Both the position numbers and the translations under genes were made by a program. Positions 1 to 64,000 of a stretch of DNA of 64,000 bases are shown piece by piece. Source of the DNA: Coriobacteriia bacterium (GTDB lineage Bacteria; Actinomycetota; Coriobacteriia; Coriobacteriales; Eggerthellaceae). Numbering within the stretch: the stretch's first letter is position 1; every line of letters starts with the position of its first letter. The notes beneath the pieces are model-generated. The model was not told the origin of the DNA, made no database searches, and was given only the letters and a program-made list of their open reading frames with translations. The stretch is taken from positions 62,001 to 126,000 of the forward strand of contig JAUMVJ010000004.1 of assembly GCA_030530215.1 (NCBI GenBank), read 5' to 3'.

Positions 1-1
1 T

Positions 2-1294
2 CTTGAAGTGCAGATTCGCACCGAAGAGATGCATCGCAAAAGCGAATACGGCGTTGCTGCTCACTGGCGCTACAAGGAAAAGGGCAAGGCCGATGATTTT
101 GACCGTCAAATCGCTTGGTTGCGCGAGATGGTCGACTGGCAGGACGAAACCAAGGACTCCCGTGAGTTCCTGAAGTCCTTAAAGGTCGATCTTGCTCCCA
201 AGGAAGTGTTCGTCTTCACGCCCAAGGGCAAGGCGATGAGCTTGCGTGCGGGCTCGACTCCGGTCGACTTCGCCTATGCGATTCACACCGAGGTCGGCAA
301 TCGCTGCGTGGGTGCCAAGGTCAACGGCGCCATCGTGCCTTTAACCTATGAGCTTCAGCAGGGCGATCGCGTCGAGATCCTGACGCAGAAATCGGCCACC
401 CCTTCGCGCGACTGGCTCAATTTCGTCAAAACCCCCTCGGCGCGCTCCAAGATCCGCAACTTCTTCAGCAAGGCAACGCGTTCCGACGACCTTGCCGCAG
501 GCCGCGATAAGCTTGGCCGCGAGATGCGCAAGCATGGCTTCGGCATCTCCAACGCAAACGCGACGCGCGCCCTGAAGGAAGTCTCGGAGACACTTGGGTA
601 TCGGGCTCCCGACGACATGTTCGTATGCCTGGGCAATGGCAAAGAAAGCACGCAGCACGTTGCCAATCGTCTTCTTAAGATTCTGGTATCGGATTCCGAG
701 GAGGAATCGAGCCTTCCTGTTTCCGACCTTGGGATGTCCACCGGCAAGATGCCCCCGATGCTCACGAGCGTCAAGCGTCCACGCCGCAAAGCTAAAAGTT
801 CGAACGGCGTGATGGTTCAGGGTTTGGACGATGCCGCGGTTCGTCTTTCGCGCTGTTGCAACCCTGTTCCCGGCGACGAGATTATCGGCTTCATCACGCG
901 TGGCAGGGGAGTGTCGGTTCATCGCGCCAGCTGCCCCAACGCCAAGGACCTTATGAATCATCCGGAGCGCATAATCCCCGTTTCCTGGGCTCAGGCGGGC
1001 GAGGTTCCGCAGGATTCCGCCTTCAACGTCGAGGTGATCGTCGAAGCCGTCGACCGCATGAACCTCCTGATGGACGTTGCAAAGGTCTTTTCCGAAAACG
1101 GGGCCAACGTCATTGGGGCCAATACCATTACCCACAAGGATGGCATCAACGAGATGCGCTTCCTGTTCCAAATCAGCTCGCCTGCGGCAATTGATCGGAT
1201 ATTGAAGGGCTTGCTCGAGGTTGATAGCGTCTTCGGCGCTCGCCGCGTCGTTCCCGGCGCCCCCTCGAGGAAGCAACGTGGAAGGAAGGCTTAA
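2..1294 (+). CDS. relA: RelA/SpoT (p)ppGpp synthetase/hydrolase, C-terminal part (cut by window edge)
   Basis: This is the 3' part of a long RelA/SpoT-family stringent-response enzyme. The reading frame is open to the window edge and the first visible residues (LEVQIRT) are the conserved end of the ppGpp synthetase domain, so the true start lies outside. Visible domains in order: synthetase end (about residues 1-25), TGS domain (about 67-128, beginning VFVFTPKGK), a helical region, a zinc-finger/conserved-cysteine domain (LSRCCNPVPGDE, about 280-292) and a C-terminal ACT domain (about 345-415). These regulatory domains sense ribosome and amino-acid status in known family members. The stop codon abuts the ATG of the next gene with no gap, indicating co-transcription. 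Whether it is bifunctional cannot be judged because the hydrolase domain is not visible. Confidence 0.96.
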   Translation, partial: LEVQIRTEEMHRKSEYGVAAHWRYKEKGKADDFDRQIAWLREMVDWQDETKDSREFLKSLKVDLAPKEVFVFTPKGKAMSLRAGSTPVDFAYAIHTEVGNRCVGAKVNGAIVPLTYELQQGDRVEILTQKSATPSRDWLNFVKTPSARSKIRNFFSKATRSDDLAAGRDKLGREMRKHGFGISNANATRALKEVSETLGYRAPDDMFVCLGNGKESTQHVANRLLKILVSDSEEESSLPVSDLGMSTGKMPPMLTSVKRPRRKAKSSNGVMVQGLDDAAVRLSRCCNPVPGDEIIGFITRGRGVSVHRASCPNAKDLMNHPERIIPVSWAQAGEVPQDSAFNVEVIVEAVDRMNLLMDVAKVFSENGANVIGANTITHKDGINEMRFLFQISSPAAIDRILKGLLEVDSVFGARRVVPGAPSRKQRGRKA

Positions 1295-1981
1295 ATGTCT
1301 CTTGAGCTTGTTCGCAGCAAGGGCGGCCTGGCCGTCAAGGGTGCTTGCGTTGATATCTCGTTTCTGGTGCTCGGCCCTATCGAAAACAACACCTATTTTA
1401 TTTCCGGGAAGGATTCCCTGATCGTGGTTGATCCCTCGTGTCAGGCCAAGAAGATCCTGGATTTTCTTGGTGGCAAAAAGCCCGATGCTATTTTTGCTAC
1501 TCATCATCATCACGACCATGTAGGAGCCTTAGCTGAGCTTCGCGAGAAAACCGGCGCTCCCGTTTATGCGTCGGCCATCGATGCGAAGATCATCGAGAAT
1601 CCCGATTTGTATCCTTCTTACGGCGGCAAGGCTAAAGCCTGCAAGGTTGACAAAAGGCTGCGCGACAAGGACAAGGTGAAAATCGGGGGCATGACCTGGC
1701 AGGCCATTCTTACGCCAGGGCACACGCAAGGCGGCATGTGTTTCTACCTTCCAGGCGAAGAGGGCAGCGATCCTTCCGGCTGGAATGTTTTGGTTTCGGG
1801 GGATACTTTGTTCTGCGGCTCCATTGGACGCACCGATTTCAAGGGTGGAAGCATGCCCGACATGCAGCGATCGCTGCGTCGTTTGGCCCAGCTGCCCGAC
1901 CGTACCCTTGTTTTGCCGGGGCACAATGCTCTTACCACCATTGCCGACGAGCAAAAGCGCGTATTCCGCTACTACTGCTAA
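1295..1981 (+). CDS. MBL-fold metallo-hydrolase (glyoxalase II-like)
   Basis: A 228-residue metallo-beta-lactamase-fold hydrolase of the glyoxalase II-like group, probably cytoplasmic. The zinc-binding signature THHHHDHVG lies at about residues 69-77. Further ligand positions follow in order: GHTQGG (about 142), SGDTLF (about 168) and PGHN (about 208). It starts directly after the relA stop, a pairing that is common in many bacteria, where the relA-adjacent MBL protein is often annotated as hydroxyacylglutathione hydrolase. Substrate cannot be told from sequence. Glutathione itself is unlikely in this kind of organism, so another thioester or small thiol conjugate is possible. Confidence 0.9.
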   Translation: MSLELVRSKGGLAVKGACVDISFLVLGPIENNTYFISGKDSLIVVDPSCQAKKILDFLGGKKPDAIFATHHHHDHVGALAELREKTGAPVYASAIDAKIIENPDLYPSYGGKAKACKVDKRLRDKDKVKIGGMTWQAILTPGHTQGGMCFYLPGEEGSDPSGWNVLVSGDTLFCGSIGRTDFKGGSMPDMQRSLRRLAQLPDRTLVLPGHNALTTIADEQKRVFRYYC

Positions 1982-1995
1982 GAGGCCCTTCGCGG

Positions 1996-2041
1996 GGTGC
2001 CTTGGTTTCTAAGGGGTCGCTGGGTGCTTTGGTTCCCAAGG
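1996..2041 (+). repeat. Two imperfect 19-bp direct repeats, each with internal dyad
   Basis: The segments 1996-2014 and 2023-2041 match at about 16 of 19 positions and begin 27 bp apart. Each contains a small inverted repeat (CCTTGG/CTAAGG-like in the first, CTTTGG/CCAAGG in the second). They sit just after the MBL gene stop in the gap before the DUF47 gene. No T-run follows, so a rho-independent terminator is not evident. Function unknown; a chance duplication is possible. Confidence 0.4.
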
Positions 2042-2258
2042 CTGCGGAGACTTCGTAGGATTACAGTAGGTTCGGCCTCTTCGCCGGTAAAGGCGCCCTA
2101 TAGCGCGCGCCCGTCCGATGATTTGCTTTGTGGTGACAAAACATTTACGCCGTGCTGCTCTTCACCCCTCTTGATGCATTAAAATTCTTGGTAGCGAAAA
2201 ACGCTGTTCACGCGCGGGGTTGCCCCGCAGCCTTCACCATATGAGAAAGAGTGGCAAG

Positions 2259-2903
2259 ATGTCCAAAATCATCAAGAAGAAGAGCAAGAAACGCCTTGAT
2301 TATTTTGATGCTTTCGAGCGTCATGCGAAGCTGTGCCTGAAGGAAATCGAGGAGGTCCGTAAGTGCTTCGACAATTACGGTCACTACGATATGAAGGAAT
2401 GCCTCGATGCCATCCATGAGATCGAGAACGAGGCCGACGAGGTTGCCCACGAGGTGTGGGACGCTATCCTGCCCGATTTTGTGACGCCGATCGATCGCGA
2501 GGACATCATCAAGCTCACCACTTCGCTCGACGACCTGGCCGACACGCTCGAAGAGATTTACCAGGGTTTCTACATGTACGACATTACGGTCATGCACGAG
2601 AACGTTAAGCCTTTCCTGGATATCCTTCACCGCGAGTGCGACAAGCTGGTCATCGCCACGGTCGACTTCCGTAATTTCAAGAAGTCCAAGGATTTCTTCC
2701 CCTCGATCGATGAAGTTTTCGCTTGCGAGGACGAGGCCGACCTTCTTTATATGCAAACCATCCGATCGCTCCATTCCAATCATTCGCAGGATCCCTTCTA
2801 CGTCCATGTTTGGACACGCATCTTCGAGACGCTTGAGGACTGTGCCGACAAGGGCGAGGACATTGCCGATCTTATGCATGCCATCATGCTTAAGAACGGC
2901 TAA
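2259..2903 (+). CDS. DUF47 / PhoU-like protein
   Basis: A roughly 214-residue all-helical protein matching the DUF47 (PhoU-like) family, from the N-terminal KKRLDYFDAFERHAKLC region to the C-terminal CADKGEDIADLMHAIMLKNG. The family has acidic metal-binding motifs; here KGEDIAD near the C-terminus and ENEADEVAHEV (about residues 58-68) fit that pattern. Members often accompany low-affinity Pit phosphate transporters and are thought to modulate them, but no transporter is adjacent. I chose the ATG at 2259 because of the AAAGAG sequence upstream and because family members begin just before the KKK..DYFDAFE segment. Earlier in-frame starts at 2220 (TTG) and 2241 (ATG) are possible. A terminator follows. 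Confidence 0.85.
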   Translation: MSKIIKKKSKKRLDYFDAFERHAKLCLKEIEEVRKCFDNYGHYDMKECLDAIHEIENEADEVAHEVWDAILPDFVTPIDREDIIKLTTSLDDLADTLEEIYQGFYMYDITVMHENVKPFLDILHRECDKLVIATVDFRNFKKSKDFFPSIDEVFACEDEADLLYMQTIRSLHSNHSQDPFYVHVWTRIFETLEDCADKGEDIADLMHAIMLKNG

Positions 2904-2930
2904 GATATATGCCTTGAAGAACCTGATTGG

Positions 2931-2959
2931 CGCCCTGGGTTCCGGGGCGTTTTCTTTTC
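2931..2959 (+). terminator. Rho-independent terminator after the DUF47 gene
   Basis: A hairpin with arms CGCCC and GGGCG (2931-2949) is followed by a T-rich tract, TTTTCTTTT. It separates the DUF47 gene from aspartokinase, so lysC should have its own or read-through transcription. Confidence 0.65.
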
Positions 2960-2974
2960 ACAAGGAAGAAGGAT

Positions 2975-4255
2975 ATGGCTCTTATAGTTACAAAATTCGG
3001 TGGCACTTCGGTGGCAAGCCCCGAGCGCATCAAGAACGTGGCTAAACGCCTTGTTGCCAAGCGTCAAGCGGGCGACGATGTCGTTGCCGTGGTTTCGGCT
3101 ATGGGTAAGACCACCGATGAGCTGGTAAGCCTTGCCAAGGCGATGAACGGCGCTCCTGCCAAGCGCGAAATGGACATGCTTCTTTCCACCGGCGAGCAGA
3201 CTTCCATGGCGCTTTTGGCCATGGCCATTCAGGCTTTGGGATATAAGGCCATCAGCTTCACCGGCTGGCAGGCGGGCATTATCACCGACAGCGAGTTCTC
3301 CCTCGCCAAGATCGAGAACATCGACGCTCATCGAATTCGCGAGGCGATTGCCGACGGCTACATTGTGGTTGTGGCTGGTTTTCAGGGTCTGTCCGATTCG
3401 GGCGACATCACCACTTTGGGCCGAGGTGGTTCCGACACCACGGCGGTGGCCTTGGCTTATGGCATTCAGGCCGATGTGTGTGAGATTTATTCCGACGTCG
3501 ACGGCGTGTACTCGGCGGACCCCCGCGTGGCACCGCGTGCGCGTAAGCTCGATTACATTTCCTACGACGATATGCTCGAGATGTCGAGCGCTGGCTCGGG
3601 CGTTCTGCAGGCGCGAGCAGTTGAGTTCGCTCGTAAGTACAAGGTCGTTATCCATTCCCGTTCGGCGTTCTCCGATGCGCCCGGCACTTTGATCAAGGAG
3701 GCTGTACCCACTATGGAACAGGCTGTTGTTTCCGGTATTGCTCATGACACTTCCGAAATCCGCTTCACGCTTCGCGGCCTGCCCGACAATCCTGGCGTTG
3801 CGGCAAAGCTGTTCGCCACGCTTGCGGCCTATAAGGTCTCGGTCGACATGATCATTCAGAACAGCGTTGCCAACGGTAAGGCGAACATCAGTTTCACCTT
3901 CCCCGGCAATCAAAAGCAAGCTGCCGAAGAAGCCGTGTCTCAGGTTAAGCGCGATATGCCCTTCGATAGCGTCGATGTTGACGAAGATATCGCTAAGGTC
4001 TCCTTGGTTGGCACTGGTATGAAGTCGAGCCCGGGCATCGCTGCGCGCGCCTTTAAGTCTCTTGCCGATAACGAGATCAGCATCAAGATGATTTCGACGA
4101 GCCCGATTCGCATCTCGGTAGTGGTTGAGGCAAGCCAGGTCACCGCTGCAGTTCGTTGCTTGCATACCGAGTTTGGCTTGGATTCCGATACGGTGTTCGA
4201 GGAAACTCAGCTTTCAGCCGAGGAAATAGCTGCCAAGATGAACAAGGGCCGTTAA
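2975..4255 (+). CDS. lysC: Aspartate kinase
   Basis: Aspartokinase phosphorylates L-aspartate in the first step of lysine, threonine, methionine and diaminopimelate synthesis. The 426-residue protein has the amino-acid kinase start motif KFGGTSVA (residues 7-14), the STGEQTS segment typical of the family, and two C-terminal ACT-type regulatory domains (about 262-425), which in known enzymes bind lysine and/or threonine for feedback. The ATG at 2975 is preceded by AAGGAAGAAGG and gives the canonical N-terminus MALIVTKFGG. An in-frame ATG at 3713 has AAGGAGG 11 nt upstream and could make a separate regulatory beta subunit, as in Bacillus and Corynebacterium enzymes. The partner gene asd lies about 1 kb downstream on the same strand. 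Confidence 0.97.
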   Translation: MALIVTKFGGTSVASPERIKNVAKRLVAKRQAGDDVVAVVSAMGKTTDELVSLAKAMNGAPAKREMDMLLSTGEQTSMALLAMAIQALGYKAISFTGWQAGIITDSEFSLAKIENIDAHRIREAIADGYIVVVAGFQGLSDSGDITTLGRGGSDTTAVALAYGIQADVCEIYSDVDGVYSADPRVAPRARKLDYISYDDMLEMSSAGSGVLQARAVEFARKYKVVIHSRSAFSDAPGTLIKEAVPTMEQAVVSGIAHDTSEIRFTLRGLPDNPGVAAKLFATLAAYKVSVDMIIQNSVANGKANISFTFPGNQKQAAEEAVSQVKRDMPFDSVDVDEDIAKVSLVGTGMKSSPGIAARAFKSLADNEISIKMISTSPIRISVVVEASQVTAAVRCLHTEFGLDSDTVFEETQLSAEEIAAKMNKGR

Positions 4256-4261
4256 TCTTGG

Positions 4262-4345
4262 CTAATTTTGCCTCGAATTTCGCAAGGAGCGTAACCCAAG
4301 CTTCCGAGCGAGGGTACTTGAGGCAAAGTTGAAAATTTAGCTTTA
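4262..4345 (+). repeat. Long imperfect inverted repeat 3' of lysC
   Basis: The arms GCTAATTTTGCCTC (about 4261-4274) and GAGGCAAA...AATTTAGC (about 4320-4341) are complementary apart from a short bulge, and enclose about 45 nt that could fold further. The element lies between the lysC stop and the following terminator, so it would be part of the lysC 3' UTR. No known RNA family recognised. Confidence 0.4.
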
Positions 4346-4348
4346 ATT

Positions 4349-4377
4349 GGGCGCCGACTGATGTCGGTGCCTTTTTC
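4349..4377 (+). terminator. Rho-independent terminator after lysC
   Basis: A 9-bp stem, GGCGCCGAC pairing with GTCGGTGCC (one G-U pair), is followed by TTTTTC. Confidence 0.8.
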
Positions 4378-4434
4378 GTGTAAGCGTGCGTTGTTGTCTG
4401 TGGCCTTGGCTTTTGGGTCGGGTGACTTTCGGGC

Positions 4435-4464
4435 AATAAAAAGGCAGCTCGTAAGAGCTGCCTA
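4435..4464 (-). terminator. Terminator of the zinc-ribbon membrane protein gene
   Basis: On the minus strand a perfect hairpin (AGGCAGCTC, loop TTAC, GAGCTGCCT) is followed by TTTTTATT. It sits 50 bp beyond the stop of the minus-strand gene at 4517. Confidence 0.88.
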
Positions 4465-4516
4465 ATTTGTTGAGTTTGCTTGGTCTTCAAATAAGAAGAC
4501 CAAAGATTGTTCTGGG

Positions 4517-5017
4517 TTATTTTTCCTTCTTGGAAACGCACAGAAGAATGCCGCCAATGACGTTCACGAAGATTAAGGTGCAAACGGCGAAGGCAACCGA
4601 GTTGGCCTTGGTGCCTTTGTAAATGCCCCAGCTATGCACCGTCATGGGGATCATCCATGCAAGGGGGATGATGGCCCAGCAAACGGAAACGGTGGAAATA
4701 ACGCATAGGATGAAGTTGATAAGACGTAGCATGCTATCTTGCTCGCTCAAAGGGTAGACGACGCTGCCATCGGGCTGAACGACCCCTTGCGCCTGGGCGG
4801 CTCCTGCCATATAAGCGTTTTGGGGAGCGTAGCCGGGAGCCTGATAGGGCTGTTGATAGCCAGGCTGAGCATAAGGTACCTGCTGCTGGTAGGCGGCTTG
4901 TTGGTAGGCCTGCTGGGAGGCAAAATCGGTCTGAGGCTGATTGTTTAGGTTTGCACCGCAGTTGGCGCAAACAGGAGCGCCTTCAGCGTTGGGGGCTCCG
5001 CAAGAGGGGCAATTCAT
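4517..5017 (-). CDS. Zinc-ribbon membrane protein, Gln/Tyr/Pro-rich linker
   Basis: A 166-residue protein of unknown function. The N-terminus is a zinc-ribbon with CPSC (residues 3-6) and CANC (17-20). A low-complexity Gln/Tyr/Pro/Ala segment follows (about 28-85), then two or three hydrophobic membrane segments (from about residue 100) and a basic C-terminus (SKKEK). This architecture, zinc ribbon plus disordered linker plus short membrane domain, is common in small uncharacterised actinobacterial and clostridial envelope proteins. The ATG at 5017 is chosen because GGAAAGGA lies just upstream and the zinc ribbon starts there. The gene is alone on the minus strand between lysC and asd and has its own terminator, so it looks like an independent insertion into the lysC-asd neighbourhood. 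Confidence 0.8.
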   Translation of the reverse strand: MNCPSCGAPNAEGAPVCANCGANLNNQPQTDFASQQAYQQAAYQQQVPYAQPGYQQPYQAPGYAPQNAYMAGAAQAQGVVQPDGSVVYPLSEQDSMLRLINFILCVISTVSVCWAIIPLAWMIPMTVHSWGIYKGTKANSVAFAVCTLIFVNVIGGILLCVSKKEK

Positions 5018-5179
5018 GTGAATCCTTTCCTCGGATTTTGCATCGGTGATTTTCGTTTCAATCATTCTATCACACCGCAACCCTGGGGCTTGACGCCGCT
5101 AGGGGTTGCTTATGCGACCAGTGCGACCTTGGCGTTGTACTATTTGTCTAATTTATCCCTTGATACTAAGGAGTTTTCC

Positions 5180-6226
5180 ATGGCTTGGACCAAGCAGATT
5201 CCCGCACATCCCGTTGTTGCCGTAGCTGGTGCCACCGGTGCTGTGGGCAACGAATTCCTGAAGGTGCTTCACGATCTTGATTTCCCTGCATCCGAGGTGC
5301 GCGCGCTTGCCTCTGCTCGCTCCGCCGGCAAGAAGCTCCCCTTCGAGGGTTGTGGCTTGGTTCCCGCAGGTGAGCTTACGGTGCAAGAAATGACCCCAGA
5401 GGCTTTTGAGGGCGTTGACATTGCCTTGTTCAGTGCAGGTGCCGGCGTATCCAAGCAGTTCCGCCAAGCTGTCGTCGATGCGGGCGCTGTCATGATCGAC
5501 AATTCCAGCGCATTCAGGATGGACGAGGACGTTCCGCTGGTTGTTCCCGAGGTCAATCCCGAGGATGTGAAGTGGCACAACGGCGTCATCGCCAACCCTA
5601 ATTGCTCCACTATCCAGATGGTAGTCGCCTTGAAGCCCCTGTACGACCTTTCGCGTATCAAGCGCGTCGTCGTTTCTACCTATCAGGCAGCATCGGGCGC
5701 CGGCGCCAAAGCCATGGAGGAGCTTTACGCGCAAACCCAGCAGTTCCTCAACGGCGAGGACCTGACCATCGAGGCTTTCGCGCATCAGATTGCCTTCAAC
5801 TGCATCCCCCATATCGATGTTTTCCTGGAGGATGGCACCACTAAAGAAGAGTGGAAGATGATTGCCGAAACCAAGAAGATTATGCACGATTCCGACCTTC
5901 AGGTTGCTGCTACCTGCGTGCGTATCGGAGTGCTTCGCTGCCATGGCGAGTCCATCAACGTCGAGTTTGAGGGCGATGTTTCGGTTGAGGATGCACGCGC
6001 GGCCCTTGAGGCTGCCCCTGGCGTAACCGTCATGGACAATCCCGACGAGAAGCTCTATCCCATGCCCGGTCTTCTTGCAGGTACCGATGGCGCTTACGTC
6101 GGTCGTCTGCGTAAGGATGATTCCGTGGAGCACGGCCTGGCCTTCTGGAACGTGGCCGACCAGATTCGCAAGGGTGCGGCGCTTAACGCTGTTCAGATTG
6201 CGCAGTTGCTCACCCCAGCTGAATAA
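5180..6226 (+). CDS. asd: Aspartate-semialdehyde dehydrogenase
   Basis: Reduces aspartyl phosphate to aspartate semialdehyde with NADPH, the step after aspartokinase. The 348-residue length is normal. Visible motifs: the nucleotide-binding GATGAVGNEF near the N-terminus (about 15-24) and the catalytic cysteine in NPNCSTIQM (about residue 142). AAGGAG precedes the ATG at 5180, and this start gives the normal N-terminus; upstream in-frame codons are not supported. The gene follows lysC in the same direction but is separated from it by a terminator and by a divergent gene, so it is probably transcribed from its own promoter. Confidence 0.97.
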   Translation: MAWTKQIPAHPVVAVAGATGAVGNEFLKVLHDLDFPASEVRALASARSAGKKLPFEGCGLVPAGELTVQEMTPEAFEGVDIALFSAGAGVSKQFRQAVVDAGAVMIDNSSAFRMDEDVPLVVPEVNPEDVKWHNGVIANPNCSTIQMVVALKPLYDLSRIKRVVVSTYQAASGAGAKAMEELYAQTQQFLNGEDLTIEAFAHQIAFNCIPHIDVFLEDGTTKEEWKMIAETKKIMHDSDLQVAATCVRIGVLRCHGESINVEFEGDVSVEDARAALEAAPGVTVMDNPDEKLYPMPGLLAGTDGAYVGRLRKDDSVEHGLAFWNVADQIRKGAALNAVQIAQLLTPAE

Positions 6227-6350
6227 GCTCTGCTGAATCTGGGTCAAACTAACGCCCGTATGGGCAGAATGCCACCCCCGGATGACTGTCGATGAATTTA
6301 GCGACGTAGGCTCTTGTATGGACGTGGCGCTTGAATTCGGATTTATTTAC

Positions 6351-6387
6351 AAGAAAAGCAACGGCCCGCATATGCGGGCCGTTGCTT
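6351..6387 (-). terminator. Terminator of ppk1 (near-perfect palindrome)
   Basis: A long perfect inverted repeat, arms AAGCAACGGCCCGCA and TGCGGGCCGTTGCTT, lies 23 bp beyond the ppk1 stop. On the minus strand it is followed by TTTTCTTGT. On the plus strand the tail is weaker, but the palindrome could also stop transcripts coming from asd. Confidence 0.88.
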
Positions 6388-6409
6388 GTTTGGTGGTGCT
6401 GCTCGGAAA

Positions 6410-9400
6410 CTAGAGTTTTCCGAAGAACAGAAGTTTCAGTCGTTGGAAGAAGCCCAACTTCATTTCCTTGGGGGCAACCTGAATCCCCTCCGCTTCGGGC
6501 GCGGGCTCGGGGGTTTCGATTACGGTTGCCTGCACTTCTTCGATGATGGGCGTCGGAGTGGGAGCAGACTCGTCTTTAGGTTGTGCTGGCACATGGTTCT
6601 CGCTGAGCTTGCTGATCACTTCTTCGGTCGCATCATGAGAGGAACCGAAATTCTGAACAGATGCTTCTTCTTTTACGGATTCATCGTTTTCGGGCTTTTC
6701 GTCTTTGCCTGCATTGCTGCCAGGGGAGGCGGACTCTAATGATTGGCTTGGAGCATCTGCCTTGGTTTTTTGTCCATCGGTGCTCTTAGGCGCGTCTTCG
6801 TTTGTAGGCGCTTCAGGCTCTTCATTTGCTTCTTCCGCTTTGCTGGGCGTGGGCTCGGGGGAGGGGACATCGACGCTATCTGCTTCGCCGTCCTCTTCCG
6901 CTTTTAAAGAATCATCGTCCTTCGCGTCTTCGTCCTTGTGTGCGGCTTTCGCAAATGCGGCACGAAGAGCCGCGCCCGCCGCCTTCATGTCGGTGGCTTT
7001 GGGGGCGGGGGTCTCTTTATCAAGTGAGGGTTCAGCGCTTGTTGCGTCTGCTTCAACGGGTTCTTCGTCAGCGGTGGCGGTGGCGGGCACGGACGTTGCT
7101 GCAGCCGGTTTGGCAACCAGGGGCTCCACCTCCTGCTCAAGAATCTTGTTGGTTTGGACGCGCAGGTTTACGCTGTCGGCCTGCGCTTGGCGGGCTACGA
7201 TCGCGTCGTCGTTGTCGTTGCGCGCCTTTTCAATCAGATACTCCTGAGCATTGAAGGATTTGATCTGGCCGTTTTCATCGGTGTCGGCAAAGTACTCGAG
7301 CGGCGTGTACTGCAGGTTGGGCTGCAACATGCGCAGCTTCGCAGTATCGGAGAGGCATACGTCCAGGAACTCGTCGATGCGCGCTTTCTCGGACTCGCCG
7401 CGAACCGGCCAGGCAATCTCGATGCGCTTGTCCATGTTGCGGGTCATCAGGTCGGCGGACGACAGGTAGTATTCGCGGTCGCCGCGCGGTCCGAAGGCGT
7501 AGATGCGGCTGTGCTCAAGCATGCGTCCGACGATGGAGACGACGCGGATGTTTTCGGTGTAGCCCTCGAGTCCGGGGATCAGGCAGCTGATGCCGCGCAC
7601 GAAAAGCGTGGTGGGCACGCCCGCCTGGGAGGCCTCGACGAGCTTGTCGATGATGTCTTTGTCGGTGACGGAGTTCGTCTTGAAAAGAAGCCCGCAGGCT
7701 TTGCCTGCCTGGGCAAGAGCAATCTGCTCGTCAACCTTGGAAAGAATCAAGGGCTTGATCTGCAGAGGGGCCACCACGAGCGTTTGGTAAGCGTCCGAGG
7801 TGTTTTCCAGGTTCATGTTGCGGAAGAAAATTGCCGCATCGCGCCCGATGTCGGGATCGGCGGTCATGAACGAGAAGTCGGTGTAGAGGCGACTCGTCTT
7901 CTCGTTGTAGTTGCCGGTGCCGAGCTGGGTGATGTGCTGGAGGCCCTCGTCGGTGATACGCGTTATCGAGCAGATCTTGGAGTGAACCTTGAAGTCATGG
8001 AAGCCGTAGATAACCTTCGCACCGGCTTCTTCGAAGCGCTGCGACCACTCGATGTTATTGGACTCGTCGAAGCGGGCGCGCAGCTCGAAGAGGGCGGTGA
8101 CGTCTTTGCCGTTTTCGGCAGCAGTGATCAGGGCCTCCGCCAGGCGCGACTGAGACGCAAGGCGATACAGCGTGATTTTGATTGACCCAACGGATGGATC
8201 GACCGCTGCCTCTTGCAGAAGCGACACGAAGGGATCCATAGATTCGTAGGGGTAGCTCAAAAGCTTGTCGCCTTCGATTACCTGCTCGATGATCGATCGA
8301 TTTGGGTCGATGCAAGCAGGCCACGAGGGCTCAAAGTGCGGGCTCGACAGGCGAGCTGCGTTTTCCTCGTCGATCATGGAGCCCAAGCCCCAGCAATAGC
8401 TCAAATCCATGGACACCTTGGTGATGAATACCTGGTGAGGCTCAAGTTCAAGCTTTTCGAGCAAGAACTGCTCGGTTACCTTGGACAAGGGGATGTCGGA
8501 CTCCAAGCGCACCGGCGCCAGGCGAGCGCGCTTCTTCAGGATGCGCTTCATGTGCTCGCGGTAGTCGTAGTCGATCTCGGAGATGTAGTCCGAGTTCGGG
8601 TCGATGTCGGCGTTGCGCGTTACGCAGATGATGCTTGCACGCTTGGTTTTATACATGTTGAAGACGTCGGGCGCAATGAGCTTGAGCGCCTGCTCAAGCA
8701 GGATGAACTGGGCATCCTCGCCAGGCAGCTTGATAACGCGCTTTGCCTGATGCGGCATCGGGATAAGGCCGAAAGTCGCATCCTCGGCTCCGAGGTTCTT
8801 GTGCTTCTTTTTATCTTTGGAGCTGCTAACCGACTTGTTGCGGCTGCGCGAGCCTTCCTCGTCTAAGCGAATGAGCACGTAGAGTTTGCCGTTTTCCAGA
8901 TGGGGGAACGGGTGGCGTGCGTTGATGACCTGCGGCGAGAGATAGGGAACCACGTTGGTGTCGAGGTAAAGGCGCAGGTACTTTTCCTGGTCGGCGTCAA
9001 GCTCTTCGGGCATCACCTGATGGATGCCCTCTTCTGCGAGCTCGTCGCGCAGCTCCATGTAGATGCGCTCGTATTCGGGGTAGAGCTCATGGCAGCGTGC
9101 GTAGATGGCGTCGAGCTGCTCAGCGGGCGTCATGAGCGTTTTGGAATCGCGCAGTTCCTTTTTCACCAGGGATAAGTCGGTAAGGCTACCGACGCGCACC
9201 ATGAAGAACTCCTGCAGATTGCTCTGGAAGATGGCGGCGAAAGTGGGACGTTCGAGCAGGGGGACGTTTTCGTCCTCAGCCTGATCGAGGCAACGCTTAT
9301 CGAACTCGAGCCAGGAAAGCTCCCTGTTCTGCATGTAGGGCATGGCCTTTTTATGCGTTAAAACCCCTTGCGTATCGGCCACGTTGCTTGAGGTCTTTTT

Positions 9401-9412
9401 GGCGACCATCAT
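6410..9412 (-). CDS. ppk1: Polyphosphate kinase 1 with long acidic C-terminal tail
   Basis: PPK1 reversibly polymerises the gamma phosphate of ATP into inorganic polyphosphate through a phosphohistidine. The N-terminus PYMQNRELSWLEF is the family hallmark, and a conserved histidine motif, FKVHSKICSITR, matches the autophosphorylated-histidine region. The protein is 1000 residues, against about 690-750 for typical PPK1. The extra length is mainly an Ala/Glu/Pro/Ser-rich acidic tail of about 240 residues, ending in the basic and aromatic sequence LGFFQRLKLLFFGKL. There is also a short basic insert, SVSSSKDKKKHK, around residue 200. AGGAGAG lies upstream of the start codons (ATGATG; 9412 or 9409). 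It is divergent from the PPK2/PAP gene. Confidence 0.95.
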   Translation of the reverse strand: MMVAKKTSSNVADTQGVLTHKKAMPYMQNRELSWLEFDKRCLDQAEDENVPLLERPTFAAIFQSNLQEFFMVRVGSLTDLSLVKKELRDSKTLMTPAEQLDAIYARCHELYPEYERIYMELRDELAEEGIHQVMPEELDADQEKYLRLYLDTNVVPYLSPQVINARHPFPHLENGKLYVLIRLDEEGSRSRNKSVSSSKDKKKHKNLGAEDATFGLIPMPHQAKRVIKLPGEDAQFILLEQALKLIAPDVFNMYKTKRASIICVTRNADIDPNSDYISEIDYDYREHMKRILKKRARLAPVRLESDIPLSKVTEQFLLEKLELEPHQVFITKVSMDLSYCWGLGSMIDEENAARLSSPHFEPSWPACIDPNRSIIEQVIEGDKLLSYPYESMDPFVSLLQEAAVDPSVGSIKITLYRLASQSRLAEALITAAENGKDVTALFELRARFDESNNIEWSQRFEEAGAKVIYGFHDFKVHSKICSITRITDEGLQHITQLGTGNYNEKTSRLYTDFSFMTADPDIGRDAAIFFRNMNLENTSDAYQTLVVAPLQIKPLILSKVDEQIALAQAGKACGLLFKTNSVTDKDIIDKLVEASQAGVPTTLFVRGISCLIPGLEGYTENIRVVSIVGRMLEHSRIYAFGPRGDREYYLSSADLMTRNMDKRIEIAWPVRGESEKARIDEFLDVCLSDTAKLRMLQPNLQYTPLEYFADTDENGQIKSFNAQEYLIEKARNDNDDAIVARQAQADSVNLRVQTNKILEQEVEPLVAKPAAATSVPATATADEEPVEADATSAEPSLDKETPAPKATDMKAAGAALRAAFAKAAHKDEDAKDDDSLKAEEDGEADSVDVPSPEPTPSKAEEANEEPEAPTNEDAPKSTDGQKTKADAPSQSLESASPGSNAGKDEKPENDESVKEEASVQNFGSSHDATEEVISKLSENHVPAQPKDESAPTPTPIIEEVQATVIETPEPAPEAEGIQVAPKEMKLGFFQRLKLLFFGKL

Positions 9413-9712
9413 AATCTCTCCTATGTGTAATCTATTCCCCTCAAAGCAGATTCGCGGGCGGATTATCCAACTGGGGCATCGACCTGCGTAAATCTGCGCA
9501 TACTTGCAGTAACCATTCTAGCTGTTTTTTCAAATAATGAACGTGTTATATCCCTCGATTTTGCCTGATTATGACAAAGCGGTATTGGCTGTCTAATTAA
9601 TGGGGTATTTGAAAGATACCTTTTGACCTGGTTTTACCCATACCTTCGTTTTGGGGGTTACCATAGGGGTCAGGCAATTGCTAACCGAATGTTTGGGGGA
9701 GGGTGAGCAAGT
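9413..9712. other. Divergent intergenic region between ppk1 and the PPK2/PAP gene
   Basis: A 300-bp AT-richer gap that must contain the promoters of both polyphosphate genes. On the minus strand GCTAGAATGG (near 9521) resembles a -10 box. On the plus strand there is a TTGACC near 9625 with no convincing -10. A small dyad, GGTAT...ATACC, lies around 9602-9618. No open reading frame or known operator recognised; no clear Pho box seen. Confidence 0.4.
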
Positions 9713-11449
9713 ATGCTCGATACCATCAACATGGGTGCACCCCGTGTTTCAAAGACTGAATATCGCGCCCGGTACAAGGCGTTGGTGAAGCGCCTTATTG
9801 TTTTGCAGCAGCGTGCCAAGGAAGAGGGGATTGGCATGGTGGTGCTTTTCGAGGGCTGGAAGGGCGCCGGCAAGGGTAGCCGCATTTCCGACCTCGTTTA
9901 CAACCTGGATGCGCGCGACACAACGGTTCACGTCACTGAAGATTTAAGCCCCGCCGACACTCAGGCGCTCAAGAACGACGATTTCCACGCTCTTGGCTAT
10001 TACCCGCCGATGAGCCGCTTTTGGGAGGCGTTGGGTAACCGCAACGGCATGACTTTCTACGATCGTGGCTGGTATTCGCTTTTGGCTCAGTACCTAATCG
10101 ATCATGTTGCTGAGTATCACCCGGAAAAGCTTAAAAAGAAGAAGGGCTGCAAATACGTCTCGCGAACGATAGAGCGCTCGGTCGAGGCCATTCACGCTTG
10201 GGAAACTCAACTTGCCGCCGACGGATATTTGGTGGTTAAGTTCTTCCTCCATATCGACGAGGAAACCCAGAGGAAGCGCCTGACCAAGCTTCACGACGAT
10301 CCTGCGACCCGCTGGCGCGTGCCAGAGGATCCCTCCGATGAGCTGGCTTTGTATAAGGCGACCTACCGCGTTTACGACGAGCTATTGAAGAGGACCGATT
10401 TTGCCGAGTGCCCTTGGATATTGCTCGATGCACTTGATCGCAGACGTGTGAACCTGGCGGTCGTGCAGGTTTTGGTGGAGAAGCTCGAGGAGGCCCTTGA
10501 GGCCAAGCCCGACGCCGATGCCGAGGCCGCCAAGGCGGCAGCCTCGGCGAATTCCGCGTCTCAGGGCTCCGAGAAGGAGTATCGCGACGAGCGGGTTCGC
10601 AGTGCCGAGGAGAATGCGCAGATCAAAGCCGCAGCCGAGGCTCAGGCGGCCGAGCAAGCCGCCCAGGCGCCCAAAGAAAGCCGTTTTTACATCTTGCCCG
10701 ATCATTCCAGGTTGAGGGATGTGGACCATAGCCTGACTTTATCCCGGGAAGATTACAAGGTTCAGCTGAAAGCCGAGCAGGCGCGCCTGTTCAGGCTTGA
10801 GCAGGAGATGTATATCAAGCGCATGCCGCTTATCGTCATGTACGAGGGTTGGGATGCCGCGGGCAAGGGTGGCTCCATTAAGCGCGTTGCGCAGGCGCTT
10901 GACGCCCGAAGCTACACCATCTTCCCGAGTCCTGCTCCCACCAAGCAAGACTTGGCCCATCCGCATCTGTGGCGCTATTGGACGCGCTTGCCTAGGGCAG
11001 GTCATGTTGGCATTTACGATCGCAGTTGGTACGGACGCGTCCTCGTCGAGCGTATCGAGGGCTTCGCCTCGACCGAGCAGTGGGCGCGTGCCTACGACGA
11101 GATCAACGAGTTCGAGTACGACCTAGTGGGTTGGGGCGCTCTTTTGATCAAGTTCTGGGTCGACATCAGCCCAGAAAACCAGCTCGCTCGTTTCATTGCC
11201 CGTGAAGAAAACCCCGATAAATCATGGAAGCTCACTTCGGAGGATTGGCGCAATCGCGACAAGTATCCGCAGTACCGTCAGGCGGTGGAAGATATGTTCC
11301 GCTTGACCTCGACGGATTTTGCCCCTTGGATCATCCTCGAATCCGATGACAAGCTCTACGCGCGCATCAAGGCCCTGCGCATCATCAACGAGAAGCTCGA
11401 GGAGTGCTTGCACGGAAGCCTTTCGAAACATGTCGTTGCAAAGAAATAG
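9713..11449 (+). CDS. pap: Two-domain PPK2-family enzyme, polyphosphate:AMP phosphotransferase type
   Basis: Class II PPK2 enzymes transfer phosphate from polyphosphate to AMP, making ADP. The 578-residue protein holds two PPK2 domains: an N-terminal one (about 15-260) with EGWKGAGKGSR and YDRGWYS, and a C-terminal one (about 330-570) with EGWDAAGKGGS and YDRSWYGRVLVER. A charged Ala/Glu-rich linker (about 262-318) separates them. Both Walker A loops look intact; in characterised PAPs the C-terminal domain is the catalytic one. The start is supported by GGGGGAGGGTGAG upstream of the ATG. It is transcribed divergently from ppk1, so making and using polyphosphate are encoded back to back. No close downstream partner; a sortase gene follows 69 bp later. 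Confidence 0.93.
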   Translation: MLDTINMGAPRVSKTEYRARYKALVKRLIVLQQRAKEEGIGMVVLFEGWKGAGKGSRISDLVYNLDARDTTVHVTEDLSPADTQALKNDDFHALGYYPPMSRFWEALGNRNGMTFYDRGWYSLLAQYLIDHVAEYHPEKLKKKKGCKYVSRTIERSVEAIHAWETQLAADGYLVVKFFLHIDEETQRKRLTKLHDDPATRWRVPEDPSDELALYKATYRVYDELLKRTDFAECPWILLDALDRRRVNLAVVQVLVEKLEEALEAKPDADAEAAKAAASANSASQGSEKEYRDERVRSAEENAQIKAAAEAQAAEQAAQAPKESRFYILPDHSRLRDVDHSLTLSREDYKVQLKAEQARLFRLEQEMYIKRMPLIVMYEGWDAAGKGGSIKRVAQALDARSYTIFPSPAPTKQDLAHPHLWRYWTRLPRAGHVGIYDRSWYGRVLVERIEGFASTEQWARAYDEINEFEYDLVGWGALLIKFWVDISPENQLARFIAREENPDKSWKLTSEDWRNRDKYPQYRQAVEDMFRLTSTDFAPWIILESDDKLYARIKALRIINEKLEECLHGSLSKHVVAKK

Positions 11450-11518
11450 CCTATATAGGGCGCAGGCTTTGTTAGCATAGGTCTTTGCTATTCGTTTCAT
11501 GGTGGAAGGGTTTCCTTT

Positions 11519-12400
11519 ATGGCCAAACACGCGGCTCATGCTGCTCCTCGATCGCGATCCCGGTCGCGTTTTTCCGTTGCCGGTGTTGTGCAATGGGTTG
11601 CCGGTATCGTTTTCGTCGTATGCCTGATCGTGCTTGGTGCCTTTGCTTTCCAGTATTGGTATCAGTCCGATTCCTACAACAAGTTGAGCAGCGCTTTTTC
11701 GGTGTCGGATACTTCTGCCCCCGAGCAGCTGACCTTGGCCGACCTTAGCGTCGATTGGGATAGCCTAAAGGCGACGAACCCCGATGTCGTTGCTTGGATT
11801 TACGTTCCCGGCACGGCTATTAATTACCCGGTGGTCAAGGGCACGGATAACGACGAGTACCTGCACAAGGCCTTTGATGGTTCGACGGGTTTTCTTGCCT
11901 CTAAAGGAACCATCTTCGTCGATGCCGACAACTCTTCCGACATGACCGATCAGAACATGGTTTTCTACGGGCATCATATGAGGGATGGCTCGATGTTTGC
12001 ATGCACCGACGATTGGAAGGACCAATCTGAGTTCGACAAGCATCGCAACATCTTCGTCCTCACTCCGTCTGGTAATTACTGGCTGCGCACCTTTGCCCAT
12101 CTGAACACTGTTGGCAGTGACGCCATCGTGCAGACGAGCTTTAGCGGCCAGGAATCTTTTACAAACTATGTCTCCGATAAGATCAGTCGTAGCATGGTGA
12201 GCGCAAGCGATGTGCAGCTTTCCGACATCAATCAGATGATCATGCTCTCCACCTGCGAATACACCCAAGATAACGGGCGTGCGGTAACTTGTGCCGCCGT
12301 GGTCGATACTACGGTCCAAAACGACCCTTACGCTAAGGCCGACGGGACGAAGCCCCTTGGGCTTACCGCTGACGATGTGGCGGACCTTGGCTCTTCTTGA
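11519..12400 (+). CDS. srtB: Class B sortase
   Basis: A 293-residue membrane-anchored transpeptidase. An N-terminal basic stretch precedes one membrane segment (about 22-46). The extracellular class B sortase domain has WIYVPGTAINYPVV (about 93-106), the catalytic histidine in YGHHM (His152), the cysteine in MLSTCEY (Cys246) and the arginine in NGRAV (Arg254). Sortases cleave an LPXTG-like or NPQTN-like signal and attach surface proteins to the wall or build pili. No sortase substrate or pilin gene is adjacent, so this is an orphan, housekeeping-style copy. GGTGGAAGG precedes the ATG. It ends in TGA, which is rare in this window. Confidence 0.93.
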   Translation: MAKHAAHAAPRSRSRSRFSVAGVVQWVAGIVFVVCLIVLGAFAFQYWYQSDSYNKLSSAFSVSDTSAPEQLTLADLSVDWDSLKATNPDVVAWIYVPGTAINYPVVKGTDNDEYLHKAFDGSTGFLASKGTIFVDADNSSDMTDQNMVFYGHHMRDGSMFACTDDWKDQSEFDKHRNIFVLTPSGNYWLRTFAHLNTVGSDAIVQTSFSGQESFTNYVSDKISRSMVSASDVQLSDINQMIMLSTCEYTQDNGRAVTCAAVVDTTVQNDPYAKADGTKPLGLTADDVADLGSS

Positions 12401-12418
12401 TGAGTTTTTTCATCCCGC

Positions 12419-12455
12419 TAAATCACGGTCATTCGGCCGTTAAATCACGTACTAT
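12419..12455 (+). promoter_or_regulatory. Putative purF control region: 9-bp direct repeats next to a -10 box
   Basis: TAAATCACG occurs at 12419-12427 and again at 12441-12449. The start-to-start distance is 22 bp, two helical turns. The second copy abuts TACTAT (12450-12455), a plausible -10 element for purF, 40 bp from the ATG. No good -35 is visible, consistent with an activator-dependent promoter or an operator. The binding protein is unknown. Confidence 0.4.
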
Positions 12456-12489
12456 GTAACAGCGAGTTGAATAAACCTTAGGAGATCAG

Positions 12490-13941
12490 ATGAGCACCTC
12501 GATTTTCCCTGGCGACCGTCCGGACCGTATGGAGGAGGAGTGCGCGGTATTTGGCGTCTACGCCCCCGGCGAGGACGTTGCGCGCATGACATGCTTTGGG
12601 CTTCAGGCCCTGCAGCATCGCGGCCAGGAGTCAGCTGGCATCGCCGTCGGCGATGGCGAGACGATCATGGCTTACAAAGATCTGGGCCTGGTGACCCAGG
12701 TGTTCGATGAATCCTCCCTTTCCGCCCTGAAGGGCGATTTGGCCGTCGGGCACGTGCGTTACTCCACCAGCGGGGGAGCGTCGTGGGAGGCAGCTCAGCC
12801 CCACATCTCCAACATCGATGAGGTGCTTATTGCACTTGCCCATAACGGCACGCTGGTTAACACCGCCTATCTGCGTTCTCGTATTGTCGAAGCGGGTATC
12901 CATCTGCGCGCCGGCACCGACTCCGAGATGGCTGCCAAGATCATCGGCGGCGTGACACAGGACACCCATCATATGACCGCTGGTATCAAAGCGGCTATGC
13001 GCATGATCGACGGCGCTTACGCTATGGTTTTGGCGAGCCCCGAGCGCCTGTACGCTTTCCGTGACCCGAATGGCATTCGTCCCTTGGTTTTGGGGCAGCT
13101 TCCAAACGATCGCGGCTGGGTTGTTTCTTCCGAGACCTGTGGCTTGGACATCGTTGGCGCCGAGTACGTGCGCGAGGTCGAGCCCGGCGAGATCATCCGA
13201 ATCGACGACGAGGGTGTTACCTCTACCATGGGCACCAAGCCCGGCAAGCGCGCTAGCTGTATTTTCGAGTACGTTTACTTTGCACGTACCGACTCCGTCA
13301 TCGATGGGCAGAGCGTGTATCAGGCCCGCCGCGACATGGGGCGCATTCTTGCACGTGAGGCTCCAGTTGAAGCCGATCTGGTTTTGGGCGTTCCCGACTC
13401 TGGTTTGCCCGGCGCCATGGGATACGCCTTCGAAAGCGGCATTCCTTACTCTGACGGCATTGTGAAGAACCGTTACGTTGGGCGTACCTTCATCCAGCCC
13501 ACCGATGAGATGCGTCAGCTCGGAATCCGCCTGAAGCTCAACCCTCTTCATTCGGTGATTGCGGGTAAGCGTTTGGTTGTTATTGACGACTCCATCGTCC
13601 GCGGCAACACCTCCAAGAAGCTCGTCAAGATGCTTCGCGATGCGGGCGCCAAGGAAGTTCACCTGCGCATTGTTTCGCCGGAAACCAAGTGGCCCTGCTT
13701 CTACGGAGTCGATACCGACACCCAAGACCAGCTTATCAGCGCTCGCATGAGTGTTGATGAAGTAGCTGAATTCGTTGGCGCCGATTCTCTGGCGTTCATT
13801 TCCTTGGAGGGCTTACATGAGGCTTGCAAGACCGAGCATGCGGGCTTCTGCGATGCATGCTTCTCGGGAGAGTACCCCGTGAACATTCCTCCGGCCATGC
13901 AGGCAAAGAGCTTCCTTCCCGAGAATCGAAGCGAGAACTAG
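12490..13941 (+). CDS. purF: Amidophosphoribosyltransferase
   Basis: Commits PRPP to purine synthesis by making phosphoribosylamine with glutamine as ammonia donor. The 483-residue protein is of the Bacillus type: a short propeptide before the nucleophile Cys18 (EEECAVFGVY), a glutamine amidotransferase domain, and a PRPP-binding site, VVIDDSIVRGNTS, in the C-terminal phosphoribosyltransferase domain. Four cysteines in the positions of the [4Fe-4S] ligands can be seen (SCIFEYVYF, WPCFYG, GFCDACF), so it is probably oxygen sensitive. TTAGGAG precedes the ATG. purM and purN follow on the same strand; a 98-bp gap with a small hairpin separates purF from purM. Confidence 0.97.
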   Translation: MSTSIFPGDRPDRMEEECAVFGVYAPGEDVARMTCFGLQALQHRGQESAGIAVGDGETIMAYKDLGLVTQVFDESSLSALKGDLAVGHVRYSTSGGASWEAAQPHISNIDEVLIALAHNGTLVNTAYLRSRIVEAGIHLRAGTDSEMAAKIIGGVTQDTHHMTAGIKAAMRMIDGAYAMVLASPERLYAFRDPNGIRPLVLGQLPNDRGWVVSSETCGLDIVGAEYVREVEPGEIIRIDDEGVTSTMGTKPGKRASCIFEYVYFARTDSVIDGQSVYQARRDMGRILAREAPVEADLVLGVPDSGLPGAMGYAFESGIPYSDGIVKNRYVGRTFIQPTDEMRQLGIRLKLNPLHSVIAGKRLVVIDDSIVRGNTSKKLVKMLRDAGAKEVHLRIVSPETKWPCFYGVDTDTQDQLISARMSVDEVAEFVGADSLAFISLEGLHEACKTEHAGFCDACFSGEYPVNIPPAMQAKSFLPENRSEN

Positions 13942-13995
13942 CCCGAGCCGTTATCATGGGGCAAGGGCATAAAGCCATGCCTTATTAGATGTTCC

Positions 13996-14010
13996 AGGAC
14001 CGGTGGTCCT
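13996..14010 (+). repeat. Hairpin in the purF-purM gap
   Basis: AGGACC, loop GGT, GGTCCT: a perfect 6-bp stem between purF and purM, ending 30 bp before the purM start. There is no T-run. It could stabilise the purM transcript end or bind a regulator; function unknown. Confidence 0.4.
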
Positions 14011-14039
14011 TAAACCATACAAGTGAAACAGGAGCAATC

Positions 14040-15188
14040 ATGATCGATCGTATTCAAGTTGAACCGACCGAAAAGGACGTGAAGTGGCCAAGCTGGACCG
14101 CCCAAGGCGGAGGCACCACCTATGCCCAGGCCGGCGTTGACACTGCCGAGGGCGCACGTGCCGTCGACGCGATCAAGAGCGCCGTCCATCGTACCTATCG
14201 CGACGAGGTTCGCGGCGACATCGGCGGTTTCGGCGGTTTATTTAGCATTAAGGCTGCCAAGAACATGGTCGATCCGATCCTCGTTTCCGGCACCGATGGC
14301 GTGGGCACCAAGATCCAGCTGGCCAAGCTTGCTAACAAGCATGATACGGTCGGCATCGATCTGGTTGCTATGTGCGTCAACGACATCCTTGCAACCGGCG
14401 CCGAACCCTTGTTCTTCTTAGACTACATCGCTGTCGGCAAGCTTAAGAGCGAGGCTGTGGCGGAAATCGTCAACGGCATCGCCGACGGCTGCCAGATGAG
14501 CGGTTGTGCGCTCGTTGGCGGCGAGATGGCCGAGCATCCCGGCGTTATGGATCCGCACGAGTACGACTTGTCTGGCTTCTGCGTTGGCATCGTCGACCGC
14601 CCCGAGATGCTCGATCCCGCCAAGGTTGAGGAGGGCGATGTTCTTCTGGGCCTTGCTTCTTCCGGCATTCACTCCAATGGCTACTCTTTGGCGCGCAAGG
14701 TGTGCACCGAGGGCAAGACTCTCTACGAACTCAAGCTGCCTCAGGAGCGCCTGGGCGGTGCCAGCGTGCTCGATGCCCTGCTCACCCCGACTCGCATTTA
14801 CGTGAAGCCCGTGCGCTCCGTTATGCGTCAGCTTCCCGGCGCTATCAAGTCGCTTGCGCACATCACCGGCGGTGGCATCACCGAAAACCTGAACCGCGCG
14901 CTTCCCGGCAACTGCGATGCGCTTGTTGAGGTTGGCACCTGGAGCATGCCCGCCATCATTCCTTTTGTGTGCGAGGCGGCGCGTCTCAACGAGACCGAGG
15001 CACTGAAGACCTTCAACATGGGCGTTGGCATGGTGCTCATCGTCAAGCCCGGCGAGGCGGATGCGGTACAGCAGCTTCTTGAGGCCGAGGGCGAGGTCGT
15101 TTCCCGTATTGGCACGATTGTCCCAGGAACCGGCGACGTTCAGTACAACAACAAAGAGGCGCTCTTTTCCGAGTTTGCAGCCGACTAG
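14040..15188 (+). CDS. purM: Phosphoribosylformylglycinamidine cyclo-ligase (AIR synthetase)
   Basis: Closes the imidazole ring: FGAM plus ATP gives AIR. The 382-residue protein has the PurM family regions TYAQAGVDTAEG, SGTDGVGTKIQLA, the ATP-binding GGEMAEHPG and the C-terminal half beginning HITGGGITENLNR. It carries about 25 residues before the usual N-terminus (IQVEPTEKDVKWPSWTAQGG), a little longer than the common 340-350. The ATG at 14040 is preceded by ACAGGAGC; the upstream in-frame ATG at 13989 overlaps the intergenic hairpin and is not favoured. purN follows 63 bp downstream. Confidence 0.96.
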   Translation: MIDRIQVEPTEKDVKWPSWTAQGGGTTYAQAGVDTAEGARAVDAIKSAVHRTYRDEVRGDIGGFGGLFSIKAAKNMVDPILVSGTDGVGTKIQLAKLANKHDTVGIDLVAMCVNDILATGAEPLFFLDYIAVGKLKSEAVAEIVNGIADGCQMSGCALVGGEMAEHPGVMDPHEYDLSGFCVGIVDRPEMLDPAKVEEGDVLLGLASSGIHSNGYSLARKVCTEGKTLYELKLPQERLGGASVLDALLTPTRIYVKPVRSVMRQLPGAIKSLAHITGGGITENLNRALPGNCDALVEVGTWSMPAIIPFVCEAARLNETEALKTFNMGVGMVLIVKPGEADAVQQLLEAEGEVVSRIGTIVPGTGDVQYNNKEALFSEFAAD

Positions 15189-15251
15189 CTTTGTTTGAGA
15201 TAGGCCGCCATTGGGGCAACCCGGTGGCGGCTTTACTTGTTTGGAGGAAGA

Positions 15252-15890
15252 ATGGAAAACATCACAGCCGGTAAGAGCCTGAAAGTTGCGGTTCTTATAA
15301 GCGGGAGCGGAAGCAATCTGCAAGCCATTATCGACGAATCGGCTGCAGGTAGGCTCGACGTGGAGATTGTTCTGGTGGTGAGCTCGCGCCCTGATGCCTA
15401 TGGCATCAAACGCGCTCAGGCTGCCGGTATTCCCACGTTGGTGATGTGCAAGGAAGACTACGCCAATGCCCAGGCTGCCAACGAGCGCATCGCGAAAGCA
15501 TGCAAAGAGGCCGCGGCAGAGTATTTGGTGATGGCGGGTTACATGCGCATGGTTCTGCCGCCGGTGCTCGACGCTTATCCCAACAAGGTGATCAACTTGC
15601 ATCCGGCGCTTCTTCCTTCTTTCAAGGGTGCGCATGCCATCCAGGACGCCTTCGATGCGGGCGTTAAGGTTACGGGTGTGACCGTCCATCTCGCCAATGA
15701 GGATTACGACAAGGGCCCCATCATCGCGCAGCGCGCCCTTGCCGTTGAAGAGGGGTGGAGCATCGATGATCTTGAGGAGGCCATCCATGCCATCGAACAT
15801 AAGCTCTACCCTGAGGTTTTGGCTTTGGTGGCCGCGGGTCGCGTGAAGGTGACGCCGGACGGCAAGACCGCCATTGCTCAAGGGGCTTAG
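15252..15890 (+). CDS. purN: Phosphoribosylglycinamide formyltransferase (GAR transformylase)
   Basis: Transfers a formyl group from 10-formyl-tetrahydrofolate to GAR. The 212-residue protein has the N-terminal SGSGSNLQAII phosphate-binding loop and the catalytic block INLHPALLPSFKGAHAI, with Asn and His, then HLANEDYDKGPII with the catalytic Asp. GGAGGAAG lies directly before the ATG at 15252, so the ATG-less codons upstream are not used. It is the last gene of the purF-M-N run; a terminator follows. Like PurH, it consumes 10-formyl-THF, the cofactor whose shortage is signalled through ZTP at the nearby riboswitch. Confidence 0.96.
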   Translation: MENITAGKSLKVAVLISGSGSNLQAIIDESAAGRLDVEIVLVVSSRPDAYGIKRAQAAGIPTLVMCKEDYANAQAANERIAKACKEAAAEYLVMAGYMRMVLPPVLDAYPNKVINLHPALLPSFKGAHAIQDAFDAGVKVTGVTVHLANEDYDKGPIIAQRALAVEEGWSIDDLEEAIHAIEHKLYPEVLALVAAGRVKVTPDGKTAIAQGA

Positions 15891-15918
15891 CGCTACTGCG
15901 TTTTTTTTGCGCAAGCTA

Positions 15919-15956
15919 CGACCACGTTCTTCATTGTAGGGGCGTGGTTGTTTTTT
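15919..15956 (+). terminator. Terminator of the purF-M-N run
   Basis: An 8-bp stem, CGACCACG with CGTGGTTG (one G-U pair), encloses a 16-nt loop and is followed by TTTTTT. A second T8 tract lies just upstream at 15900-15908. Confidence 0.75.
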
Positions 15957-16245
15957 ATGCGGCGCTAGAATTGGCACACCGCATTGCCGGGCTGTGCTTG
16001 GCGTTCGGCGAAGTGCGCCAAATTAGGCCATTTGAGTGGCTTGGAGCAATGCTATTTCGATACCGTTTACGGCCGTTCGCGGAAAACAGCTGCGCCGTTC
16101 GTAAAATGCAGGTTTCGTGCGCTTGCAAGCGTGGGGGAGCCTAATTAAAGTTTTAAATACATCCCCAAGATGAACGAGCCAGATGGCAGGCCTTCCCCGA
16201 CCTGACACCGACCCGACATCCTCAGCAGAAAAGAAGGTTAACATC
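15957..16245. other. Non-coding gap upstream of the 63-residue membrane protein
   Basis: About 290 bp with no convincing gene. TTGCAA (16123-16128), 17 bp, TAAAGT (16146-16151) on plus is a possible promoter giving a leader of about 90 nt for the small gene at 16246. I saw no other structured element in it. Confidence 0.35.
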
Positions 16246-16437
16246 ATGGCTACCGTAGTTGCCTCCGGCATGTCGGCCACCCCAGCCGAAAACACCACTT
16301 CCGTTGAAGCAAAAATCGTCGAGGAGCATGAGCAGGGAACCCTGACTTCCAACAAGCAGGTTGCTGAGCTTTTTGGCATGGCCTTCGTTGCGCTTGCGTT
16401 CAACGTGGCTTGCGTTGCCGTAGCTGCTTTTCTCTAA
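16246..16437 (+). CDS. Small single-pass membrane protein, unknown
   Basis: A 63-residue protein that I do not recognise. The first about 42 residues are polar, with a Glu-rich helical stretch (SVEAKIVEEHEQGTLTSNKQ). The last about 20 residues (LFGMAFVALAFNVACVAVA) form one hydrophobic membrane segment running to the C-terminus. The layout resembles a tail-anchored small protein. AAGAAGG precedes the ATG at 16246; a longer in-frame version from 16183 lacks a ribosome binding site. It stands alone, with a terminator-like hairpin 125 bp downstream, between purN and the convergent purH. Coding status rests on the start signal and the clean hydrophobic segment. Confidence 0.6.
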   Translation: MATVVASGMSATPAENTTSVEAKIVEEHEQGTLTSNKQVAELFGMAFVALAFNVACVAVAAFL

Positions 16438-16560
16438 GGCACAGTGCGCTTGATCTATCAGGATTATTGCATTAGTGCTTGCTTCTGCTAGATTTCCTGC
16501 CTCCGCATAAGTAGCGCTTAATGAGCAGGGCATAATCCCAGCAAAGCTTAGAAACACGAA

Positions 16561-16605
16561 AATATGCCCACCCCGTCATCGGCGAGGTGGGCATTGCTTT
16601 TGTGC
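16561..16605. terminator. Bidirectional terminator between the small membrane gene (+) and purH (-)
   Basis: Arms ATGCCCACC (16564-16572) and GGTGGGCAT (16586-16594), with a T-rich tail on both strands (TGCTTTTGTG on plus, ATTTTCGTG on minus). It ends the plus-strand gene and, about 120 bp past its stop, could also end the purO-purH transcript. Confidence 0.7.
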
Positions 16606-16714
16606 TGGAGTGGTCTTGGTTCTAACTGCGAGCTAGTCAACCGTTATCGGCTGGGCTGCTTCGCATCTCGCCCGCTGAATCTTGCGATGGGGCGCCGGGC
16701 ATTCGCGTTGGCTC

Positions 16715-17893
16715 TTAGTGATGGAACAGGCGCATGCCGGTAAAGGCGAGGGCGATGCCGTATTTGTTGCACGCATCGATTACGTTGTCGTCTCGGATGG
16801 AACCGCCAGGTTCGGCGATGTAGTCGACGCCGGATTTGCGGGCGCGCTCTACGTTATCTCCGAAGGGGAAGAAGGCATCGGATCCGCAGCTGACGCCCTT
16901 GAGCTGGGCAACCCATTCAGCGCGCTCTTCGCGAGTGAGGGGCTCGGGCTTCACTTTGAAGGTTTCCTGCCAAACGCCCTCGGCAAGTACGTCTTCGTAT
17001 TCGTCGGAGGTGTACACGTCGATAGCGTTGTCGCGGTTGGGACGGCGAATGCCGTCGACGAACTGCAAACCGAGTACCTTCGGGTGCTGGCGCACGAACC
17101 AGTTGTCCGCCTTGTCACCGGCGAGCCTTGTGCAGTGGATGCGGCTTTGCTGGCCTGCACCGACGCCGATGGTCTGGCCGTCCTTCACATAGCAGACGGA
17201 GTTCGATTGGGTGTACTTCAGCGTGATAAGTGCAACGATGAGATCGGTTTTTGCGTCTGCGGGAATTTCTTTATTTTCGCTTACCACGTTGTCGAGGAGC
17301 GCCTCGTTGATTTCGAAGAAGTTATGCCCCTGCTCGAAGGTGATACCGAAAACATCCTTGCATTCCTGCTGTGCAGGAACATAGGCCGGATCGATCTGAA
17401 CGATGTTGTAATTGCCCTTTTTCTTGGACTTCAAAATCTCGAGAGCTTCTGCGGTATAGCCGGGTGCGATGATGCCATCGGAAACCTCGTACTTAAGGTA
17501 GCGGGCGCAGGCTGCGTCGCACACGTCGGAAAGGGCTGCCCAGTCACCGTAGGAGCACAGGCGGTCAGCACCGCGGGCGCGAATGTAGGCGCAGGCGATA
17601 GGGCTCAGCTCGGCGTCATCGTCGACGAAGTAGATCTGCTTGTCGACGTCGGTCAGGGGCTTGCCAACGGCTGCGCCAGCGGGGGAGACGTGCTTAAACG
17701 AGGCGGCGGCGGGCATGCCTGTTGCTTCTTTGAGTTCTTTGACGAGCTGCCAGGAATTGAGTGCATCAAGGAAGTTGATGTAGCCAGGGCGGCCATTGAG
17801 TACGGTTACCGGCAAATCCTCACCGTTCTTCATAAAGATGCGCGCTGGCTTTTGGTTGGGGTTGCAACCGTATTTGAGTTCCAATTCGTTCAT
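16715..17893 (-). CDS. purH: AICAR transformylase, stand-alone (PurH C-terminal domain only)
   Basis: Formylates AICAR to FAICAR with 10-formyl-THF. The 392-residue protein starts directly in the transformylase domain (LELKYGCNPNQKPARIF) and contains the catalytic Lys-His pair in SFKHVSPAGAAVG. It lacks the N-terminal MGS-like IMP cyclohydrolase domain that makes bacterial PurH about 510-530 residues long. This is not truncation: GAAGGAGCACCC sits just before the ATG and the N-terminus is that of known stand-alone transformylases. The missing cyclohydrolase activity is supplied by the purO gene 15 bp upstream, in the same transcript under the ZTP riboswitch. Confidence 0.95.
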   Translation of the reverse strand: MNELELKYGCNPNQKPARIFMKNGEDLPVTVLNGRPGYINFLDALNSWQLVKELKEATGMPAAASFKHVSPAGAAVGKPLTDVDKQIYFVDDDAELSPIACAYIRARGADRLCSYGDWAALSDVCDAACARYLKYEVSDGIIAPGYTAEALEILKSKKKGNYNIVQIDPAYVPAQQECKDVFGITFEQGHNFFEINEALLDNVVSENKEIPADAKTDLIVALITLKYTQSNSVCYVKDGQTIGVGAGQQSRIHCTRLAGDKADNWFVRQHPKVLGLQFVDGIRRPNRDNAIDVYTSDEYEDVLAEGVWQETFKVKPEPLTREERAEWVAQLKGVSCGSDAFFPFGDNVERARKSGVDYIAEPGGSIRDDNVIDACNKYGIALAFTGMRLFHH

Positions 17894-17908
17894 GGGTGCT
17901 CCTTCGTT

Positions 17909-18538
17909 TTAGTCGCCGAGGTTCTTGTTCCAGATGCTTACCTGGCCGTTGACGTTTGCATAGAGCGAAACTTTGTTGTCCTGGTTGAGCGCGTTCCACA
18001 CTTCGTCTGCTTCGGGCATGCTTACTTTAACCGGCTCGCCGGCAAAGCTCGGAAGGGGATTGCCGTCGCCTTGATAGGTGCTGATGAAGTAGCCTTCGCC
18101 TTCTTCGATGCCTTCGTAGCAGAAGAAGTTTCGCTGGCATGTGCCTGCGTTGTGCTTGAGGATGGAGATTTCAAAGCTGCAGTCTTCACGGATGTAGGTA
18201 CTGATGCGCGGGGTGTAATTGGGTTCGTCGGGTTCGTATTCGCGCGTCATGCAAGCTTCGTGCCACCCCAAGTCACGGATGGTGTCGGTTTGATCGCCAT
18301 TGGTTACGATCAGGGCGCCTTCGACCTTGCGTACTGGATGGTAAATGATCAAGCTTGGGTCTTCGAGTTTGGAGGGGTCGTGAGCCTCGGTGCGGATACC
18401 GTCGGCGGTCTCGGTGAAGATGCGGTTACGACTATTGGCGCTGCGGCCCATGATCCAGTAGTAAACGCGGTTTTTGCCGACGACGATGCCACGCCCCGGA
18501 TAGGGGTTGTTGCGAAGCAGTTCGAGCAGGTCAGTCAT
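17909..18538 (-). CDS. purO: IMP cyclohydrolase, archaeal (PurO) type
   Basis: Closes FAICAR to IMP, the last step of purine synthesis. The 209-residue protein matches the PurO-type IMP cyclohydrolase family first described in archaea: N-terminal NPYPGRGIVVGKNRVYYWIMG, then the NRIFTE region, and the C-terminal GEPVKVSMP region. It is unrelated to the MGS-like cyclohydrolase domain of normal bacterial PurH. The ATG at 18538 is chosen because AAGGAAGGA lies 7 nt upstream; an upstream ATG at 18559 would bury that site inside the gene. It is the first gene of a two-gene operon with purH, preceded by a ZTP riboswitch and terminator. Confidence 0.93.
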   Translation of the reverse strand: MTDLLELLRNNPYPGRGIVVGKNRVYYWIMGRSANSRNRIFTETADGIRTEAHDPSKLEDPSLIIYHPVRKVEGALIVTNGDQTDTIRDLGWHEACMTREYEPDEPNYTPRISTYIREDCSFEISILKHNAGTCQRNFFCYEGIEEGEGYFISTYQGDGNPLPSFAGEPVKVSMPEADEVWNALNQDNKVSLYANVNGQVSIWNKNLGD

Positions 18539-18613
18539 GGTAAGTCCTTCCTTTGCCATCGCGGGTGCCTGGTTTGCCGGTTTAGTGCGCGATTTTGAGC
18601 ATGCGCGCTAATG

Positions 18614-18654
18614 AAAAAGGGCAAACCAAGCTCATTGCTGAATTTGGTTTGCCC
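18614..18654 (-). terminator. Riboswitch-controlled terminator in the purO leader
   Basis: On the minus strand an 11-bp perfect stem (GGGCAAACCAA / TTGGTTTGCCC, 18654-18644 and 18629-18619) is followed by TTTTT. The first four bases of the 5' arm, GGGC, are also the 3' end of the aptamer pseudoknot (CCGTCTGGGC). Ligand binding and terminator formation should therefore exclude each other, giving a gene-ON switch. Confidence 0.9.
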
Positions 18655-18730
18655 AGACGGTCGGCTTGAATATGAAAATGGTCATCTGCTCCCCCGTGGT
18701 GATCCACAATTCCGTCAGTCACACATGACT
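18651..18730 (-). promoter_or_regulatory. ZTP riboswitch (pfl motif) controlling purO-purH
   Basis: Read on the minus strand, this matches the pfl/ZTP aptamer in order. The P1 strand GTCAT is complementary to the later ATGAC. GACTGACGGAA supplies the pseudoknot strand. GTGG-ATCA-CCAC is the P2 hairpin, followed by the conserved CGGGGGAGC and finally CCGACCGTCTGGGC. GACGG pairs with CCGTC as the pseudoknot requires. These aptamers bind ZTP and ZMP (AICAR), which accumulate when 10-formyl-THF is short, and the genes downstream here make the enzyme that uses AICAR and 10-formyl-THF. Assigned by eye against the known consensus. Confidence 0.93.
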
Positions 18731-18735
18731 GCTCG

Positions 18736-18744
18736 ATTTTAGCA
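18736..18744 (-). promoter_or_regulatory. Extended -10 promoter of the purO-purH operon
   Basis: TGCTAAAAT on the minus strand is an extended -10 element (TGn plus TAAAAT). The expected start, about 7 nt downstream, falls at the first base-paired strand of the ZTP aptamer, so the riboswitch would sit at the extreme 5' end of the transcript. No good -35 is seen. Confidence 0.55.
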
Positions 18745-18786
18745 TGAGCCGATGCAAAGGCTCGAGGAAATGGACGCTTTGAGGAA

Positions 18787-18813
18787 AATGAAAAGGCCCC
18801 GAAGAGCCTTGAA
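18787..18813 (-). terminator. Terminator after the distal tRNA-Glu
   Basis: Minus strand AAGGCTC, TTCG tetraloop, GGGCCTT (one T-G pair), then TTCATTTT. It ends the tRNA transcript before the purO promoter. Confidence 0.75.
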
Positions 18814-18818
18814 TTAAC

Positions 18819-18895
18819 TGGTACTCCCGATCGGATTCGAACCGACGATCTCCGCCTTGAGAGGGCGGCGTCCTAAACCGCTAGACGACGGGAGC
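18819..18895 (-). tRNA. tRNA-Glu (CTC), copy 2
   Basis: A full cloverleaf on the minus strand: GCTCCCG acceptor strand pairing with CGGGAGT, anticodon stem-loop CCGCC-CTCTCAA-GGCGG with anticodon CTC, T-arm GGTTCGAATCC and an encoded CCA end. It decodes GAG. It is identical in sequence to the copy at 18930-19006. Confidence 0.96.
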
Positions 18896-18901
18896 ATATG
18901 T

Positions 18902-18924
18902 AAAAGGCTCCGAAGAGCCTTGAA
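18902..18924 (-). terminator. Terminator-like hairpin between the two tRNA-Glu genes
   Basis: Minus strand AAGGCTC, TTCG, GAGCCTT followed by TTTACAT. It has perfect pairing and a short T-run, so it could attenuate transcription into the second copy or act as a processing hairpin. Confidence 0.6.
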
Positions 18925-18929
18925 TTAAC

Positions 18930-19006
18930 TGGTACTCCCGATCGGATTCGAACCGACGATCTCCGCCTTGAGAGGGCGGCGTCCTAAACCGCTAGACGAC
19001 GGGAGC
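18930..19006 (-). tRNA. tRNA-Glu (CTC), copy 1
   Basis: Same sequence as the copy at 18819-18895: anticodon CTC in a CTCTCAA loop, encoded CCA. It lies 5 bp downstream of tRNA-Gln in the same direction and is evidently co-transcribed with it. Confidence 0.96.
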
Positions 19007-19011
19007 ACAAA

Positions 19012-19085
19012 TGGCTGGGGTGGAAGGAGTCGAACCCTCACATACGGTACCAGAAACCGCTGTACTGCCATTATACTACACCCCA
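19012..19085 (-). tRNA. tRNA-Gln (CTG)
   Basis: Minus-strand cloverleaf: acceptor TGGGGTG with CACCCCA, D-arm GTAGTATAATGGCAGTAC, anticodon loop TTCTGGT with anticodon CTG, T-arm GGGTTCGACTCC, and encoded CCA. It decodes CAG. First gene of the tRNA operon, 40 bp from a near-consensus promoter. Confidence 0.95.
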
Positions 19086-19124
19086 GTGGGTGGCTTGACC
19101 GTTTCGGGTCATGCGCAAGACGGT

Positions 19125-19153
19125 ATATTAGGGTGCCGCCCAGTTTGAGTCAA
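19125..19153 (-). promoter_or_regulatory. Promoter of the tRNA-Gln-Glu-Glu operon
   Basis: Minus strand TTGACT, 17-bp spacer, TAATAT. It is preceded by an A/T-rich stretch that could act as an UP element. Strength and position fit a stable-RNA promoter. Confidence 0.85.
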
Positions 19154-19269
19154 GCATTAATTCAAATTTTTTTGGACAGATGTCGTGCAAGTTGTGACCT
19201 TGTTGGCTCAATGCGGTTTGACTTAGGCTTGAAATCACCCAGAACGCTCTCCTTGAATAGGAGGCTTTC

Positions 19270-22197
19270 ATGAATCCTTATATCACCAATGACCTGGCTC
19301 TGCTTGAACCCATCCAAGAATTGATGGGCGGTGGTCTTTTCATGAGGCGGACTTTGCTGGCCTCGATGGTCGCAGGAAGGAGGTCCCTGCGTTTTCTTTT
19401 GGCGCCAGACGGCTACGGCAAAACCAGCTTGGCGCTAAGCTACGCGAAGCTTGCATTTGGCTTGAAGTCGTTTTGGTGGGTGGACTCCCAGGATCCGCGC
19501 TTTTTGCTCGACCTTGATTCCTGCGCTGACAAGCGCTCAAACGAGCTTTATGAGTTTGTGTCGTCCCATGCGCCGAGTTTGCTTGTTTTCGACGATGTTC
19601 CGGTCCTTACTCATGAACGTGAACGCGCGTTCATGGATCTTTTGGCTGATGCGTCTTTCAGGGGTTGGGAGGTAGTTGTTACCTCGACGAATCTTTTGAT
19701 GGCGGACGCTTCGCGCGGCATTGCTGCCCACGCGGCGGATCCTGACGCGTGTGAGACTCGTCCGAGGGTTAAGGCCCAATGCTTGTACGCAAGAGATCTG
19801 CTTCTGTGCGAGACAGAGCTGAAGCAGCTTATGGGTGCAAAAGGCATGGCCTCTTTCGCTCCTGGCACTGCAGCTTGCATTCCAGCTTTGGTTTTCGGGG
19901 GAGGGGCGAGGCGCGCTTCTTTTCTTAACGACCTTGCAGAGCACATAGATGGAAGAGCTGCTGCGCTTGCTCTTGCGTCGGCGATCCTTCAGCCCGAGTA
20001 TTTGGCCGATTTGGACTCGTTTTACGAGGGCAAGGCGATGTCTGCCGAGCTCTATTTTGCGCGAGACGCTCCACATGCGGGATTCGCCTCGGCGAAGGAA
20101 TCCTGCTTTCCTCTTCCGCTAACCGTTGACGAGCGTTTCTTGCTGTTCAAGCGTGCGCAGCCAATTTTAGGCAGGCTTCTATTTGAGGAATCGGAATGCC
20201 CGCAGCTCATGCTTGCAAAACTCTTGCAGGAATCCCTGGTAGCCAAAGGCGAGCTGTCGTTGGCGGCGCGCATCGTCGCCTTTTCGGGCAACGAGGAACT
20301 CATTGGCAGTTTTGCCTTGGAACATGAGGCCGAGCTATTGGAGCGTGCTAACTTCCTTGCCTTGGCAGAGCTTGGTCGCGCTTCGGCGAAATGCTCAAGT
20401 TCCTTTGAAATGAGTCTGATGCTGGCCTGCGCTTTCCTTGGGCTTGGCGATTCTGCCGCGGCCCTTGAAGAGCTTGATTCTCTTACTGCGTATTCCCTCG
20501 ACCCTAGTCAAAAGGCTCTTCTTTCCTTGGCCCGCGCTTTGATGTTTGCGCACGACGAGGCCGGCGCTAAGGAAGCGGTGAAAGCGCATATAAAAACTCT
20601 GGGACACCTCATCGGCGCTCAGCCTGCGGAGCCTCGCTCGCTTACGGGGATGCTCGCTTTGGCCAGCGTTGAATCGACGAGGAAGGGCTCGGCCATGGCC
20701 ACGAGCTTAAGACGACGTACGGGCAAGGGCGCAACGAGCGAATCGGTTCTTGCGGCGGCTTGGATGGTGCTGTTGGTGATGCATCAGCGCCGCGGCTTCA
20801 AGGTAAGCAAGCAGCTTGCGGATTCGTTTGCCCAGGTAAGCTCATCGCTTGCACTTCGAGGCGAGCCGGGCATTCTTGAGTGCGTGCTTGACGCATGCGC
20901 GCGTCAAACCTTCGGTGGCGAGGCGGGCAAGGTTTGCGGTAGAGCTTTGTTCGTGCGCAGCGGCAAGGTGAAGGAGCGAATCGCGCAAGAGTCCAAGCGG
21001 TGGGCGGCTGGAAGCCGTAGAATGGGTTTTGGCTCATTTGGGGCAGGACTATCAAAGATCTTTCCCACTGCTTCCGCCAGCTTGCCTGGGGGTCTGCAGC
21101 TGGGTGCCTTGCCTAGCGATGAGCTGCAGCAGGATAAGGAAACGGGTGTTTTCAGGCTGTTCGGTGGCTTTGAGCTGCGTCTCCCGAACGCCGAAGTTTC
21201 TTTGCAGGCGCAGGATGAAAGCGTTCTTTCCCTAGACGCCGAGAACGCAGGCAAAGGCATCTTTTCTCAGGTGGGTGAAAATACAGACGGAAACGATGGG
21301 GCAGGCGAGGGGAGCCCTCTTGAAGAGCAGGCTGAGGGGGAGGTCCATGGGGGCGTTGAGGGCGCTTCGATGACTGCTCCTTCCGATTCTGAGCTCGAAG
21401 GCGCGGTCGTCGTCGATTTTGCACATGCGGCTAAAGCAGTCAAAAGGCAGGATCCTTCAGGGACTTCTTTCGTGGCGGCCGAAGGAGGTGGCCTGCCAGG
21501 GGAGCTTTCCGAGCCTATCCACCTGCGTGCCAAGGCCCAGTTGCTCATGAGCCTTCTTGCGCTTAATCACGATAAGGAGATCTCGCGAGAGTCGCTGTGC
21601 GCCTCGCTGTGGCCAGCGGCGGGAGACCATTCACGAAGGACGAGTTTCTATTCCCTTTGGAGCTATATCTCGCGTACGATTCGCAAGTACGACTGCATGC
21701 CGTTTTTGGAGTGCAATAGGAACGCAGCGATGTACCGCGACGGCGTGATTGTTCTTGATCTGTCGGTTGCCGAGGGCCTGTGTCGCAGGCTTGAGCTTGA
21801 CAGTATCTCGGCCTACGAGCGCTTGGAGCTGCTGGGGCGGCTGCGCCAGGTGTATCGCGGGCCGCTTTTGCCAGGGGTCAAACACAAGGAGGTTGAGCTT
21901 GCGCGCGCGATATGGGAGCGCAAGGTGGTTGACGCGATCTTGAGCTCGGTGAGTGCGCTCGATCTGCCGGGAGCAGCCGCCGTGATCGAGGACCACTTGA
22001 GCTTCGCCTTTAGCATTGACCCGACGCGGCAGGACCTGGCATATGCGCTCATGCGTGCCCAGCGCTTGCTGGGTCGTCACGCCGAGGCCACCGAAACCTT
22101 CGTTCGCTGCCAGAAAGAGTCCCTTGAGCGTCATGGTATCGGGGCAAACGCTCGTTTGAAGGATTTGTATCAAGATGTGCTTGCCGACGTCTCCTAG
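19270..22197 (+). CDS. Large NTPase-TPR-winged helix-BTAD transcriptional regulator
   Basis: A 975-residue regulator, SARP/MalT-like in parts but in MalT order. The N-terminal third looks like a STAND-type NTPase, with a P-loop LLAPDGYGKTSLA (about 42-54) and Walker B LLVFDDV (about 104-110). The middle (about 330-600) is helical and TPR-like. The C-terminus carries a winged-helix domain and a bacterial transcriptional activator domain (BTAD, about 820-975, with RLRQVYRGPLLPG and the QDLAYALMRAQRLLGRHAEA repeat). The wing-helix strand FRLFGGFELRLPN (about 628-640) is separated from the rest (IHLRAKAQLLMSLLALN, about 750) by about 110 acidic low-complexity residues. Target genes and ligand are unknown. 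It is transcribed alone; GAATAGGAGG precedes the ATG. Confidence 0.85.
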   Translation: MNPYITNDLALLEPIQELMGGGLFMRRTLLASMVAGRRSLRFLLAPDGYGKTSLALSYAKLAFGLKSFWWVDSQDPRFLLDLDSCADKRSNELYEFVSSHAPSLLVFDDVPVLTHERERAFMDLLADASFRGWEVVVTSTNLLMADASRGIAAHAADPDACETRPRVKAQCLYARDLLLCETELKQLMGAKGMASFAPGTAACIPALVFGGGARRASFLNDLAEHIDGRAAALALASAILQPEYLADLDSFYEGKAMSAELYFARDAPHAGFASAKESCFPLPLTVDERFLLFKRAQPILGRLLFEESECPQLMLAKLLQESLVAKGELSLAARIVAFSGNEELIGSFALEHEAELLERANFLALAELGRASAKCSSSFEMSLMLACAFLGLGDSAAALEELDSLTAYSLDPSQKALLSLARALMFAHDEAGAKEAVKAHIKTLGHLIGAQPAEPRSLTGMLALASVESTRKGSAMATSLRRRTGKGATSESVLAAAWMVLLVMHQRRGFKVSKQLADSFAQVSSSLALRGEPGILECVLDACARQTFGGEAGKVCGRALFVRSGKVKERIAQESKRWAAGSRRMGFGSFGAGLSKIFPTASASLPGGLQLGALPSDELQQDKETGVFRLFGGFELRLPNAEVSLQAQDESVLSLDAENAGKGIFSQVGENTDGNDGAGEGSPLEEQAEGEVHGGVEGASMTAPSDSELEGAVVVDFAHAAKAVKRQDPSGTSFVAAEGGGLPGELSEPIHLRAKAQLLMSLLALNHDKEISRESLCASLWPAAGDHSRRTSFYSLWSYISRTIRKYDCMPFLECNRNAAMYRDGVIVLDLSVAEGLCRRLELDSISAYERLELLGRLRQVYRGPLLPGVKHKEVELARAIWERKVVDAILSSVSALDLPGAAAVIEDHLSFAFSIDPTRQDLAYALMRAQRLLGRHAEATETFVRCQKESLERHGIGANARLKDLYQDVLADVS

Positions 22198-22287
22198 CTA
22201 AAAGGAGGGTCTAGCTGTGGTAAAGTTTCGAGCAAATGTGATATATGCGCTTATGAGCAGCGCGATACAAGAAAGAAGCACCTTTTT

Positions 22288-25026
22288 ATGGGATTTCTCT
22301 CCAAGATTTTAAGCGTGGGCGAAGGTAAGGCCCTGAAGAAATACAACAAGGTCGTTGTGCAAATCAACGCACTTGAGCCCAAGATGGAGGCCTTGTCGGA
22401 CGAGGAGCTTTCGGCTCTGACGCCGGCGTTCCGCGAGCGTCTAAGCAACGGCGAGACTCTGGAAGATCTGCTCCCCGAGGCCTTTGCAGCCGTTCGCGAG
22501 GCTTCCAAGCGAACCATTGGTCTGCGCCATTACGACGTGCAGCTGATCGGCGGCATGGCTCTCCACGACGGCAAGATCGCCGAGATGCATACTGGTGAAG
22601 GTAAAACTCTGGTATCCACTCTTGCCGGTTACCTCAACGCCCTTCCTGGTAATAACGTGCACATCGTCACCGTTAACGATTATCTTGCCGCCCGCGACTC
22701 CGAGTGGATGGGCAAGGTCTACGAGTTCATGGGCATGAAGGTCGGCCTGATTCAGAATGGCATGCCGCCCGAGCTCAAGATTCCCGCATACAAGGCGGAT
22801 GTAACCTATGGCACCAACTCCGAGTTCGGCTTCGATTACCTGCGCGACAACATGGTCTCGCGCGCGGACCGCAGGGTTCAGCGCGGTCACGCCTTCTGCG
22901 TGGTCGACGAGGTTGACTCCATCCTTATCGACGAAGCTCGTACCCCCTTGATTATCAGCGGCGCGGGCACTCAGGCGGCCGACACCTATCGCAAATTCGC
23001 GGCCATCATGCCTAATCTGAAAAAGGATGAAGACTTCATCATGGATGAAGCCAAGCACACCATCTATTGCACCGAGGTGGGTTTGGCCAAGGTGGAGTTC
23101 GCTCTCGGTATCGATGATTTGTATGCCGACCCAGACGGTCAGCTTCCCAATCACCTGCAGCAGGCCCTGAAGGCTCAGTTCATGTTCCATCGCGATAAGG
23201 ATTACGCCGTTATGAACGGTGAGGTCAAGATCGTCGACGAGTTCACGGGCCGCATCATGGAAGGCCGTCGTTACTCCGAGGGTCTTCATCAGGCTTTGGA
23301 GGCCAAAGAGCATGTGCTGGTGCGCCAAGAGAACCAAACCTTGGCAACCATCACCTTGCAGAACTACTTCCGCTTGTACGACAAGCTCTCTGGCATGACT
23401 GGTACCGCTATGACCGAGGACTCTGAGTTCCGTCAGATCTACAAGCTCGAGGTCCAGGCCATTCCGCCTAACAAGCCCGTTATCCGCCGCGACAACAACG
23501 ACGTTATCTATCGAACCATCGACGCGAAGTTCGATGCGGTTGCCAAGGACATCATCTCTTGCCACGAGAAGGGTCAGCCGGTTCTGGTCGGCACGGTTTC
23601 GATCGAGAGCTCCGAGCGCTTGTCGCGTGCTCTTTCCAAGCGCGGCATTAAGCACGAGGTTTTGAACGCGAAAAATCATGAGCGTGAGGCTTCCATCGTT
23701 GCTCAGGCTGGTCGTTACGGTGCCGTCACCATCGCCACCAACATGGCTGGCCGTGGTACCGACATCCTGCTCGGCGGCAACTCCGACGAGCTTGCTCGCG
23801 ATTTCCTGATCGAGATGCTCCCCGAGGACGCCGAACCCACCGCCGAACAGATCGCCGAGGCGCGCAAGCGTGCCGAGGAAATCACCAAGTCGGAGCACGA
23901 TAAAGTTATCGCTGCAGGCGGCTTGTGCGTCATGGGCACCGAGCGCCATGAGAGCCGTCGTATCGACAATCAGCTGCGCGGCCGCTCCGGTCGTCAAGGC
24001 GATCCTGGATGCACCCAGTTCTACCTCTCGCTCGAAGACGAGATCATGCGTCTGTTCGGCGGTAATCGCATGGACTCCATCGCTAAGCTGATGGAAAAAA
24101 CCGACATGCCAGATGACATGCCCATCGAGAACAGCATGGTCACCAAGGCCATCGAGAATGCTCAGCGCCAGGTCGAGACCATGAACTTCGCCGCACGTAA
24201 GCATGTTCTTGAGTACGACGACGTCATGAACCTGCAGCGCAAGGCCATCTACGCCGAGCGCAACGCCATCCTGGACGGCAAGGACCTTACCGAGAAGATC
24301 CCCGAGATCATCCACGATGCCGTTGAGGATCACGTTTTCGAGAACTGCGAGCTCAAGCAGGCCGCCGACGACTGGAACGTCGAGGGCTTGAACGCTTGGC
24401 TCATGGAGATGACCGACGACCCCGATTTTGTTGTTGCCAACATCGAGCACGACGACAACGTCTACCAGCTTGCTCAGGTCATCGAAGAGCATCTGCAGGA
24501 TCTCTACGATGCTAAGGCCGAGCAGGTCGGGCCTTTGTTCGGGGCTGTTCAATCTCAGATCATGCTTCGTTTCATCGACACGCGTTGGATGTCTCATTTG
24601 CAGGAGATGGATTACCTTAAATCCTCCATCGGCCTGCGCGCCTACGGCCAGCGTGATCCTCTGACCGAGTACCGCGAAGAAGCGCATCGCATGTTCGCCG
24701 GTCTTTCCTCTGGCATCTACGAGGACTTCCTGCGCTTCCTTCTTCGCGCTCCTATCGTGGTCAGCGTGAACGAGCCTGAGCCCGAGCCCGAAGACGAGTT
24801 TGAGTCCCGCAAGATGAGCTACTCGAACCCCGAGGAAAACCTGACGCGCGACGCCACCCAAGAGCTCAACAGCCAAGCTGGCGAGGTTCCCAACGAAACT
24901 CCTAAGAAGACCGCGCCCATCGTCAAGGATCCTAACGACCCTTACGCCAATGTCGGTCGCAACGATCCTTGCCCTTGTGGATCGGGTAAAAAATTCAAGA
25001 AGTGCCACGGCGCACCCCGTTCCTAG
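22288..25026 (+). CDS. secA: Preprotein translocase ATPase SecA
   Basis: The motor that pushes secretory proteins through SecYEG. The 912-residue protein has all expected parts: Walker A MHTGEGKTLVSTLAG (about 100-115), Walker B VDEVDSILIDEARTPLIISG, the helicase motif GTDILLGG, the preprotein cross-linking and helical scaffold regions, and a C-terminal zinc SEC-C motif CPCGSGKKFKKCHG. AAGAAAGAAGC lies before the ATG. prfB starts 14 bp after the stop and the two are probably co-transcribed. Only one secA is seen in the window, so this is presumably the essential SecA1. Confidence 0.98.
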   Translation: MGFLSKILSVGEGKALKKYNKVVVQINALEPKMEALSDEELSALTPAFRERLSNGETLEDLLPEAFAAVREASKRTIGLRHYDVQLIGGMALHDGKIAEMHTGEGKTLVSTLAGYLNALPGNNVHIVTVNDYLAARDSEWMGKVYEFMGMKVGLIQNGMPPELKIPAYKADVTYGTNSEFGFDYLRDNMVSRADRRVQRGHAFCVVDEVDSILIDEARTPLIISGAGTQAADTYRKFAAIMPNLKKDEDFIMDEAKHTIYCTEVGLAKVEFALGIDDLYADPDGQLPNHLQQALKAQFMFHRDKDYAVMNGEVKIVDEFTGRIMEGRRYSEGLHQALEAKEHVLVRQENQTLATITLQNYFRLYDKLSGMTGTAMTEDSEFRQIYKLEVQAIPPNKPVIRRDNNDVIYRTIDAKFDAVAKDIISCHEKGQPVLVGTVSIESSERLSRALSKRGIKHEVLNAKNHEREASIVAQAGRYGAVTIATNMAGRGTDILLGGNSDELARDFLIEMLPEDAEPTAEQIAEARKRAEEITKSEHDKVIAAGGLCVMGTERHESRRIDNQLRGRSGRQGDPGCTQFYLSLEDEIMRLFGGNRMDSIAKLMEKTDMPDDMPIENSMVTKAIENAQRQVETMNFAARKHVLEYDDVMNLQRKAIYAERNAILDGKDLTEKIPEIIHDAVEDHVFENCELKQAADDWNVEGLNAWLMEMTDDPDFVVANIEHDDNVYQLAQVIEEHLQDLYDAKAEQVGPLFGAVQSQIMLRFIDTRWMSHLQEMDYLKSSIGLRAYGQRDPLTEYREEAHRMFAGLSSGIYEDFLRFLLRAPIVVSVNEPEPEPEDEFESRKMSYSNPEENLTRDATQELNSQAGEVPNETPKKTAPIVKDPNDPYANVGRNDPCPCGSGKKFKKCHGAPRS

Positions 25027-25040
25027 GCTTGGCCTGATCA

Positions 25041-26129
25041 ATGGTTGACACTAAAAACCTAGAGGAAATGGCAACGCGTGTCGCGGATGCTCATGCCTAC
25101 CTGCACATCGACGAAAAGCAGGCCGAACTTGCGAAGCTCGATGCCGAGATAGCCAAGCCCGATTTCTGGAACGACAGCACCCGTGCCCAGTCGGTTTCCA
25201 AGCAGGCGAGCAACCTTCGTGCGGTCATCGCCGACTATGAATCGGCCTGCTCGATGCTCGATGACGCTCGCACGGCTTTGGAGCTCGCCAAAGAGGACCC
25301 GGAATTCGAATCGGAGGCCGAAGAGGCTCTTGCCGTGCTTGAACCCAAGCTCGACGATTTGGAGATTGCTTCGTGGTTTTCCGGCGAATTCGATTCCGGC
25401 GACGCTATTGTCACCATCAATCCCGGTCAGGGCGGCCTAGAGGCGCAAGACTGGACCGAGATGATCTACCGCATGCTCACGCGCTATTGCGAGAAGAAGG
25501 GATGGAAGGTTCGTCCGCTCGATGTCGTGCCCGGTGAGGGCATCGGTCTTGACCGCGCATCCTTCCAGGTTGAGGGGCACAACGCCTATGGCATGCTTCG
25601 CAGCGAGAACGGCGTGCATCGTCTTGTGCGCATTAGCCCAACGGATGCCAAGGGGCGTCGTCAGACCACCTTCGGCGCTGTTGAGGTGTTGCCTGTTCTG
25701 CCCGACGATATCGAGGTCGACCTGAATATGGCCGATGTTCGCGTCGACGTGTATCGCTCAAGCGGCCCTGGTGGCCAGTGCGTCAATACGACCGACTCCG
25801 CCGTCCGCCTGACCCATGTTCCTACGGGCATCGTGGTTACCTGTCAAAACGAGAAATCCCAGCTCCAGAACAAAGAAGCCGCCCTTCGCGTGCTGAAGGC
25901 GAAGCTTTACGAACTTGAACAGCAGAAGCGCGCTGACGAAATCGACGAACTGCGCGGCGAGGTTATGGCGAACTCGTTCGGTAGCCAGATTCGCAACTAC
26001 GTGCTTTATCCGTATCGACTCGTGAAAGATACCCGTAGTAACATTGAAAGCAGCAACGTCGATGCCGCCCTTGACGGAGATATTGACGAGTTCGTCATCG
26101 GCTATCATCGTTGGAGGGCCTCGCAATAG
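25041..26129 (+). CDS. prfB: Peptide chain release factor 2 with SPT in place of the SPF tripeptide
   Basis: A class I release factor of RF2 type (362 residues), with the GGQ catalytic motif in SSGPGGQCVNTTDSAVRLTH. It reads as one continuous frame, so the classic in-frame UGA programmed frameshift is absent. The codon-recognition tripeptide, normally SPF in RF2 and P-A-T in RF1, lies in VRISPTDAKGRRQTTF and reads SPT (codons AGC CCA ACG). Flanking sequence (VEVLPVLPDDIEVD, SQLQNKEAALRVLKAKL) is clearly RF2. The ATG at 25041 has only a weak ribosome binding site and may depend on translation from secA. UGA is a rare stop in this window. Confidence 0.94.
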   Translation: MVDTKNLEEMATRVADAHAYLHIDEKQAELAKLDAEIAKPDFWNDSTRAQSVSKQASNLRAVIADYESACSMLDDARTALELAKEDPEFESEAEEALAVLEPKLDDLEIASWFSGEFDSGDAIVTINPGQGGLEAQDWTEMIYRMLTRYCEKKGWKVRPLDVVPGEGIGLDRASFQVEGHNAYGMLRSENGVHRLVRISPTDAKGRRQTTFGAVEVLPVLPDDIEVDLNMADVRVDVYRSSGPGGQCVNTTDSAVRLTHVPTGIVVTCQNEKSQLQNKEAALRVLKAKLYELEQQKRADEIDELRGEVMANSFGSQIRNYVLYPYRLVKDTRSNIESSNVDAALDGDIDEFVIGYHRWRASQ

Positions 26130-26179
26130 AGGCTTTCATTTTGAAAAATCAGCCAAGAAGCAACGATTGGAAGGACATC

Positions 26180-27007
26180 ATGGCTCAACAAGAGGCTCGG
26201 GCTAAGGCCAAGGCCATTCGCCGCGATATTATCGAGATGGTCCACGAGGCGAAAAGCGGGCACCCCGCCGGTTCGCTTTCCTGCACCGACATCATGGCAT
26301 CCCTATATTTTGGCGGGGTGCTTGCCCACGATCCCTCCAATCCTAAAGATCCGGCGCGCGATATCTTCATCATGTCGAAGGGCCACGCCGCTCCTGCCCT
26401 GTATGCAACGCTTGCCGAGGCGGGTTATTTCCCGGTGGAGGAGCTTAAAACCTTGCGTAAGCTCGGCACTCGTCTTCAGGGTCACCCCGATTCCAACCTT
26501 TTGCCTTGCGTAGAGGTTTCCACCGGCTCCCTTGGTCAGGGTCTTTCCATCGCCGCTGGCGTTGCTGCCGGTTTCAAGCTCGATGAAAAGCCCAACGCAG
26601 TCTTCGCTTTGATGGGTGACGGCGAGTGCCAGGAAGGTCAGGTTTGGGAGGCTGCGACCTTCGCCGCCCATCAGAAGCTCGGTAATCTTATCGCCATCGT
26701 TGATTCCAACGATCTGCAGATCGACGGCCATACCCACGACGTTTGCCAGACCGGTACCTTGGCCGAAAAGTTCGCCGCGTTCGGTTGGGAGGTCCACGAG
26801 GTAGATGGTCATGACATCGACGCTTTGATCGAACTTTTCTCTAACTTGAAGGCAAGCACGAGTGCTGAGCCTAAGCTGGTTGTTGCCACCACTACGAAGG
26901 GCAAGGGCGTCAGCTTCATGGAGGGCCAGGCCGGATGGCATGGCAAGGCTCCCAACGACGAGCAAACGAAGGTCGCATTGGCGGAAATCGAAGGAGAGGC
27001 AAACTAA
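26180..27007 (+). CDS. Transketolase, N-terminal (TPP-binding) subunit
   Basis: Transketolases move two-carbon units between sugar phosphates; here the enzyme is encoded as two half-length proteins. This 275-residue half holds the thiamine pyrophosphate pocket: HEAKSGHPAGSLS near the start, and GDGECQEGQVWEAATFAAH followed by VDSNDLQIDG, the GDG-to-N metal and diphosphate motif. The ATG at 26180 is preceded by GGAAGGACATC; the upstream frame overlapping prfB is not supported. The stop overlaps the start of the C-terminal half (TAATG), so the subunits are translationally coupled. Confidence 0.95.
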   Translation: MAQQEARAKAKAIRRDIIEMVHEAKSGHPAGSLSCTDIMASLYFGGVLAHDPSNPKDPARDIFIMSKGHAAPALYATLAEAGYFPVEELKTLRKLGTRLQGHPDSNLLPCVEVSTGSLGQGLSIAAGVAAGFKLDEKPNAVFALMGDGECQEGQVWEAATFAAHQKLGNLIAIVDSNDLQIDGHTHDVCQTGTLAEKFAAFGWEVHEVDGHDIDALIELFSNLKASTSAEPKLVVATTTKGKGVSFMEGQAGWHGKAPNDEQTKVALAEIEGEAN

Positions 27008-27975
27008 TGGTTAAGCTTGCTAGTGCCGAGCAGATGCTCGAGAAGAAGGCCACCCGAGCCGCTTACGGCGAAACCCTGGCCGAGCTGGCGGGCGAGGGTA
27101 TGCCCATCGTCGCCGTTGACGCCGACCTCACCGGTTCCACCACCACCAAGAAATTCGCCGAGGCCGGCTATGCCGACCGTCTCTTCAACGTGGGCATTGC
27201 CGAGCAGAACATGATCGATGTTGCTGCTGGTTTGTCCCTTACAGGCAATATCGCCTTCACCGGCTCCTTCGCCGTTTTCGGAACTGGTCGCACCTACGAT
27301 CAGATTCGCAACACCGTTGTGTACTCCAAGCTCAACGTCAAGATCGCTCCTACCCATGCAGGTATCTCGGTTGGTCCTGACGGCGGTTCGCATCAGATGC
27401 TCGAGGACGTTTCCCTCATGCGCGGTTTGCCCGGCATGAACGTTTTCGTCCCGGCCGACTTCGCCGCCGCCAAGGCCGCGCTTCGTCTTGCCGCCAAGAC
27501 TCCTGGCCCCGCCTATGTTCGCATGGGCCGCGCAAGCGTTCCTGCGGTGTATGCGCCGGATGTGGAACTTGAGCTTGGCCGCGCTTATGTCCTCAAAGAG
27601 GGCACCGACGCCACCATCATCGCTAACGGCGTGGAAATTGCCGAGGCAAACAAAGCCGCCAAGATCCTTGCCGATGAGGGAATTAGCGTCGAGGTCATCG
27701 ATGCTTTCTGCGTGAAACCTCTTGATTCCGAGACCATTCTTGCGTCCGTTGGTAAAACCGGCTGCGCGGTGGTTGCCGAGGAACACGCGGTCTATGGCGG
27801 TCTTTGCTCTGCTGTCGCTGAGCTTCTCGCTCAGAATACGCCTGCGCCGCTTGAGTTCGTGGCTGTTCGCGACACCTTCGGTAAGTCGGGCGAGTTCGAC
27901 GAGCTGCTCGCTTATTTCAAGCTTGACGCTGTCGCAATTGTGGAGGCTGTGAAGAAGGCTATCGCGCGTAAATAG
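27007..27975 (+). CDS. Transketolase, C-terminal subunit
   Basis: A 322-residue partner of the preceding half, covering the pyrimidine-binding and C-terminal domains. The catalytic glutamate motif is NVGIAEQNMIDVAAGLS; PTHAGISVGPDGGSHQ and the C-terminal region with VVAEEHAVYGG are also clear. The ATG at 27007 overlaps the previous stop and has GAAGGAGAGG upstream. Both halves together make one functional transketolase for the non-oxidative pentose phosphate pathway. The pair is located between prfB and ftsE, which are near neighbours in many other actinobacteria. Confidence 0.95.
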   Translation: MVKLASAEQMLEKKATRAAYGETLAELAGEGMPIVAVDADLTGSTTTKKFAEAGYADRLFNVGIAEQNMIDVAAGLSLTGNIAFTGSFAVFGTGRTYDQIRNTVVYSKLNVKIAPTHAGISVGPDGGSHQMLEDVSLMRGLPGMNVFVPADFAAAKAALRLAAKTPGPAYVRMGRASVPAVYAPDVELELGRAYVLKEGTDATIIANGVEIAEANKAAKILADEGISVEVIDAFCVKPLDSETILASVGKTGCAVVAEEHAVYGGLCSAVAELLAQNTPAPLEFVAVRDTFGKSGEFDELLAYFKLDAVAIVEAVKKAIARK

Positions 27976-27977
27976 GC

Positions 27978-27986
27978 TGATATACT
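27978..27986 (+). promoter_or_regulatory. Extended -10 promoter candidate upstream of ftsE
   Basis: TGATATACT is an extended -10 element (TGn plus TATACT) just after the transketolase stop and 32-44 bp before the ftsE start codons. No -35 match. Confidence 0.4.
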
Positions 27987-28029
27987 TTTACAACTGTCAT
28001 CGAAATGAACAACTTGAATGGAGCAAATC

Positions 28030-28854
28030 GTGACAAACGAACTGAGTGAGGAGCAAGTGCCTTCCGGGCATCATGCCTCCCATGCTGAGGTCGTTTCCAA
28101 CCTGACAACGTCCCTTCCCGTGGTCGATGTCGAGGAAACAACCAAGAACCTCGGCAATCCCGTCATTTCTTTCGAGCATGTCTCGAAGGTTTACGATGCG
28201 CAGCCCAAAAAACCTGCGCTTGACGATGTGTCACTGAAGATCTTCCCAGGTGAATTCATCTTTTTGGTCGGCCATTCCGGTTCCGGCAAATCGACCTTCA
28301 TCAATTTGATCATCCGTCAGCTCAAGCCAAGCCACGGTAGCATTTACATCGCCAACGAGGATTTGAAGAGCATGCGCAATTGGCGCGTGCCTTATCTGCG
28401 TCGCAACATCGGCTGCGTTTTCCAGGACTTCAAGCTTCTTCCCAATAAGACCGTTTTCGAGAACGTCGCGTTCGCGCTTGAGGTTATCGGCAAGTCGCGC
28501 CACGTCATTCGAACCCAGGTGCCCGAGGTTCTTCGTTTGGTCGGCTTGGAGGATAAGGCCAACAAGCTTCCCGATCAGCTTTCTGGCGGCGAGCAGCAGC
28601 GCGTTTCCATTGCGCGTGCCATCGTCAACCGTCCTCCTTTGCTGGTGTGCGACGAGCCCACTGGCAACCTTGACCCGCAGAACTCCCGCGGCATCATGGA
28701 CCTTCTTGAGCGAATCAATCGCACGGGCACTACGGTGCTCGTGGCAACGCATGACCGCGAGATGGTCGACAACATGCGTCGCCGCGTTATCGAGCTTGAA
28801 GGTGGCCGCCTAATGCGTGACCAGGACAGGGGTGTGTACGGTCGTCATGTCTAG
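28030..28854 (+). CDS. ftsE: Cell division ABC transporter ATP-binding protein FtsE
   Basis: The cytoplasmic ATPase of the FtsEX complex, which controls cell-wall hydrolases at the division site. Walker [11 protein letters not shown], signature [14 protein letters not shown], Walker [13 protein letters not shown] and the H-loop VATHDREM are all present. About 45 polar residues precede the usual FtsE start ([10 protein letters not shown]), longer than in most homologues. I prefer the GTG at 28030 (ATGGAG six nt upstream) over the in-frame ATG at 28018, which lacks a good ribosome binding site. The 3' end overlaps ftsX by 8 bp. Confidence 0.96.
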
Positions 28855-29761
28855 TTTGTTTTACTTTTTCCGAGAGTCTTTGACGGGTTTCAGCCGAAAC
28901 CTGTCCACGACGCTCGGTTCCATCATCACCATTTTCTTGTCGCTGCTGATCATCGGCCTTTTCTGTGTTCTTGGTTTCGTGGTCAACAACGTCGTTGCCT
29001 CCGTCGAGGATCAGGTGTCCATAACCTGCTATGTTGCCGATGACGCAACGGATGCCGATATCAAGACGGTGGAGGATTACATTTCCGGCCTTGATGGTGT
29101 TGAGTCCGTGTCCTTCACCACCAAGGACGAGGCCATGGAGAACTTCTCCAAGTCCATGAGCTCCAACACCGACATTATCGGTCAGCTTGATGGCGAGAAT
29201 CCTCTGCCTGCGTCCATCGACGTCAACCTGAGCGAGGCTCAGGAGGTTTCAACCATCGCAGACGCCATCGCTTCCAACGAGACCTTCGCGAAGATCTGCG
29301 ATGAGCCAAGCGACCCCAGCTCCTCTTTGCAGTACGGTCAGAAGACGGTTGATAAGCTCTTCACACTTACCAACTCGATTCGCTACATCGGCATTGGTCT
29401 GATTGTCTTGCTCGTCGTGGTTGCCTTCATCTTCATCAGCAACTCCGTTCGCCTGGCCATTCTGGCTCGCAAGCGCGAGATCGAGATCATGCGCTTGGTG
29501 GGTGCCTCCAACGGCTTCATCCGCGGGCCCTTTTTGATGGAGGGCGCCCTGCATGCCATCATCGGTGCTGGATTCGCCATCGCTGTGCTTGAGGTTTTCC
29601 ATCGTGTGGCTCTGCCGCGCATCTCAAGTGCGCTGCCGTGGCTTCCCATCAACGTTACCGACAGCACCTTCATTTTGGTGTATCTTTTGCTCGTCGTCGC
29701 GGGTCTGCTCATTGGCCTGCTTGGTTCGAGCTTCTCGATGCGTCGTTACCTTAAGGTGTAA
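28847..29761 (+). CDS. ftsX: Cell division permease-like protein FtsX
   Basis: Membrane partner of FtsE. The 304-residue protein has the FtsX layout: N-terminal cytoplasmic stretch, first membrane segment (about 22-45), a large extracellular loop (about 50-180) that in other species contacts a hydrolase, and three C-terminal membrane segments including the conserved [20 protein letters not shown] region. The ATG at 28847 lies inside the ftsE 3' end. ctpA follows after 12 bp, so the likely operon is ftsE-ftsX-ctpA-rnr. Confidence 0.95.
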
Positions 29762-29773
29762 AAGGGGATTTGT

Positions 29774-31015
29774 TTGAACGATAGGTTCAACAAAAAACTA
29801 GCTCAAAGCTACAAACGCAATGCAAGCATCGTGCGCGTCCTCGGTGCTTGCATTGTCTTGTGCTTGGTTTTTGCCTTGGGCTTTCTTTTAAGGGGCAATG
29901 TCGACCTGCTTTCATCCCTGGGTTTCAGCAGCCTTACGGTTCAGAGCAGTTCCAGTTCCTCGGCGTCCAAGGATTCTGAGGGGACCTCCTTGTCCTCGCG
30001 CATTGCCGAGGTGGACAAACTGATCGACAGCGATTCCTCCTACGAGTACGACCTAGAAGACATGACATCTGAGGTTCTTCAGGCTTACGCTCAGGCAATC
30101 AAAGATCCTTTCTTGCGTTACTACGATAACGCGAGCTATCAAAAGTATTTGGCCTCCGCGACCGAGGTCGACCAAGGCGTTGGTATTTTGTTCAGCGAGA
30201 ACGATTCCAAGGTTCTTGTTTCTGATGTTTTGGAATCTTCGCGTGCTCAGGCTGCTGACGTCGAGGCGGGCGACTACGTTGTTTCCATCGACGGTCAGGA
30301 ACGCTCCGATTGGACGCTTCCGGATGTCCTTGCTGCACTCAAGCGCGACGAGGGTGATTCGGTTTTGATCAAGTTCGGGCGTCAATCCAAATCCGGTAAG
30401 CAGAGCACCTATGACGTGACGCTTGCTTATCACACCGATAGTTCCACCAACGTCAGCTATACGATCGAAAATCAAGTGGGCGTTATCAAAATAAGGCAGA
30501 TCTCGTCCGATTCCGCATCCGTTGTTAAAGACGCCATCAAAGAATGCCAGGACAAAGGTGCTACTTCCTTCGTCTTGGATCTAAGGAACGTGCCTGGTGG
30601 TTATTTGACGCAAGCGGTTGGCATTGCCTCTTTGTTTATGGATGGCGGCACGGTTGTTCAGGTTAAAACGAAGGACGGCGCCACTTCCAAGGTCGCTGAG
30701 GGCTCCCGCTTGACGAGTGCCCCCTTGGTTGTTTTGGTAAACGGTCAGACTTCTGGTTCGGCTGAGGTTTTGGCAGCGGCGCTCCAAGAGTCGAGCCGTG
30801 CTCAGATTGTAGGCACGACCACGCAGGGCAAGGCTACGGTTCAGCTGATGAAACCCCTTTCCTTTGGTGGCGCCTTGCGCTATACCGTGGCAACCTACCT
30901 AACGCCGAAGGGCCGCTCTTTCGATAAGGTTGGAATCACACCCGATGTCTCTCAGTCGAGTAGCGCTAAACAGCGGAGCCGCGCAATCGAGATGGCCCGT
31001 TCGGAGGCCTCTTAA
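29774..31015 (+). CDS. ctpA: S41-family C-terminal processing peptidase with PDZ domain
   Basis: A 413-residue membrane-anchored serine protease that faces the outside. A signal anchor (about 22-42) is followed by a Ser-rich linker, a PDZ domain (about 120-215, with the GVGILFS start) and the S41 catalytic core. The nucleophile lies in QTSGSAEVLAAAL and the general base lysine in TTQGKATVQ. The start is TTG at 29774 with AAAGGGG seven nt upstream. It sits between ftsX and rnr with minimal gaps. Such proteases often control cell-wall hydrolases, which would fit the FtsEX context, but that link is inferred. Confidence 0.94.
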   Translation: MNDRFNKKLAQSYKRNASIVRVLGACIVLCLVFALGFLLRGNVDLLSSLGFSSLTVQSSSSSSASKDSEGTSLSSRIAEVDKLIDSDSSYEYDLEDMTSEVLQAYAQAIKDPFLRYYDNASYQKYLASATEVDQGVGILFSENDSKVLVSDVLESSRAQAADVEAGDYVVSIDGQERSDWTLPDVLAALKRDEGDSVLIKFGRQSKSGKQSTYDVTLAYHTDSSTNVSYTIENQVGVIKIRQISSDSASVVKDAIKECQDKGATSFVLDLRNVPGGYLTQAVGIASLFMDGGTVVQVKTKDGATSKVAEGSRLTSAPLVVLVNGQTSGSAEVLAAALQESSRAQIVGTTTQGKATVQLMKPLSFGGALRYTVATYLTPKGRSFDKVGITPDVSQSSSAKQRSRAIEMARSEAS

Positions 31016-33066
31016 TGGCTAGACGCCCGGCGAAGGCGCGTCGTCATGCAAAATCTCGGCCTCAGGGTATTCTTGAGCTTACTTCGCGCGGTTTCGGCTT
31101 TGTGAAAACAGCCGAAGGGGAGTTCTTCATTCCTGCTAACAAAATCAATGGCGCTTTTCCCGGCGATTTGGTTGAAATTTCGCGTATCTCGTCTCAGAAG
31201 CAGGATGATTTTGCGAGTTACGTGGACAGCAAACATCAACGCCTCTGCGGGCGCGTGGTGCGTGTCGTTATGCGCGAGCAGCGCACTATTGTTGGTCGTT
31301 ATGAAATTGCCGATCCATTCGGTGTGGTTGTTCCCGATGATCCCAAGATCCCCTACGATATTTTCACCCTTAGGAAGGATGCGCCTTACGTAGCGGATGG
31401 GGACGTGGTTGAGGTCGAGATGACCGAGTATCCTTCGCGCAATTCTGCTGCTACCGGGCGTGTTTTGCGTGTTATCGGTAGCGAGGACGAAGGCTCGGTT
31501 GAAATAGATCGAATTATCAGTCATTTCAAGCTTGAAACAGTGTTCAGCGCGTCTGCTTTAGAAGAAGCCGAAGCTTTGAAACAGGATACCGCTGTGGCTG
31601 AGGGGCGGGGGTATCGCAGAATTTCCGACGAGCTCGTTTTTACCATCGATCCGGTTGACGCACGGGATTACGACGATGCCGTTTCCTGCACGTGGGATGG
31701 AAAATATTGGCATCTGGGCGTCTATATTGCTGATGTTTCCGCATTCGTTGATTACGGATCGTCGATCGACCTTGCGGCGCGTCGACGCGCGAGCTCAGTC
31801 TATTTGGTTGACCGGGTTCTTCCTATGTTGCCCGAGAAAATTAGCAACGACCTTTGTTCCCTGGTTCCGAGCAAACCGCGTCAGGCCATTGCTGTTCAAG
31901 CGCTTATCAGAGCTGATGGCCAAGTGGAAAGCTACGAAGTTTTCCCTGCGGTTATATGCTCGAAGGCCCGCCTTTCCTATGATCAGGCCTTAGCTCTTCT
32001 GCTGGCCGACGCTCATGCGAGCGCTTCGGAATTGCAACATGCTTTTCGCGCCTGTGAGATGCCTATGGGGGCTTTGGCCTTGTCGGAAGAGCTGCTCCCG
32101 CTCCTTAAAAGCTCAATCGAGAGTTTATCTTCACTCGCCGAGAAACAATTCCATCTTCGCTACGAGGCTGGCTGTATGGACTTCGAGCGGACGGAGGCAA
32201 AGGTCCGTCTTGATGAGGCGGGCAACCCGACCGAGGTGCGCTTGCGCAAGCGTGATAGGGCCACTCATGCCATAGAGGAAGCGATGATTCTTGCTAATCG
32301 TCTGGTTGCGCAATATCTCATCGATCATTTGCAGCCTTGCGTGTTTCGTGTTCACGATGCGCCTGACGGGGAAGCCCTTTATGCCCTTTACCAGATTTTG
32401 TCCGAAATGCCCGAATACGGCGATTTAGACGAATGGGCCTTCTGCTCGGGCCGGCCTAAGGTTCTGCAAGAAGTGCTTGCGCGAGCAAAAGGCAAGCCGG
32501 AGCACGAGCTTATCAGCTTATTGCTGCTGCGCAGCATGAAGCGCGCGGTGTACACAACCGACGATCGCCCACATTTCGGCGTGGCGCTTGAGCATTACTG
32601 CCACTTCACCTCGCCAATTAGAAGATACCCTGATCTGCTTGTTCATAGGATGCTCAAGATCGTCTTCTTTGGGGAAACCGAAACGAGCGGCGCCCTGAAA
32701 AAGGCTTTGCCTTGGATGGCTGAGCACTCCTCGAAGATGGAGCGCACCGCCGAGAAAGCTGCTTACCAAAGCCAGCAATTCAAGCTGGTCGAGTACATGC
32801 AGCGCGACATCGGGTCTACCTTCGAGGGCGTGATTAGCGGAGTATCGACGTTCGGGCTGTTCGTGCAGCTTCCAAATACTGCGATTGGACATTTGCCTTT
32901 ACGCGAGCTCAGTGATGAGCATTTTTCCTTCGACCCCGATCGTTACGTGCTCACCGGGGCAGATTCTGGCGTTCGCTACCAATTGGGACAAAGTATCAAG
33001 GTTGTGTTGGTAGCTGCCCATCCGAGGGAGCGCAGGCTCTCGCTGCGCTTGTCTCATCGCGTATAA
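31015..33066 (+). CDS. rnr: Ribonuclease R (RNB family exoribonuclease)
   Basis: A 3'-5' exoribonuclease that degrades structured RNA and, with tmRNA and SmpB, non-stop mRNA. The 683-residue protein has an N-terminal OB/cold-shock domain (GILELTSRGFGFVKT), the RNB catalytic core with IDPVDARDYDDAV (metal-binding aspartates) and HFTSPIRRYPDLLVHR, and a C-terminal S1 domain (GSTFEGVISGVSTFGLFVQL). Its ATG overlaps the ctpA stop (TAATG). smpB lies two genes downstream, matching the functional link between the two in trans-translation. Confidence 0.96.
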   Translation: MARRPAKARRHAKSRPQGILELTSRGFGFVKTAEGEFFIPANKINGAFPGDLVEISRISSQKQDDFASYVDSKHQRLCGRVVRVVMREQRTIVGRYEIADPFGVVVPDDPKIPYDIFTLRKDAPYVADGDVVEVEMTEYPSRNSAATGRVLRVIGSEDEGSVEIDRIISHFKLETVFSASALEEAEALKQDTAVAEGRGYRRISDELVFTIDPVDARDYDDAVSCTWDGKYWHLGVYIADVSAFVDYGSSIDLAARRRASSVYLVDRVLPMLPEKISNDLCSLVPSKPRQAIAVQALIRADGQVESYEVFPAVICSKARLSYDQALALLLADAHASASELQHAFRACEMPMGALALSEELLPLLKSSIESLSSLAEKQFHLRYEAGCMDFERTEAKVRLDEAGNPTEVRLRKRDRATHAIEEAMILANRLVAQYLIDHLQPCVFRVHDAPDGEALYALYQILSEMPEYGDLDEWAFCSGRPKVLQEVLARAKGKPEHELISLLLLRSMKRAVYTTDDRPHFGVALEHYCHFTSPIRRYPDLLVHRMLKIVFFGETETSGALKKALPWMAEHSSKMERTAEKAAYQSQQFKLVEYMQRDIGSTFEGVISGVSTFGLFVQLPNTAIGHLPLRELSDEHFSFDPDRYVLTGADSGVRYQLGQSIKVVLVAAHPRERRLSLRLSHRV

Positions 33067-33105
33067 TCGTCAAAAACACTCAACTGCTAACAAGGATCGT
33101 GGATT

Positions 33106-34173
33106 ATGGCCAAAGTAGACAAGAAGTTTCTGAAGTCCCTTTTGGAGACGCCTTCCGTAACAGGTACCGAGGCCAAGGTCGCTTCGCTTTTGCGTGAGCG
33201 CCTGGCTTCCGTTGCAAGCGAAATTGAAACCGACGTCATGGGCTCTGTCCATGCCAAGCTCGAAGGTACTGCTAAAGCCCCTTCGGTGATGATTGCCGCT
33301 CATATGGACGAGGTTGGCCTGATGGTTACCTATATCAGCCCCGAGGGCTTTTTGTCCGTTTCGAGCGTCGGTGGTGTCGATGCTGCCATTTTGCCAGGTA
33401 TGCGCGTCGACGTTCACACCGAAAGCGGGACCTTGCGCGGTGTCGTTGGCCGTAAGCCCATCCACTTGATCGAACCCGATGAACGCAAAAGCGTCACCCC
33501 AATCCACAACCTGGTAATCGATCTTGGCATGCCCGCTAAAAAGGTTAAGAAGCTTGTTCGCATTGGCGACACCATCACTTATGGCGTAGGCTTCGAGAAA
33601 TTCGGCAAAGGCATGGCGGTCTCGCGCGGATTTGACGACAAGATGGGCGTTTACATTGCAGCGCGCGTTATGGAGGAGGTCGCCAAGGCGGGCGGTGCTC
33701 AGGGCGACTATATTTGCGTGGGCACCGTTCAGGAGGAAATCGGCCTGCGTGGTGCCGAGACGAGCGCCTATGGGGTACATCCCGATGTGGGCATCGCGCT
33801 CGATGTTACTCATGCTACCGATTATCCCGGCATCGACCAGAGCCGTTACGGCAAGATCGTCTGTGGGCAGGGGCCCGTTATCGCGCGCGGTCCCAACATC
33901 AACCCCGTCGTGTTTGAGCGCCTGGTGGCTGCCGCCGAGGCCGAAGGTATCAAGTACCAGATCGAGGCCGAGCCCGGCGTAACCGGCACCGATGCGGCCA
34001 AGATCCAAACCTCACGCGGCGGCAAGGCCTGCGGCTTGGTTTCCGTGGCTCTGCGCTATATGCACACCCCAACCGAGGTCCTTGCTTTAAGCGATCTTGA
34101 GGATACGGTCGCCTTGCTCACTCGTTTTATCCTCGATCTCGACGACGACGTTAGCTTCGTCCCGGGGGTGTAG
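33106..34173 (+). CDS. M42-family metallopeptidase (glutamyl aminopeptidase/cellulase M type)
   Basis: A 355-residue dinuclear-metal aminopeptidase that probably forms large oligomers trimming peptides in the cytoplasm. Metal ligands in order: His in AAHMDEVG, Asp in SRGFDDKMG, the Glu pair in VQEEIGLRG, Asp in ALDVTHATD, and His near the C-terminus in MHTPTEV. The N-terminal LLETPSVTGTE region is typical. AAGGATCG precedes the ATG. It is separated from rnr by 39 bp and from smpB by only 3 bp, so smpB depends on the same transcript. Confidence 0.94.
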   Translation: MAKVDKKFLKSLLETPSVTGTEAKVASLLRERLASVASEIETDVMGSVHAKLEGTAKAPSVMIAAHMDEVGLMVTYISPEGFLSVSSVGGVDAAILPGMRVDVHTESGTLRGVVGRKPIHLIEPDERKSVTPIHNLVIDLGMPAKKVKKLVRIGDTITYGVGFEKFGKGMAVSRGFDDKMGVYIAARVMEEVAKAGGAQGDYICVGTVQEEIGLRGAETSAYGVHPDVGIALDVTHATDYPGIDQSRYGKIVCGQGPVIARGPNINPVVFERLVAAAEAEGIKYQIEAEPGVTGTDAAKIQTSRGGKACGLVSVALRYMHTPTEVLALSDLEDTVALLTRFILDLDDDVSFVPGV

Positions 34174-34176
34174 TTT

Positions 34177-34665
34177 ATGGCGAAGAAGCCTGCGCAGCCT
34201 AAGGGCAAGGAATCCGTTATTGCGAAGAACAAGCGTGCGTTCCATGAGTACGAGATGGTCGATACCTTTGAGTGCGGCATCGTTTTAACGGGAACCGAGG
34301 TTCGTTCTTTGCGAGAGAACAATTGCCAGCTCACCGACGGGTTTGCCCTTGTTCGCAACAATGAGGTGTGGCTCAACAACCTTCATATCCCGCCTTACAG
34401 CCACGGTAGCATTTTCAACGGCGACCCCGACAGGCGCCGCAAGCTCTTGCTGCATCGCAAGGAAATCCGCATCCTGACGCAACGAACGCAGGAAAAGGGC
34501 TTGACGCTCGTTCCTACCAAGATTTATTTCGACAAGAATGGGCGCGTGAAGGTTGAGATTGCGCTTGCGCGAGGCAAGAAGCTTCACGACAAGCGCCAAG
34601 CGATGGCCGAGCGCGACCAAAAGCGCGAAATCGAGCGCGCCCTTAAGGAGCGCAATCGCTACTGA
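34177..34665 (+). CDS. smpB: SsrA-binding protein SmpB
   Basis: Binds tmRNA and brings it to stalled ribosomes. The 162-residue protein contains the conserved FECGIVLTGTEVRSLRE, the NNLHIPPYSHGS region and a basic C-terminal tail (ARGKKLHDKRQAMAERDQKR). The first about 20 residues are basic, a little longer than the minimal family. It begins 3 bp after the M42 peptidase stop. It ends in TGA, uncommon here. The tmRNA gene itself is not seen in the 70-bp gap downstream or elsewhere in the window. Confidence 0.97.
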   Translation: MAKKPAQPKGKESVIAKNKRAFHEYEMVDTFECGIVLTGTEVRSLRENNCQLTDGFALVRNNEVWLNNLHIPPYSHGSIFNGDPDRRRKLLLHRKEIRILTQRTQEKGLTLVPTKIYFDKNGRVKVEIALARGKKLHDKRQAMAERDQKREIERALKERNRY

Positions 34666-34731
34666 CCTACGCGACCTCAAAAGGGGTCGAGTTTGTGGGT
34701 ATAGTAGACGCATACGCGAAAGGATTTCAGC

Positions 34732-35127
34732 ATGAACGAAAATGTTCTTGAGATAATAGACACCCTGAAGGCGCGCCTTGACGATTTGACTTCCGTGGTG
34801 GGGGAGTGCTCGATCGAGCTTGAGGGCTACGATACCAAGCTCGACCAGATTGACACTCAAATCTATGTTCTTCAGACGAAGATCGAAAAGCTCAACGAGC
34901 GCATTGCCGCAGGCGAGGAAGTGGTTTCCGACCTTGCTGCTGCCGAGGCTAAATCGTCGCGTATCCCCGAAGACATCAAGGAAGGGATGACCGATGCAGT
35001 ACAGATGGCCGGCAGCCTTGCGCGTGATGCCAAGCCCATCGTCTCCGAGATAACCGGTACGGTCAACGAGCTCAAGGAAGCCTTCGGAATTTCCGGCAAA
35101 GGCTCCAAGACGCCCTTCAACAAGTAA
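34732..35127 (+). CDS. Coiled-coil protein, unknown
   Basis: A 131-residue, strongly charged protein that I do not recognise. Residues about 1-65 form a long coiled coil with regular hydrophobic spacing (IIDTLKARLDDL, YDTKLDQIDTQIYVLQTKIEKL). The rest is helical and Ala/Glu-rich with no membrane segment and no cysteine pattern. GAAAGGA precedes the ATG. It stands alone between smpB and the transporter gene, with a clear terminator after it. A role as a small structural or adaptor protein is possible but not shown. Confidence 0.72.
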   Translation: MNENVLEIIDTLKARLDDLTSVVGECSIELEGYDTKLDQIDTQIYVLQTKIEKLNERIAAGEEVVSDLAAAEAKSSRIPEDIKEGMTDAVQMAGSLARDAKPIVSEITGTVNELKEAFGISGKGSKTPFNK

Positions 35128-35152
35128 TTTGCTTAGCGTTCGCATTCCGCAG

Positions 35153-35196
35153 GCGGCTCGATTCCTGGTGCAAGTTGGGAACCGAGCCGCTCTTTT
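35153..35196 (+). terminator. Terminator after the coiled-coil gene
   Basis: Arms GCGGCTCG (35153-35160) and CGAGCCGC (35183-35190), followed by TCTTTT. Confidence 0.8.
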
Positions 35197-35257
35197 GCTA
35201 AAGTAACCTTCACTGTTAAAACGCGTTCAACGATCTGGACGCTTTCTAGGAGAATTT

Positions 35258-36649
35258 ATGTCTACTTCAACGGAATATGCTCAGAGCACCGGTCGCGCTG
35301 CCTGGTCGGGCAAGCTTGCCTTCGTCTTGTCCGCCGCTGCATCGGCGGTTGGCCTGGGCGCGATGTGGCGCTTTCCTTACCTTGCGGCAAAATACGGTGG
35401 CGGCGCTTTTCTTATCACTTACTTTGCGTTCACCTTCACCATCGGCATCGCACTCTTGCTGCTGGAAAATGCGCTTGGTCGAAAGACGGGTCAAAGCTCC
35501 ATCGGTGCTTTCCGCGCTTTTGGCAAGAAGTACATGTTCATCGGCGTTATCATGTCCGCCGTCCCCTTCATCATCGGCCCTTATTACAACGTGATCGGCG
35601 GATGGGTTACCAAATATCTATTTGCTTATGCGACAGGGGAGGGAGCCAGCCTTACCAGCTCCGACTACTTCACGAGCTTTATCTCGGACCCAGTTCAGAG
35701 CATTCTATTCATGCTCATCTTCATGGCACTTACCTATTTCATCGTCTGGCGAGGCGTTAACAAGGGAATCGAGAAATCGAACCTCATCATGATGCCTTTG
35801 CTTATCGTATTTGCGATTGGAATTGCCGCATATTCGCTCAGCCTTCCGGGTGCTGCCGAGGGTGTGGCTTTCTACCTGGTCCCCGACCTGAGCAAGTTCT
35901 CGCCCGAGCTTGTCATCTCTGCGCTCGGCCAAACTTTCTTCACCCTTTCCTTGGCAATGGGCATCATGGTTACCTATGGTTCGTACCTTGATAAGTCGAT
36001 CAAGCTCACCAACAGCGTGACGCAAATCGCAGGTACCACCTTTAGCGTTTCTTTGCTTGCCGGTTTTATGATTATCCCCGCGACCTTTGCATCCTTGGGC
36101 TCTGGTGAGGCGGTTGCTGAAAACGCCGGCCCTTCTTTGATGTTCGTCATTCTGCCGCAGGTTTTCGCTGGCCTGGGTGACGTTGCTCCCATCATCGCAA
36201 CGGTGTTCTTTGTCCTGGTGCTGTTCGCCGCTCTTACTAGCTGCATTTCCATCATCGAAGCCTGTGTTTCGATCGTCGCCGATTATCTGCACTGCTCGCG
36301 TGGCAAGGCTTTGCTCTCTGTTGCGATCTGGACGACCCTCATGGGCTTGGTTGTTAATCTGGGCTACAGCTCGCTTAGCTTCATTCAGCCTTTGGGCGAG
36401 GGATCGAGCATCCTTGATTTTGCGGACTTCATTTCCAATTCCGTCCTTATGCCCATTGCCGCTCTTCTTACCTGCGTGTTCGTTGGTTGGTTTGTTGGTA
36501 CAAAGGTTATTGAGGAAGAGGTAATGCTTTCTGCCGAGTTTAAACTGCGCAAGCTTTGGGCTTTCATGATCAAATACATTGCGCCGATCGTGCTCGTCAT
36601 CATCCTTGTGGCTTACGTGGCTCAAACCTTTGGCTTCTTCAAGATGTAG
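35258..36649 (+). CDS. NSS-family sodium-dependent amino acid (or amine) symporter
   Basis: A 463-residue neurotransmitter:sodium symporter-family protein with about 11-12 membrane segments. Near the N-terminus the signature AVGLGAMWRFPYLAAKYGGG carries the sodium- and substrate-site helix TM1. The TM6 region (FTLSLAMGIMVTYGSYL) and TM8 region are also recognisable. Bacterial members such as LeuT, TnaT and MhsT import hydrophobic or aromatic amino acids; the substrate here cannot be told. CTAGGAG precedes the ATG. It is monocistronic: a terminator precedes it, and a repeat-borne terminator follows. Confidence 0.93.
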   Translation: MSTSTEYAQSTGRAAWSGKLAFVLSAAASAVGLGAMWRFPYLAAKYGGGAFLITYFAFTFTIGIALLLLENALGRKTGQSSIGAFRAFGKKYMFIGVIMSAVPFIIGPYYNVIGGWVTKYLFAYATGEGASLTSSDYFTSFISDPVQSILFMLIFMALTYFIVWRGVNKGIEKSNLIMMPLLIVFAIGIAAYSLSLPGAAEGVAFYLVPDLSKFSPELVISALGQTFFTLSLAMGIMVTYGSYLDKSIKLTNSVTQIAGTTFSVSLLAGFMIIPATFASLGSGEAVAENAGPSLMFVILPQVFAGLGDVAPIIATVFFVLVLFAALTSCISIIEACVSIVADYLHCSRGKALLSVAIWTTLMGLVVNLGYSSLSFIQPLGEGSSILDFADFISNSVLMPIAALLTCVFVGWFVGTKVIEEEVMLSAEFKLRKLWAFMIKYIAPIVLVIILVAYVAQTFGFFKM

Positions 36650-36661
36650 GAAGAATCTAAA

Positions 36662-36678
36662 GCTCGGCTGTTAGTCGA
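36662..36678 (+). repeat. Small hairpin after the NSS transporter gene
   Basis: CTCGGCT, loop GTT, AGTCGAG: a 7-bp stem with one G-T pair and no T-run. It may be part of the 3' UTR. Confidence 0.35.
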
Positions 36679-36686
36679 GTGTGCGC

Positions 36687-36743
36687 AATTCAATACGAAA
36701 ATGATTGAATCTTTAAAAGGGCAAGGCATTATGTCTTGCCCTT
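36687..36743 (+). repeat. 57-bp direct repeat, left copy (contains a terminator)
   Basis: It matches 38333-38389 at 52 of 57 positions. It contains an inner dyad (ATTCAAT...ATTGAAT) and a terminator hairpin with AAGGGCAAGGC arms. Read in the frame of the downstream HTH gene, its first bases would encode IQYEND and a stop, almost the same as the end of that HTH protein (IQYEKD), although no HTH gene precedes it here. Confidence 0.9.
36718..36743 (+). terminator. Terminator inside the left direct repeat
   Basis: Arms AAGGGCAAGGC and GTCTTGCCCTT (one G-T pair), then a weak T-rich tail (AAGTTTATCGTTTT). It probably ends the NSS transporter transcript. Confidence 0.65.
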
Positions 36744-36771
36744 AAGTTTATCGTTTTACAGTAAAAAGATA

Positions 36772-36800
36772 TTGTTTATCGATAAATCTTTAGTTATATT
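36772..36800 (+). promoter_or_regulatory. Promoter of the cassette genes
   Basis: TTGTTT (36772-36777), 17-bp spacer, TATATT (36795-36800). It lies 44 bp before the secreted-protein ATG and inside the bracketed block, so the cassette carries its own promoter. The spacer includes a small dyad TATCGATA-like sequence that a regulator could bind. Confidence 0.65.
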
Positions 36801-36843
36801 TAAGTGGGCGCCTGATATTTGTTGGATTTTTAAAGAGGTGAAA

Positions 36844-37494
36844 ATGCTATTTATTCAAAACAAGAAAAGCATGTTGGTTTCAGTAATCTTGCTTGCGATC
36901 CTTGCTTTCTTTTCGGTCGCTGTTTCTTCGTATGCCTATGCCGATACAGCTGATAGCGATGATGATTCGACTACTAGTGAGGAAGTGATCAAGTCTAAGC
37001 TTTCGGAGATAGGTGACAAATATTCCGAGGGCGATATATTAAGCGACGAAGATGCTGCATATGTGCGTGCTCATGTTCCTGAGGTTGGTGACAGCACCGA
37101 AAGCCAGCTTGAACCTGCAGCGCTTAATCAATCCGGCAAGTTTTCGAAGACGAAAAAGAAATTTGGAACCACTGTTCATGTTTCGGGTTCGATTTTTAGT
37201 AAGTACGAAGGGTTACCCACCGAACATAGCTATGGCGGTACTATTGCCGTAAAGAAAACAGCGGGGAAAACCCCTAGAAAAATCAAAACAACAATCACTT
37301 GCAGAGCGTATGGCCTAATGGGCACTAAGCTCTTAGTGATGTACAACGGGTCAGTGTCTGCTAGCAAAAAGAACGCTGATTCCTTAAAGGCTCAATTGAA
37401 GAAAACTTATACTGGTGTTGTAGCTTATTGTATGGTCGAAGCTAGCGTGTCTGTCACAACATCGAATGGCGATGTGTTTACTGTCAGCGACTAA
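36844..37494 (+). CDS. Secreted protein of unknown function
   Basis: A 216-residue protein I do not recognise. It has a signal peptide with basic start and hydrophobic core (about 10-28), and a likely cleavage after SSYAYA, giving a mature start DTADSDDD. An acidic N-terminal region follows, then a Lys/Thr/Ser/Val-rich segment with alternating pattern that suggests beta strands (TTVHVSGSIF, IKTTITCRAYG, ASVSVTTSNGDVFTV). Two cysteines in the C-terminal half (CRAYG, AYCMVE) could form a disulfide. The ATG at 36844 has AGAGGTG upstream. First gene of the repeat-bracketed block, with a membrane protein and an HTH regulator behind it; AT-rich compared with its surroundings. Confidence 0.75.
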   Translation: MLFIQNKKSMLVSVILLAILAFFSVAVSSYAYADTADSDDDSTTSEEVIKSKLSEIGDKYSEGDILSDEDAAYVRAHVPEVGDSTESQLEPAALNQSGKFSKTKKKFGTTVHVSGSIFSKYEGLPTEHSYGGTIAVKKTAGKTPRKIKTTITCRAYGLMGTKLLVMYNGSVSASKKNADSLKAQLKKTYTGVVAYCMVEASVSVTTSNGDVFTVSD

Positions 37495-37514
37495 TCTTAA
37501 GGTTGGAATTGATT

Positions 37515-38135
37515 ATGAGTGTCAGGATTTCTGGCGTCGAAGCGTCTAACAAGGTCAAGCCCAGGGGCCTTAAGGCTGCAAAGGCAATCGCGGCATTTGG
37601 TTACTGTTTTTCGGTCGCGCTTCTGATCGGATGCGTTCTGTCTACCGTTGCGATTAACATTGATAGCAAAGCTAACGTGCTTGGACCCTATGCGCCATTG
37701 CTTTTAGCCCAAGATACGCTAGGTGCTTTGGTTGTAGCGATTGTTATGTATCAGTGCTATAGGGTTATCGATATATACCAGGCCGAAGGGCTTTTCTTTT
37801 CAAGTAATCAAGGCTTCAGAATTAGAGTAATCGCGATCTGCTTTTTACTGATCTTCCTGTTTCAGGTTGGATCTACGGTGGCGTATTGCCATGCGGTTGG
37901 CGGAAACATTGGAATCGGACTCAATGGCGACCCATTCGGCTTTCCTTCAAGGCTAATGTGGCAGTTGGTGGGCACGCAGTATTCAGATTCTGATCTTGTG
38001 AGCATCGGAACCGATGTGGCCTTCAATCGTGATATTAACCTTATGCCACTTGCATTTTCTATGATTGCTTGGTGTTTATCCTACGTGTTCGATAGTGGGC
38101 AGCAGATGCAGCAAGATCAAGATCAGACTTTGTAG
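37515..38135 (+). CDS. DUF2975-like membrane protein
   Basis: A 206-residue protein with about four membrane segments (around 28-50, 63-82, 105-125, 180-198). A motif like EGLFFSSNQGFRIRVIAI between segments 2 and 3 resembles the G..F...N...LR..G pattern of DUF2975 proteins. That family is regularly encoded next to a YozG-type HTH regulator, as here (12 bp downstream). I assign it by this pattern and by context; similarity is not strong by eye. The ATG at 37515 follows AAGGTTGG; a TTG at 37503 is also in frame. Function of DUF2975 pairs is not established. Confidence 0.68.
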   Translation: MSVRISGVEASNKVKPRGLKAAKAIAAFGYCFSVALLIGCVLSTVAINIDSKANVLGPYAPLLLAQDTLGALVVAIVMYQCYRVIDIYQAEGLFFSSNQGFRIRVIAICFLLIFLFQVGSTVAYCHAVGGNIGIGLNGDPFGFPSRLMWQLVGTQYSDSDLVSIGTDVAFNRDINLMPLAFSMIAWCLSYVFDSGQQMQQDQDQTL

Positions 38136-38147
38136 AAAAGGCTAGTC

Positions 38148-38354
38148 ATGAGCATTGTCCTTCATCTGGATGAGGTAATGGCGCGACGTCATGTGAGGTT
38201 GTCCGAGCTCGCTAAAGCTGTCGACATCACAAACGCCAATATGTCCAATCTGAAGACAGGTAAGGTTAAGGCAATCCGGTTTTCGACGCTTGACAAAATT
38301 TGCGAATATTTAGATTGCCAGCCTGGTGACATAATTCAATACGAAAAGGATTGA
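38148..38354 (+). CDS. Cro/C1-type HTH regulator (YozG-like)
   Basis: A 68-residue single-domain helix-turn-helix protein. The sequence LAKAVDITNANMSNLKTGKVKAIRFSTLDKICEYLDCQPGDI is a near-textbook YozG-like HTH, in which the recognition helix lies at NANMSNLKTGKVKAI. Such proteins are usually paired with a DUF2975 membrane protein, which is the preceding gene. It probably represses its own operon, perhaps at the promoter near 36772, but that is inference. AAAAGG precedes the ATG. Its last codons, QYEKD and stop, lie inside the right copy of the 57-bp direct repeat. It ends in TGA. Confidence 0.92.
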   Translation: MSIVLHLDEVMARRHVRLSELAKAVDITNANMSNLKTGKVKAIRFSTLDKICEYLDCQPGDIIQYEKD

Positions 38355-38389
38355 ACCTTTAAAAGGGCAAGGCGTCATGCCTTGCCCTT
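38333..38389 (+). repeat. 57-bp direct repeat, right copy (end of HTH gene plus terminator)
   Basis: Right-hand copy of the repeat at 36687-36743. It covers the last codons of the HTH gene and a terminator. Confidence 0.9.
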
Positions 38390-38397
38390 TGTCTGTT
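38361..38397 (+). terminator. Terminator of the cassette operon
   Basis: A perfect 11-bp stem, AAGGGCAAGGC / GCCTTGCCCTT, then TTGTCTGTTT. The left copy differs by a C-to-T change that keeps a G-U pair, so pairing is conserved. Confidence 0.8.
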
Positions 38398-38450
38398 TAC
38401 GCCCATGTTGCTGCTGGGTCTCTGTAAGCCAAGCTTCAACGTGGGAGCAA

Positions 38451-38481
38451 ATAAAAAAGAGGCCCTCGATGAGGACCTCTT
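38451..38481 (-). terminator. Terminator of rpmB
   Basis: On the minus strand AAGAGGTCCTC and GAGGGCCTCTT pair around a 3-nt loop (one T-G pair), followed by TTTTATTT. Confidence 0.85.
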
Positions 38482-38500
38482 CGATGCTTTAGCGGAAAAA

Positions 38501-38689
38501 CTAAGCGCGCTCAACCTTGCCGGATTTCATGCACTGGGTGCAGACGTTAGCCTTGCGTACACGACCATCCTTCTTGATGGTGATCTTCTGGATGTTGGGG
38601 CGGAACATACGGTTGGTAACACGATGGGAGTGGCTGACGTTACGACCAGCGACAGGTGCCTTTCCGCAAATTTCACAAACCTTGGACAT
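38501..38689 (-). CDS. rpmB: Ribosomal protein L28 (zinc-binding type)
   Basis: A 62-residue large-subunit ribosomal protein. The N-terminus MSKVCEICGK and the C-terminal CTQCMKSGKV provide four cysteines (a zinc-binding C+ form). GRNVSHSHRVTNRMFRPNIQ is the L28 signature. Zinc-containing L28 is often replaced by a zinc-free paralogue under zinc starvation; no paralogue is visible here. It is the only gene on the minus strand in this stretch and is divergent from the asp23-fakA-recG run. Confidence 0.97.
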   Translation of the reverse strand: MSKVCEICGKAPVAGRNVSHSHRVTNRMFRPNIQKITIKKDGRVRKANVCTQCMKSGKVERA

Positions 38690-38931
38690 ACTTAATCAAC
38701 TCCATCTTTATTGTTTATCAAGTGCGGCGTTAACCGCCAATGAACAAAATAGCCTAGTAACTGTACCACACGGCAGCTAGCCTTCCAAGCTATAATTTTT
38801 CCGTTATGAAAATTTGTCGCACGGCTTCCAGTTGATTTGGTGAGCCTGTGAATTTCCAAGCCAAGGCTTGCATGGGCTATACTATACGTTCGGTTTGTCT
38901 ATTAGGGGCAAGCTGTCACTCGAAAGGATGA

Positions 38932-39273
38932 ATGATGAGCAAGGTTCCAGGCAATCTCATTATCACTGACGATGTCATCACCCGCGTGGCCGGCCACGCT
39001 GCAAGCTCCGTTTACGGGGTCGTCGGCATGGCAGCACCTACTTCCGATTCCGGTGCTGCGAAAATCCTTCCTCTTCGCCGTTTGCACAACGGTGTCGTGG
39101 TTACCACCGCGGACGACGAAACCAAGGTCGATCTTTACGTTGTGCTTGAGCATGGCGTCAACATCAATACCGTGTCTGAAAATCTTTCCGAGGCGATTTC
39201 TTTCGCTTTGAACGGGCTTACTCAGGGCACGCTTTCCATTGAAGTGCACGTTCAGGGAATTCAAGTTCGTTAA
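38932..39273 (+). CDS. Asp23/Gls24-family envelope stress protein
   Basis: A 113-residue Asp23/Gls24-family protein with the family core NLIITDDVITRVAGHAASSVYGVVGM and a C-terminal half ending VEVHVQGIQ-like (IEVHVQGIQV). Members sit at the membrane or in the cytosol and are linked to envelope stress. It precedes fakA by 38 bp, an arrangement widespread in Firmicutes and Actinobacteria (the yloU-yloV pair). GAAAGGA precedes tandem ATG codons at 38932 and 38935; either may be used. It opens the run asp23-fakA-recG-rsmD-coaD. Confidence 0.92.
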   Translation: MMSKVPGNLIITDDVITRVAGHAASSVYGVVGMAAPTSDSGAAKILPLRRLHNGVVVTTADDETKVDLYVVLEHGVNINTVSENLSEAISFALNGLTQGTLSIEVHVQGIQVR

Positions 39274-39311
39274 TCTGCGCGCACCGTATTGTCCCCTAGG
39301 AGTTTTGTTTT

Positions 39312-40952
39312 ATGAGTAATTACACGTCCAACGATATCGTCAACGCTGTTGCGGCTGCCGCCCATGCTCTTGACGATCGCAAGGATGAGATCAATCGCCT
39401 CAACGTTTTCCCCGTTCCCGATGGCGACACCGGCACTAACATGTCGCTTACCTTGGCCATGGTTGTTGAAAACCTGGCTGCTTTGCCCATCAATTCCACC
39501 GAGGCCGATTACCGCAAGGCAATCACTAACGGCGCACTTATGGGTGCGCGTGGTAATTCCGGTGTCATCACCTCTCAGATTATGCGCGGCCTGTGCGAGG
39601 GCTTCGATGGTCACGATGAATTCGACACCCAGGCACTCTCCGATATGTTTGCCCGCGCCGAGACCGTAGCTTTCAACGCGGTTCGCAAACCGGTTGAGGG
39701 TACGATCCTTACCGTCCTGCGTGATTCCGCCGCTGCCGCTAAACGCGCCGGCAAGAAGAAGATGAGCACCGACGAGGCGATGGAGTTCATCGTTTCCGAG
39801 GCCTACGCTTCCGTTCAGCGCACGCCTGAACTTTTGCCCGTACTTAAGGAAAATGGCGTGGTCGACGCTGGCGGTTTCGGTATTGCGATTTTCTTCGACT
39901 CTTTCGCGGGCGCTCTTACCGGCCGCACCAAGGTCATGGCTGATGAGCTCGCTTTTGCGCGCAATGCCGAGCCCAAGGTCGAGATCGAGCAGATCAACGA
40001 CTGGGAGGGCTCCAAGTACACCTACTGCAATGAGTTCCTGGTCGATTCCGACACGCTCGACCCTGAAGAGGCGCTCAACTTCCTTGCTACCATGGGCGAC
40101 TGCGAGCTTTGCGTTGGCTCCACCCCTAAGTTCAAGGTTCACGTTCATTCCAACACCCCCAACAAGGTGCTTGAGTACTTCCTTGAGCGCGGTCAGATCT
40201 TTGAGGTTTTCATCCACAACATGAAGCTTCAGTCTGAAGATCGCAATGCCAAGCTTGCCGCCGAGAAAGAGGAGAAGGCTGCCGAGCCCGCCAAGCCCAT
40301 CGGCTTCGTTGCCGTTGCGGCGGGCGAGGGCAATGCGAGCATCCTTAAATCCTTGGGCGTTGATTACGTCGTTTCCGGTGGTCAGACCATGAACCCTTCC
40401 ACCAAGGACATCCTTGATGCTGTGGCCCAGGTCAACGCTGATTCCGTGATCATTCTTCCTAACAATAAGAACATCATCATGGCTTCACAGAGCGCCGTTC
40501 AGGTTTCCGAGAAGCCCTGCGCTGTGGTCCCTACGACGAGTGTCCCCGAGGCATTCGCTGCCATGTTCGTTTTCGACGCCGATGCCTCGTTCGATGAAAA
40601 CGTCGAGGCCATGACCGAGGCTCGCGAGGACGTTCACACCGGCGAGGTCACGCAGGCCATCAAGGATGCCAAGGACGCTCATGGCAATCCCATTAAGGAC
40701 GGCGATTTTATTGGTATCGCCGATGGTGCCATTGAGTCCGTTACCGACAACGTGGAAGATGCCGTAATGGGTATTCTTGAGGCCATGGAAGCCGACGATA
40801 TGGATAACCTGACTCTCCTGGCCGGTGTTGATTACGCAGACGGTGCCCTTGAGGCTTTGGTTGAGCGTATCGAAGAGGCATATGAGGATTTGGAAATCGA
40901 GTCCTATCGCGGCGAGCAGCCCCTGTATCCCATTGTTCTTTCTCTTGAGTAA
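39312..40952 (+). CDS. fakA: DAK2/DegV-related fatty acid kinase FakA-like protein (YloV family)
   Basis: A 546-residue protein. The N-terminal DAK2 domain carries the nucleotide-binding motif NVFPVPDGDTGTNMSLT (about 33-49) and GARGNSGVITSQ. The C-terminal YloV/DegV-related region (about 320-546) includes the VVSGGQTMNPSTKDI sequence. In Gram-positive bacteria FakA phosphorylates exogenous fatty acids held by FakB/DegV proteins for phospholipid synthesis. plsX, which uses acyl phosphate chemistry, lies 5 kb downstream; no fakB is seen in the window. AGGAG precedes the ATG, and recG starts 14 bp downstream. Confidence 0.92.
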   Translation: MSNYTSNDIVNAVAAAAHALDDRKDEINRLNVFPVPDGDTGTNMSLTLAMVVENLAALPINSTEADYRKAITNGALMGARGNSGVITSQIMRGLCEGFDGHDEFDTQALSDMFARAETVAFNAVRKPVEGTILTVLRDSAAAAKRAGKKKMSTDEAMEFIVSEAYASVQRTPELLPVLKENGVVDAGGFGIAIFFDSFAGALTGRTKVMADELAFARNAEPKVEIEQINDWEGSKYTYCNEFLVDSDTLDPEEALNFLATMGDCELCVGSTPKFKVHVHSNTPNKVLEYFLERGQIFEVFIHNMKLQSEDRNAKLAAEKEEKAAEPAKPIGFVAVAAGEGNASILKSLGVDYVVSGGQTMNPSTKDILDAVAQVNADSVIILPNNKNIIMASQSAVQVSEKPCAVVPTTSVPEAFAAMFVFDADASFDENVEAMTEAREDVHTGEVTQAIKDAKDAHGNPIKDGDFIGIADGAIESVTDNVEDAVMGILEAMEADDMDNLTLLAGVDYADGALEALVERIEEAYEDLEIESYRGEQPLYPIVLSLE

Positions 40953-40966
40953 AGAGCGGCGATAAG

Positions 40967-43189
40967 GTGCCAGAAGGCGAAAACAATACTCCAGGGAAGA
41001 AGGCGATTTTGAGCGTATCTCAGGATCGCCTTTCCTCTACTTTGGCGCTTGATGCCCCGGTGAGTTCTATAGGAGGGGTCGGCCCTAAGCGTGCGCAGTC
41101 TCTAGGATCGATGGGCATCCACAGCCTGAGCGATTTGCTTGAGGCCTTTCCTCGTCGCTACATCGATATGTCGGCGGTGCGGCAGGTTGCCCAGGCGCGC
41201 ATCGGCGAGCATTGCACGGTGGTTGGTCGGGTTCACAACATCAACTCGCGCAGGACGCGTAAGCGCAACTTGTCTTTGGTCGAGGTGGGATTGGTTGACG
41301 GTTCTGGCATCCTTATGGTTACTTGCTTCAACCAGCCGTGGCTCACTCGTAAGCTCGAGCAGGAAATGCGTGTTTCCGTGTCGGGTGAGCTTGAGTTTAA
41401 CTACGGATTCAAGCGCATGACCAATCCAGTGCTCGTGGTGCTTGACCCTGAGGATGCGGCAAGTGGCTTGGTTCTTCCGGTGCATCCTGCATCCGCTCAA
41501 GTGCCGCGCCAAACGATGCGCCGCTTGATCGACGAGGCTTTGGAACGCATTCGGGGATGCTACGACTTTCTTCCTGCGCGTTTGAGGTGTCGTTATCGCC
41601 TCTGCTCGCGCTATCAAGCCTATAGGGCTATTCACGCGCCTTCGAGCATGGCTGAGGTTCAGATGGCCCGACGTCGCCTGATTTACGAAGAGCTGCTGTT
41701 GTTGGAGCTAGGCCTCATGTCGCGCTCTCGCTCCCGCAAAGCAAACCTTGTGCCATATCAGCAGGTGGTTGACGGCCCTAAGCTTGCTGAGCTGCGAAGC
41801 ATTGTTCCTTTCGATCTTACCGATGAGCAGAGCGCCGCCGTTTCCGAGATTCTTTCTTCGATGGCGGCCCCGAAATGCATGGAACACATGCTGTTGGGCG
41901 ACGTCGGTACAGGCAAAACGCTCGTTGCCACCTTCGCGATCGTTGCTGCCGTCGATGGCGGGCACCAGGTGATGATGATGGGTCCTACCGAGGTTTTGGT
42001 GCGTCAGTACGGCGTCGCGGTGGGCTCCTTGCTTGATTCCCTGGGTGTTTCTTGGGGCATCCTGACTTCTTCTACCTCCGCCGATGAGCGAGCAGGGCTT
42101 CTTGCGGCGTTTGCCGAGGGGCGCTGCTCGGTGGTTTTTGGCACCCATGCCCTTCTGTCCGACGAGCTTGCGCCCAAAGATTGCTCGCTTGTTGTAATCG
42201 ATGAGGAACAGCGTTTTGGCGTGGATCAGCGCCTTGCCTTGGTGTCCAAGGCTGAAAACGCCGATGTTTTATCTCTTACGGCAACGCCCATCCCGCGCAC
42301 TCTGGCTCTGGCCATGTATGGCGACATGGGGCTTTCATATCTGCGCAAGCGTCCGCAAGCCTTGCTTCCGCGCACAACCAAGGTATGTCATTTTGAGGAG
42401 GAGGGCATTGCCTACGACGAAATCCGCGCAGCTCTTTCCCGTGGGGAACAGGCCTACATCGTCTGCCCTTTGATCGGTGTGGAAACCGAGGCTTTGCAGC
42501 CAGGTCTAGCATCGAGCGAGGACGACGATGCTGATCAGTCTTTTGTCGAGTATGCCTTCGTCGAGGGCATACTCGAGGAGGGCGATTTCGATCCGGCGGG
42601 AAAGGTGGTATCGGCCGCAAGCACTCATGCGCGCATTCTTCAGGAAAGCGTGTTTCCCGAAGCGCGGGTGGGATTGCTGCACGGCAAGCTTGCCTCGGAT
42701 AAGAAATCCGAGGTTATGGAGCAATTTAAAGCAGGCGATATCGATATCTTGGTTTCGACCACCGTCATCGAGGTGGGCGTCGACGTGCCCAATGCGACGG
42801 TCATGGTGATAGAGGATGCCGACCGCTTCGGCTTGGCGCAGCTTCATCAGCTGAGGGGCAGGGTCGGGCGCGGCTCGAAGCCGGGAAAAGTGTTTTTGGT
42901 GTCGCGCTCACGCGCGCCTGAAGCCCTGGAGCGCCTTCAGGTGATGGAAAACGTCGACGATGGATTCGAGCTTTCCGAGCACGACCTGGCGCTTCGTCGC
43001 GAGGGCGACGTGTTCGGGGGCAGACAGCATGGCAAAAGCCCCTTGAAGCTGGTTAATGTCATGCGCGACACCGCCATCATCGAGGCGGCGGCGAACGACG
43101 CCCGTTCGATTTTGGATGAGGGATTGTTGAACGAAGACGAGCGTGCGGTGCTGATGCAAGCCCTCGCTCATAAGGAGGCACAGCAGTGA
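40967..43189 (+). CDS. recG: ATP-dependent DNA helicase RecG
   Basis: A replication-fork and recombination helicase of 740 residues. An N-terminal wedge/OB domain (about 60-180) precedes the helicase core with Walker A MLLGDVGTGKTLVA, the motif II sequence VVIDEEQRFGVDQR, LTATPIPRTLALA and the C-terminal QLRGRVGRGSKPG. Motif II reads DEEQ, while RecG proteins more often have DEQH; DEEQ is usual in Mfd, but overall length and the N-terminal wedge identify RecG. The start is GTG at 40967 with a weak ribosome binding site. Its TGA stop overlaps the GTG start of rsmD. Confidence 0.95.
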   Translation: MPEGENNTPGKKAILSVSQDRLSSTLALDAPVSSIGGVGPKRAQSLGSMGIHSLSDLLEAFPRRYIDMSAVRQVAQARIGEHCTVVGRVHNINSRRTRKRNLSLVEVGLVDGSGILMVTCFNQPWLTRKLEQEMRVSVSGELEFNYGFKRMTNPVLVVLDPEDAASGLVLPVHPASAQVPRQTMRRLIDEALERIRGCYDFLPARLRCRYRLCSRYQAYRAIHAPSSMAEVQMARRRLIYEELLLLELGLMSRSRSRKANLVPYQQVVDGPKLAELRSIVPFDLTDEQSAAVSEILSSMAAPKCMEHMLLGDVGTGKTLVATFAIVAAVDGGHQVMMMGPTEVLVRQYGVAVGSLLDSLGVSWGILTSSTSADERAGLLAAFAEGRCSVVFGTHALLSDELAPKDCSLVVIDEEQRFGVDQRLALVSKAENADVLSLTATPIPRTLALAMYGDMGLSYLRKRPQALLPRTTKVCHFEEEGIAYDEIRAALSRGEQAYIVCPLIGVETEALQPGLASSEDDDADQSFVEYAFVEGILEEGDFDPAGKVVSAASTHARILQESVFPEARVGLLHGKLASDKKSEVMEQFKAGDIDILVSTTVIEVGVDVPNATVMVIEDADRFGLAQLHQLRGRVGRGSKPGKVFLVSRSRAPEALERLQVMENVDDGFELSEHDLALRREGDVFGGRQHGKSPLKLVNVMRDTAIIEAAANDARSILDEGLLNEDERAVLMQALAHKEAQQ

Positions 43190-43761
43190 GAGTTATCGCA
43201 GGCGATTTCCGAGGCCGCAACCTTAAGGTGCTCAAGGGCGACAACACGCGCCCCACAACCGACCGCGTCAAAGAATCCTTGATGAGTTCTTTGTACAGCC
43301 TGTGCGGCGGTTTTGACGATCTAAAGGTGCTTGACGCCTTCGCTGGTTCTGGCCAGCTGGGAATCGAGGCTTTGTCGCGTGGCGCCGAGGAAGCGTGGTT
43401 CTGCGAGAAGAACCGCGAGGCCGCCCGCGTTGTGGAGTCCAACCTTGCTTTGTGCAAGCTCGATTCCAAGCGCGCCCATCTTGTCCAATCGGATACCTTC
43501 AAGCTTTCCAGCCGTGTGGGTCTGCCTGCCTTCGACCTTGTTTTTCTTGATCCCCCGTATGCCTTCGATGCGGAGCGTTTGCTCTCTTGGGTGGGCGAGA
43601 TGGAACAGGCCGGCCGCCTTTCCGCTCAAGCTCTCATAAGTTATGAATATGCAAAACGCGATGCCGCTAAGGTGGAGGCCTTGCTTGATACGCTAAAATG
43701 GACGACGGTTTCGCTGCGTAGCTACGGCGATACCGTCATTGCCATTTTCAAAAGGAGCTAG
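43186..43761 (+). CDS. rsmD: 16S rRNA (guanine(966)-N(2))-methyltransferase RsmD
   Basis: Methylates G966 in the 30S subunit. The 191-residue protein has MRVIAGDFRGRNL, TRPTTDRVKESL, the SAM-binding VLDAFAGSGQLGIEALSRGA and the catalytic FLDPPYAF. The GTG start at 43186 overlaps the recG stop (GTGA), and coaD begins 3 bp after its stop. The recG-rsmD-coaD order is shared with many actinobacteria and firmicutes. Confidence 0.96.
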   Translation: MRVIAGDFRGRNLKVLKGDNTRPTTDRVKESLMSSLYSLCGGFDDLKVLDAFAGSGQLGIEALSRGAEEAWFCEKNREAARVVESNLALCKLDSKRAHLVQSDTFKLSSRVGLPAFDLVFLDPPYAFDAERLLSWVGEMEQAGRLSAQALISYEYAKRDAAKVEALLDTLKWTTVSLRSYGDTVIAIFKRS

Positions 43762-43764
43762 TTT

Positions 43765-44247
43765 ATGAAGCGCGCCTTGGTACCTGGAACTTTTGACCCC
43801 ATCACGGCAGGTCATCTTGACGTCATCACCCGTGCGGCCATGATTTTCGACGAGGTGGTGGTTTCCGTTGCCGCTTCAAAGAAGAAAGGCCCGCTGTTCT
43901 CGCTTGAGGAAAGGGTCGAGCTTGTCCGTGAGGCGGTCTCCGACCTCGAGAATGTCCGCGTTATCAGCTTCGACGGCCTGCTTGTCGATTGTGCGCGTAT
44001 CCACGATGCTCATGCGGTCGTTAAGGGCTTGCGCGTCGTGACCGACTTCGAGTACGAGTTCCAGATGACTGCCATGAACTACGAGTTGGGTCCCAACCTC
44101 GAGACCTTCTTCATCATGTCGCCGCCGAAGTACATGTACCTCTCGTCGTCGGTTGTGCGTGAAATCTCCTCGATGGGCGGCGACGTCTCGAAGTTCGTTC
44201 CGCCCTGCGTCGATGTTGCACTTAAGAAGCGCTTCGGCCTTGAATAG
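43765..44247 (+). CDS. coaD: Phosphopantetheine adenylyltransferase
   Basis: Joins ATP and 4'-phosphopantetheine, the fourth step of coenzyme A synthesis. The 160-residue protein has the nucleotidyltransferase motif GTFDPITAGHLDV (the T/HxGH site) and the C-terminal LSSSVVREI motif. The length is standard. The start is an ATG preceded by AAAAGGAGC at the rsmD 3' end. About 310 bp without genes follow. Confidence 0.97.
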   Translation: MKRALVPGTFDPITAGHLDVITRAAMIFDEVVVSVAASKKKGPLFSLEERVELVREAVSDLENVRVISFDGLLVDCARIHDAHAVVKGLRVVTDFEYEFQMTAMNYELGPNLETFFIMSPPKYMYLSSSVVREISSMGGDVSKFVPPCVDVALKKRFGLE

Positions 44248-44559
44248 TTGCTAACTAGGTTTTCGCCGGTTTCGTTTTTTTTGACTGCTTGGATGGCGAA
44301 CCTTTGAGTGAGCCTGTAATGAGTGCTTCGAATGCGCCGGCATGGGGTTTACTTTGGGGCCGGGCGAAACTTTCGGTTTGACGAAAAACGCTCGTATAAG
44401 TATGGACGTGTATGTTTCCTTGGTTCATTTCGCAACTTAAGTTAGCCAAAGGGCACTACATCGGCTATAGTTTTGGGGTTGTAGCTCTATTTGCTACAAT
44501 TTTCGAATGAATTTTAACCTTTGCTTACGCCAGATGGCGTGGTTCGGGAAGGAACTAAT
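44248..44559. other. Non-coding gap upstream of the SepIVA-like gene
   Basis: About 310 bp. A T8 tract after coaD (near 44275) may end that transcript, but I see no good hairpin before it. At 44479-44499 a perfect inverted repeat surrounds a -10-like TACAAT. No gene recognised. Confidence 0.4.
44479..44505 (+). promoter_or_regulatory. Dyad with an overlapping extended -10 box (operator or weak terminator)
   Basis: TTGTAGC and GCTACAA (7 bp, 7-nt spacer) form a perfect inverted repeat. The right arm overlaps TGCTACAAT, a match to an extended -10 element. TTTTCG follows, so a weak terminator reading is also possible. The next start codon is at 44560. Confidence 0.45.
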
Positions 44560-45027
44560 ATGGATGATTCCGGAGTTATGAATCTCGTTGAGGAGCTCAG
44601 CGTTCTTATCGAGGACTCCAAGCCTGCTGGTTTCGGTAGGAATGGTTTTCATCTGGTGGATGCTCAGGCCGCCCTTGAGATTCTCGACGAGATCAAAGAG
44701 GCTTTCCCGCCCGAGGTCAGCCAGGCGCGCCTGGTCATCCGTGAGCGTCAGGATCTCCTTGATGAGGCCGAGGTTCAGGCTTCCCGTTTGATCGAGGATG
44801 CCCGCAGCCAGGCTATCACCATTGCCTCCGAGCAGGAAATCGTCCGCATTTCCCAGCAGCAGGCCGAAACCATCATGGCCGAGGCTCGTGAGATGGAGCG
44901 TCAGACCCGCGCAGGCGCTGAAGCCTTCGCCGATGAGGTCTTCACTCACGTTGAGCAGACGCTCGAGACCGCACTTACCAGCATCAAGCGCTGCCGCGAC
45001 CGCCTTAACAGCAACAACGCTCGCTAA
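44560..45027 (+). CDS. DivIVA/ATP-synthase-b-like coiled-coil protein (positional counterpart of SepIVA)
   Basis: A 155-residue, highly helical protein. The N-terminal segment (VMNLVEELSVLIEDSK) is followed by a long coiled coil rich in Glu, Ala, Arg and Gln (RLVIRERQDLLDEAEVQASRLIEDARSQA, continuing to residue 110). It resembles DivIVA-type and F-ATPase b-type coiled coils. In Mycobacterium the gene just upstream of DUF177 and rnc encodes SepIVA, a DivIVA-like division and envelope-growth factor. Position and shape suggest this is its counterpart, but orthology is not shown. AAGGA precedes the ATG. Its stop overlaps the next start (TAATG). Confidence 0.72.
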   Translation: MDDSGVMNLVEELSVLIEDSKPAGFGRNGFHLVDAQAALEILDEIKEAFPPEVSQARLVIRERQDLLDEAEVQASRLIEDARSQAITIASEQEIVRISQQQAETIMAEAREMERQTRAGAEAFADEVFTHVEQTLETALTSIKRCRDRLNSNNAR

Positions 45028-45566
45028 TGGACGATCTGAAAATCATCATCCCTGAAGAGCTCTTTGCTACGGCGGAGAGTTCTTCTTATTCTGGCGAGTT
45101 GAATCTTCCCAGCTACGAACAGGGCGGAATTGAATTCCGTTTTGCGAAGCCATTGCCTTGGTCGCTTACCGTTACCAACACCTCCGAGGCTTTTTTGGTT
45201 ATGGGCAGCATTTCGGGTGAGGGCGTGTGCGATTGCGTGCGCTGCCTAGAGGATGCTTCGTTTGCCATCGATGGGGAAGTGGAGGGTTACTTCCTTCTTC
45301 CCGGGCATGAACCCGATCCATCTGACGAAGACGCCCAAGATTACGAAGTGCTTCCCGACGATCGGACTATCGACCTTGAGCCCTTGCTTTTGAGTGCGAT
45401 TTCGCTCGCCTTGCCCTTCAGCCCCTTGTGCGACGAGGATTGCAAGGGCCTTTGCCCTCGCTGCGGCGCTAATTTGAACGAGGGGCCCTGTGCGTGCGAG
45501 CCCGACTCCGACATCGACGAGACCAATCCTTTCGCGGTTCTTAGGAATCTTTCGTTTGAGGATTAA
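45027..45566 (+). CDS. DUF177 (YceD-like) protein
   Basis: A 179-residue DUF177/YceD protein. The conserved cysteine motifs are CDCVRCLED (about 69-77) and CDEDCKGLCPRCGANLNEGPC in the C-terminal half, with LPFSPLC ahead of the latter. Members are almost always next to rpmF, as here, and are linked to 23S rRNA metabolism and ribosome assembly in some species. The start overlaps the upstream gene. The last about 60 residues are acidic. Confidence 0.93.
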   Translation: MDDLKIIIPEELFATAESSSYSGELNLPSYEQGGIEFRFAKPLPWSLTVTNTSEAFLVMGSISGEGVCDCVRCLEDASFAIDGEVEGYFLLPGHEPDPSDEDAQDYEVLPDDRTIDLEPLLLSAISLALPFSPLCDEDCKGLCPRCGANLNEGPCACEPDSDIDETNPFAVLRNLSFED

Positions 45567-45574
45567 TCTTTTTC

Positions 45575-45603
45575 TTGAAACTTCGTTTCGTTTTTGATAA
45601 ATT
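45575..45603 (+). promoter_or_regulatory. Promoter candidate upstream of rpmF
   Basis: TTGAAA (45575-45580), 17-bp spacer, TAAATT (45598-45603), 61 bp before the rpmF start. Confidence 0.55.
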
Positions 45604-45663
45604 GTCTCTTTGCGTGATTCATTGAATTTTCAGGGTTTCCTGTAGTATAGAAGGAGTTACATC

Positions 45664-45843
45664 ATGGCAGTGCCTAAACGCAAGACTGGTCGTGCCCGTA
45701 CCCATGCTCGTCGCAGCCAGAACGATAAGATCGCTTCTCCCGCACGTTCCGTATGCCCTCAGTGCGGCGAAGTCAAGCTTCCCCATCGCGTATGCCCCAA
45801 CTGCGGCCACTATCGCGATCGCGATGTCATTCAGACTGCCTAA
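45664..45843 (+). CDS. rpmF: Ribosomal protein L32
   Basis: A 59-residue large-subunit protein found by reading the frame from the ATG at 45664, which has AAGGAG upstream. The sequence starts MAVPKRKTGRARTHARRSQ and has the zinc-binding pairs CPQCGE and CPNCGH, both typical of L32. DUF177 lies just before it, the usual order. A strong terminator follows. The GC-rich mixture of basic and cysteine residues shows it is a real gene though short. Confidence 0.97.
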   Translation: MAVPKRKTGRARTHARRSQNDKIASPARSVCPQCGEVKLPHRVCPNCGHYRDRDVIQTA

Positions 45844-45870
45844 AATAACTCTGGGTTTTTGAATTAGACG

Positions 45871-45900
45871 ATCCCCTGGGCTTGCCCGGGGGATTTTTTT
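45871..45900 (+). terminator. Terminator of rpmF
   Basis: ATCCCCTGGGC and GCCCGGGGGAT pair (one T-G pair) across a TT loop, followed by TTTTTTT. Confidence 0.92.
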
Positions 45901-45954
45901 ATGCAGCTTGTGCGGTGATGAGGCAGGAAGCCCCTAGCTTGCGCAGGTGATTCG

Positions 45955-45960
45955 TATAAT
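45955..45960 (+). promoter_or_regulatory. -10 box of the plsX operon
   Basis: A perfect TATAAT 27 bp before the plsX ATG, without a recognisable -35. The preceding gene ends in a strong terminator, so a promoter is expected here. Confidence 0.55.
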
Positions 45961-45986
45961 AAGCGCACACATTCGAAAGGAGACCG

Positions 45987-46991
45987 ATGTCCGAACATGT
46001 CGTAATTACGGTTGACGCCGTTGGCGGCGATCTTGGCTCAGAGCCTATGCTCGAGGGCACTTTAGCTGCGCTCGAGGCCGATTCGGAGCTCGAGGTTATC
46101 CTTTGTGGCCCGGCCGATGTGGTTGAGCCTTTTGCGGCGGCACACGAGCGTGTGCATGCTCAGCCGACCACGCAAAGCATCGGTATGGACGAGCATCCTG
46201 CGCAGGCGGTCCGTAAGAAGAAGGATTCCTCTATCGTTGTCGGCTGCCGGCTGGTGAAGGAGGGCAAGGCTCAGGGCTTCTTCAGCCCAGGGTCCACCGG
46301 GGCATGCTTGGCTGCAGCCACCTTGGTTATGGGGCGTATCAAGGGCGTTCAGCGTCCTGCGATGGCCACCATCCTGCCGTCTCCGGTAAAGCCGGTTGTC
46401 ATGTGCGATGTCGGTGCAAACGCCGACTGCAAACCCGCCTATCTGGTTCAGTTTGCTCAGATGGCCACTATTTACGCTGAAAAGGTCATCGGGATTAAAG
46501 ACCCCACCTGCGCTCTGCTCAACATTGGTGAGGAAGACACCAAGGGCTCGGCTTTCGCGCAGGAGGCGCATGCCCTAATGCGCGCCGAGCTCCCCAACTT
46601 CATCGGTAACTGCGAGGGCAGAGATTTGCTTGACTGCAAGGCTGACGTCGTCGTCACCGATGGCTTCACCGGCAATGTTTCTTTGAAAACCATCGAGGGT
46701 GTGGCTTCGGTGCTCTTCGGCTGTATTAAAGACATCATGAAGGCTAATCCCGCTACGCTTCTGGGTGCTTTAACTATGAAGAAAGGCCTAAGCGAGCTCA
46801 AGGATTCGGTGTCGCCCGACCTCTATGGCGGTGCCCCCATGCTCGGCGTCAAAGGCGCGTGCTTGGTGGGCCACGGATCTTCCAACGCCACCGCGGTTAA
46901 GAACGGCATCCTCATGACCGCTAAATGTGTTCGTTTGGATGTTTCTGGATTAATCGCGCAGCTTGTGAAAAAACCCGAAAAACCCGAGTAA
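45987..46991 (+). CDS. plsX: Phosphate acyltransferase PlsX
   Basis: Makes acyl phosphate from acyl-ACP for phospholipid synthesis. The 334-residue protein has the N-terminal VDAVGGDLGSEPMLEG, FFSPGSTGACLAAATLVMGR and the C-terminal region with GGAPMLGVKGACLVGHGSSNA, all PlsX hallmarks. GAAAGGAG precedes the ATG. In many bacteria plsX is followed by fabD, fabG and acpP; here rnc follows directly, so no acyl carrier protein gene is in the cluster. The FakA-like gene upstream makes the same product class from exogenous fatty acids. Confidence 0.95.
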   Translation: MSEHVVITVDAVGGDLGSEPMLEGTLAALEADSELEVILCGPADVVEPFAAAHERVHAQPTTQSIGMDEHPAQAVRKKKDSSIVVGCRLVKEGKAQGFFSPGSTGACLAAATLVMGRIKGVQRPAMATILPSPVKPVVMCDVGANADCKPAYLVQFAQMATIYAEKVIGIKDPTCALLNIGEEDTKGSAFAQEAHALMRAELPNFIGNCEGRDLLDCKADVVVTDGFTGNVSLKTIEGVASVLFGCIKDIMKANPATLLGALTMKKGLSELKDSVSPDLYGGAPMLGVKGACLVGHGSSNATAVKNGILMTAKCVRLDVSGLIAQLVKKPEKPE

Positions 46992-47036
46992 TATTAACGG
47001 GTTGAAAATTAGTTATTACTGGAATTAGGAATATTT

Positions 47037-47858
47037 TTGGTCGATATAGCTGCACATAGCACACGAATCGCGCGAGCTGAGGAAATCCTCGGTCATGTCT
47101 TCTCTGACAAGAAGCTCATCCTCACTGCGCTCACGCACCCTTCTGCAGCTGAAGGCCATTCAATTGCCGATTCCTACGAACGTCTTGAGTTCTTAGGCGA
47201 CAGCATTCTGGGCGCCATCGTGAGCTATCGTGCGTACCATGCTTTCCCGACGCTCGACGAAGGCGGTTTGACCCGCATTAAGGTTTCGCTTGTTTCGGGT
47301 TCTTCCTTGGCAAAGACCGCGGGCGATTTAGGCTTCTCCGAGATCATCCTCTTCGGCTCTTCTGAAGCGGGCACGGGCCGTCGCGGCTTACATTCCGCCC
47401 TAGAGAACGTCTATGAAGCCTGCGTTGCTGCCCTTTATTTGGACGGCGGGCTTGAATGCGCGCGCGATTTCATCGATCGCACGCTCATTGTTTCCATGTC
47501 AGTCTCCATGGCTAAGGAACCCGAAAACCCGAAGAGCGTTTTGCAAGAGCGCCTGCAGGAAGACGGCATCACTCCTACCTATCGCCTTATCGAGACCCAA
47601 GGTCCACCCCACGACCGCACTTTTATCACGCAGGTATGCGTGGGCACTAAGTCGATTGGCAAGGGCGTGGGCCGCACCAAGAAGGAATCCGAGAGCCATG
47701 CGGCCGAGTCGGCCCTGGAGGTGCTGGGCTCCTTCTTCGAGGCGCGCAATTCCAAAGACAAGAAGCGTAAAGCACAGGCTACCGCAGCCATAAAAGCTGC
47801 CCGCGCCGAGGAAAAGGCGTTGCGTCAGGCCGAGAAGGCCCGTCGTAGGCAGCAGTAG
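47037..47858 (+). CDS. rnc: Ribonuclease III
   Basis: Double-strand RNA endonuclease for rRNA and mRNA processing. The 273-residue protein has the catalytic signature ERLEFLGDSILGAIV (about 44-58), the second acidic site ENVYEACVAALYLDGG, a dsRNA-binding domain (about 160-230, with KSVLQERLQEDGITPTYRL) and a basic, Ala/Lys/Arg-rich C-terminal tail of about 35 residues. The start is TTG at 47037 with an AGGA about 8 nt upstream; no better in-frame start is visible. smc begins 9 bp downstream; the rnc-smc-ftsY order is widespread. Confidence 0.95.
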   Translation: MVDIAAHSTRIARAEEILGHVFSDKKLILTALTHPSAAEGHSIADSYERLEFLGDSILGAIVSYRAYHAFPTLDEGGLTRIKVSLVSGSSLAKTAGDLGFSEIILFGSSEAGTGRRGLHSALENVYEACVAALYLDGGLECARDFIDRTLIVSMSVSMAKEPENPKSVLQERLQEDGITPTYRLIETQGPPHDRTFITQVCVGTKSIGKGVGRTKKESESHAAESALEVLGSFFEARNSKDKKRKAQATAAIKAARAEEKALRQAEKARRRQQ

Positions 47859-47867
47859 GGGACAGCC

Positions 47868-50800
47868 TTGTACCTGAAGACCCTCACCCTCAAAGGATTC
47901 AAATCCTTTGCCGATCGTACCGTTATGAAATTTGAGCCCGGTGTTGCCGCTGTTGTCGGCCCTAACGGATCGGGCAAATCCAACATTTCCGATGCGGTTT
48001 TGTGGGTGCTCGGCGAGCGCAATGCGAAGAACCTGCGCGGCCAGGCCATGGAGGACGTCATCTTCGCCGGCGCGCGCAACCGCAAGTCGGTAAACGTAGC
48101 GGAGGTCGAACTTTGTCTCGACAATTCCGACGGTACCCTTCCGGTTGAATATTCCGAGGTTAGCATCGGGCGCAGGATGTATCGCAACGGCGAATCCGAG
48201 TACCTGATCAATGGCGCCGTGGTACGCCGCATGGATGTGCTCGATATTCTTCACGATTCCGGCCTAGGCACAGGAACCAACTCCATCATCTCGCAGGGCA
48301 ACTTGGATTCTGTTCTTTCCTCTAAGCCCGAAGATCGTCGCGCCCTCATCGAGGAAGCAGCGGGGATTTTGAAACACAAGGAGCGCAAGCGCAGGAGCTT
48401 GCGCAAGCTTGAGCGTATGGAAAATAATCTTGCCCGCGTGCAGGACATCGCGCGCGAGGTTGAACGTCAGCTGAAGCCCCTTGAGCGCAAAGCCAAGCGT
48501 GCACAAACCTTTGCTCAGTTGAGCGCGGAGCTTGATGAGCTGAAGCTCGATCTGGCAATTGACGATTTGCGAATCCTGCGCGAGCGTTGGACCTCGATAG
48601 AAAAGCAAGAGGCCGAGCTAGATCAAAAGGCGCTCCTTGCCAAGGAGGTGCTTGATTCCTCTCAATCTAATTTGGAGCAGTTGCAAAAGCAGCTGGCTGA
48701 ACGCGATGTTCAAACCGCCTCTTTGAATCAGGATCATGCACGCGCCCAGCGCACTGCCGAGCGCTTGGCCTCGCAAGTCATGGTTTTAAACGAGCGCAGA
48801 TCGCATATTCGCTCCGAACTTGAGCGTGTTTCCCGTGAGCTTGAGCTAAGCAATCAGCGCAGGAAAAGCCTGGAGGCAGAGGTCGCCAGCGCGAAAGAAA
48901 GCTTCGAGAAGTCGGCAGCTGAGCAAAACGCCGCGAAAGAGAAGCTCTCTTCCATTTCAAAAGAGCATGACGAGCGTCGCATCGAGCGCAACGGTTTGCG
49001 CAAGCGCATCGATACGCTTACCACCGAGCAACGCAGCCTTACAACGCGTCTTGAAACCGTTAAGGCAGCTCAGGATGCGCTTAAAACGGAACTTTCCGAG
49101 GCTGAAGCCACGGCGAGTGTTCTCGCTGCTCATAAGGCTGATTTGAGCGAGCGCCATGCCGCCAAGAGCACCGAGGCGAAGGAGCGTCGCGCTGAGGCCG
49201 ATAAGCTTGCCGCCGATCTGGCAAGCAAGCAGGAAAAAGAATCGGAGCTACGTTCCAAGATGGGCCAGGCCCTGGTTTCGCGCAACAAACTTCGCGAGGA
49301 GTGCGATTCCGCCCGCGACGCTCTTACTAAAGTTTCCGCTGAGCGCGCCGCGCTTGAAGAGCAGGAACGGGCAGGGGAGCGCACTAACCCGATGCTCGCC
49401 TGGCTCCTCGACGATTCGAGGGGCTCGTATGCCCCGGTTAGCAAGGGCTTGGTTGTGCCCGCGGAATGGGAATCGGTTGTTGAACTATTGCTCGGTATCG
49501 ATATCCATGCGCTCTGCGTTGAGGGGAGTATGGACCAGGCGCTCGAGGACCTTTTGTCGCAAGAACTTACCGGTCAAGCTGTACTCGTTTCCGGCAGCGA
49601 GTCTGCCACTTATGTGGAATCGGATGCCAATCGACTGATCGATAAGTTGCAGGTTGCACCTGAATTCAAGACTGCGCTTTCATCCTTGCTGGGTGATGTC
49701 TTGTTGGCCGATTCCGTGAAGGACGGTCTGAGCTTGGTGCGGGAGCGTAAGGCTCGCGTGGCCACACGCGATGGCTTCGTGCTGTGGCCGAACGGCAAGA
49801 TTTCCTTTGCGCGCTTGGCTGAGTCTGAAAAGGGTGAGGGCTCGCTTGCTCGTCGCCGTAGAATCGTCTCTCTTGCCAAAGACGAGGAAAAGGCAAACGC
49901 GCATTACGTTGAGCTAACCGAGCGCTCTGCTAAAGCCGAGGAAGATCTGCGCATTTACCAGGCGCAGACGCTCACTCTCTCCGAGGAACTTGCTCAGATG
50001 AGGGGCTCTGCAAGCTCGGCAGCCGATGCGGCTGAGGCGGCCGAGGCTTCCTTGGCTTCTTTGACGAAGGAATCTGCGGAGCTTGAGGAACGCATCGCGA
50101 AAAATCAAACAGCCCTTACCGATGCTCGTCCTCGCACCGACACGCTCGCCAGCCAATCTCTTGAGCTCTCCGAGAGCCTGAAGAAGAACAAGGCCGAGAT
50201 TGCTGAGCTTGAAAAGCGTGTCAATCCCTTGCAAAAGCAGGTGCTCGAACTTTCTCAACGCTTAAGCGACGCTCGTCTTGACCTTGCACGTTTGGGTGAG
50301 CGCGCGGCCTACGCCGAGCGCATGCTTCAAACGCGCCAGTCCGAGGTGAAAGATCTCCTTCGCCGAAACGACGAAGGTCTAGGACTCATCTCTACAACTA
50401 AATTGGCGTCGAAACGCATTGACCCCTTGCTTTCCGTGTTAGGGCACTTGGCCGATTGCGCCAGCGTGTTGGTTCTTAAGCTTGAAGAGCGAAACGCCGC
50501 CGAGCAGCAAGCCTCAAGCGGCTTGAGCGGCAAGGTGGCATCGGCCACTCAGGCGATGCGTCAGGCTCACGATTCCTACGATGCGCTTAACGCTCAGATT
50601 TCTGAGCTGCGCATTGAGAAGGGGCGTCTTGAGGTGCGTGTCGATGGCGCCGCCAAAACCATTACCGAAGAACATTCGATTTCGTTGGAAACTGCCCTTA
50701 AGCGCGACTCTCTAGCTTCGCGCGAGGAGGCTCAAGCCAGTGCGGAAAGCCTGGAGCGGCGCATTAAAAACTTGGGTACCATCAACCCTGATGCTGCCAA

Positions 50801-51392
50801 GGAGTTCGAAGAGATCAGCAAACGTCACGACTATCTTTCCGGGCAGTTGGCCGATATGCGCGCCGCGCGCTCTTCGCTCGTGCGCATTACCAATGTTATC
50901 GATGAACGCATGCGTGACGATTTCCTGAATACTTTTAACCAGGTAAACGACAATTTTGCCCAGATTTTTGCAACCTTGTTCCCTGGCGGTCAAGCACATC
51001 TTTCGCTTGTCGACCCCGATGATTTGGAGAACACGGGTGTTGATGTGAACGCGCAGCCAGTGGGTAAGCGCGTGCGCAAGATGTCGCTTTTGTCGGGTGG
51101 CGAGAAGTCGATGACCGCCATGGCCTTGCTCTTTGCGGTGTATGGCATCCGTCGCACGCCCTTCTACATCTTGGATGAGGTGGAAGCGGCGCTTGACGAC
51201 ACCAACCTGCGCCGTCTGATTGCCTACTTGCAGCGCGTGCGTAAAGACACGCAGCTCATAATGATCACCCACCAGCGTCGTACCATGGAATCCGCTGATA
51301 TCCTGTATGGTGTATCGATGCAGGCTGATGGCATTACCAAAGTCATCAGCCAGAAACTTGAAGCAGCTATCGCCGCATCCAAGGAGGGATGA
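47868..51392 (+). CDS. smc: Chromosome segregation protein SMC
   Basis: A condensin ATPase of 1174 residues. The N-terminal ATPase motif is GPNGSGKSNISDAVLWVLGE (about 31-50). Two long coiled coils flank a hinge domain (about 500-660), and the C-terminal half contains the signature LLSGGEKSMTAMALLFAV and Walker B YILDEVEAALDD. Coiled-coil regions are Glu/Lys/Ala/Arg-rich as expected. The start is TTG at 47868 with GGGGA upstream. The stop TGA overlaps the ftsY start (ATGATG), so the two are translationally coupled. Confidence 0.97.
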   Translation: MYLKTLTLKGFKSFADRTVMKFEPGVAAVVGPNGSGKSNISDAVLWVLGERNAKNLRGQAMEDVIFAGARNRKSVNVAEVELCLDNSDGTLPVEYSEVSIGRRMYRNGESEYLINGAVVRRMDVLDILHDSGLGTGTNSIISQGNLDSVLSSKPEDRRALIEEAAGILKHKERKRRSLRKLERMENNLARVQDIAREVERQLKPLERKAKRAQTFAQLSAELDELKLDLAIDDLRILRERWTSIEKQEAELDQKALLAKEVLDSSQSNLEQLQKQLAERDVQTASLNQDHARAQRTAERLASQVMVLNERRSHIRSELERVSRELELSNQRRKSLEAEVASAKESFEKSAAEQNAAKEKLSSISKEHDERRIERNGLRKRIDTLTTEQRSLTTRLETVKAAQDALKTELSEAEATASVLAAHKADLSERHAAKSTEAKERRAEADKLAADLASKQEKESELRSKMGQALVSRNKLREECDSARDALTKVSAERAALEEQERAGERTNPMLAWLLDDSRGSYAPVSKGLVVPAEWESVVELLLGIDIHALCVEGSMDQALEDLLSQELTGQAVLVSGSESATYVESDANRLIDKLQVAPEFKTALSSLLGDVLLADSVKDGLSLVRERKARVATRDGFVLWPNGKISFARLAESEKGEGSLARRRRIVSLAKDEEKANAHYVELTERSAKAEEDLRIYQAQTLTLSEELAQMRGSASSAADAAEAAEASLASLTKESAELEERIAKNQTALTDARPRTDTLASQSLELSESLKKNKAEIAELEKRVNPLQKQVLELSQRLSDARLDLARLGERAAYAERMLQTRQSEVKDLLRRNDEGLGLISTTKLASKRIDPLLSVLGHLADCASVLVLKLEERNAAEQQASSGLSGKVASATQAMRQAHDSYDALNAQISELRIEKGRLEVRVDGAAKTITEEHSISLETALKRDSLASREEAQASAESLERRIKNLGTINPDAAKEFEEISKRHDYLSGQLADMRAARSSLVRITNVIDERMRDDFLNTFNQVNDNFAQIFATLFPGGQAHLSLVDPDDLENTGVDVNAQPVGKRVRKMSLLSGGEKSMTAMALLFAVYGIRRTPFYILDEVEAALDDTNLRRLIAYLQRVRKDTQLIMITHQRRTMESADILYGVSMQADGITKVISQKLEAAIAASKEG

Positions 51393-52633
51393 TGGGGTTC
51401 TTCGATCGAATCAAGAAAGGCCTGGGCGCCTCTAACGCTTCTTTCAAGGAGCGCATGAACATCATGATGGATCGTGGCCCGGACGTTGACGAGGACTTCT
51501 GGGACGAGCTTGAAGAGGCCTTGATTTTGTCGGATCTGGGCGCGCAAGCTACCGATGACATTATTGAGAATCTGCGCGACCTTGCTACGCGTAAGGCGTT
51601 GTCCGATGGCTGGGATGTTCTTGATCTTCTGGTGGACGAGGTTGCTGCAAGCTTTACCGAGCCCGAAGTGGATGTGTTCGACGAGTTGCCCCGCGTGGTT
51701 TTGTTTGTCGGCATTAACGGCACGGGCAAAACCACCACGGTTGGCAAGCTTGCTGCACGCTACACCCAAGCAGGTAAGAAAGTTTTGCTGGGCAGCGGCG
51801 ATACCTTCAGGGCTGCTGCCATTGAGCAGCTTGAGGTGTGGAGCGAGCGTGCCGGGGTCGAAATGGTCACGCGTGAGCGCGGCAGTGATCCTGCGAGCGT
51901 ATGTTACGAAACCATCGAACGCGCCGAGGAGCTGGGATCCGAGCTGGTGCTCATCGACACGGCAGGTCGTTTGCACACTTCGGACGACTTAATGCGTGAG
52001 CTCGAGAAAGTGGTCAACGTGGTGCGCAAGCGCTCGCAGATGCCCGTGACCACGCTTTTGGTGATTGATGCGACCACCGGTCAAAACGGCCTTCAGCAGG
52101 CGCGCGAGTTCAACAAGGCTCTTGCGCTTGACGGCCTGATCGTCACCAAGCTCGACGGCACCGCCAAGGGTGGTATTGCGGTTGCGGTGAGCCATGAGCT
52201 TGGCTTGCCCATTTACAAGATCGGCGTTGGCGAGGGCTTGGAAGACCTAGACGATTTCGACGCCCACGATTTTGCTCATGCCCTGATTGGCGAGTTGGAT
52301 GATCGTGAATCCGAGGAATTCGAGGCTGCAACCGAGGCTGAACCAGATGCTTCTTCCTCCGACGACGCGCTCTCGTCTGACAAGGAAAGTGCTAATGCTG
52401 ACGTTGCTTCTGGTGCGCCCGGCGAGGGCGGGGAAGTACGCGCAGACGAAGCTGCGTCCGCTTCAATAGAGGCTGCAGGCGCCGCAACGCAGAGTGCGCC
52501 CGAGGAGCCTGCTGCTGAAGCCTCGGTGCCGGATTCTGCCGCTACGGCGGAGGTGCCTGATTTAAGCCAGGCTAAGCCCGTGGAAAAACCTGTTAAAAAG
52601 CGCCTGCGTGATTGGTGGCCGCAGGGTCTGTAG
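51389..52633 (+). CDS. ftsY: Signal recognition particle receptor FtsY with acidic C-terminal tail
   Basis: GTPase that receives the SRP-ribosome complex at the membrane. The 414-residue protein opens with a short amphipathic helix (GFFDRIKKGLGA), then the N domain and G domain: FVGINGTGKTTTVGKLA (about 112-128), LGSGDTFRAAAIEQL, VLIDTAGRLHTSDDL, TKLDGTAKGG and a GVGEGLEDLDDF closing motif near residue 300. An Ala/Glu/Asp/Ser/Pro-rich tail of about 105 residues follows, ending KPVKKRLRDWWPQGL. In Proteobacteria the acidic region is N-terminal; here it is C-terminal. The start ATG (51389 or 51392) overlaps the smc stop. Confidence 0.95.
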   Translation: MMGFFDRIKKGLGASNASFKERMNIMMDRGPDVDEDFWDELEEALILSDLGAQATDDIIENLRDLATRKALSDGWDVLDLLVDEVAASFTEPEVDVFDELPRVVLFVGINGTGKTTTVGKLAARYTQAGKKVLLGSGDTFRAAAIEQLEVWSERAGVEMVTRERGSDPASVCYETIERAEELGSELVLIDTAGRLHTSDDLMRELEKVVNVVRKRSQMPVTTLLVIDATTGQNGLQQAREFNKALALDGLIVTKLDGTAKGGIAVAVSHELGLPIYKIGVGEGLEDLDDFDAHDFAHALIGELDDRESEEFEAATEAEPDASSSDDALSSDKESANADVASGAPGEGGEVRADEAASASIEAAGAATQSAPEEPAAEASVPDSAATAEVPDLSQAKPVEKPVKKRLRDWWPQGL

Positions 52634-52732
52634 GCACCAAGGGCAGTCTTGGCGCCCTGATTATTTCATCACAGCCTAAGCTGCTTATATACGCTCAAAT
52701 AAAGCTTTAGGCGATGATTGTTCGGAGTAAAA

Positions 52733-54184
52733 ATGTTTGAGAACCTTTCAGAGAAACTTCAAGGCATTTTCGGCGGCATGCGCAGCAAGGGCCGCCTGAC
52801 CGAGGAAGACATCAATGCAGCCATGAAGGAAGTGCGCATGGCCTTGCTCGAGGCCGATGTTAACTTCAAGGTGGTTAAATCCTTTATTGCAAAATGCAAG
52901 GAGCGCTGCCTTACCGCCGAGACGCTGGAATCGCTCAACCCTTCCCAAAACGTCATCAAGATCGTTATGGAGGAGCTCACTGCTCTTCTGGGTCAAACGG
53001 ATGCCAAACTGACGCTTTCCAGCCGTATCCCCAACGTCATTATGATGGTTGGCTTGCAAGGTTCCGGTAAAACTACCGCTTCGGCTAAGCTTGCTTATCT
53101 GCTTAAGCAAAAGAATCATCGCCCGCTCCTGTGCGCCTGCGACGTTTACCGCCCTGCCGCTGCCGACCAGTTGGAAACCCTAGCTGGCGAAATCGGAGCG
53201 GGCTTCTACCGCGGCGACGGCAAAGACCCTGTGCAAATCGCCGAAGAGGGCGTTCAGCGGGCTATTGATACCATGCACGATGTGGTTATCGTAGACACGG
53301 CAGGCCGCCTGCACGTCGACGAAGAGATGATGGCCGAGGCTCAGAACATTCGCGATGCCGTCACCCCCGATAGCATTCTGATGGTGGTCGACGCCATGAC
53401 CGGCCAAGACGTTGTCAACGTTGCCCAGGCCTTCAGCGAGCGTGTCGACTTCGACGGCGTGATCATGTCCAAGATGGACGGTGACGCGCGCGGCGGCGGT
53501 GCTCTCTCCATCAAAGAGGTCACCGGAAAGCCCATCATGTTCATCTCAGCGGGCGAAAAGCCCGACTCGCTTGAAGAGTTCCACCCTGAGCGCATGGCTA
53601 AGCGCATCTTAGGAATGGGCGACGTGCTCTCCCTGATCGAGACCGCATCCAAGATGAAGGTCGAGGACATCGAGGAGCAATCGGCCGACCGCATGTCCCG
53701 CGGCGAGATAAACCTCAACGACTTCATCGAGATGAACCGCCAAATTCATAAGGTCGGCGGCATCCAGAAGCTCATCAGTGCGCTGCCTGGCGGCGATAAG
53801 GCCATGCGCGAGGGCAACGTCAACGAGAACGCTCTTGATGAGATGGAGGTTATCATCAACTCCATGACTAAAGCGGAGCGCGAGCAGCCCGGTATCATCA
53901 ACGGTTCGCGCAAGGAGCGCATCGCTAAAGGCGCTGGCGTCGAGGTGTGGCAGGTCAACCAGCTCATCAAGAAGTTCCTTGAAACGCGAAAAATGATGAA
54001 GAAAATGATGGCGCAGACCAATCAGATGGCCGCTTCCAATAAGCGCCGTAAGGGAAAGAAGGGCAAAAAGGGTAAGAAGCGCAGCTTGCCGGGCATGGGC
54101 GGCATGTCCATGGCCAACCTTCGCAAAATGCAGGATATGCTCGGTGCCGAGGACCTGGAAGGCTTTGGCAAGAACTTCAAATAG
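52733..54184 (+). CDS. ffh: Signal recognition particle protein Ffh
   Basis: SRP54 homologue that binds signal sequences and 4.5S RNA. The 483-residue protein has the N domain, G domain motifs ([18 protein letters not shown] at about 105-122, [37 protein letters not shown]) and the methionine-rich M domain, ending with the MGGM-containing [20 protein letters not shown] region. The ATG at 52733 with GGAG upstream is chosen rather than the TTG at 52718. It follows ftsY after 99 bp. The 4.5S SRP RNA gene is not seen in the window. Confidence 0.97.
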
Positions 54185-54282
54185 CGCTTGAAACGCAAGC
54201 AGCCTTGCGTTACCATCTTAAATTGCTGTTTTGTGGCGTACCCACGCCCAGTATTATCAAAACTAAGAAGGAGTATTGCTTC

Positions 54283-54522
54283 ATGGCAGTCAAGATTCGC
54301 CTCGCCCGCCACGGCGCTAAAAAGGCCCCCTACTATCGCATCGTCGTTGCTGACTCCCGTTGCCGTCGCGACGGTCGTCACATCGATCAGGTCGGCACCT
54401 ACAACCCCTGCGTCGAGCCTGCAGCTGTCAAGTTCGACATGGACAAGGTGAACACTTGGATCAGCAACGGTGCTCAGCCTACCGACACCGTCGCTCGCCT
54501 GCTCAAGAACTACAACGCCTAA
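54283..54522 (+). CDS. rpsP: Ribosomal protein S16
   Basis: A 79-residue small-subunit protein with the S16 signature [35 protein letters not shown] precedes the ATG at 54283; a longer in-frame version would add an uncharacteristic N-terminus. Leads the classical rpsP-khpA-rimM-trmD group. Confidence 0.98.
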
Positions 54523-54529
54523 AGTAGTT

Positions 54530-54784
54530 ATGGCTGAGCCTCGCGAAGACATGGCCGCCCTGGTGGCCAGCCTCGTCACCCCTTTGGTAGACGCCCCCGA
54601 TGCACTCGAGATCGAATCTTCCGAGCTGGAAGATGGCACCGTGCTGGTGGAGGTTTCGGTTGATGAAGCTGACGCAGGAAAGGTTATCGGCCGTCAGGGT
54701 CGCGTAATCAAGGCTATTCGTACGTTGTGCCGTGCTGCTGGTTCGCGTGGCGGCTTCCATGTTGAAGTCGAAATCGTTGACTAA
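54530..54784 (+). CDS. khpA: KH-domain RNA-binding protein KhpA
   Basis: An 84-residue single KH-domain protein: the GxxG loop is GRQG in VIGRQGRVIKAIRTLCRAAG. KhpA proteins, with KhpB/Jag, bind small RNAs and affect cell division in Gram-positives. It lies in its usual place between rpsP and rimM. The stop overlaps the rimM start (TAATG), and a 7-bp gap separates it from rpsP. The ribosome binding site is weak, which suggests coupling to rpsP translation. Confidence 0.93.
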   Translation: MAEPREDMAALVASLVTPLVDAPDALEIESSELEDGTVLVEVSVDEADAGKVIGRQGRVIKAIRTLCRAAGSRGGFHVEVEIVD

Positions 54785-55299
54785 TGAGCAACTGGGCCAA
54801 CGTAGCTGAACTAACGAAGGTTAAAAACCTCGAAGGAGGACTCGTCGTGCGTGCATGTGCGGGTCTTCCTTTTTTGCTTGAAGAGGGGATGAACGTCGCC
54901 TTCGTACCCCCTGTTTTGCGCCTTTCCCGTACCGGTACGGTGAGTCGTCTGGTTGAGCAGGGCGATGGCAGGTTCGTCGTTTACTTCGACTCGATTCCGT
55001 CCATCAATGAAGCCGAAAAGCTCGTAGGGCATTTTTGTCTGGTTAATAAAGCCGATCTGCCCGAGGGCTGGGATAGCACTGGCTTCGACCTTGCTGGTTT
55101 GGAAGTGCGCCTTCCCGATGATCAGCTTGTCGGCACCGTTGTCGACGTGCTTGAAAACCCCGCCCATCCCTTGCTCGAGATCGAACGCCCCAGCGCCGGC
55201 AACGCGCTCGTCCCCTTGGTTGACGAGTTCATCGTCGAGGTGGATGAGGCGGCCGGCGTTATCGTGATGGATTTGCCTGCCGGCTTGCTCGAGCTCTAG
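54784..55299 (+). CDS. rimM: 16S rRNA processing protein RimM
   Basis: A 171-residue 30S assembly factor. It has the N-terminal RimM barrel (VAELTKVKNLEGGLVVRA) and the C-terminal PRC-barrel domain with HPLLEIERP and LVPLVDEFIVEVDEAAGVIVMDLPAGLLEL, the family's hallmark end. The ATG overlaps the khpA stop. trmD follows 12 bp downstream. Confidence 0.92.
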   Translation: MSNWANVAELTKVKNLEGGLVVRACAGLPFLLEEGMNVAFVPPVLRLSRTGTVSRLVEQGDGRFVVYFDSIPSINEAEKLVGHFCLVNKADLPEGWDSTGFDLAGLEVRLPDDQLVGTVVDVLENPAHPLLEIERPSAGNALVPLVDEFIVEVDEAAGVIVMDLPAGLLEL

Positions 55300-55311
55300 T
55301 TTCGGAGCGCT

Positions 55312-56055
55312 ATGAAGATCGAAGCACTCTCTGTTTTTCCTCATTGCTACGACTCGATCATGAATGAGTCGATCATGCGTCGTGCCCAGGACAAGGGCAT
55401 TCTTGATTTTAAGGCTCATGACCTGCGCGATTGGACGCATGACAAACATCGCACCACGGACGACGAACCTTACGGCGGTGGTCAGGGTCTGGTGATGAAG
55501 TGCGATCCCATCTTCGAGGCAACCGATGAGCTTTTTGCTCAAGCGGAGCAAAAGCCTTATGTCATCTTCCTTTCGCCAACCGGTCAGCGTTTTGACGAAG
55601 CGATGACTCTGGAGTTGGCCGAAAAGGACCACCTGTTCTTTATTTGCGGACACTACGAGGGCATCGATGAGCGTGCTTACACGCTGGCAGACAAGGTCGT
55701 CAGTATTGGCGATTATGTGCTTACGAGCGGTGAGCTAGCCTCCATGGTCGTCATCGACGCGGTAGTCCGCAGGCTTGATGGCGTGCTGGGAGACGAGGGG
55801 AGTGCTGTGGACGAGAGCTTCTATGACGGCCTGCTCGAATACCCTCAGTACACCCGTCCCGCGAATTTCCGCGGTATGGAGGTGCCCGAGGTGCTTCTTT
55901 CGGGGCACCATGCGAAGATCGAGCAGTGGCGTCATCTTCAGAGTCTTGAGCGTACTTATCGATTGCGCCCCGATCTTTTGGTGGACGCACCCTTGTCAAA
56001 AGACGACAAGGCTTTTATCGATTCTTTGCGTGCAGCCGCTGAAGAACAGCGTTAG
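55312..56055 (+). CDS. trmD: tRNA (guanine-N1-)-methyltransferase TrmD
   Basis: Methylates G37 next to the anticodon. The 247-residue protein has the knot-forming SPOUT region: DDEPYGGGQGLVMKCDPI, FLSPTGQRFDE, FICGHYEGIDERA and SIGDYVLTSGELASMVVIDAVVR. The start is an ATG close to the rimM stop with CGGAGC upstream. A strong terminator follows. Confidence 0.97.
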   Translation: MKIEALSVFPHCYDSIMNESIMRRAQDKGILDFKAHDLRDWTHDKHRTTDDEPYGGGQGLVMKCDPIFEATDELFAQAEQKPYVIFLSPTGQRFDEAMTLELAEKDHLFFICGHYEGIDERAYTLADKVVSIGDYVLTSGELASMVVIDAVVRRLDGVLGDEGSAVDESFYDGLLEYPQYTRPANFRGMEVPEVLLSGHHAKIEQWRHLQSLERTYRLRPDLLVDAPLSKDDKAFIDSLRAAAEEQR

Positions 56056-56094
56056 CGCTCATCTGGCTGACCTTTACGGTTGAAGCGCATTCCC

Positions 56095-56123
56095 ACGGGC
56101 GGAGCTCAGTTCCGCCCGTTTTT
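56095..56123 (+). terminator. Terminator of the rpsP-trmD operon
   Basis: ACGGGCGGA and TCCGCCCGT pair perfectly around a 7-nt loop, followed by TTTTC. Confidence 0.93.
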
Positions 56124-56233
56124 CTGCGTTGTGCGTGGATATTGCCCAGTGCATTGTCTTCGTGCTTTTTGAGGCCTGGCAAAAGGGCTATTATTGTCAA
56201 ACTGCATCCGTTTTTCGCTGAAGGGATTACTGC

Positions 56234-56881
56234 ATGAACTCCGGATCTCATGCGCAAGAGCAAAAACCTGAAATCATCAGGAGCTTTTTTGGCTTCGTGG
56301 TAATGATTGCCATCGTCTTGGTGGCGTCTTGGGGGTTGCGCACCTACGTGATCGAGCCCTTCCAGGTTCCTTCATCGTCGATGGAGCCTACGATTCAAGG
56401 CCACGATGCGAGTGCAGGAATGTCCGAGGTCAAAGATATGGTCTTCGCTGAGAAGCTCTCGTATCGTTTTGGTACGCCCCAGCGCGGCGATATCGTTACT
56501 TTCTACGATCCCGAGACCCCTTCTCGCGTGCTCATAAAGCGCGTCATCGCCACAGGCGGTCAAACCGTCAACCTTGTTAAGGACTACACTGATTCCTCGG
56601 GTGACGACCATTACGTAGTCTATGTTGACGGCGTTAAGCTCGACGAACCTTACGTTGCTCGCGGCTCTGACGGGAAAATCGCTTCGTCTTCTCCTTTGAT
56701 GACGGCAAATGGTACGGAAATCTCGTATCCCTACACGGTCCCGGACGACAGCGTGTGGGTGATGGGCGACAACCGTGAGAACTCCGCCGATTCTCGTTAC
56801 TTTGGCGCCGTCAAAACCAGTAGCGTCTTTGGTCATGCCATTGCTATTTATTGGCCGCTGCAAGATATCGGCTTGCTTTAA
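56234..56881 (+). CDS. lepB: Signal peptidase I
   Basis: Membrane serine protease that removes Sec signal peptides. The 215-residue protein has a single N-terminal membrane segment (about 19-38), the catalytic serine in PFQVPSSSMEPTIQ (about residue 48), the catalytic lysine in VLIKRVIATGGQ and the C-terminal GDNRENSADSRYFGAV motif. Serine and lysine are both intact. GAAGGGA precedes the ATG. It is close to ffh, ftsY and secA, all protein-export functions. Confidence 0.96.
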   Translation: MNSGSHAQEQKPEIIRSFFGFVVMIAIVLVASWGLRTYVIEPFQVPSSSMEPTIQGHDASAGMSEVKDMVFAEKLSYRFGTPQRGDIVTFYDPETPSRVLIKRVIATGGQTVNLVKDYTDSSGDDHYVVYVDGVKLDEPYVARGSDGKIASSSPLMTANGTEISYPYTVPDDSVWVMGDNRENSADSRYFGAVKTSSVFGHAIAIYWPLQDIGLL

Positions 56882-56949
56882 AATAACGAGTTCCATTGAT
56901 TTTGGAACGCAATCTACTTCAATCGCTTTGCTAAGAAGAAGGGACAACG

Positions 56950-57858
56950 ATGAGCTCCACACCATCGAGTGATGTGCTGTCGTTCCAGGACATGATCCTG
57001 ACGCTGCAGCATTATTGGGCAGATCAAGGCTGCGTGGTTATGCAGCCTTATGACAACGAGGTGGGTGCGGGTACGTTCCATACCGCAACGACTCTTCGTT
57101 CCTTGGGTCCCGACACCTGGCGCGCAGCCTACGTGCAGCCTTGCCGCCGTCCCGCCGACGGTCGCTATGGCGAAAACCCGAATCGCATGCAGCATTACTA
57201 CCAGTTCCAGGTGATCATGAAGCCTTCACCTGACAACATCCAAGATCTTTATCTTGGTTCCTTGCGCGCTATCGGCATTAATCCCGAAGAGCATGACATC
57301 CGCTTTGTCGAGGACGACTGGGAGAGCCCGACGCTCGGCGCCTGGGGCTTGGGTTGGGAAGTCTGGCTCAACGGCATGGAGGTTACCCAATTCACCTATT
57401 TCCAGCAGGTCGGTGGATTTGAATGCGACCCTGTTCCTTCCGAGGTTACCTATGGCGCCGAGCGCTTGGCCATGTACATTCAGGGCGTCGATTCCGTCTA
57501 CGACCTGGTCTGGTCGCGCGGCGCTGACGGCACCGTGTTCACCTACGGCGACGTTTTCCTTGAAAACGAACGAGAGTTCTCTGCTTACAACTTTGAGGTA
57601 GCCGACACCGATCTTCTTTTCGGCGAGTTCGACCGTTACGAGGCCGAGTGCAACCGTGTTCTCGAGGCCGGTTTGCCCCTGCCCGCTTACGACTACGTAC
57701 TCAAGTGCTCGCATGCCTTCAACCTTCTTGACGCACGAGGCGTTATCAGCGCCACGGAGCGCATGGGCTACATTTTGCGCGTGCGCACCTTGGCGAAAGC
57801 GTGCTGTGCTTCCTATCTGGAGCATGTCGTCGGCATCGAGGCAAAGGAAGGCGAGTAG
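56950..57858 (+). CDS. glyQ: Glycyl-tRNA synthetase alpha subunit
   Basis: Catalytic subunit of the bacterial alpha2beta2 enzyme. The 302-residue protein carries the class II signatures [18 protein letters not shown] and [17 protein letters not shown], plus the [22 protein letters not shown] motif. AAGAAGG precedes the ATG. glyS follows after 3 bp. Two-subunit GlyRS is unusual among actinobacteria (most have the single-chain eukaryal-type enzyme) but occurs in Coriobacteriia, which supports that placement. Confidence 0.98.
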
Positions 57859-57861
57859 GAC

Positions 57862-59928
57862 ATGACGTGCAAAACCCTCGCATTTGAAATCGGCGTCGAG
57901 GAAATTCCCGCCTTCGACCTAAACTCCGCGATTAAGCAGCTTAAAACGCTTGCTCCCAAGCTTTTGGACGAGGCGGGTGTTCCTCACGGTGAAATTCAGG
58001 TGGCCGATTCTCCCCGTCGTTTGATTCTGGTGGTAAAGGATGTTCCCGAGGCCACTGAGGCCACTGAGGAACTCTTCAAGGGCCCTAGCGCCAAGATCGC
58101 CTTCGATGAAGAGGGCAATCCCACCAAGGCTGCCGTTGGCTTCGCCCGCGGTAAGGGCCTTACCGCCGAGGACCTCTTCGTCGAGGATGGCTACGTATAT
58201 GCTCGCAAGAGCATTCCCAGCGTTTCGGTTCCCGAGCTTTTGCCCTCCGTTTTCGAGGGGCTTATCAAGGGCTTGGCTTGGCCTCGTTCGCAGCGTTGGG
58301 GCACCGTGCACGACCGTTTCGTGCGCCCCGTTCGTTGGATTGTCGCCCTTCTTGGCTCCGAGGTCGTTGATTTCGAGTTCGCTGGGCTCAAGGCGGGAAG
58401 GCTCACCTTCGGTCACCGCTTCATGGCTCCCGGCCCCTTCGAGGTGGCCGACGCCGATTCCTTGCTGGACGTCGTCCGCGCGGCAAAGGTAGTCCCTTCC
58501 GAGCATGAGCGTGAGGCTCTTATCCGCGAGGGTGTTGCCGCCATCGAGGAAAAGACGGGCTACAAGTCGGTGCTTCATCCCAAGACCTTGGTCGAGGTCG
58601 TTAACCTGTGCGAGTATCCCACCGTGCTTATGGGCACCTTCGACGAGATTTTCCTTACCGTTCCCGAGGAAATCATCGTTGACGCCATGCTCGTGCATCA
58701 GCGCTATTTCCCGCTTTACGACGCAAACGGCAAGTTGGTTAACCACTTCCTGGTGGTGGGCAACGGCAACCCTGAGTGCTCGGCTACCATTATCGACGGC
58801 AATGAACGCGTGGTTCGCGCTCGTCTGTACGACGCCAAATTCTTCTTTGACGAGGATCTCAAAAAGCCCCTGGAGGATTACGTTCCCCAGCTTTCCGAGG
58901 TTGTTTTCCAGGAAAAGCTGGGCACCGTCCTCGATAAGACCAAGCGCATTCAGGCACTTGCGAAGGCCATGGCCGCTGATGCTGGACTATCCGACGCCGA
59001 TGCGGTGGACGCCGAGCGCGCAGCCTATCTTTGCAAGGCCGACCTGGTGAGCGGCGCTGTTGTCGAGTTCACCAGCGTTCAAGGCATCATGGGTTCCTAC
59101 TACGCCGAGGCGGCAGGGGAGACCCCCCAGGTGGCGCAGGCCATCAAGCAGCATTACATGCCTCGCTTCGCTGGCGATGAGCTCCCCGAAACCACGGTGG
59201 GCAAGATCGTCGCCACAGCCGATAAGCTCGACAGCATTTGTGGCATGTTCGCCATCGGTCAAGGCCCCACGGGTTCTTCCGATCCCTTCGCCTTGCGCCG
59301 CAGCGCCATCGGTGTGGTCAATATGCTCAAAGCTGGCCTTCCCGTGAGCCTTTCCAAAGCTACCGATGCCTCGCTTGAATCCTATTCAGCGCTCGAATTT
59401 GACAAGGATGCTGTTCGCGCCGAGGTCATCGAGTTCTTCGTCACGCGCACCAAGGTTATGCTCAAGGATGCAGGCTCCCGCTCCGATGCCATCGATGCCG
59501 TTTTGAGCTGTGGCGTGCTTGAGCCCGTCGAGATTATGAATCGCGTTTCCGCCTTGGAAGAGGCTCGCGCCAACGAGCCCGAGGCCTTCGAGGATTTGGC
59601 TACCGCCTACGCTCGCGCCAACAACCTGCGTGATCCTGAGCTTGGGGTCGAGGTTGACGAATCTCTGCTTGGCGACGATGAGCGCGCGCTTTTGCAGGCG
59701 ACGCTTTCCGCCAAGGAAACGATCGCCCAAGCACTTGATGCCGGATCCTACGCGCAGGCGCTTGCCGAGCTTGCCAAGCTTCGAGAGCCGATAGACGCCT
59801 TCTTCGCCGCGGTGATGATCAACGACGAAAACGACCAGTTGCGCATAAATCGCCATAGGCTTTTGAACGCTTTCGTTTCCGCCTTTGCCGATATTGCCGA
59901 TTTCGGGCTCATGGCTAAAACCAAGTAA
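57862..59928 (+). CDS. glyS: Glycyl-tRNA synthetase beta subunit
   Basis: A 688-residue tRNA-binding and HD-domain-like subunit. It has the N-terminal FEIGVEEIPAFDLNSAI, the RPVRWIVALLG stretch, and HQRYFPLYDANGKL, RARLYDAKFFFDED and QGPTGSSDPFALRRSAIGV, all typical of GlyS. The ATG at 57862 lies 4 nt after the glyQ stop, so the subunits are translationally coupled. No sign of truncation. Confidence 0.97.
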   Translation: MTCKTLAFEIGVEEIPAFDLNSAIKQLKTLAPKLLDEAGVPHGEIQVADSPRRLILVVKDVPEATEATEELFKGPSAKIAFDEEGNPTKAAVGFARGKGLTAEDLFVEDGYVYARKSIPSVSVPELLPSVFEGLIKGLAWPRSQRWGTVHDRFVRPVRWIVALLGSEVVDFEFAGLKAGRLTFGHRFMAPGPFEVADADSLLDVVRAAKVVPSEHEREALIREGVAAIEEKTGYKSVLHPKTLVEVVNLCEYPTVLMGTFDEIFLTVPEEIIVDAMLVHQRYFPLYDANGKLVNHFLVVGNGNPECSATIIDGNERVVRARLYDAKFFFDEDLKKPLEDYVPQLSEVVFQEKLGTVLDKTKRIQALAKAMAADAGLSDADAVDAERAAYLCKADLVSGAVVEFTSVQGIMGSYYAEAAGETPQVAQAIKQHYMPRFAGDELPETTVGKIVATADKLDSICGMFAIGQGPTGSSDPFALRRSAIGVVNMLKAGLPVSLSKATDASLESYSALEFDKDAVRAEVIEFFVTRTKVMLKDAGSRSDAIDAVLSCGVLEPVEIMNRVSALEEARANEPEAFEDLATAYARANNLRDPELGVEVDESLLGDDERALLQATLSAKETIAQALDAGSYAQALAELAKLREPIDAFFAAVMINDENDQLRINRHRLLNAFVSAFADIADFGLMAKTK

Positions 59929-60021
59929 GCTTTCTGGCGGCTCCGTACGGGGTCGCCTTTTTTATGCAACGGAATCTTGTGCAACTTATGCAAGGGATTC
60001 GCTTTGAAAGGATGGGCGAGA

Positions 60022-60909
60022 ATGACAACTTGGATGCATAGGGGGACGGTTCGTCCGGGCGTGCCAACTATCCATGTGGTAAGCGATGGCCTGGGCACCA
60101 CTGCCGAAGCCGTGGCCGCTGCCGCCGCAGCGTGTTTCGATGACGACGATCCCTCCATCGAGACGCTCTTTGCCATGCGTGACCCTGCGACCATGCGCAA
60201 GGACCTCAACGATCATCTTGACTATCATCGCGTGAATCACCCCGATGAGGCCTTCGTCGTTTTCCATACTTTGGTGGATTCCGGGCTGACGACCGAGATG
60301 AGGTCTTTTGCCGCGGACAACGAGGATGTTTACGTGGTGGATTTGATGGGCGGACCGGTGGCGACGCTCGCAAAAGCTTCGGGTCGCACCCCCAAGTACA
60401 GCCCCAGCCGCTTACACCTGGTGAACGAGCACTACTTCCGCCGCATCGATGCCATCGAGTTTGCTATCAGCCACGACGACGGCCGTAACCCGCAGGATCT
60501 TCCCAATGCGGATATGGTCATTATCGGCGTGTCGCGCGCCTCAAAAACGCCGCTCTCCATCTATCTTTCGCAGATGGGCATTCGCGTTGCCAATGTTCCC
60601 TTAGATCCCAAAACAGACCCTCCCAAAGAGCTGTTCGAGGTTGATTCGAGCCGCTTGTTTGGCTTGATGATCAACGCTGAGACTTTGGAAGGAATCCGTC
60701 GTCGCCGTTTGGGCCAGGCTGCCAACATCGCCTCGTCGTATGCCGATTTGGAACATATTTACCAGGACCTGGAATCGGCGCGCGCGCTCATGCGCAAACT
60801 TGGAGCTATTGTGATACACACCGACAACCGCGCCGTGGAGGAAACGGCCGCTGAGATTTTGCGGTATTATGGCATGGCTCACCCGCAATATCGCAGGATT
60901 GAGCCGTAG
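60022..60909 (+). CDS. ppsR: Pyruvate, phosphate dikinase regulatory protein (bifunctional kinase/pyrophosphorylase)
   Basis: A DUF299 protein of 295 residues that switches PPDK on and off by ADP-dependent phosphorylation and Pi-dependent dephosphorylation of a threonine. The P-loop-like motif GVSRASKTPLSIYLSQMG is present, and the N-terminal VVSDGLGTTAEAVA is typical. The neighbour downstream is ppdK, whose TSH sequence contains the expected target threonine. The ATG at 60022 is preceded by GAAAGGATGGGCG; an upstream in-frame start at 59977 is possible. Confidence 0.94.
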   Translation: MTTWMHRGTVRPGVPTIHVVSDGLGTTAEAVAAAAAACFDDDDPSIETLFAMRDPATMRKDLNDHLDYHRVNHPDEAFVVFHTLVDSGLTTEMRSFAADNEDVYVVDLMGGPVATLAKASGRTPKYSPSRLHLVNEHYFRRIDAIEFAISHDDGRNPQDLPNADMVIIGVSRASKTPLSIYLSQMGIRVANVPLDPKTDPPKELFEVDSSRLFGLMINAETLEGIRRRRLGQAANIASSYADLEHIYQDLESARALMRKLGAIVIHTDNRAVEETAAEILRYYGMAHPQYRRIEP

Positions 60910-61011
60910 CGCAACGATCCTTCGTAAACATACGGTGATCGTGCGTTTTAAAAGGACATATGCGCCAGGCTCACCGTGGGCAATGCAAGCTATCTTTTGA
61001 GGAGATCGAAG

Positions 61012-63735
61012 ATGTCTGAAACGGTTAAGCGTGTTTTTGCATTTGGCAAAGACGCCGAAGGTCGCAATGTGACCGAGGGCAACACTCACATGAAAGCCGT
61101 GCTTGGCGGCAAGGGCGCCAACCTTGCCGAGATGGCCAACATCGGCCTTCCCGTCCCCCCGGGATTCACCATTTCCTGTCAAACCTGCATCGAGTACGCT
61201 TCCGCGGGCAACGTTTGGCCCGAAGGCGCACTCGACGACATCCAGGCCTATCGCCGCGATCTTGAGCAGCGCGCAGGTAAGGTGATCGGCGATGTCGACG
61301 ACCCGCTGCTCGTCTCCGTTCGTTCCGGCGCACCCATGTCGATGCCCGGCATGATGGACACTGTCTTGAACCTTGGCTTGAACGACGAGTCCATCAAAGG
61401 CCTCATCGCACAGACGGGCGATGCTCGTTTTGCATGGGACTCCTATCGTCGCTTCATCCAGATGTTCTCCAACGTTGTGGTCGGTCTTGATGGCGACCTC
61501 TTCGAGAACGCCATCAACCTGATGAAGCGTGCGCGCGGCGTCCAGTCCGACACCGAGCTCAACGAAAACGATCTTTCCGAGCTTGTTTTCGAGTTTAAGA
61601 AGATCTTCTCTGAAAACGTCGATCCTGCAGCTTATCCTTCCTTGGTCGAGGATGGCGTTGCTCACTTCCCGCAAGACCCTGACACGCAGCTTCAGCTTGC
61701 CATCGAGGCCGTTTTCGGTTCTTGGAACAACCCTCGCGCAATCATTTATCGCAAGCAGAACAAGATTTCCGACGACCTGGGCACTGCGGTCAATGTCCAG
61801 TGCATGGTCTTCGGCAACAAAGGCGAGACTTCCGCAACCGGCGTTGCGTTTACACGCAACCCCGCCAACGGAGTCAAGGAATTCTACGGCGACTACCTGG
61901 TTAACGCCCAGGGCGAGGATGTTGTTGCTGGTATCCGCAATACGTCGCCCATCGCTCAGCTCAAAGATACCCCCGGCCTGGAAGAGGCGGGCAAGCAGCT
62001 CGAGGAAGTTTTCGTTATTCTCGAGAATCACTTCCGCGACATGTGCGACATCGAGTTCACCATCGAGCAGGGCAAGCTCTGGATGCTGCAGACGCGCGTA
62101 GGCAAGCGTACCGCTGCCGCCGCTGTCTCCATCGCTATCGAAATGCAGCGTGAGGGCCTCATTACTAAGGAAGAAGCGGTTATGCGCGTCGACCCCGAGG
62201 CGCTCGACCAGCTTCTGCATCCCTGCTTCGACCCCAAGGCCGAGCGCAACGTTGTCGCTCACGGCTTGAACGCAAGCCCAGGTGCTGCTGTCGGTGAGGT
62301 CGTCTTTTCCTCTGAAGCTGCCGTTGAGGCTGTCCATGAAGGCCGTAAGGTCGTCCTGGTTCGTTGGGAGACCACGCCCGACGACCTAGCTGGCATGATC
62401 GCCGCTGAGGGTATTCTTACCTCCCATGGCGGCAAGACCTCGCATGCTGCGGTTATCGCCCGTGGCATGGGCGCACCTTGCGTCTGCGGCGTTGAAGCTC
62501 TGAACATCGATGCTGCTGCTCGCAGCGTTGCCATTACCGGTACCGACATCGTTCTCTCCGAGGGCGACGTTATCTCCATTGACGGCACTACGGGTGATGT
62601 TTGCCTGGGCGCGGTCGATCTGGTTGAGCCCGAACTTACCGGTGATTTGGATATCATCCTTGAGTGGGCCGACGAGTTCCGCACCTTGGGCGTGCGCGCC
62701 AACGCCGACAACCCTCATGACTCCAAGCTTGCACGTGATTTCGGCGCACAAGGCATTGGCCTGTGCCGTACCGAGCACATGTTCCTGGGCGATCGCAAGC
62801 AGATCATCCAGTCTTTCATCCTGAACGAGGACGAAGCCATTCGCGAGAAGGCCGTCAATCAGCTCTACGAAGCTCAGACCGAAGACTTCTACGAGATGTT
62901 CAAGGCGATGGACGGCCTGCCCGTTATCGTTCGCTTGCTTGATCCTCCGCTGCATGAGTTCCTTGAGAACCCCCGCACCTTGGCAGTGGAGCTTGCCAAG
63001 CTCGAGGCAACGGGCGCTGATTCCAAGGTAATCGCCGAAAAGCGTGCTTTCTTGGCAAAGGTCGACTCCTTCGCTGAGCAGAATCCTATGCTCGGTTTGC
63101 GCGGTGTTCGCCTGGCTATCACCTATCCGGTTCTACCTCGTATGCAGGTCCGCGCTATTGCTCATGCCGCCGCTCGCCTGAAGAAGGAGGGCTTCGATCC
63201 CAAGCCCGAGATCATGATCCCCTTGGTTTCCGTGGTCACCGAGCTTTCTCGCCTGCGCGATGTTGCAACCTTGACCATCGCCGAGGTCGCTAACGAGATG
63301 GGCGTCGATCTTGAGATTCCCATCGGTACGATGATCGAGCTTCCCCGTGCTGCAGTGACAGCCGACCAGATTGCTACCAAGGCGGACTTCTTCTCCTTTG
63401 GCACCAACGACCTTACGCAGACTTCTTTCGGTTTCTCGCGCGACGACGTTGAGGCGGAGTTCATTCCTCAGTACCTGAGCGAGAAGATCCTGCCTGCCAA
63501 CCCCTTCGCCACCGTTGATTCTGGCGTTGCTCGCTTGGTTGAGATTGGCGTTGACCTTGGTCATAAGGGCAACCCCGACCTGACCTGCGGCGTCTGCGGT
63601 GAACATGGCGGCGATCCCGACTCCGTGAAGATCTTCCATGGCATTGGCCTTGATTACGTGAGCTGCTCGCCTTATCGCGTGCCCCTGGCTCGTTTGGCTG
63701 CTGCCCAGGCGGCTTTGGCTGAAAAGCAGGATTAA
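61012..63735 (+). CDS. ppdK: Pyruvate, phosphate dikinase
   Basis: Interconverts pyruvate, ATP and Pi with PEP, AMP and PPi. The 907-residue protein has the N-terminal nucleotide-binding domain (FGKDAEGRNVTEG, GGKGANLAEMANIGLPVPPGFT), the central phosphohistidine domain with GGKTSHAAVIARGMGAPCVCG (catalytic His preceded by the regulatory Thr two residues earlier), and the C-terminal PEP/pyruvate domain with GLCRTEHMF, GTNDLTQTSFGFSRDD and CGVCGEHGGDP. TTGAGGAG precedes the ATG at 61012. It is adjacent to its regulatory kinase, as in many anaerobes with a PPi-linked glycolysis. Confidence 0.98.
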   Translation: MSETVKRVFAFGKDAEGRNVTEGNTHMKAVLGGKGANLAEMANIGLPVPPGFTISCQTCIEYASAGNVWPEGALDDIQAYRRDLEQRAGKVIGDVDDPLLVSVRSGAPMSMPGMMDTVLNLGLNDESIKGLIAQTGDARFAWDSYRRFIQMFSNVVVGLDGDLFENAINLMKRARGVQSDTELNENDLSELVFEFKKIFSENVDPAAYPSLVEDGVAHFPQDPDTQLQLAIEAVFGSWNNPRAIIYRKQNKISDDLGTAVNVQCMVFGNKGETSATGVAFTRNPANGVKEFYGDYLVNAQGEDVVAGIRNTSPIAQLKDTPGLEEAGKQLEEVFVILENHFRDMCDIEFTIEQGKLWMLQTRVGKRTAAAAVSIAIEMQREGLITKEEAVMRVDPEALDQLLHPCFDPKAERNVVAHGLNASPGAAVGEVVFSSEAAVEAVHEGRKVVLVRWETTPDDLAGMIAAEGILTSHGGKTSHAAVIARGMGAPCVCGVEALNIDAAARSVAITGTDIVLSEGDVISIDGTTGDVCLGAVDLVEPELTGDLDIILEWADEFRTLGVRANADNPHDSKLARDFGAQGIGLCRTEHMFLGDRKQIIQSFILNEDEAIREKAVNQLYEAQTEDFYEMFKAMDGLPVIVRLLDPPLHEFLENPRTLAVELAKLEATGADSKVIAEKRAFLAKVDSFAEQNPMLGLRGVRLAITYPVLPRMQVRAIAHAAARLKKEGFDPKPEIMIPLVSVVTELSRLRDVATLTIAEVANEMGVDLEIPIGTMIELPRAAVTADQIATKADFFSFGTNDLTQTSFGFSRDDVEAEFIPQYLSEKILPANPFATVDSGVARLVEIGVDLGHKGNPDLTCGVCGEHGGDPDSVKIFHGIGLDYVSCSPYRVPLARLAAAQAALAEKQD

Positions 63736-63767
63736 ACCAAGATCAAGCCCACGCTTGCATTGGTTTT

Positions 63768-63805
63768 CGGGATGTCCGCAGATGCGGGCATCCCGTTCTT
63801 TTTTT
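63768..63805 (+). terminator. Terminator of ppdK
   Basis: CGGGATGTCCGC and GCGGGCATCCCG pair (one T-G pair), followed by TTCTTTTTTT. Confidence 0.93.
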
Positions 63806-63895
63806 GCGTAGCTCTTGTTGGTTGGATGCGGTGTTTGGTTGCGTCGCTCAGCGGCGATAGCTGGCTTATAAATAAAGAAACTGCTGTTCCTTGAT

Positions 63896-63922
63896 TTGAC
63901 CTTTGGTTTGCCGACGGGTCAA
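63896..63922 (+). repeat. Inverted repeat near the right-edge promoter
   Basis: TTGACC and GGTCAA form a 6-bp dyad around a 15-nt spacer, ending just upstream of the -35 box at 63932. Possible operator. Confidence 0.35.
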
Positions 63923-63931
63923 GCGCCTTGT

Positions 63932-63959
63932 TTGACAATCGGTCGCGCAAGGATAGAAT
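63932..63959 (+). promoter_or_regulatory. Strong promoter reading out of the window
   Basis: A consensus -35 TTGACA (63932-63937), 16-bp spacer and TAGAAT (63954-63959). No start codon with a gene is visible in the remaining 41 bp, so the transcript belongs to a gene beyond the edge; it could be a stable RNA. Confidence 0.75.
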
Positions 63960-64000
63960 GGCTAATCCAAGCACATTCACAAATGAATTTGCCCTTCACG

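Follow-up and report, generated by a model that had tools for sequence, protein, structure and literature searches.

A ZMP/ZTP riboswitch predicted to control a purO-purH1 operon in a Coriobacteriia bacterium, and its association with purO across the class

Introduction

In the ZMP/ZTP (pfl) riboswitch class, reportedly validated by Kim et al. in 2015, a terminator overlapping the 3' region of the aptamer is common but not universal. This overlap has already been noted for the class (PMC2864571), and its ON mechanism relies on the ligand to prevent the strand displacement of P3 (PMC10085676). The locus described here lies in a stretch of 64,000 nucleotides, hereafter the window, in whose numbering all coordinates are given. 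It resembles the pfl switch of C. beijerinckii in having a full aptamer, a pseudoknot, a 3' strand of P3 common with the terminator, a purine gene downstream and an expected ON response. However, the C. beijerinckii terminator branch-migrates through the pseudoknot (PMC10085676), while that of the window would invade only the GGGC of P3.

The first gene behind the leader is like the PurO IMP cyclohydrolases MTH1020 and TK0430, sharing with them the PF07826 domain and an NTN-hydrolase-like fold. In contrast to MTH1020 the PurO of the window is bacterial, about 24% identical by structural alignment and below the archaeal equivalog cut-offs, and the partner here is the folate-dependent PurH1, not PurP as for MTH1020 and TK0430. 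Unlike bifunctional PurH/ATIC, PurH1 has no N-terminal IMP cyclohydrolase domain, and the unrelated PurO takes that step. PurO has been reported to be rare in bacteria, with 22 of 1266 genomes (PMC6797443). The switch and its mechanism are themselves of known kinds; the genomic context is what the present analysis adds.

Results

The original prediction placed all parts of the pfl/ZTP aptamer in order on the minus strand, and we indeed found every element where it had been located. The features of the promoter and aptamer are as follows.

18736..18744, minus strand: extended -10 promoter element TGCTAAAAT, three bases upstream of the aptamer, at a conserved position
18644..18732, minus strand: ZMP/ZTP riboswitch aptamer (RF01750)
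18729-18725 and 18685-18681, minus strand: stem arms GTCAT and ATGAC
18712..18716, minus strand: pseudoknot 5' strand GACGG, pairing with CCGTC
18707-18704, loop, and 18699-18696, minus strand: hairpin GTGG, ATCA, CCAC
18696-18688, minus strand: CGGGGGAGC, a sequence element named in the original prediction
18656..18660, minus strand: pseudoknot 3' strand CCGTC, partner of GACGG at 18716-18712
18660-18651, minus strand: CCGTCTGGGC, the end element of the original prediction, including GGGC

The comparison with the Rfam ZTP model that had been proposed for this leader gave a full-length match (model positions 1-86 of 86) of 59.0 bits against a gathering threshold of 39, with E = 5e-07 when both strands of the window (64 kb) were scanned against 4227 Rfam families. 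This leader aptamer is the one ZTP match in the genome of the window (a 1.47-Mb assembly, estimated to be 63.6% complete), and it stands upstream of the purine genes purO and purH1, as expected of a class that precedes purine or one-carbon genes. We also aligned 37 aptamers from Coriobacteriia and Clostridia using MAFFT without structure, and counted the pairs of the family structure and the pseudoknot; 86% of the cells were paired and changes on both sides were seen at 14 pairs, as high as in none of 500 shuffles, keeping in mind that the sequences were picked by the family model and some bias towards the structure is expected. On each of the five measures the observed covariation was higher than in any of the 500 shuffles, and when the structure was slid out of register the percentage paired was far lower and the covariation was lower as well. 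Covariation in relatives supports P1, P2, P3 and the pseudoknot, save the outer two pairs of P3, where it is weak; the pseudoknot strands were paired in 37 of 37 sequences, with one compensatory A-U to G-C change among them. The Rfam score, the covariation and the recurrence described below rule out a chance resemblance to a ZTP riboswitch. Judged by its sequence, the leader RNA is a member of the known ZMP/ZTP class, with a mechanism of known kind.

The extended -10 element had been predicted to lie at the right distance from the aptamer, and this position proved to be kept, since 45 of the 67 distinct leaders have a TGNTANNNT element in the corresponding place (shuffled upstream bases gave a mean of 1.24 and a maximum of 6). 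Among the 45 Coriobacteriia leaders, 38 have an equivalent of the extended -10. Neither a -35-like hexamer nor an ordinary -35/-10 promoter was found upstream of the aptamer, and the promoter would therefore belong to the extended -10 type. Going by the class and the anatomy, we expect RNA polymerase to begin close to the first base of the aptamer stem P1. The tRNA unit upstream of the riboswitch ends with a terminator-like hairpin of its own. Just upstream of the riboswitch the minus strand carries tandem, near-identical repeats of 106 nt (18791-18896 and 18902-19007), each of which holds one tRNA-Glu(CTC) gene together with its terminator; in the sister genome G058, tRNA-Gln is followed by one tRNA-Glu only. 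That tRNA genes commonly adjoin the operon was rejected, as none was present in the 47 short-flank loci scanned.

Downstream, the aptamer runs into the expression platform.

18619..18654, minus strand: intrinsic terminator hairpin of 11 bp, fold -21.2 kcal/mol, its 5' arm opening with the aptamer GGGC (18654-18651)
18654-18644 and 18629-18619, minus strand: terminator arms GGGCAAACCAA and TTGGTTTGCCC
18614..18618, minus strand: U-tract TTTTT, directly after the 11 perfect pairs

As the original prediction had it, the GGGC end is common to the aptamer and the 11-bp terminator, on which coordinates and fold agree: GGGC at 18654-18651 is the 3' strand of P3 and also the start of the terminator 5' arm. 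When these four basal pairs were withheld, the terminator energy went from -21.2 to -8.6 kcal/mol. We regard it as very probable that a ZMP/ZTP-sensing transcriptional ON riboswitch controls the two-gene operon purO-purH1, the ligand response and the direction of control being predicted from the class and the anatomy. Without ligand, the 3' arm of the terminator would pair with GGGC and the seven bases after it, pulling P3 apart, and the polymerase would stop at the U-tract. When 10-formyl-THF runs short, PurH1 would stall and ZMP and ZTP would build up; they would stabilise the aptamer and its pseudoknot and keep GGGC within P3, allowing the polymerase to read through. Read-through would yield more PurH1, which would convert ZMP to FAICAR, and more PurO, which would convert FAICAR to IMP.

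The genes behind the leader are the following.

18545..18554, minus strand: putative Shine-Dalgarno region of purO, AAAGGAAGGA
17909..18538, minus strand: purO, PurO-type IMP cyclohydrolase, fold like MTH1020 PurO
16715..17893, minus strand: purH1, AICAR transformylase lacking the cyclohydrolase domain, aligning with the C-terminal half of PurH/ATIC
16564..16594, minus strand: terminator-like hairpin after the operon, 12 pairs and then a T-rich tail

Translation of purO most likely starts at 18538 and not at the ATG of the longest ORF at 18559, because of the Shine-Dalgarno AAGGAAGG and an equivalent ATG start in the relative G146. The product matches PF07826 with 160.5 bits (gathering 28.1) and is similar in sequence to MTH1020; its AlphaFold model (pLDDT 83.6) gave three MTH1020 entries as the only significant PDB matches, at TM 0.70. 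The cut-offs of the archaeal purO equivalogs were missed (TIGR01922, 36.2 against 158.35 bits; NF003167, 45.8 against 150 bits). purH1 begins 15 bp after purO, and its product matches NF005492 from 1 to 390 of 390 with 711.7 bits (cut-off 415), while its score against bifunctional PurH TIGR00355, 298.4 bits, stayed below the cut-off of 528 and covered only model positions 206-500. Over its whole length PurH1 aligns with the C-terminal half of human ATIC at 473.7 bits; several bacterial PurH structures gave 88-102 bits, and the protein is much closer to the eukaryotic enzyme than to these. The PF07826 and NF005492 matches agree with the initial identification of the pair as purO plus a transformylase-only PurH in place of a fused PurH. 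It had also been proposed that the first reaction of the operon uses ZMP as a relative of the ligand; ZMP is indeed consumed within the operon, but it is itself a ligand of the class, and the step belongs to the product of the second gene, PurH1, PurO acting on FAICAR. Between purN and purH1 the plus strand holds an ORF of 84 aa (16183-16437) with a hydrophobic C-terminal stretch, for which no Pfam or NCBIfam match was found.

We surveyed 298 Coriobacteriia genomes, with PurO in 62 and a ZTP match in 54. One of the latter (G134) was discarded as a ZTP switch without PurO, its 34-bit match being below gathering and inside the recA coding sequence. The riboswitch was thus present in 53 of 62 purO genomes, where it precedes the PurO domain by 77-189 nt, and was absent from all 236 genomes without purO (Fisher p = 9e-50, which overstates independence as the genomes are related). 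Conservation in related Coriobacteriia, which had been suggested as a check on the leader, is seen as riboswitch plus purO in 53 genomes. None of the 62 purO genomes has a full-length fused PurH, their best PurH match being of partial strength, with E between about 1e-65 and 1e-88, while most PurO-free genomes have a full-length PurH with E near 1e-180 to 1e-206. Wherever ZTP control was found in the class, in 53 of 53 genomes, the arrangement was purO with purH1. The original prediction was right that this is not the fused PurH, but the pair is no peculiarity of the window and is also found in Clostridia. A third arrangement of the last two steps occurs in G270, G287 and G257, where PurH1 is accompanied by an unlinked second ORF, 216-226 aa long, that carries the PurH cyclohydrolase (MGS) domain; as each has such a PurH2-type ORF, they were rejected as PurH1 genomes missing the cyclohydrolase. 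No ZTP riboswitch was found in these three genomes (loci L097, L098 and L100 with L107, L108 and L105), which indicates that the riboswitch follows purO and not the split transformylase. In G126 (L115) we noticed a perfect direct repeat of 232 nt of the ZTP leader (3135-3366 and 7598-7829, 4463 bp apart); the copies flank unrelated genes, and the second is an orphan aptamer without a gene in position for control.

Nine PurO genomes have no detectable riboswitch, so the riboswitch is dispensable for the operon. This, together with the control being a predicted one, could be taken to mean that the aptamer of the window is a relic and that the operon is constitutive, its transcription being no longer controlled. 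We hold this to be improbable, since the conserved core, the pseudoknot, the promoter position and the perfect terminator anchored on GGGC have all been preserved, and 53 genomes share the combination of riboswitch and purO.

A hairpin anchored on GGGC, of -10 kcal/mol or better, was found in 41 of the 45 Coriobacteriia leaders, and in 33 of those 41 the eight bases after it include four T or more. About a quarter of the Coriobacteriia leaders lack a clear U-tract after the hairpin, so the expression platform is not uniform across the class. Pairing of the terminator through the pseudoknot strand, near a T-rich stretch, was noticed in 8 of 22 clostridial purO leaders; the 3 matches among the 45 Coriobacteriia look incidental. 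In two leaders of one genus, L004 (G225) and L005 (G039), the occurrence of CTCCTTCC in the platform and of GGAAGGAG as the Shine-Dalgarno suggests translational control. That the switch of the window, too, acts mainly on translation by masking the ribosome binding site is scarcely credible, for although L004 and L005 have no U-tract and their CTCCTTCC is by eye complementary to their own GGAAGGAG, in the window five T come directly after an 11-bp stem, some 60 nt ahead of the ribosome binding site, and a stretch complementary to this site was not noticed in the platform there.

Four genera vary in the presence of the unit (g1, to which the window belongs, g4, g9 and g11), and the riboswitch, PurO and the split PurH change together every time; in three of them, that of the window included, the change adjoins purN. 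In g1, the sister genome G058 has purM-purN-purH with a fused purH, while the window has purM-purN and then, convergent to them, purH1-purO-riboswitch. No remnant of purH was found beside purN in the window; the genes past its riboswitch (tRNA-Gln, tRNA-Glu, a BTAD gene and secA) sit on a different contig in G058. The convergent layout of purMN and purH1-purO seen in the window recurs in G146, which belongs to another genus. In g11 (G112 against G134) the genes on both sides are conserved, and riboswitch-purO-purH1 stands in place of the fused purH; the replacement also carries about 2.8 kb with what by eye appear to be MarR-like and MFS-like genes. In g4 (G102 against G279) the change lies beside purN and one further common gene, in inverted orientation. 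An in-place exchange was rejected for the g9 pair G252 and G072, which have no genes or flanks in common in the stretches compared. On balance we lean towards the view that in Coriobacteriia the ZTP riboswitch, purO and purH1 form one unit which has repeatedly replaced, or been replaced by, a fused and riboswitch-free purH, often at the same site by purN, the riboswitch being a dedicated part of the unit and not a general one-carbon regulator.

Beyond the class, a scan of GTDB genomes gave at least 595 loci with PurO relatives, of which the best 80 were analysed (72 Clostridia by name and 8 Coriobacteriia). Among these 80, purH1 follows purO in 73, is absent from the available flank in 6 and precedes purO in one, L180 of Eubacterium sp. 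MSJ-13, where the ZTP riboswitch is followed by purH1 and then purO. The riboswitch is present at 30 of the best 80 loci, namely 8 of 8 in Coriobacteriia and 22 of 72 in Clostridia. Where the flank was long enough, purN was found immediately upstream of purO at 2 of 28 loci carrying the riboswitch against 31 of 49 without it (p = 9e-7, uncorrected for relatedness), and the clostridial riboswitch-purO layout is found mostly where purO-purH1 stands apart from purMN. The simplest reading would be that the riboswitch serves those purO-purH1 pairs that are transcribed independently. In the PurO tree, which has long branches and unsettled bootstrap, 15 clostridial rows fall inside a well-supported group of 51 rows with the window, and this nesting makes a transfer of PurO between the phyla likely.

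Discussion

We found no description of a ZTP riboswitch paired with purO in our literature search, outside which lies Kim et al. 2015, a paper that may mention purO. That paper aside, the tight coupling of riboswitch and purO and their repeated exchange with a fused purH are, as far as the searched literature shows, undescribed. The present survey suggests that bacterial PurO is frequent among gut and rumen Clostridia and Coriobacteriia, in contrast to the rarity reported earlier (PMC6797443).

For the riboswitch class itself this leader is one more well-supported example. More useful is the wider pattern, in which a riboswitch is bound to one of two non-homologous solutions for the same metabolic step. 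Species of one genus with and without the unit thus offer a natural experiment on why a stand-alone purO-purH1 is placed under ZMP/ZTP control and a fused purH of the same class of bacteria is not.
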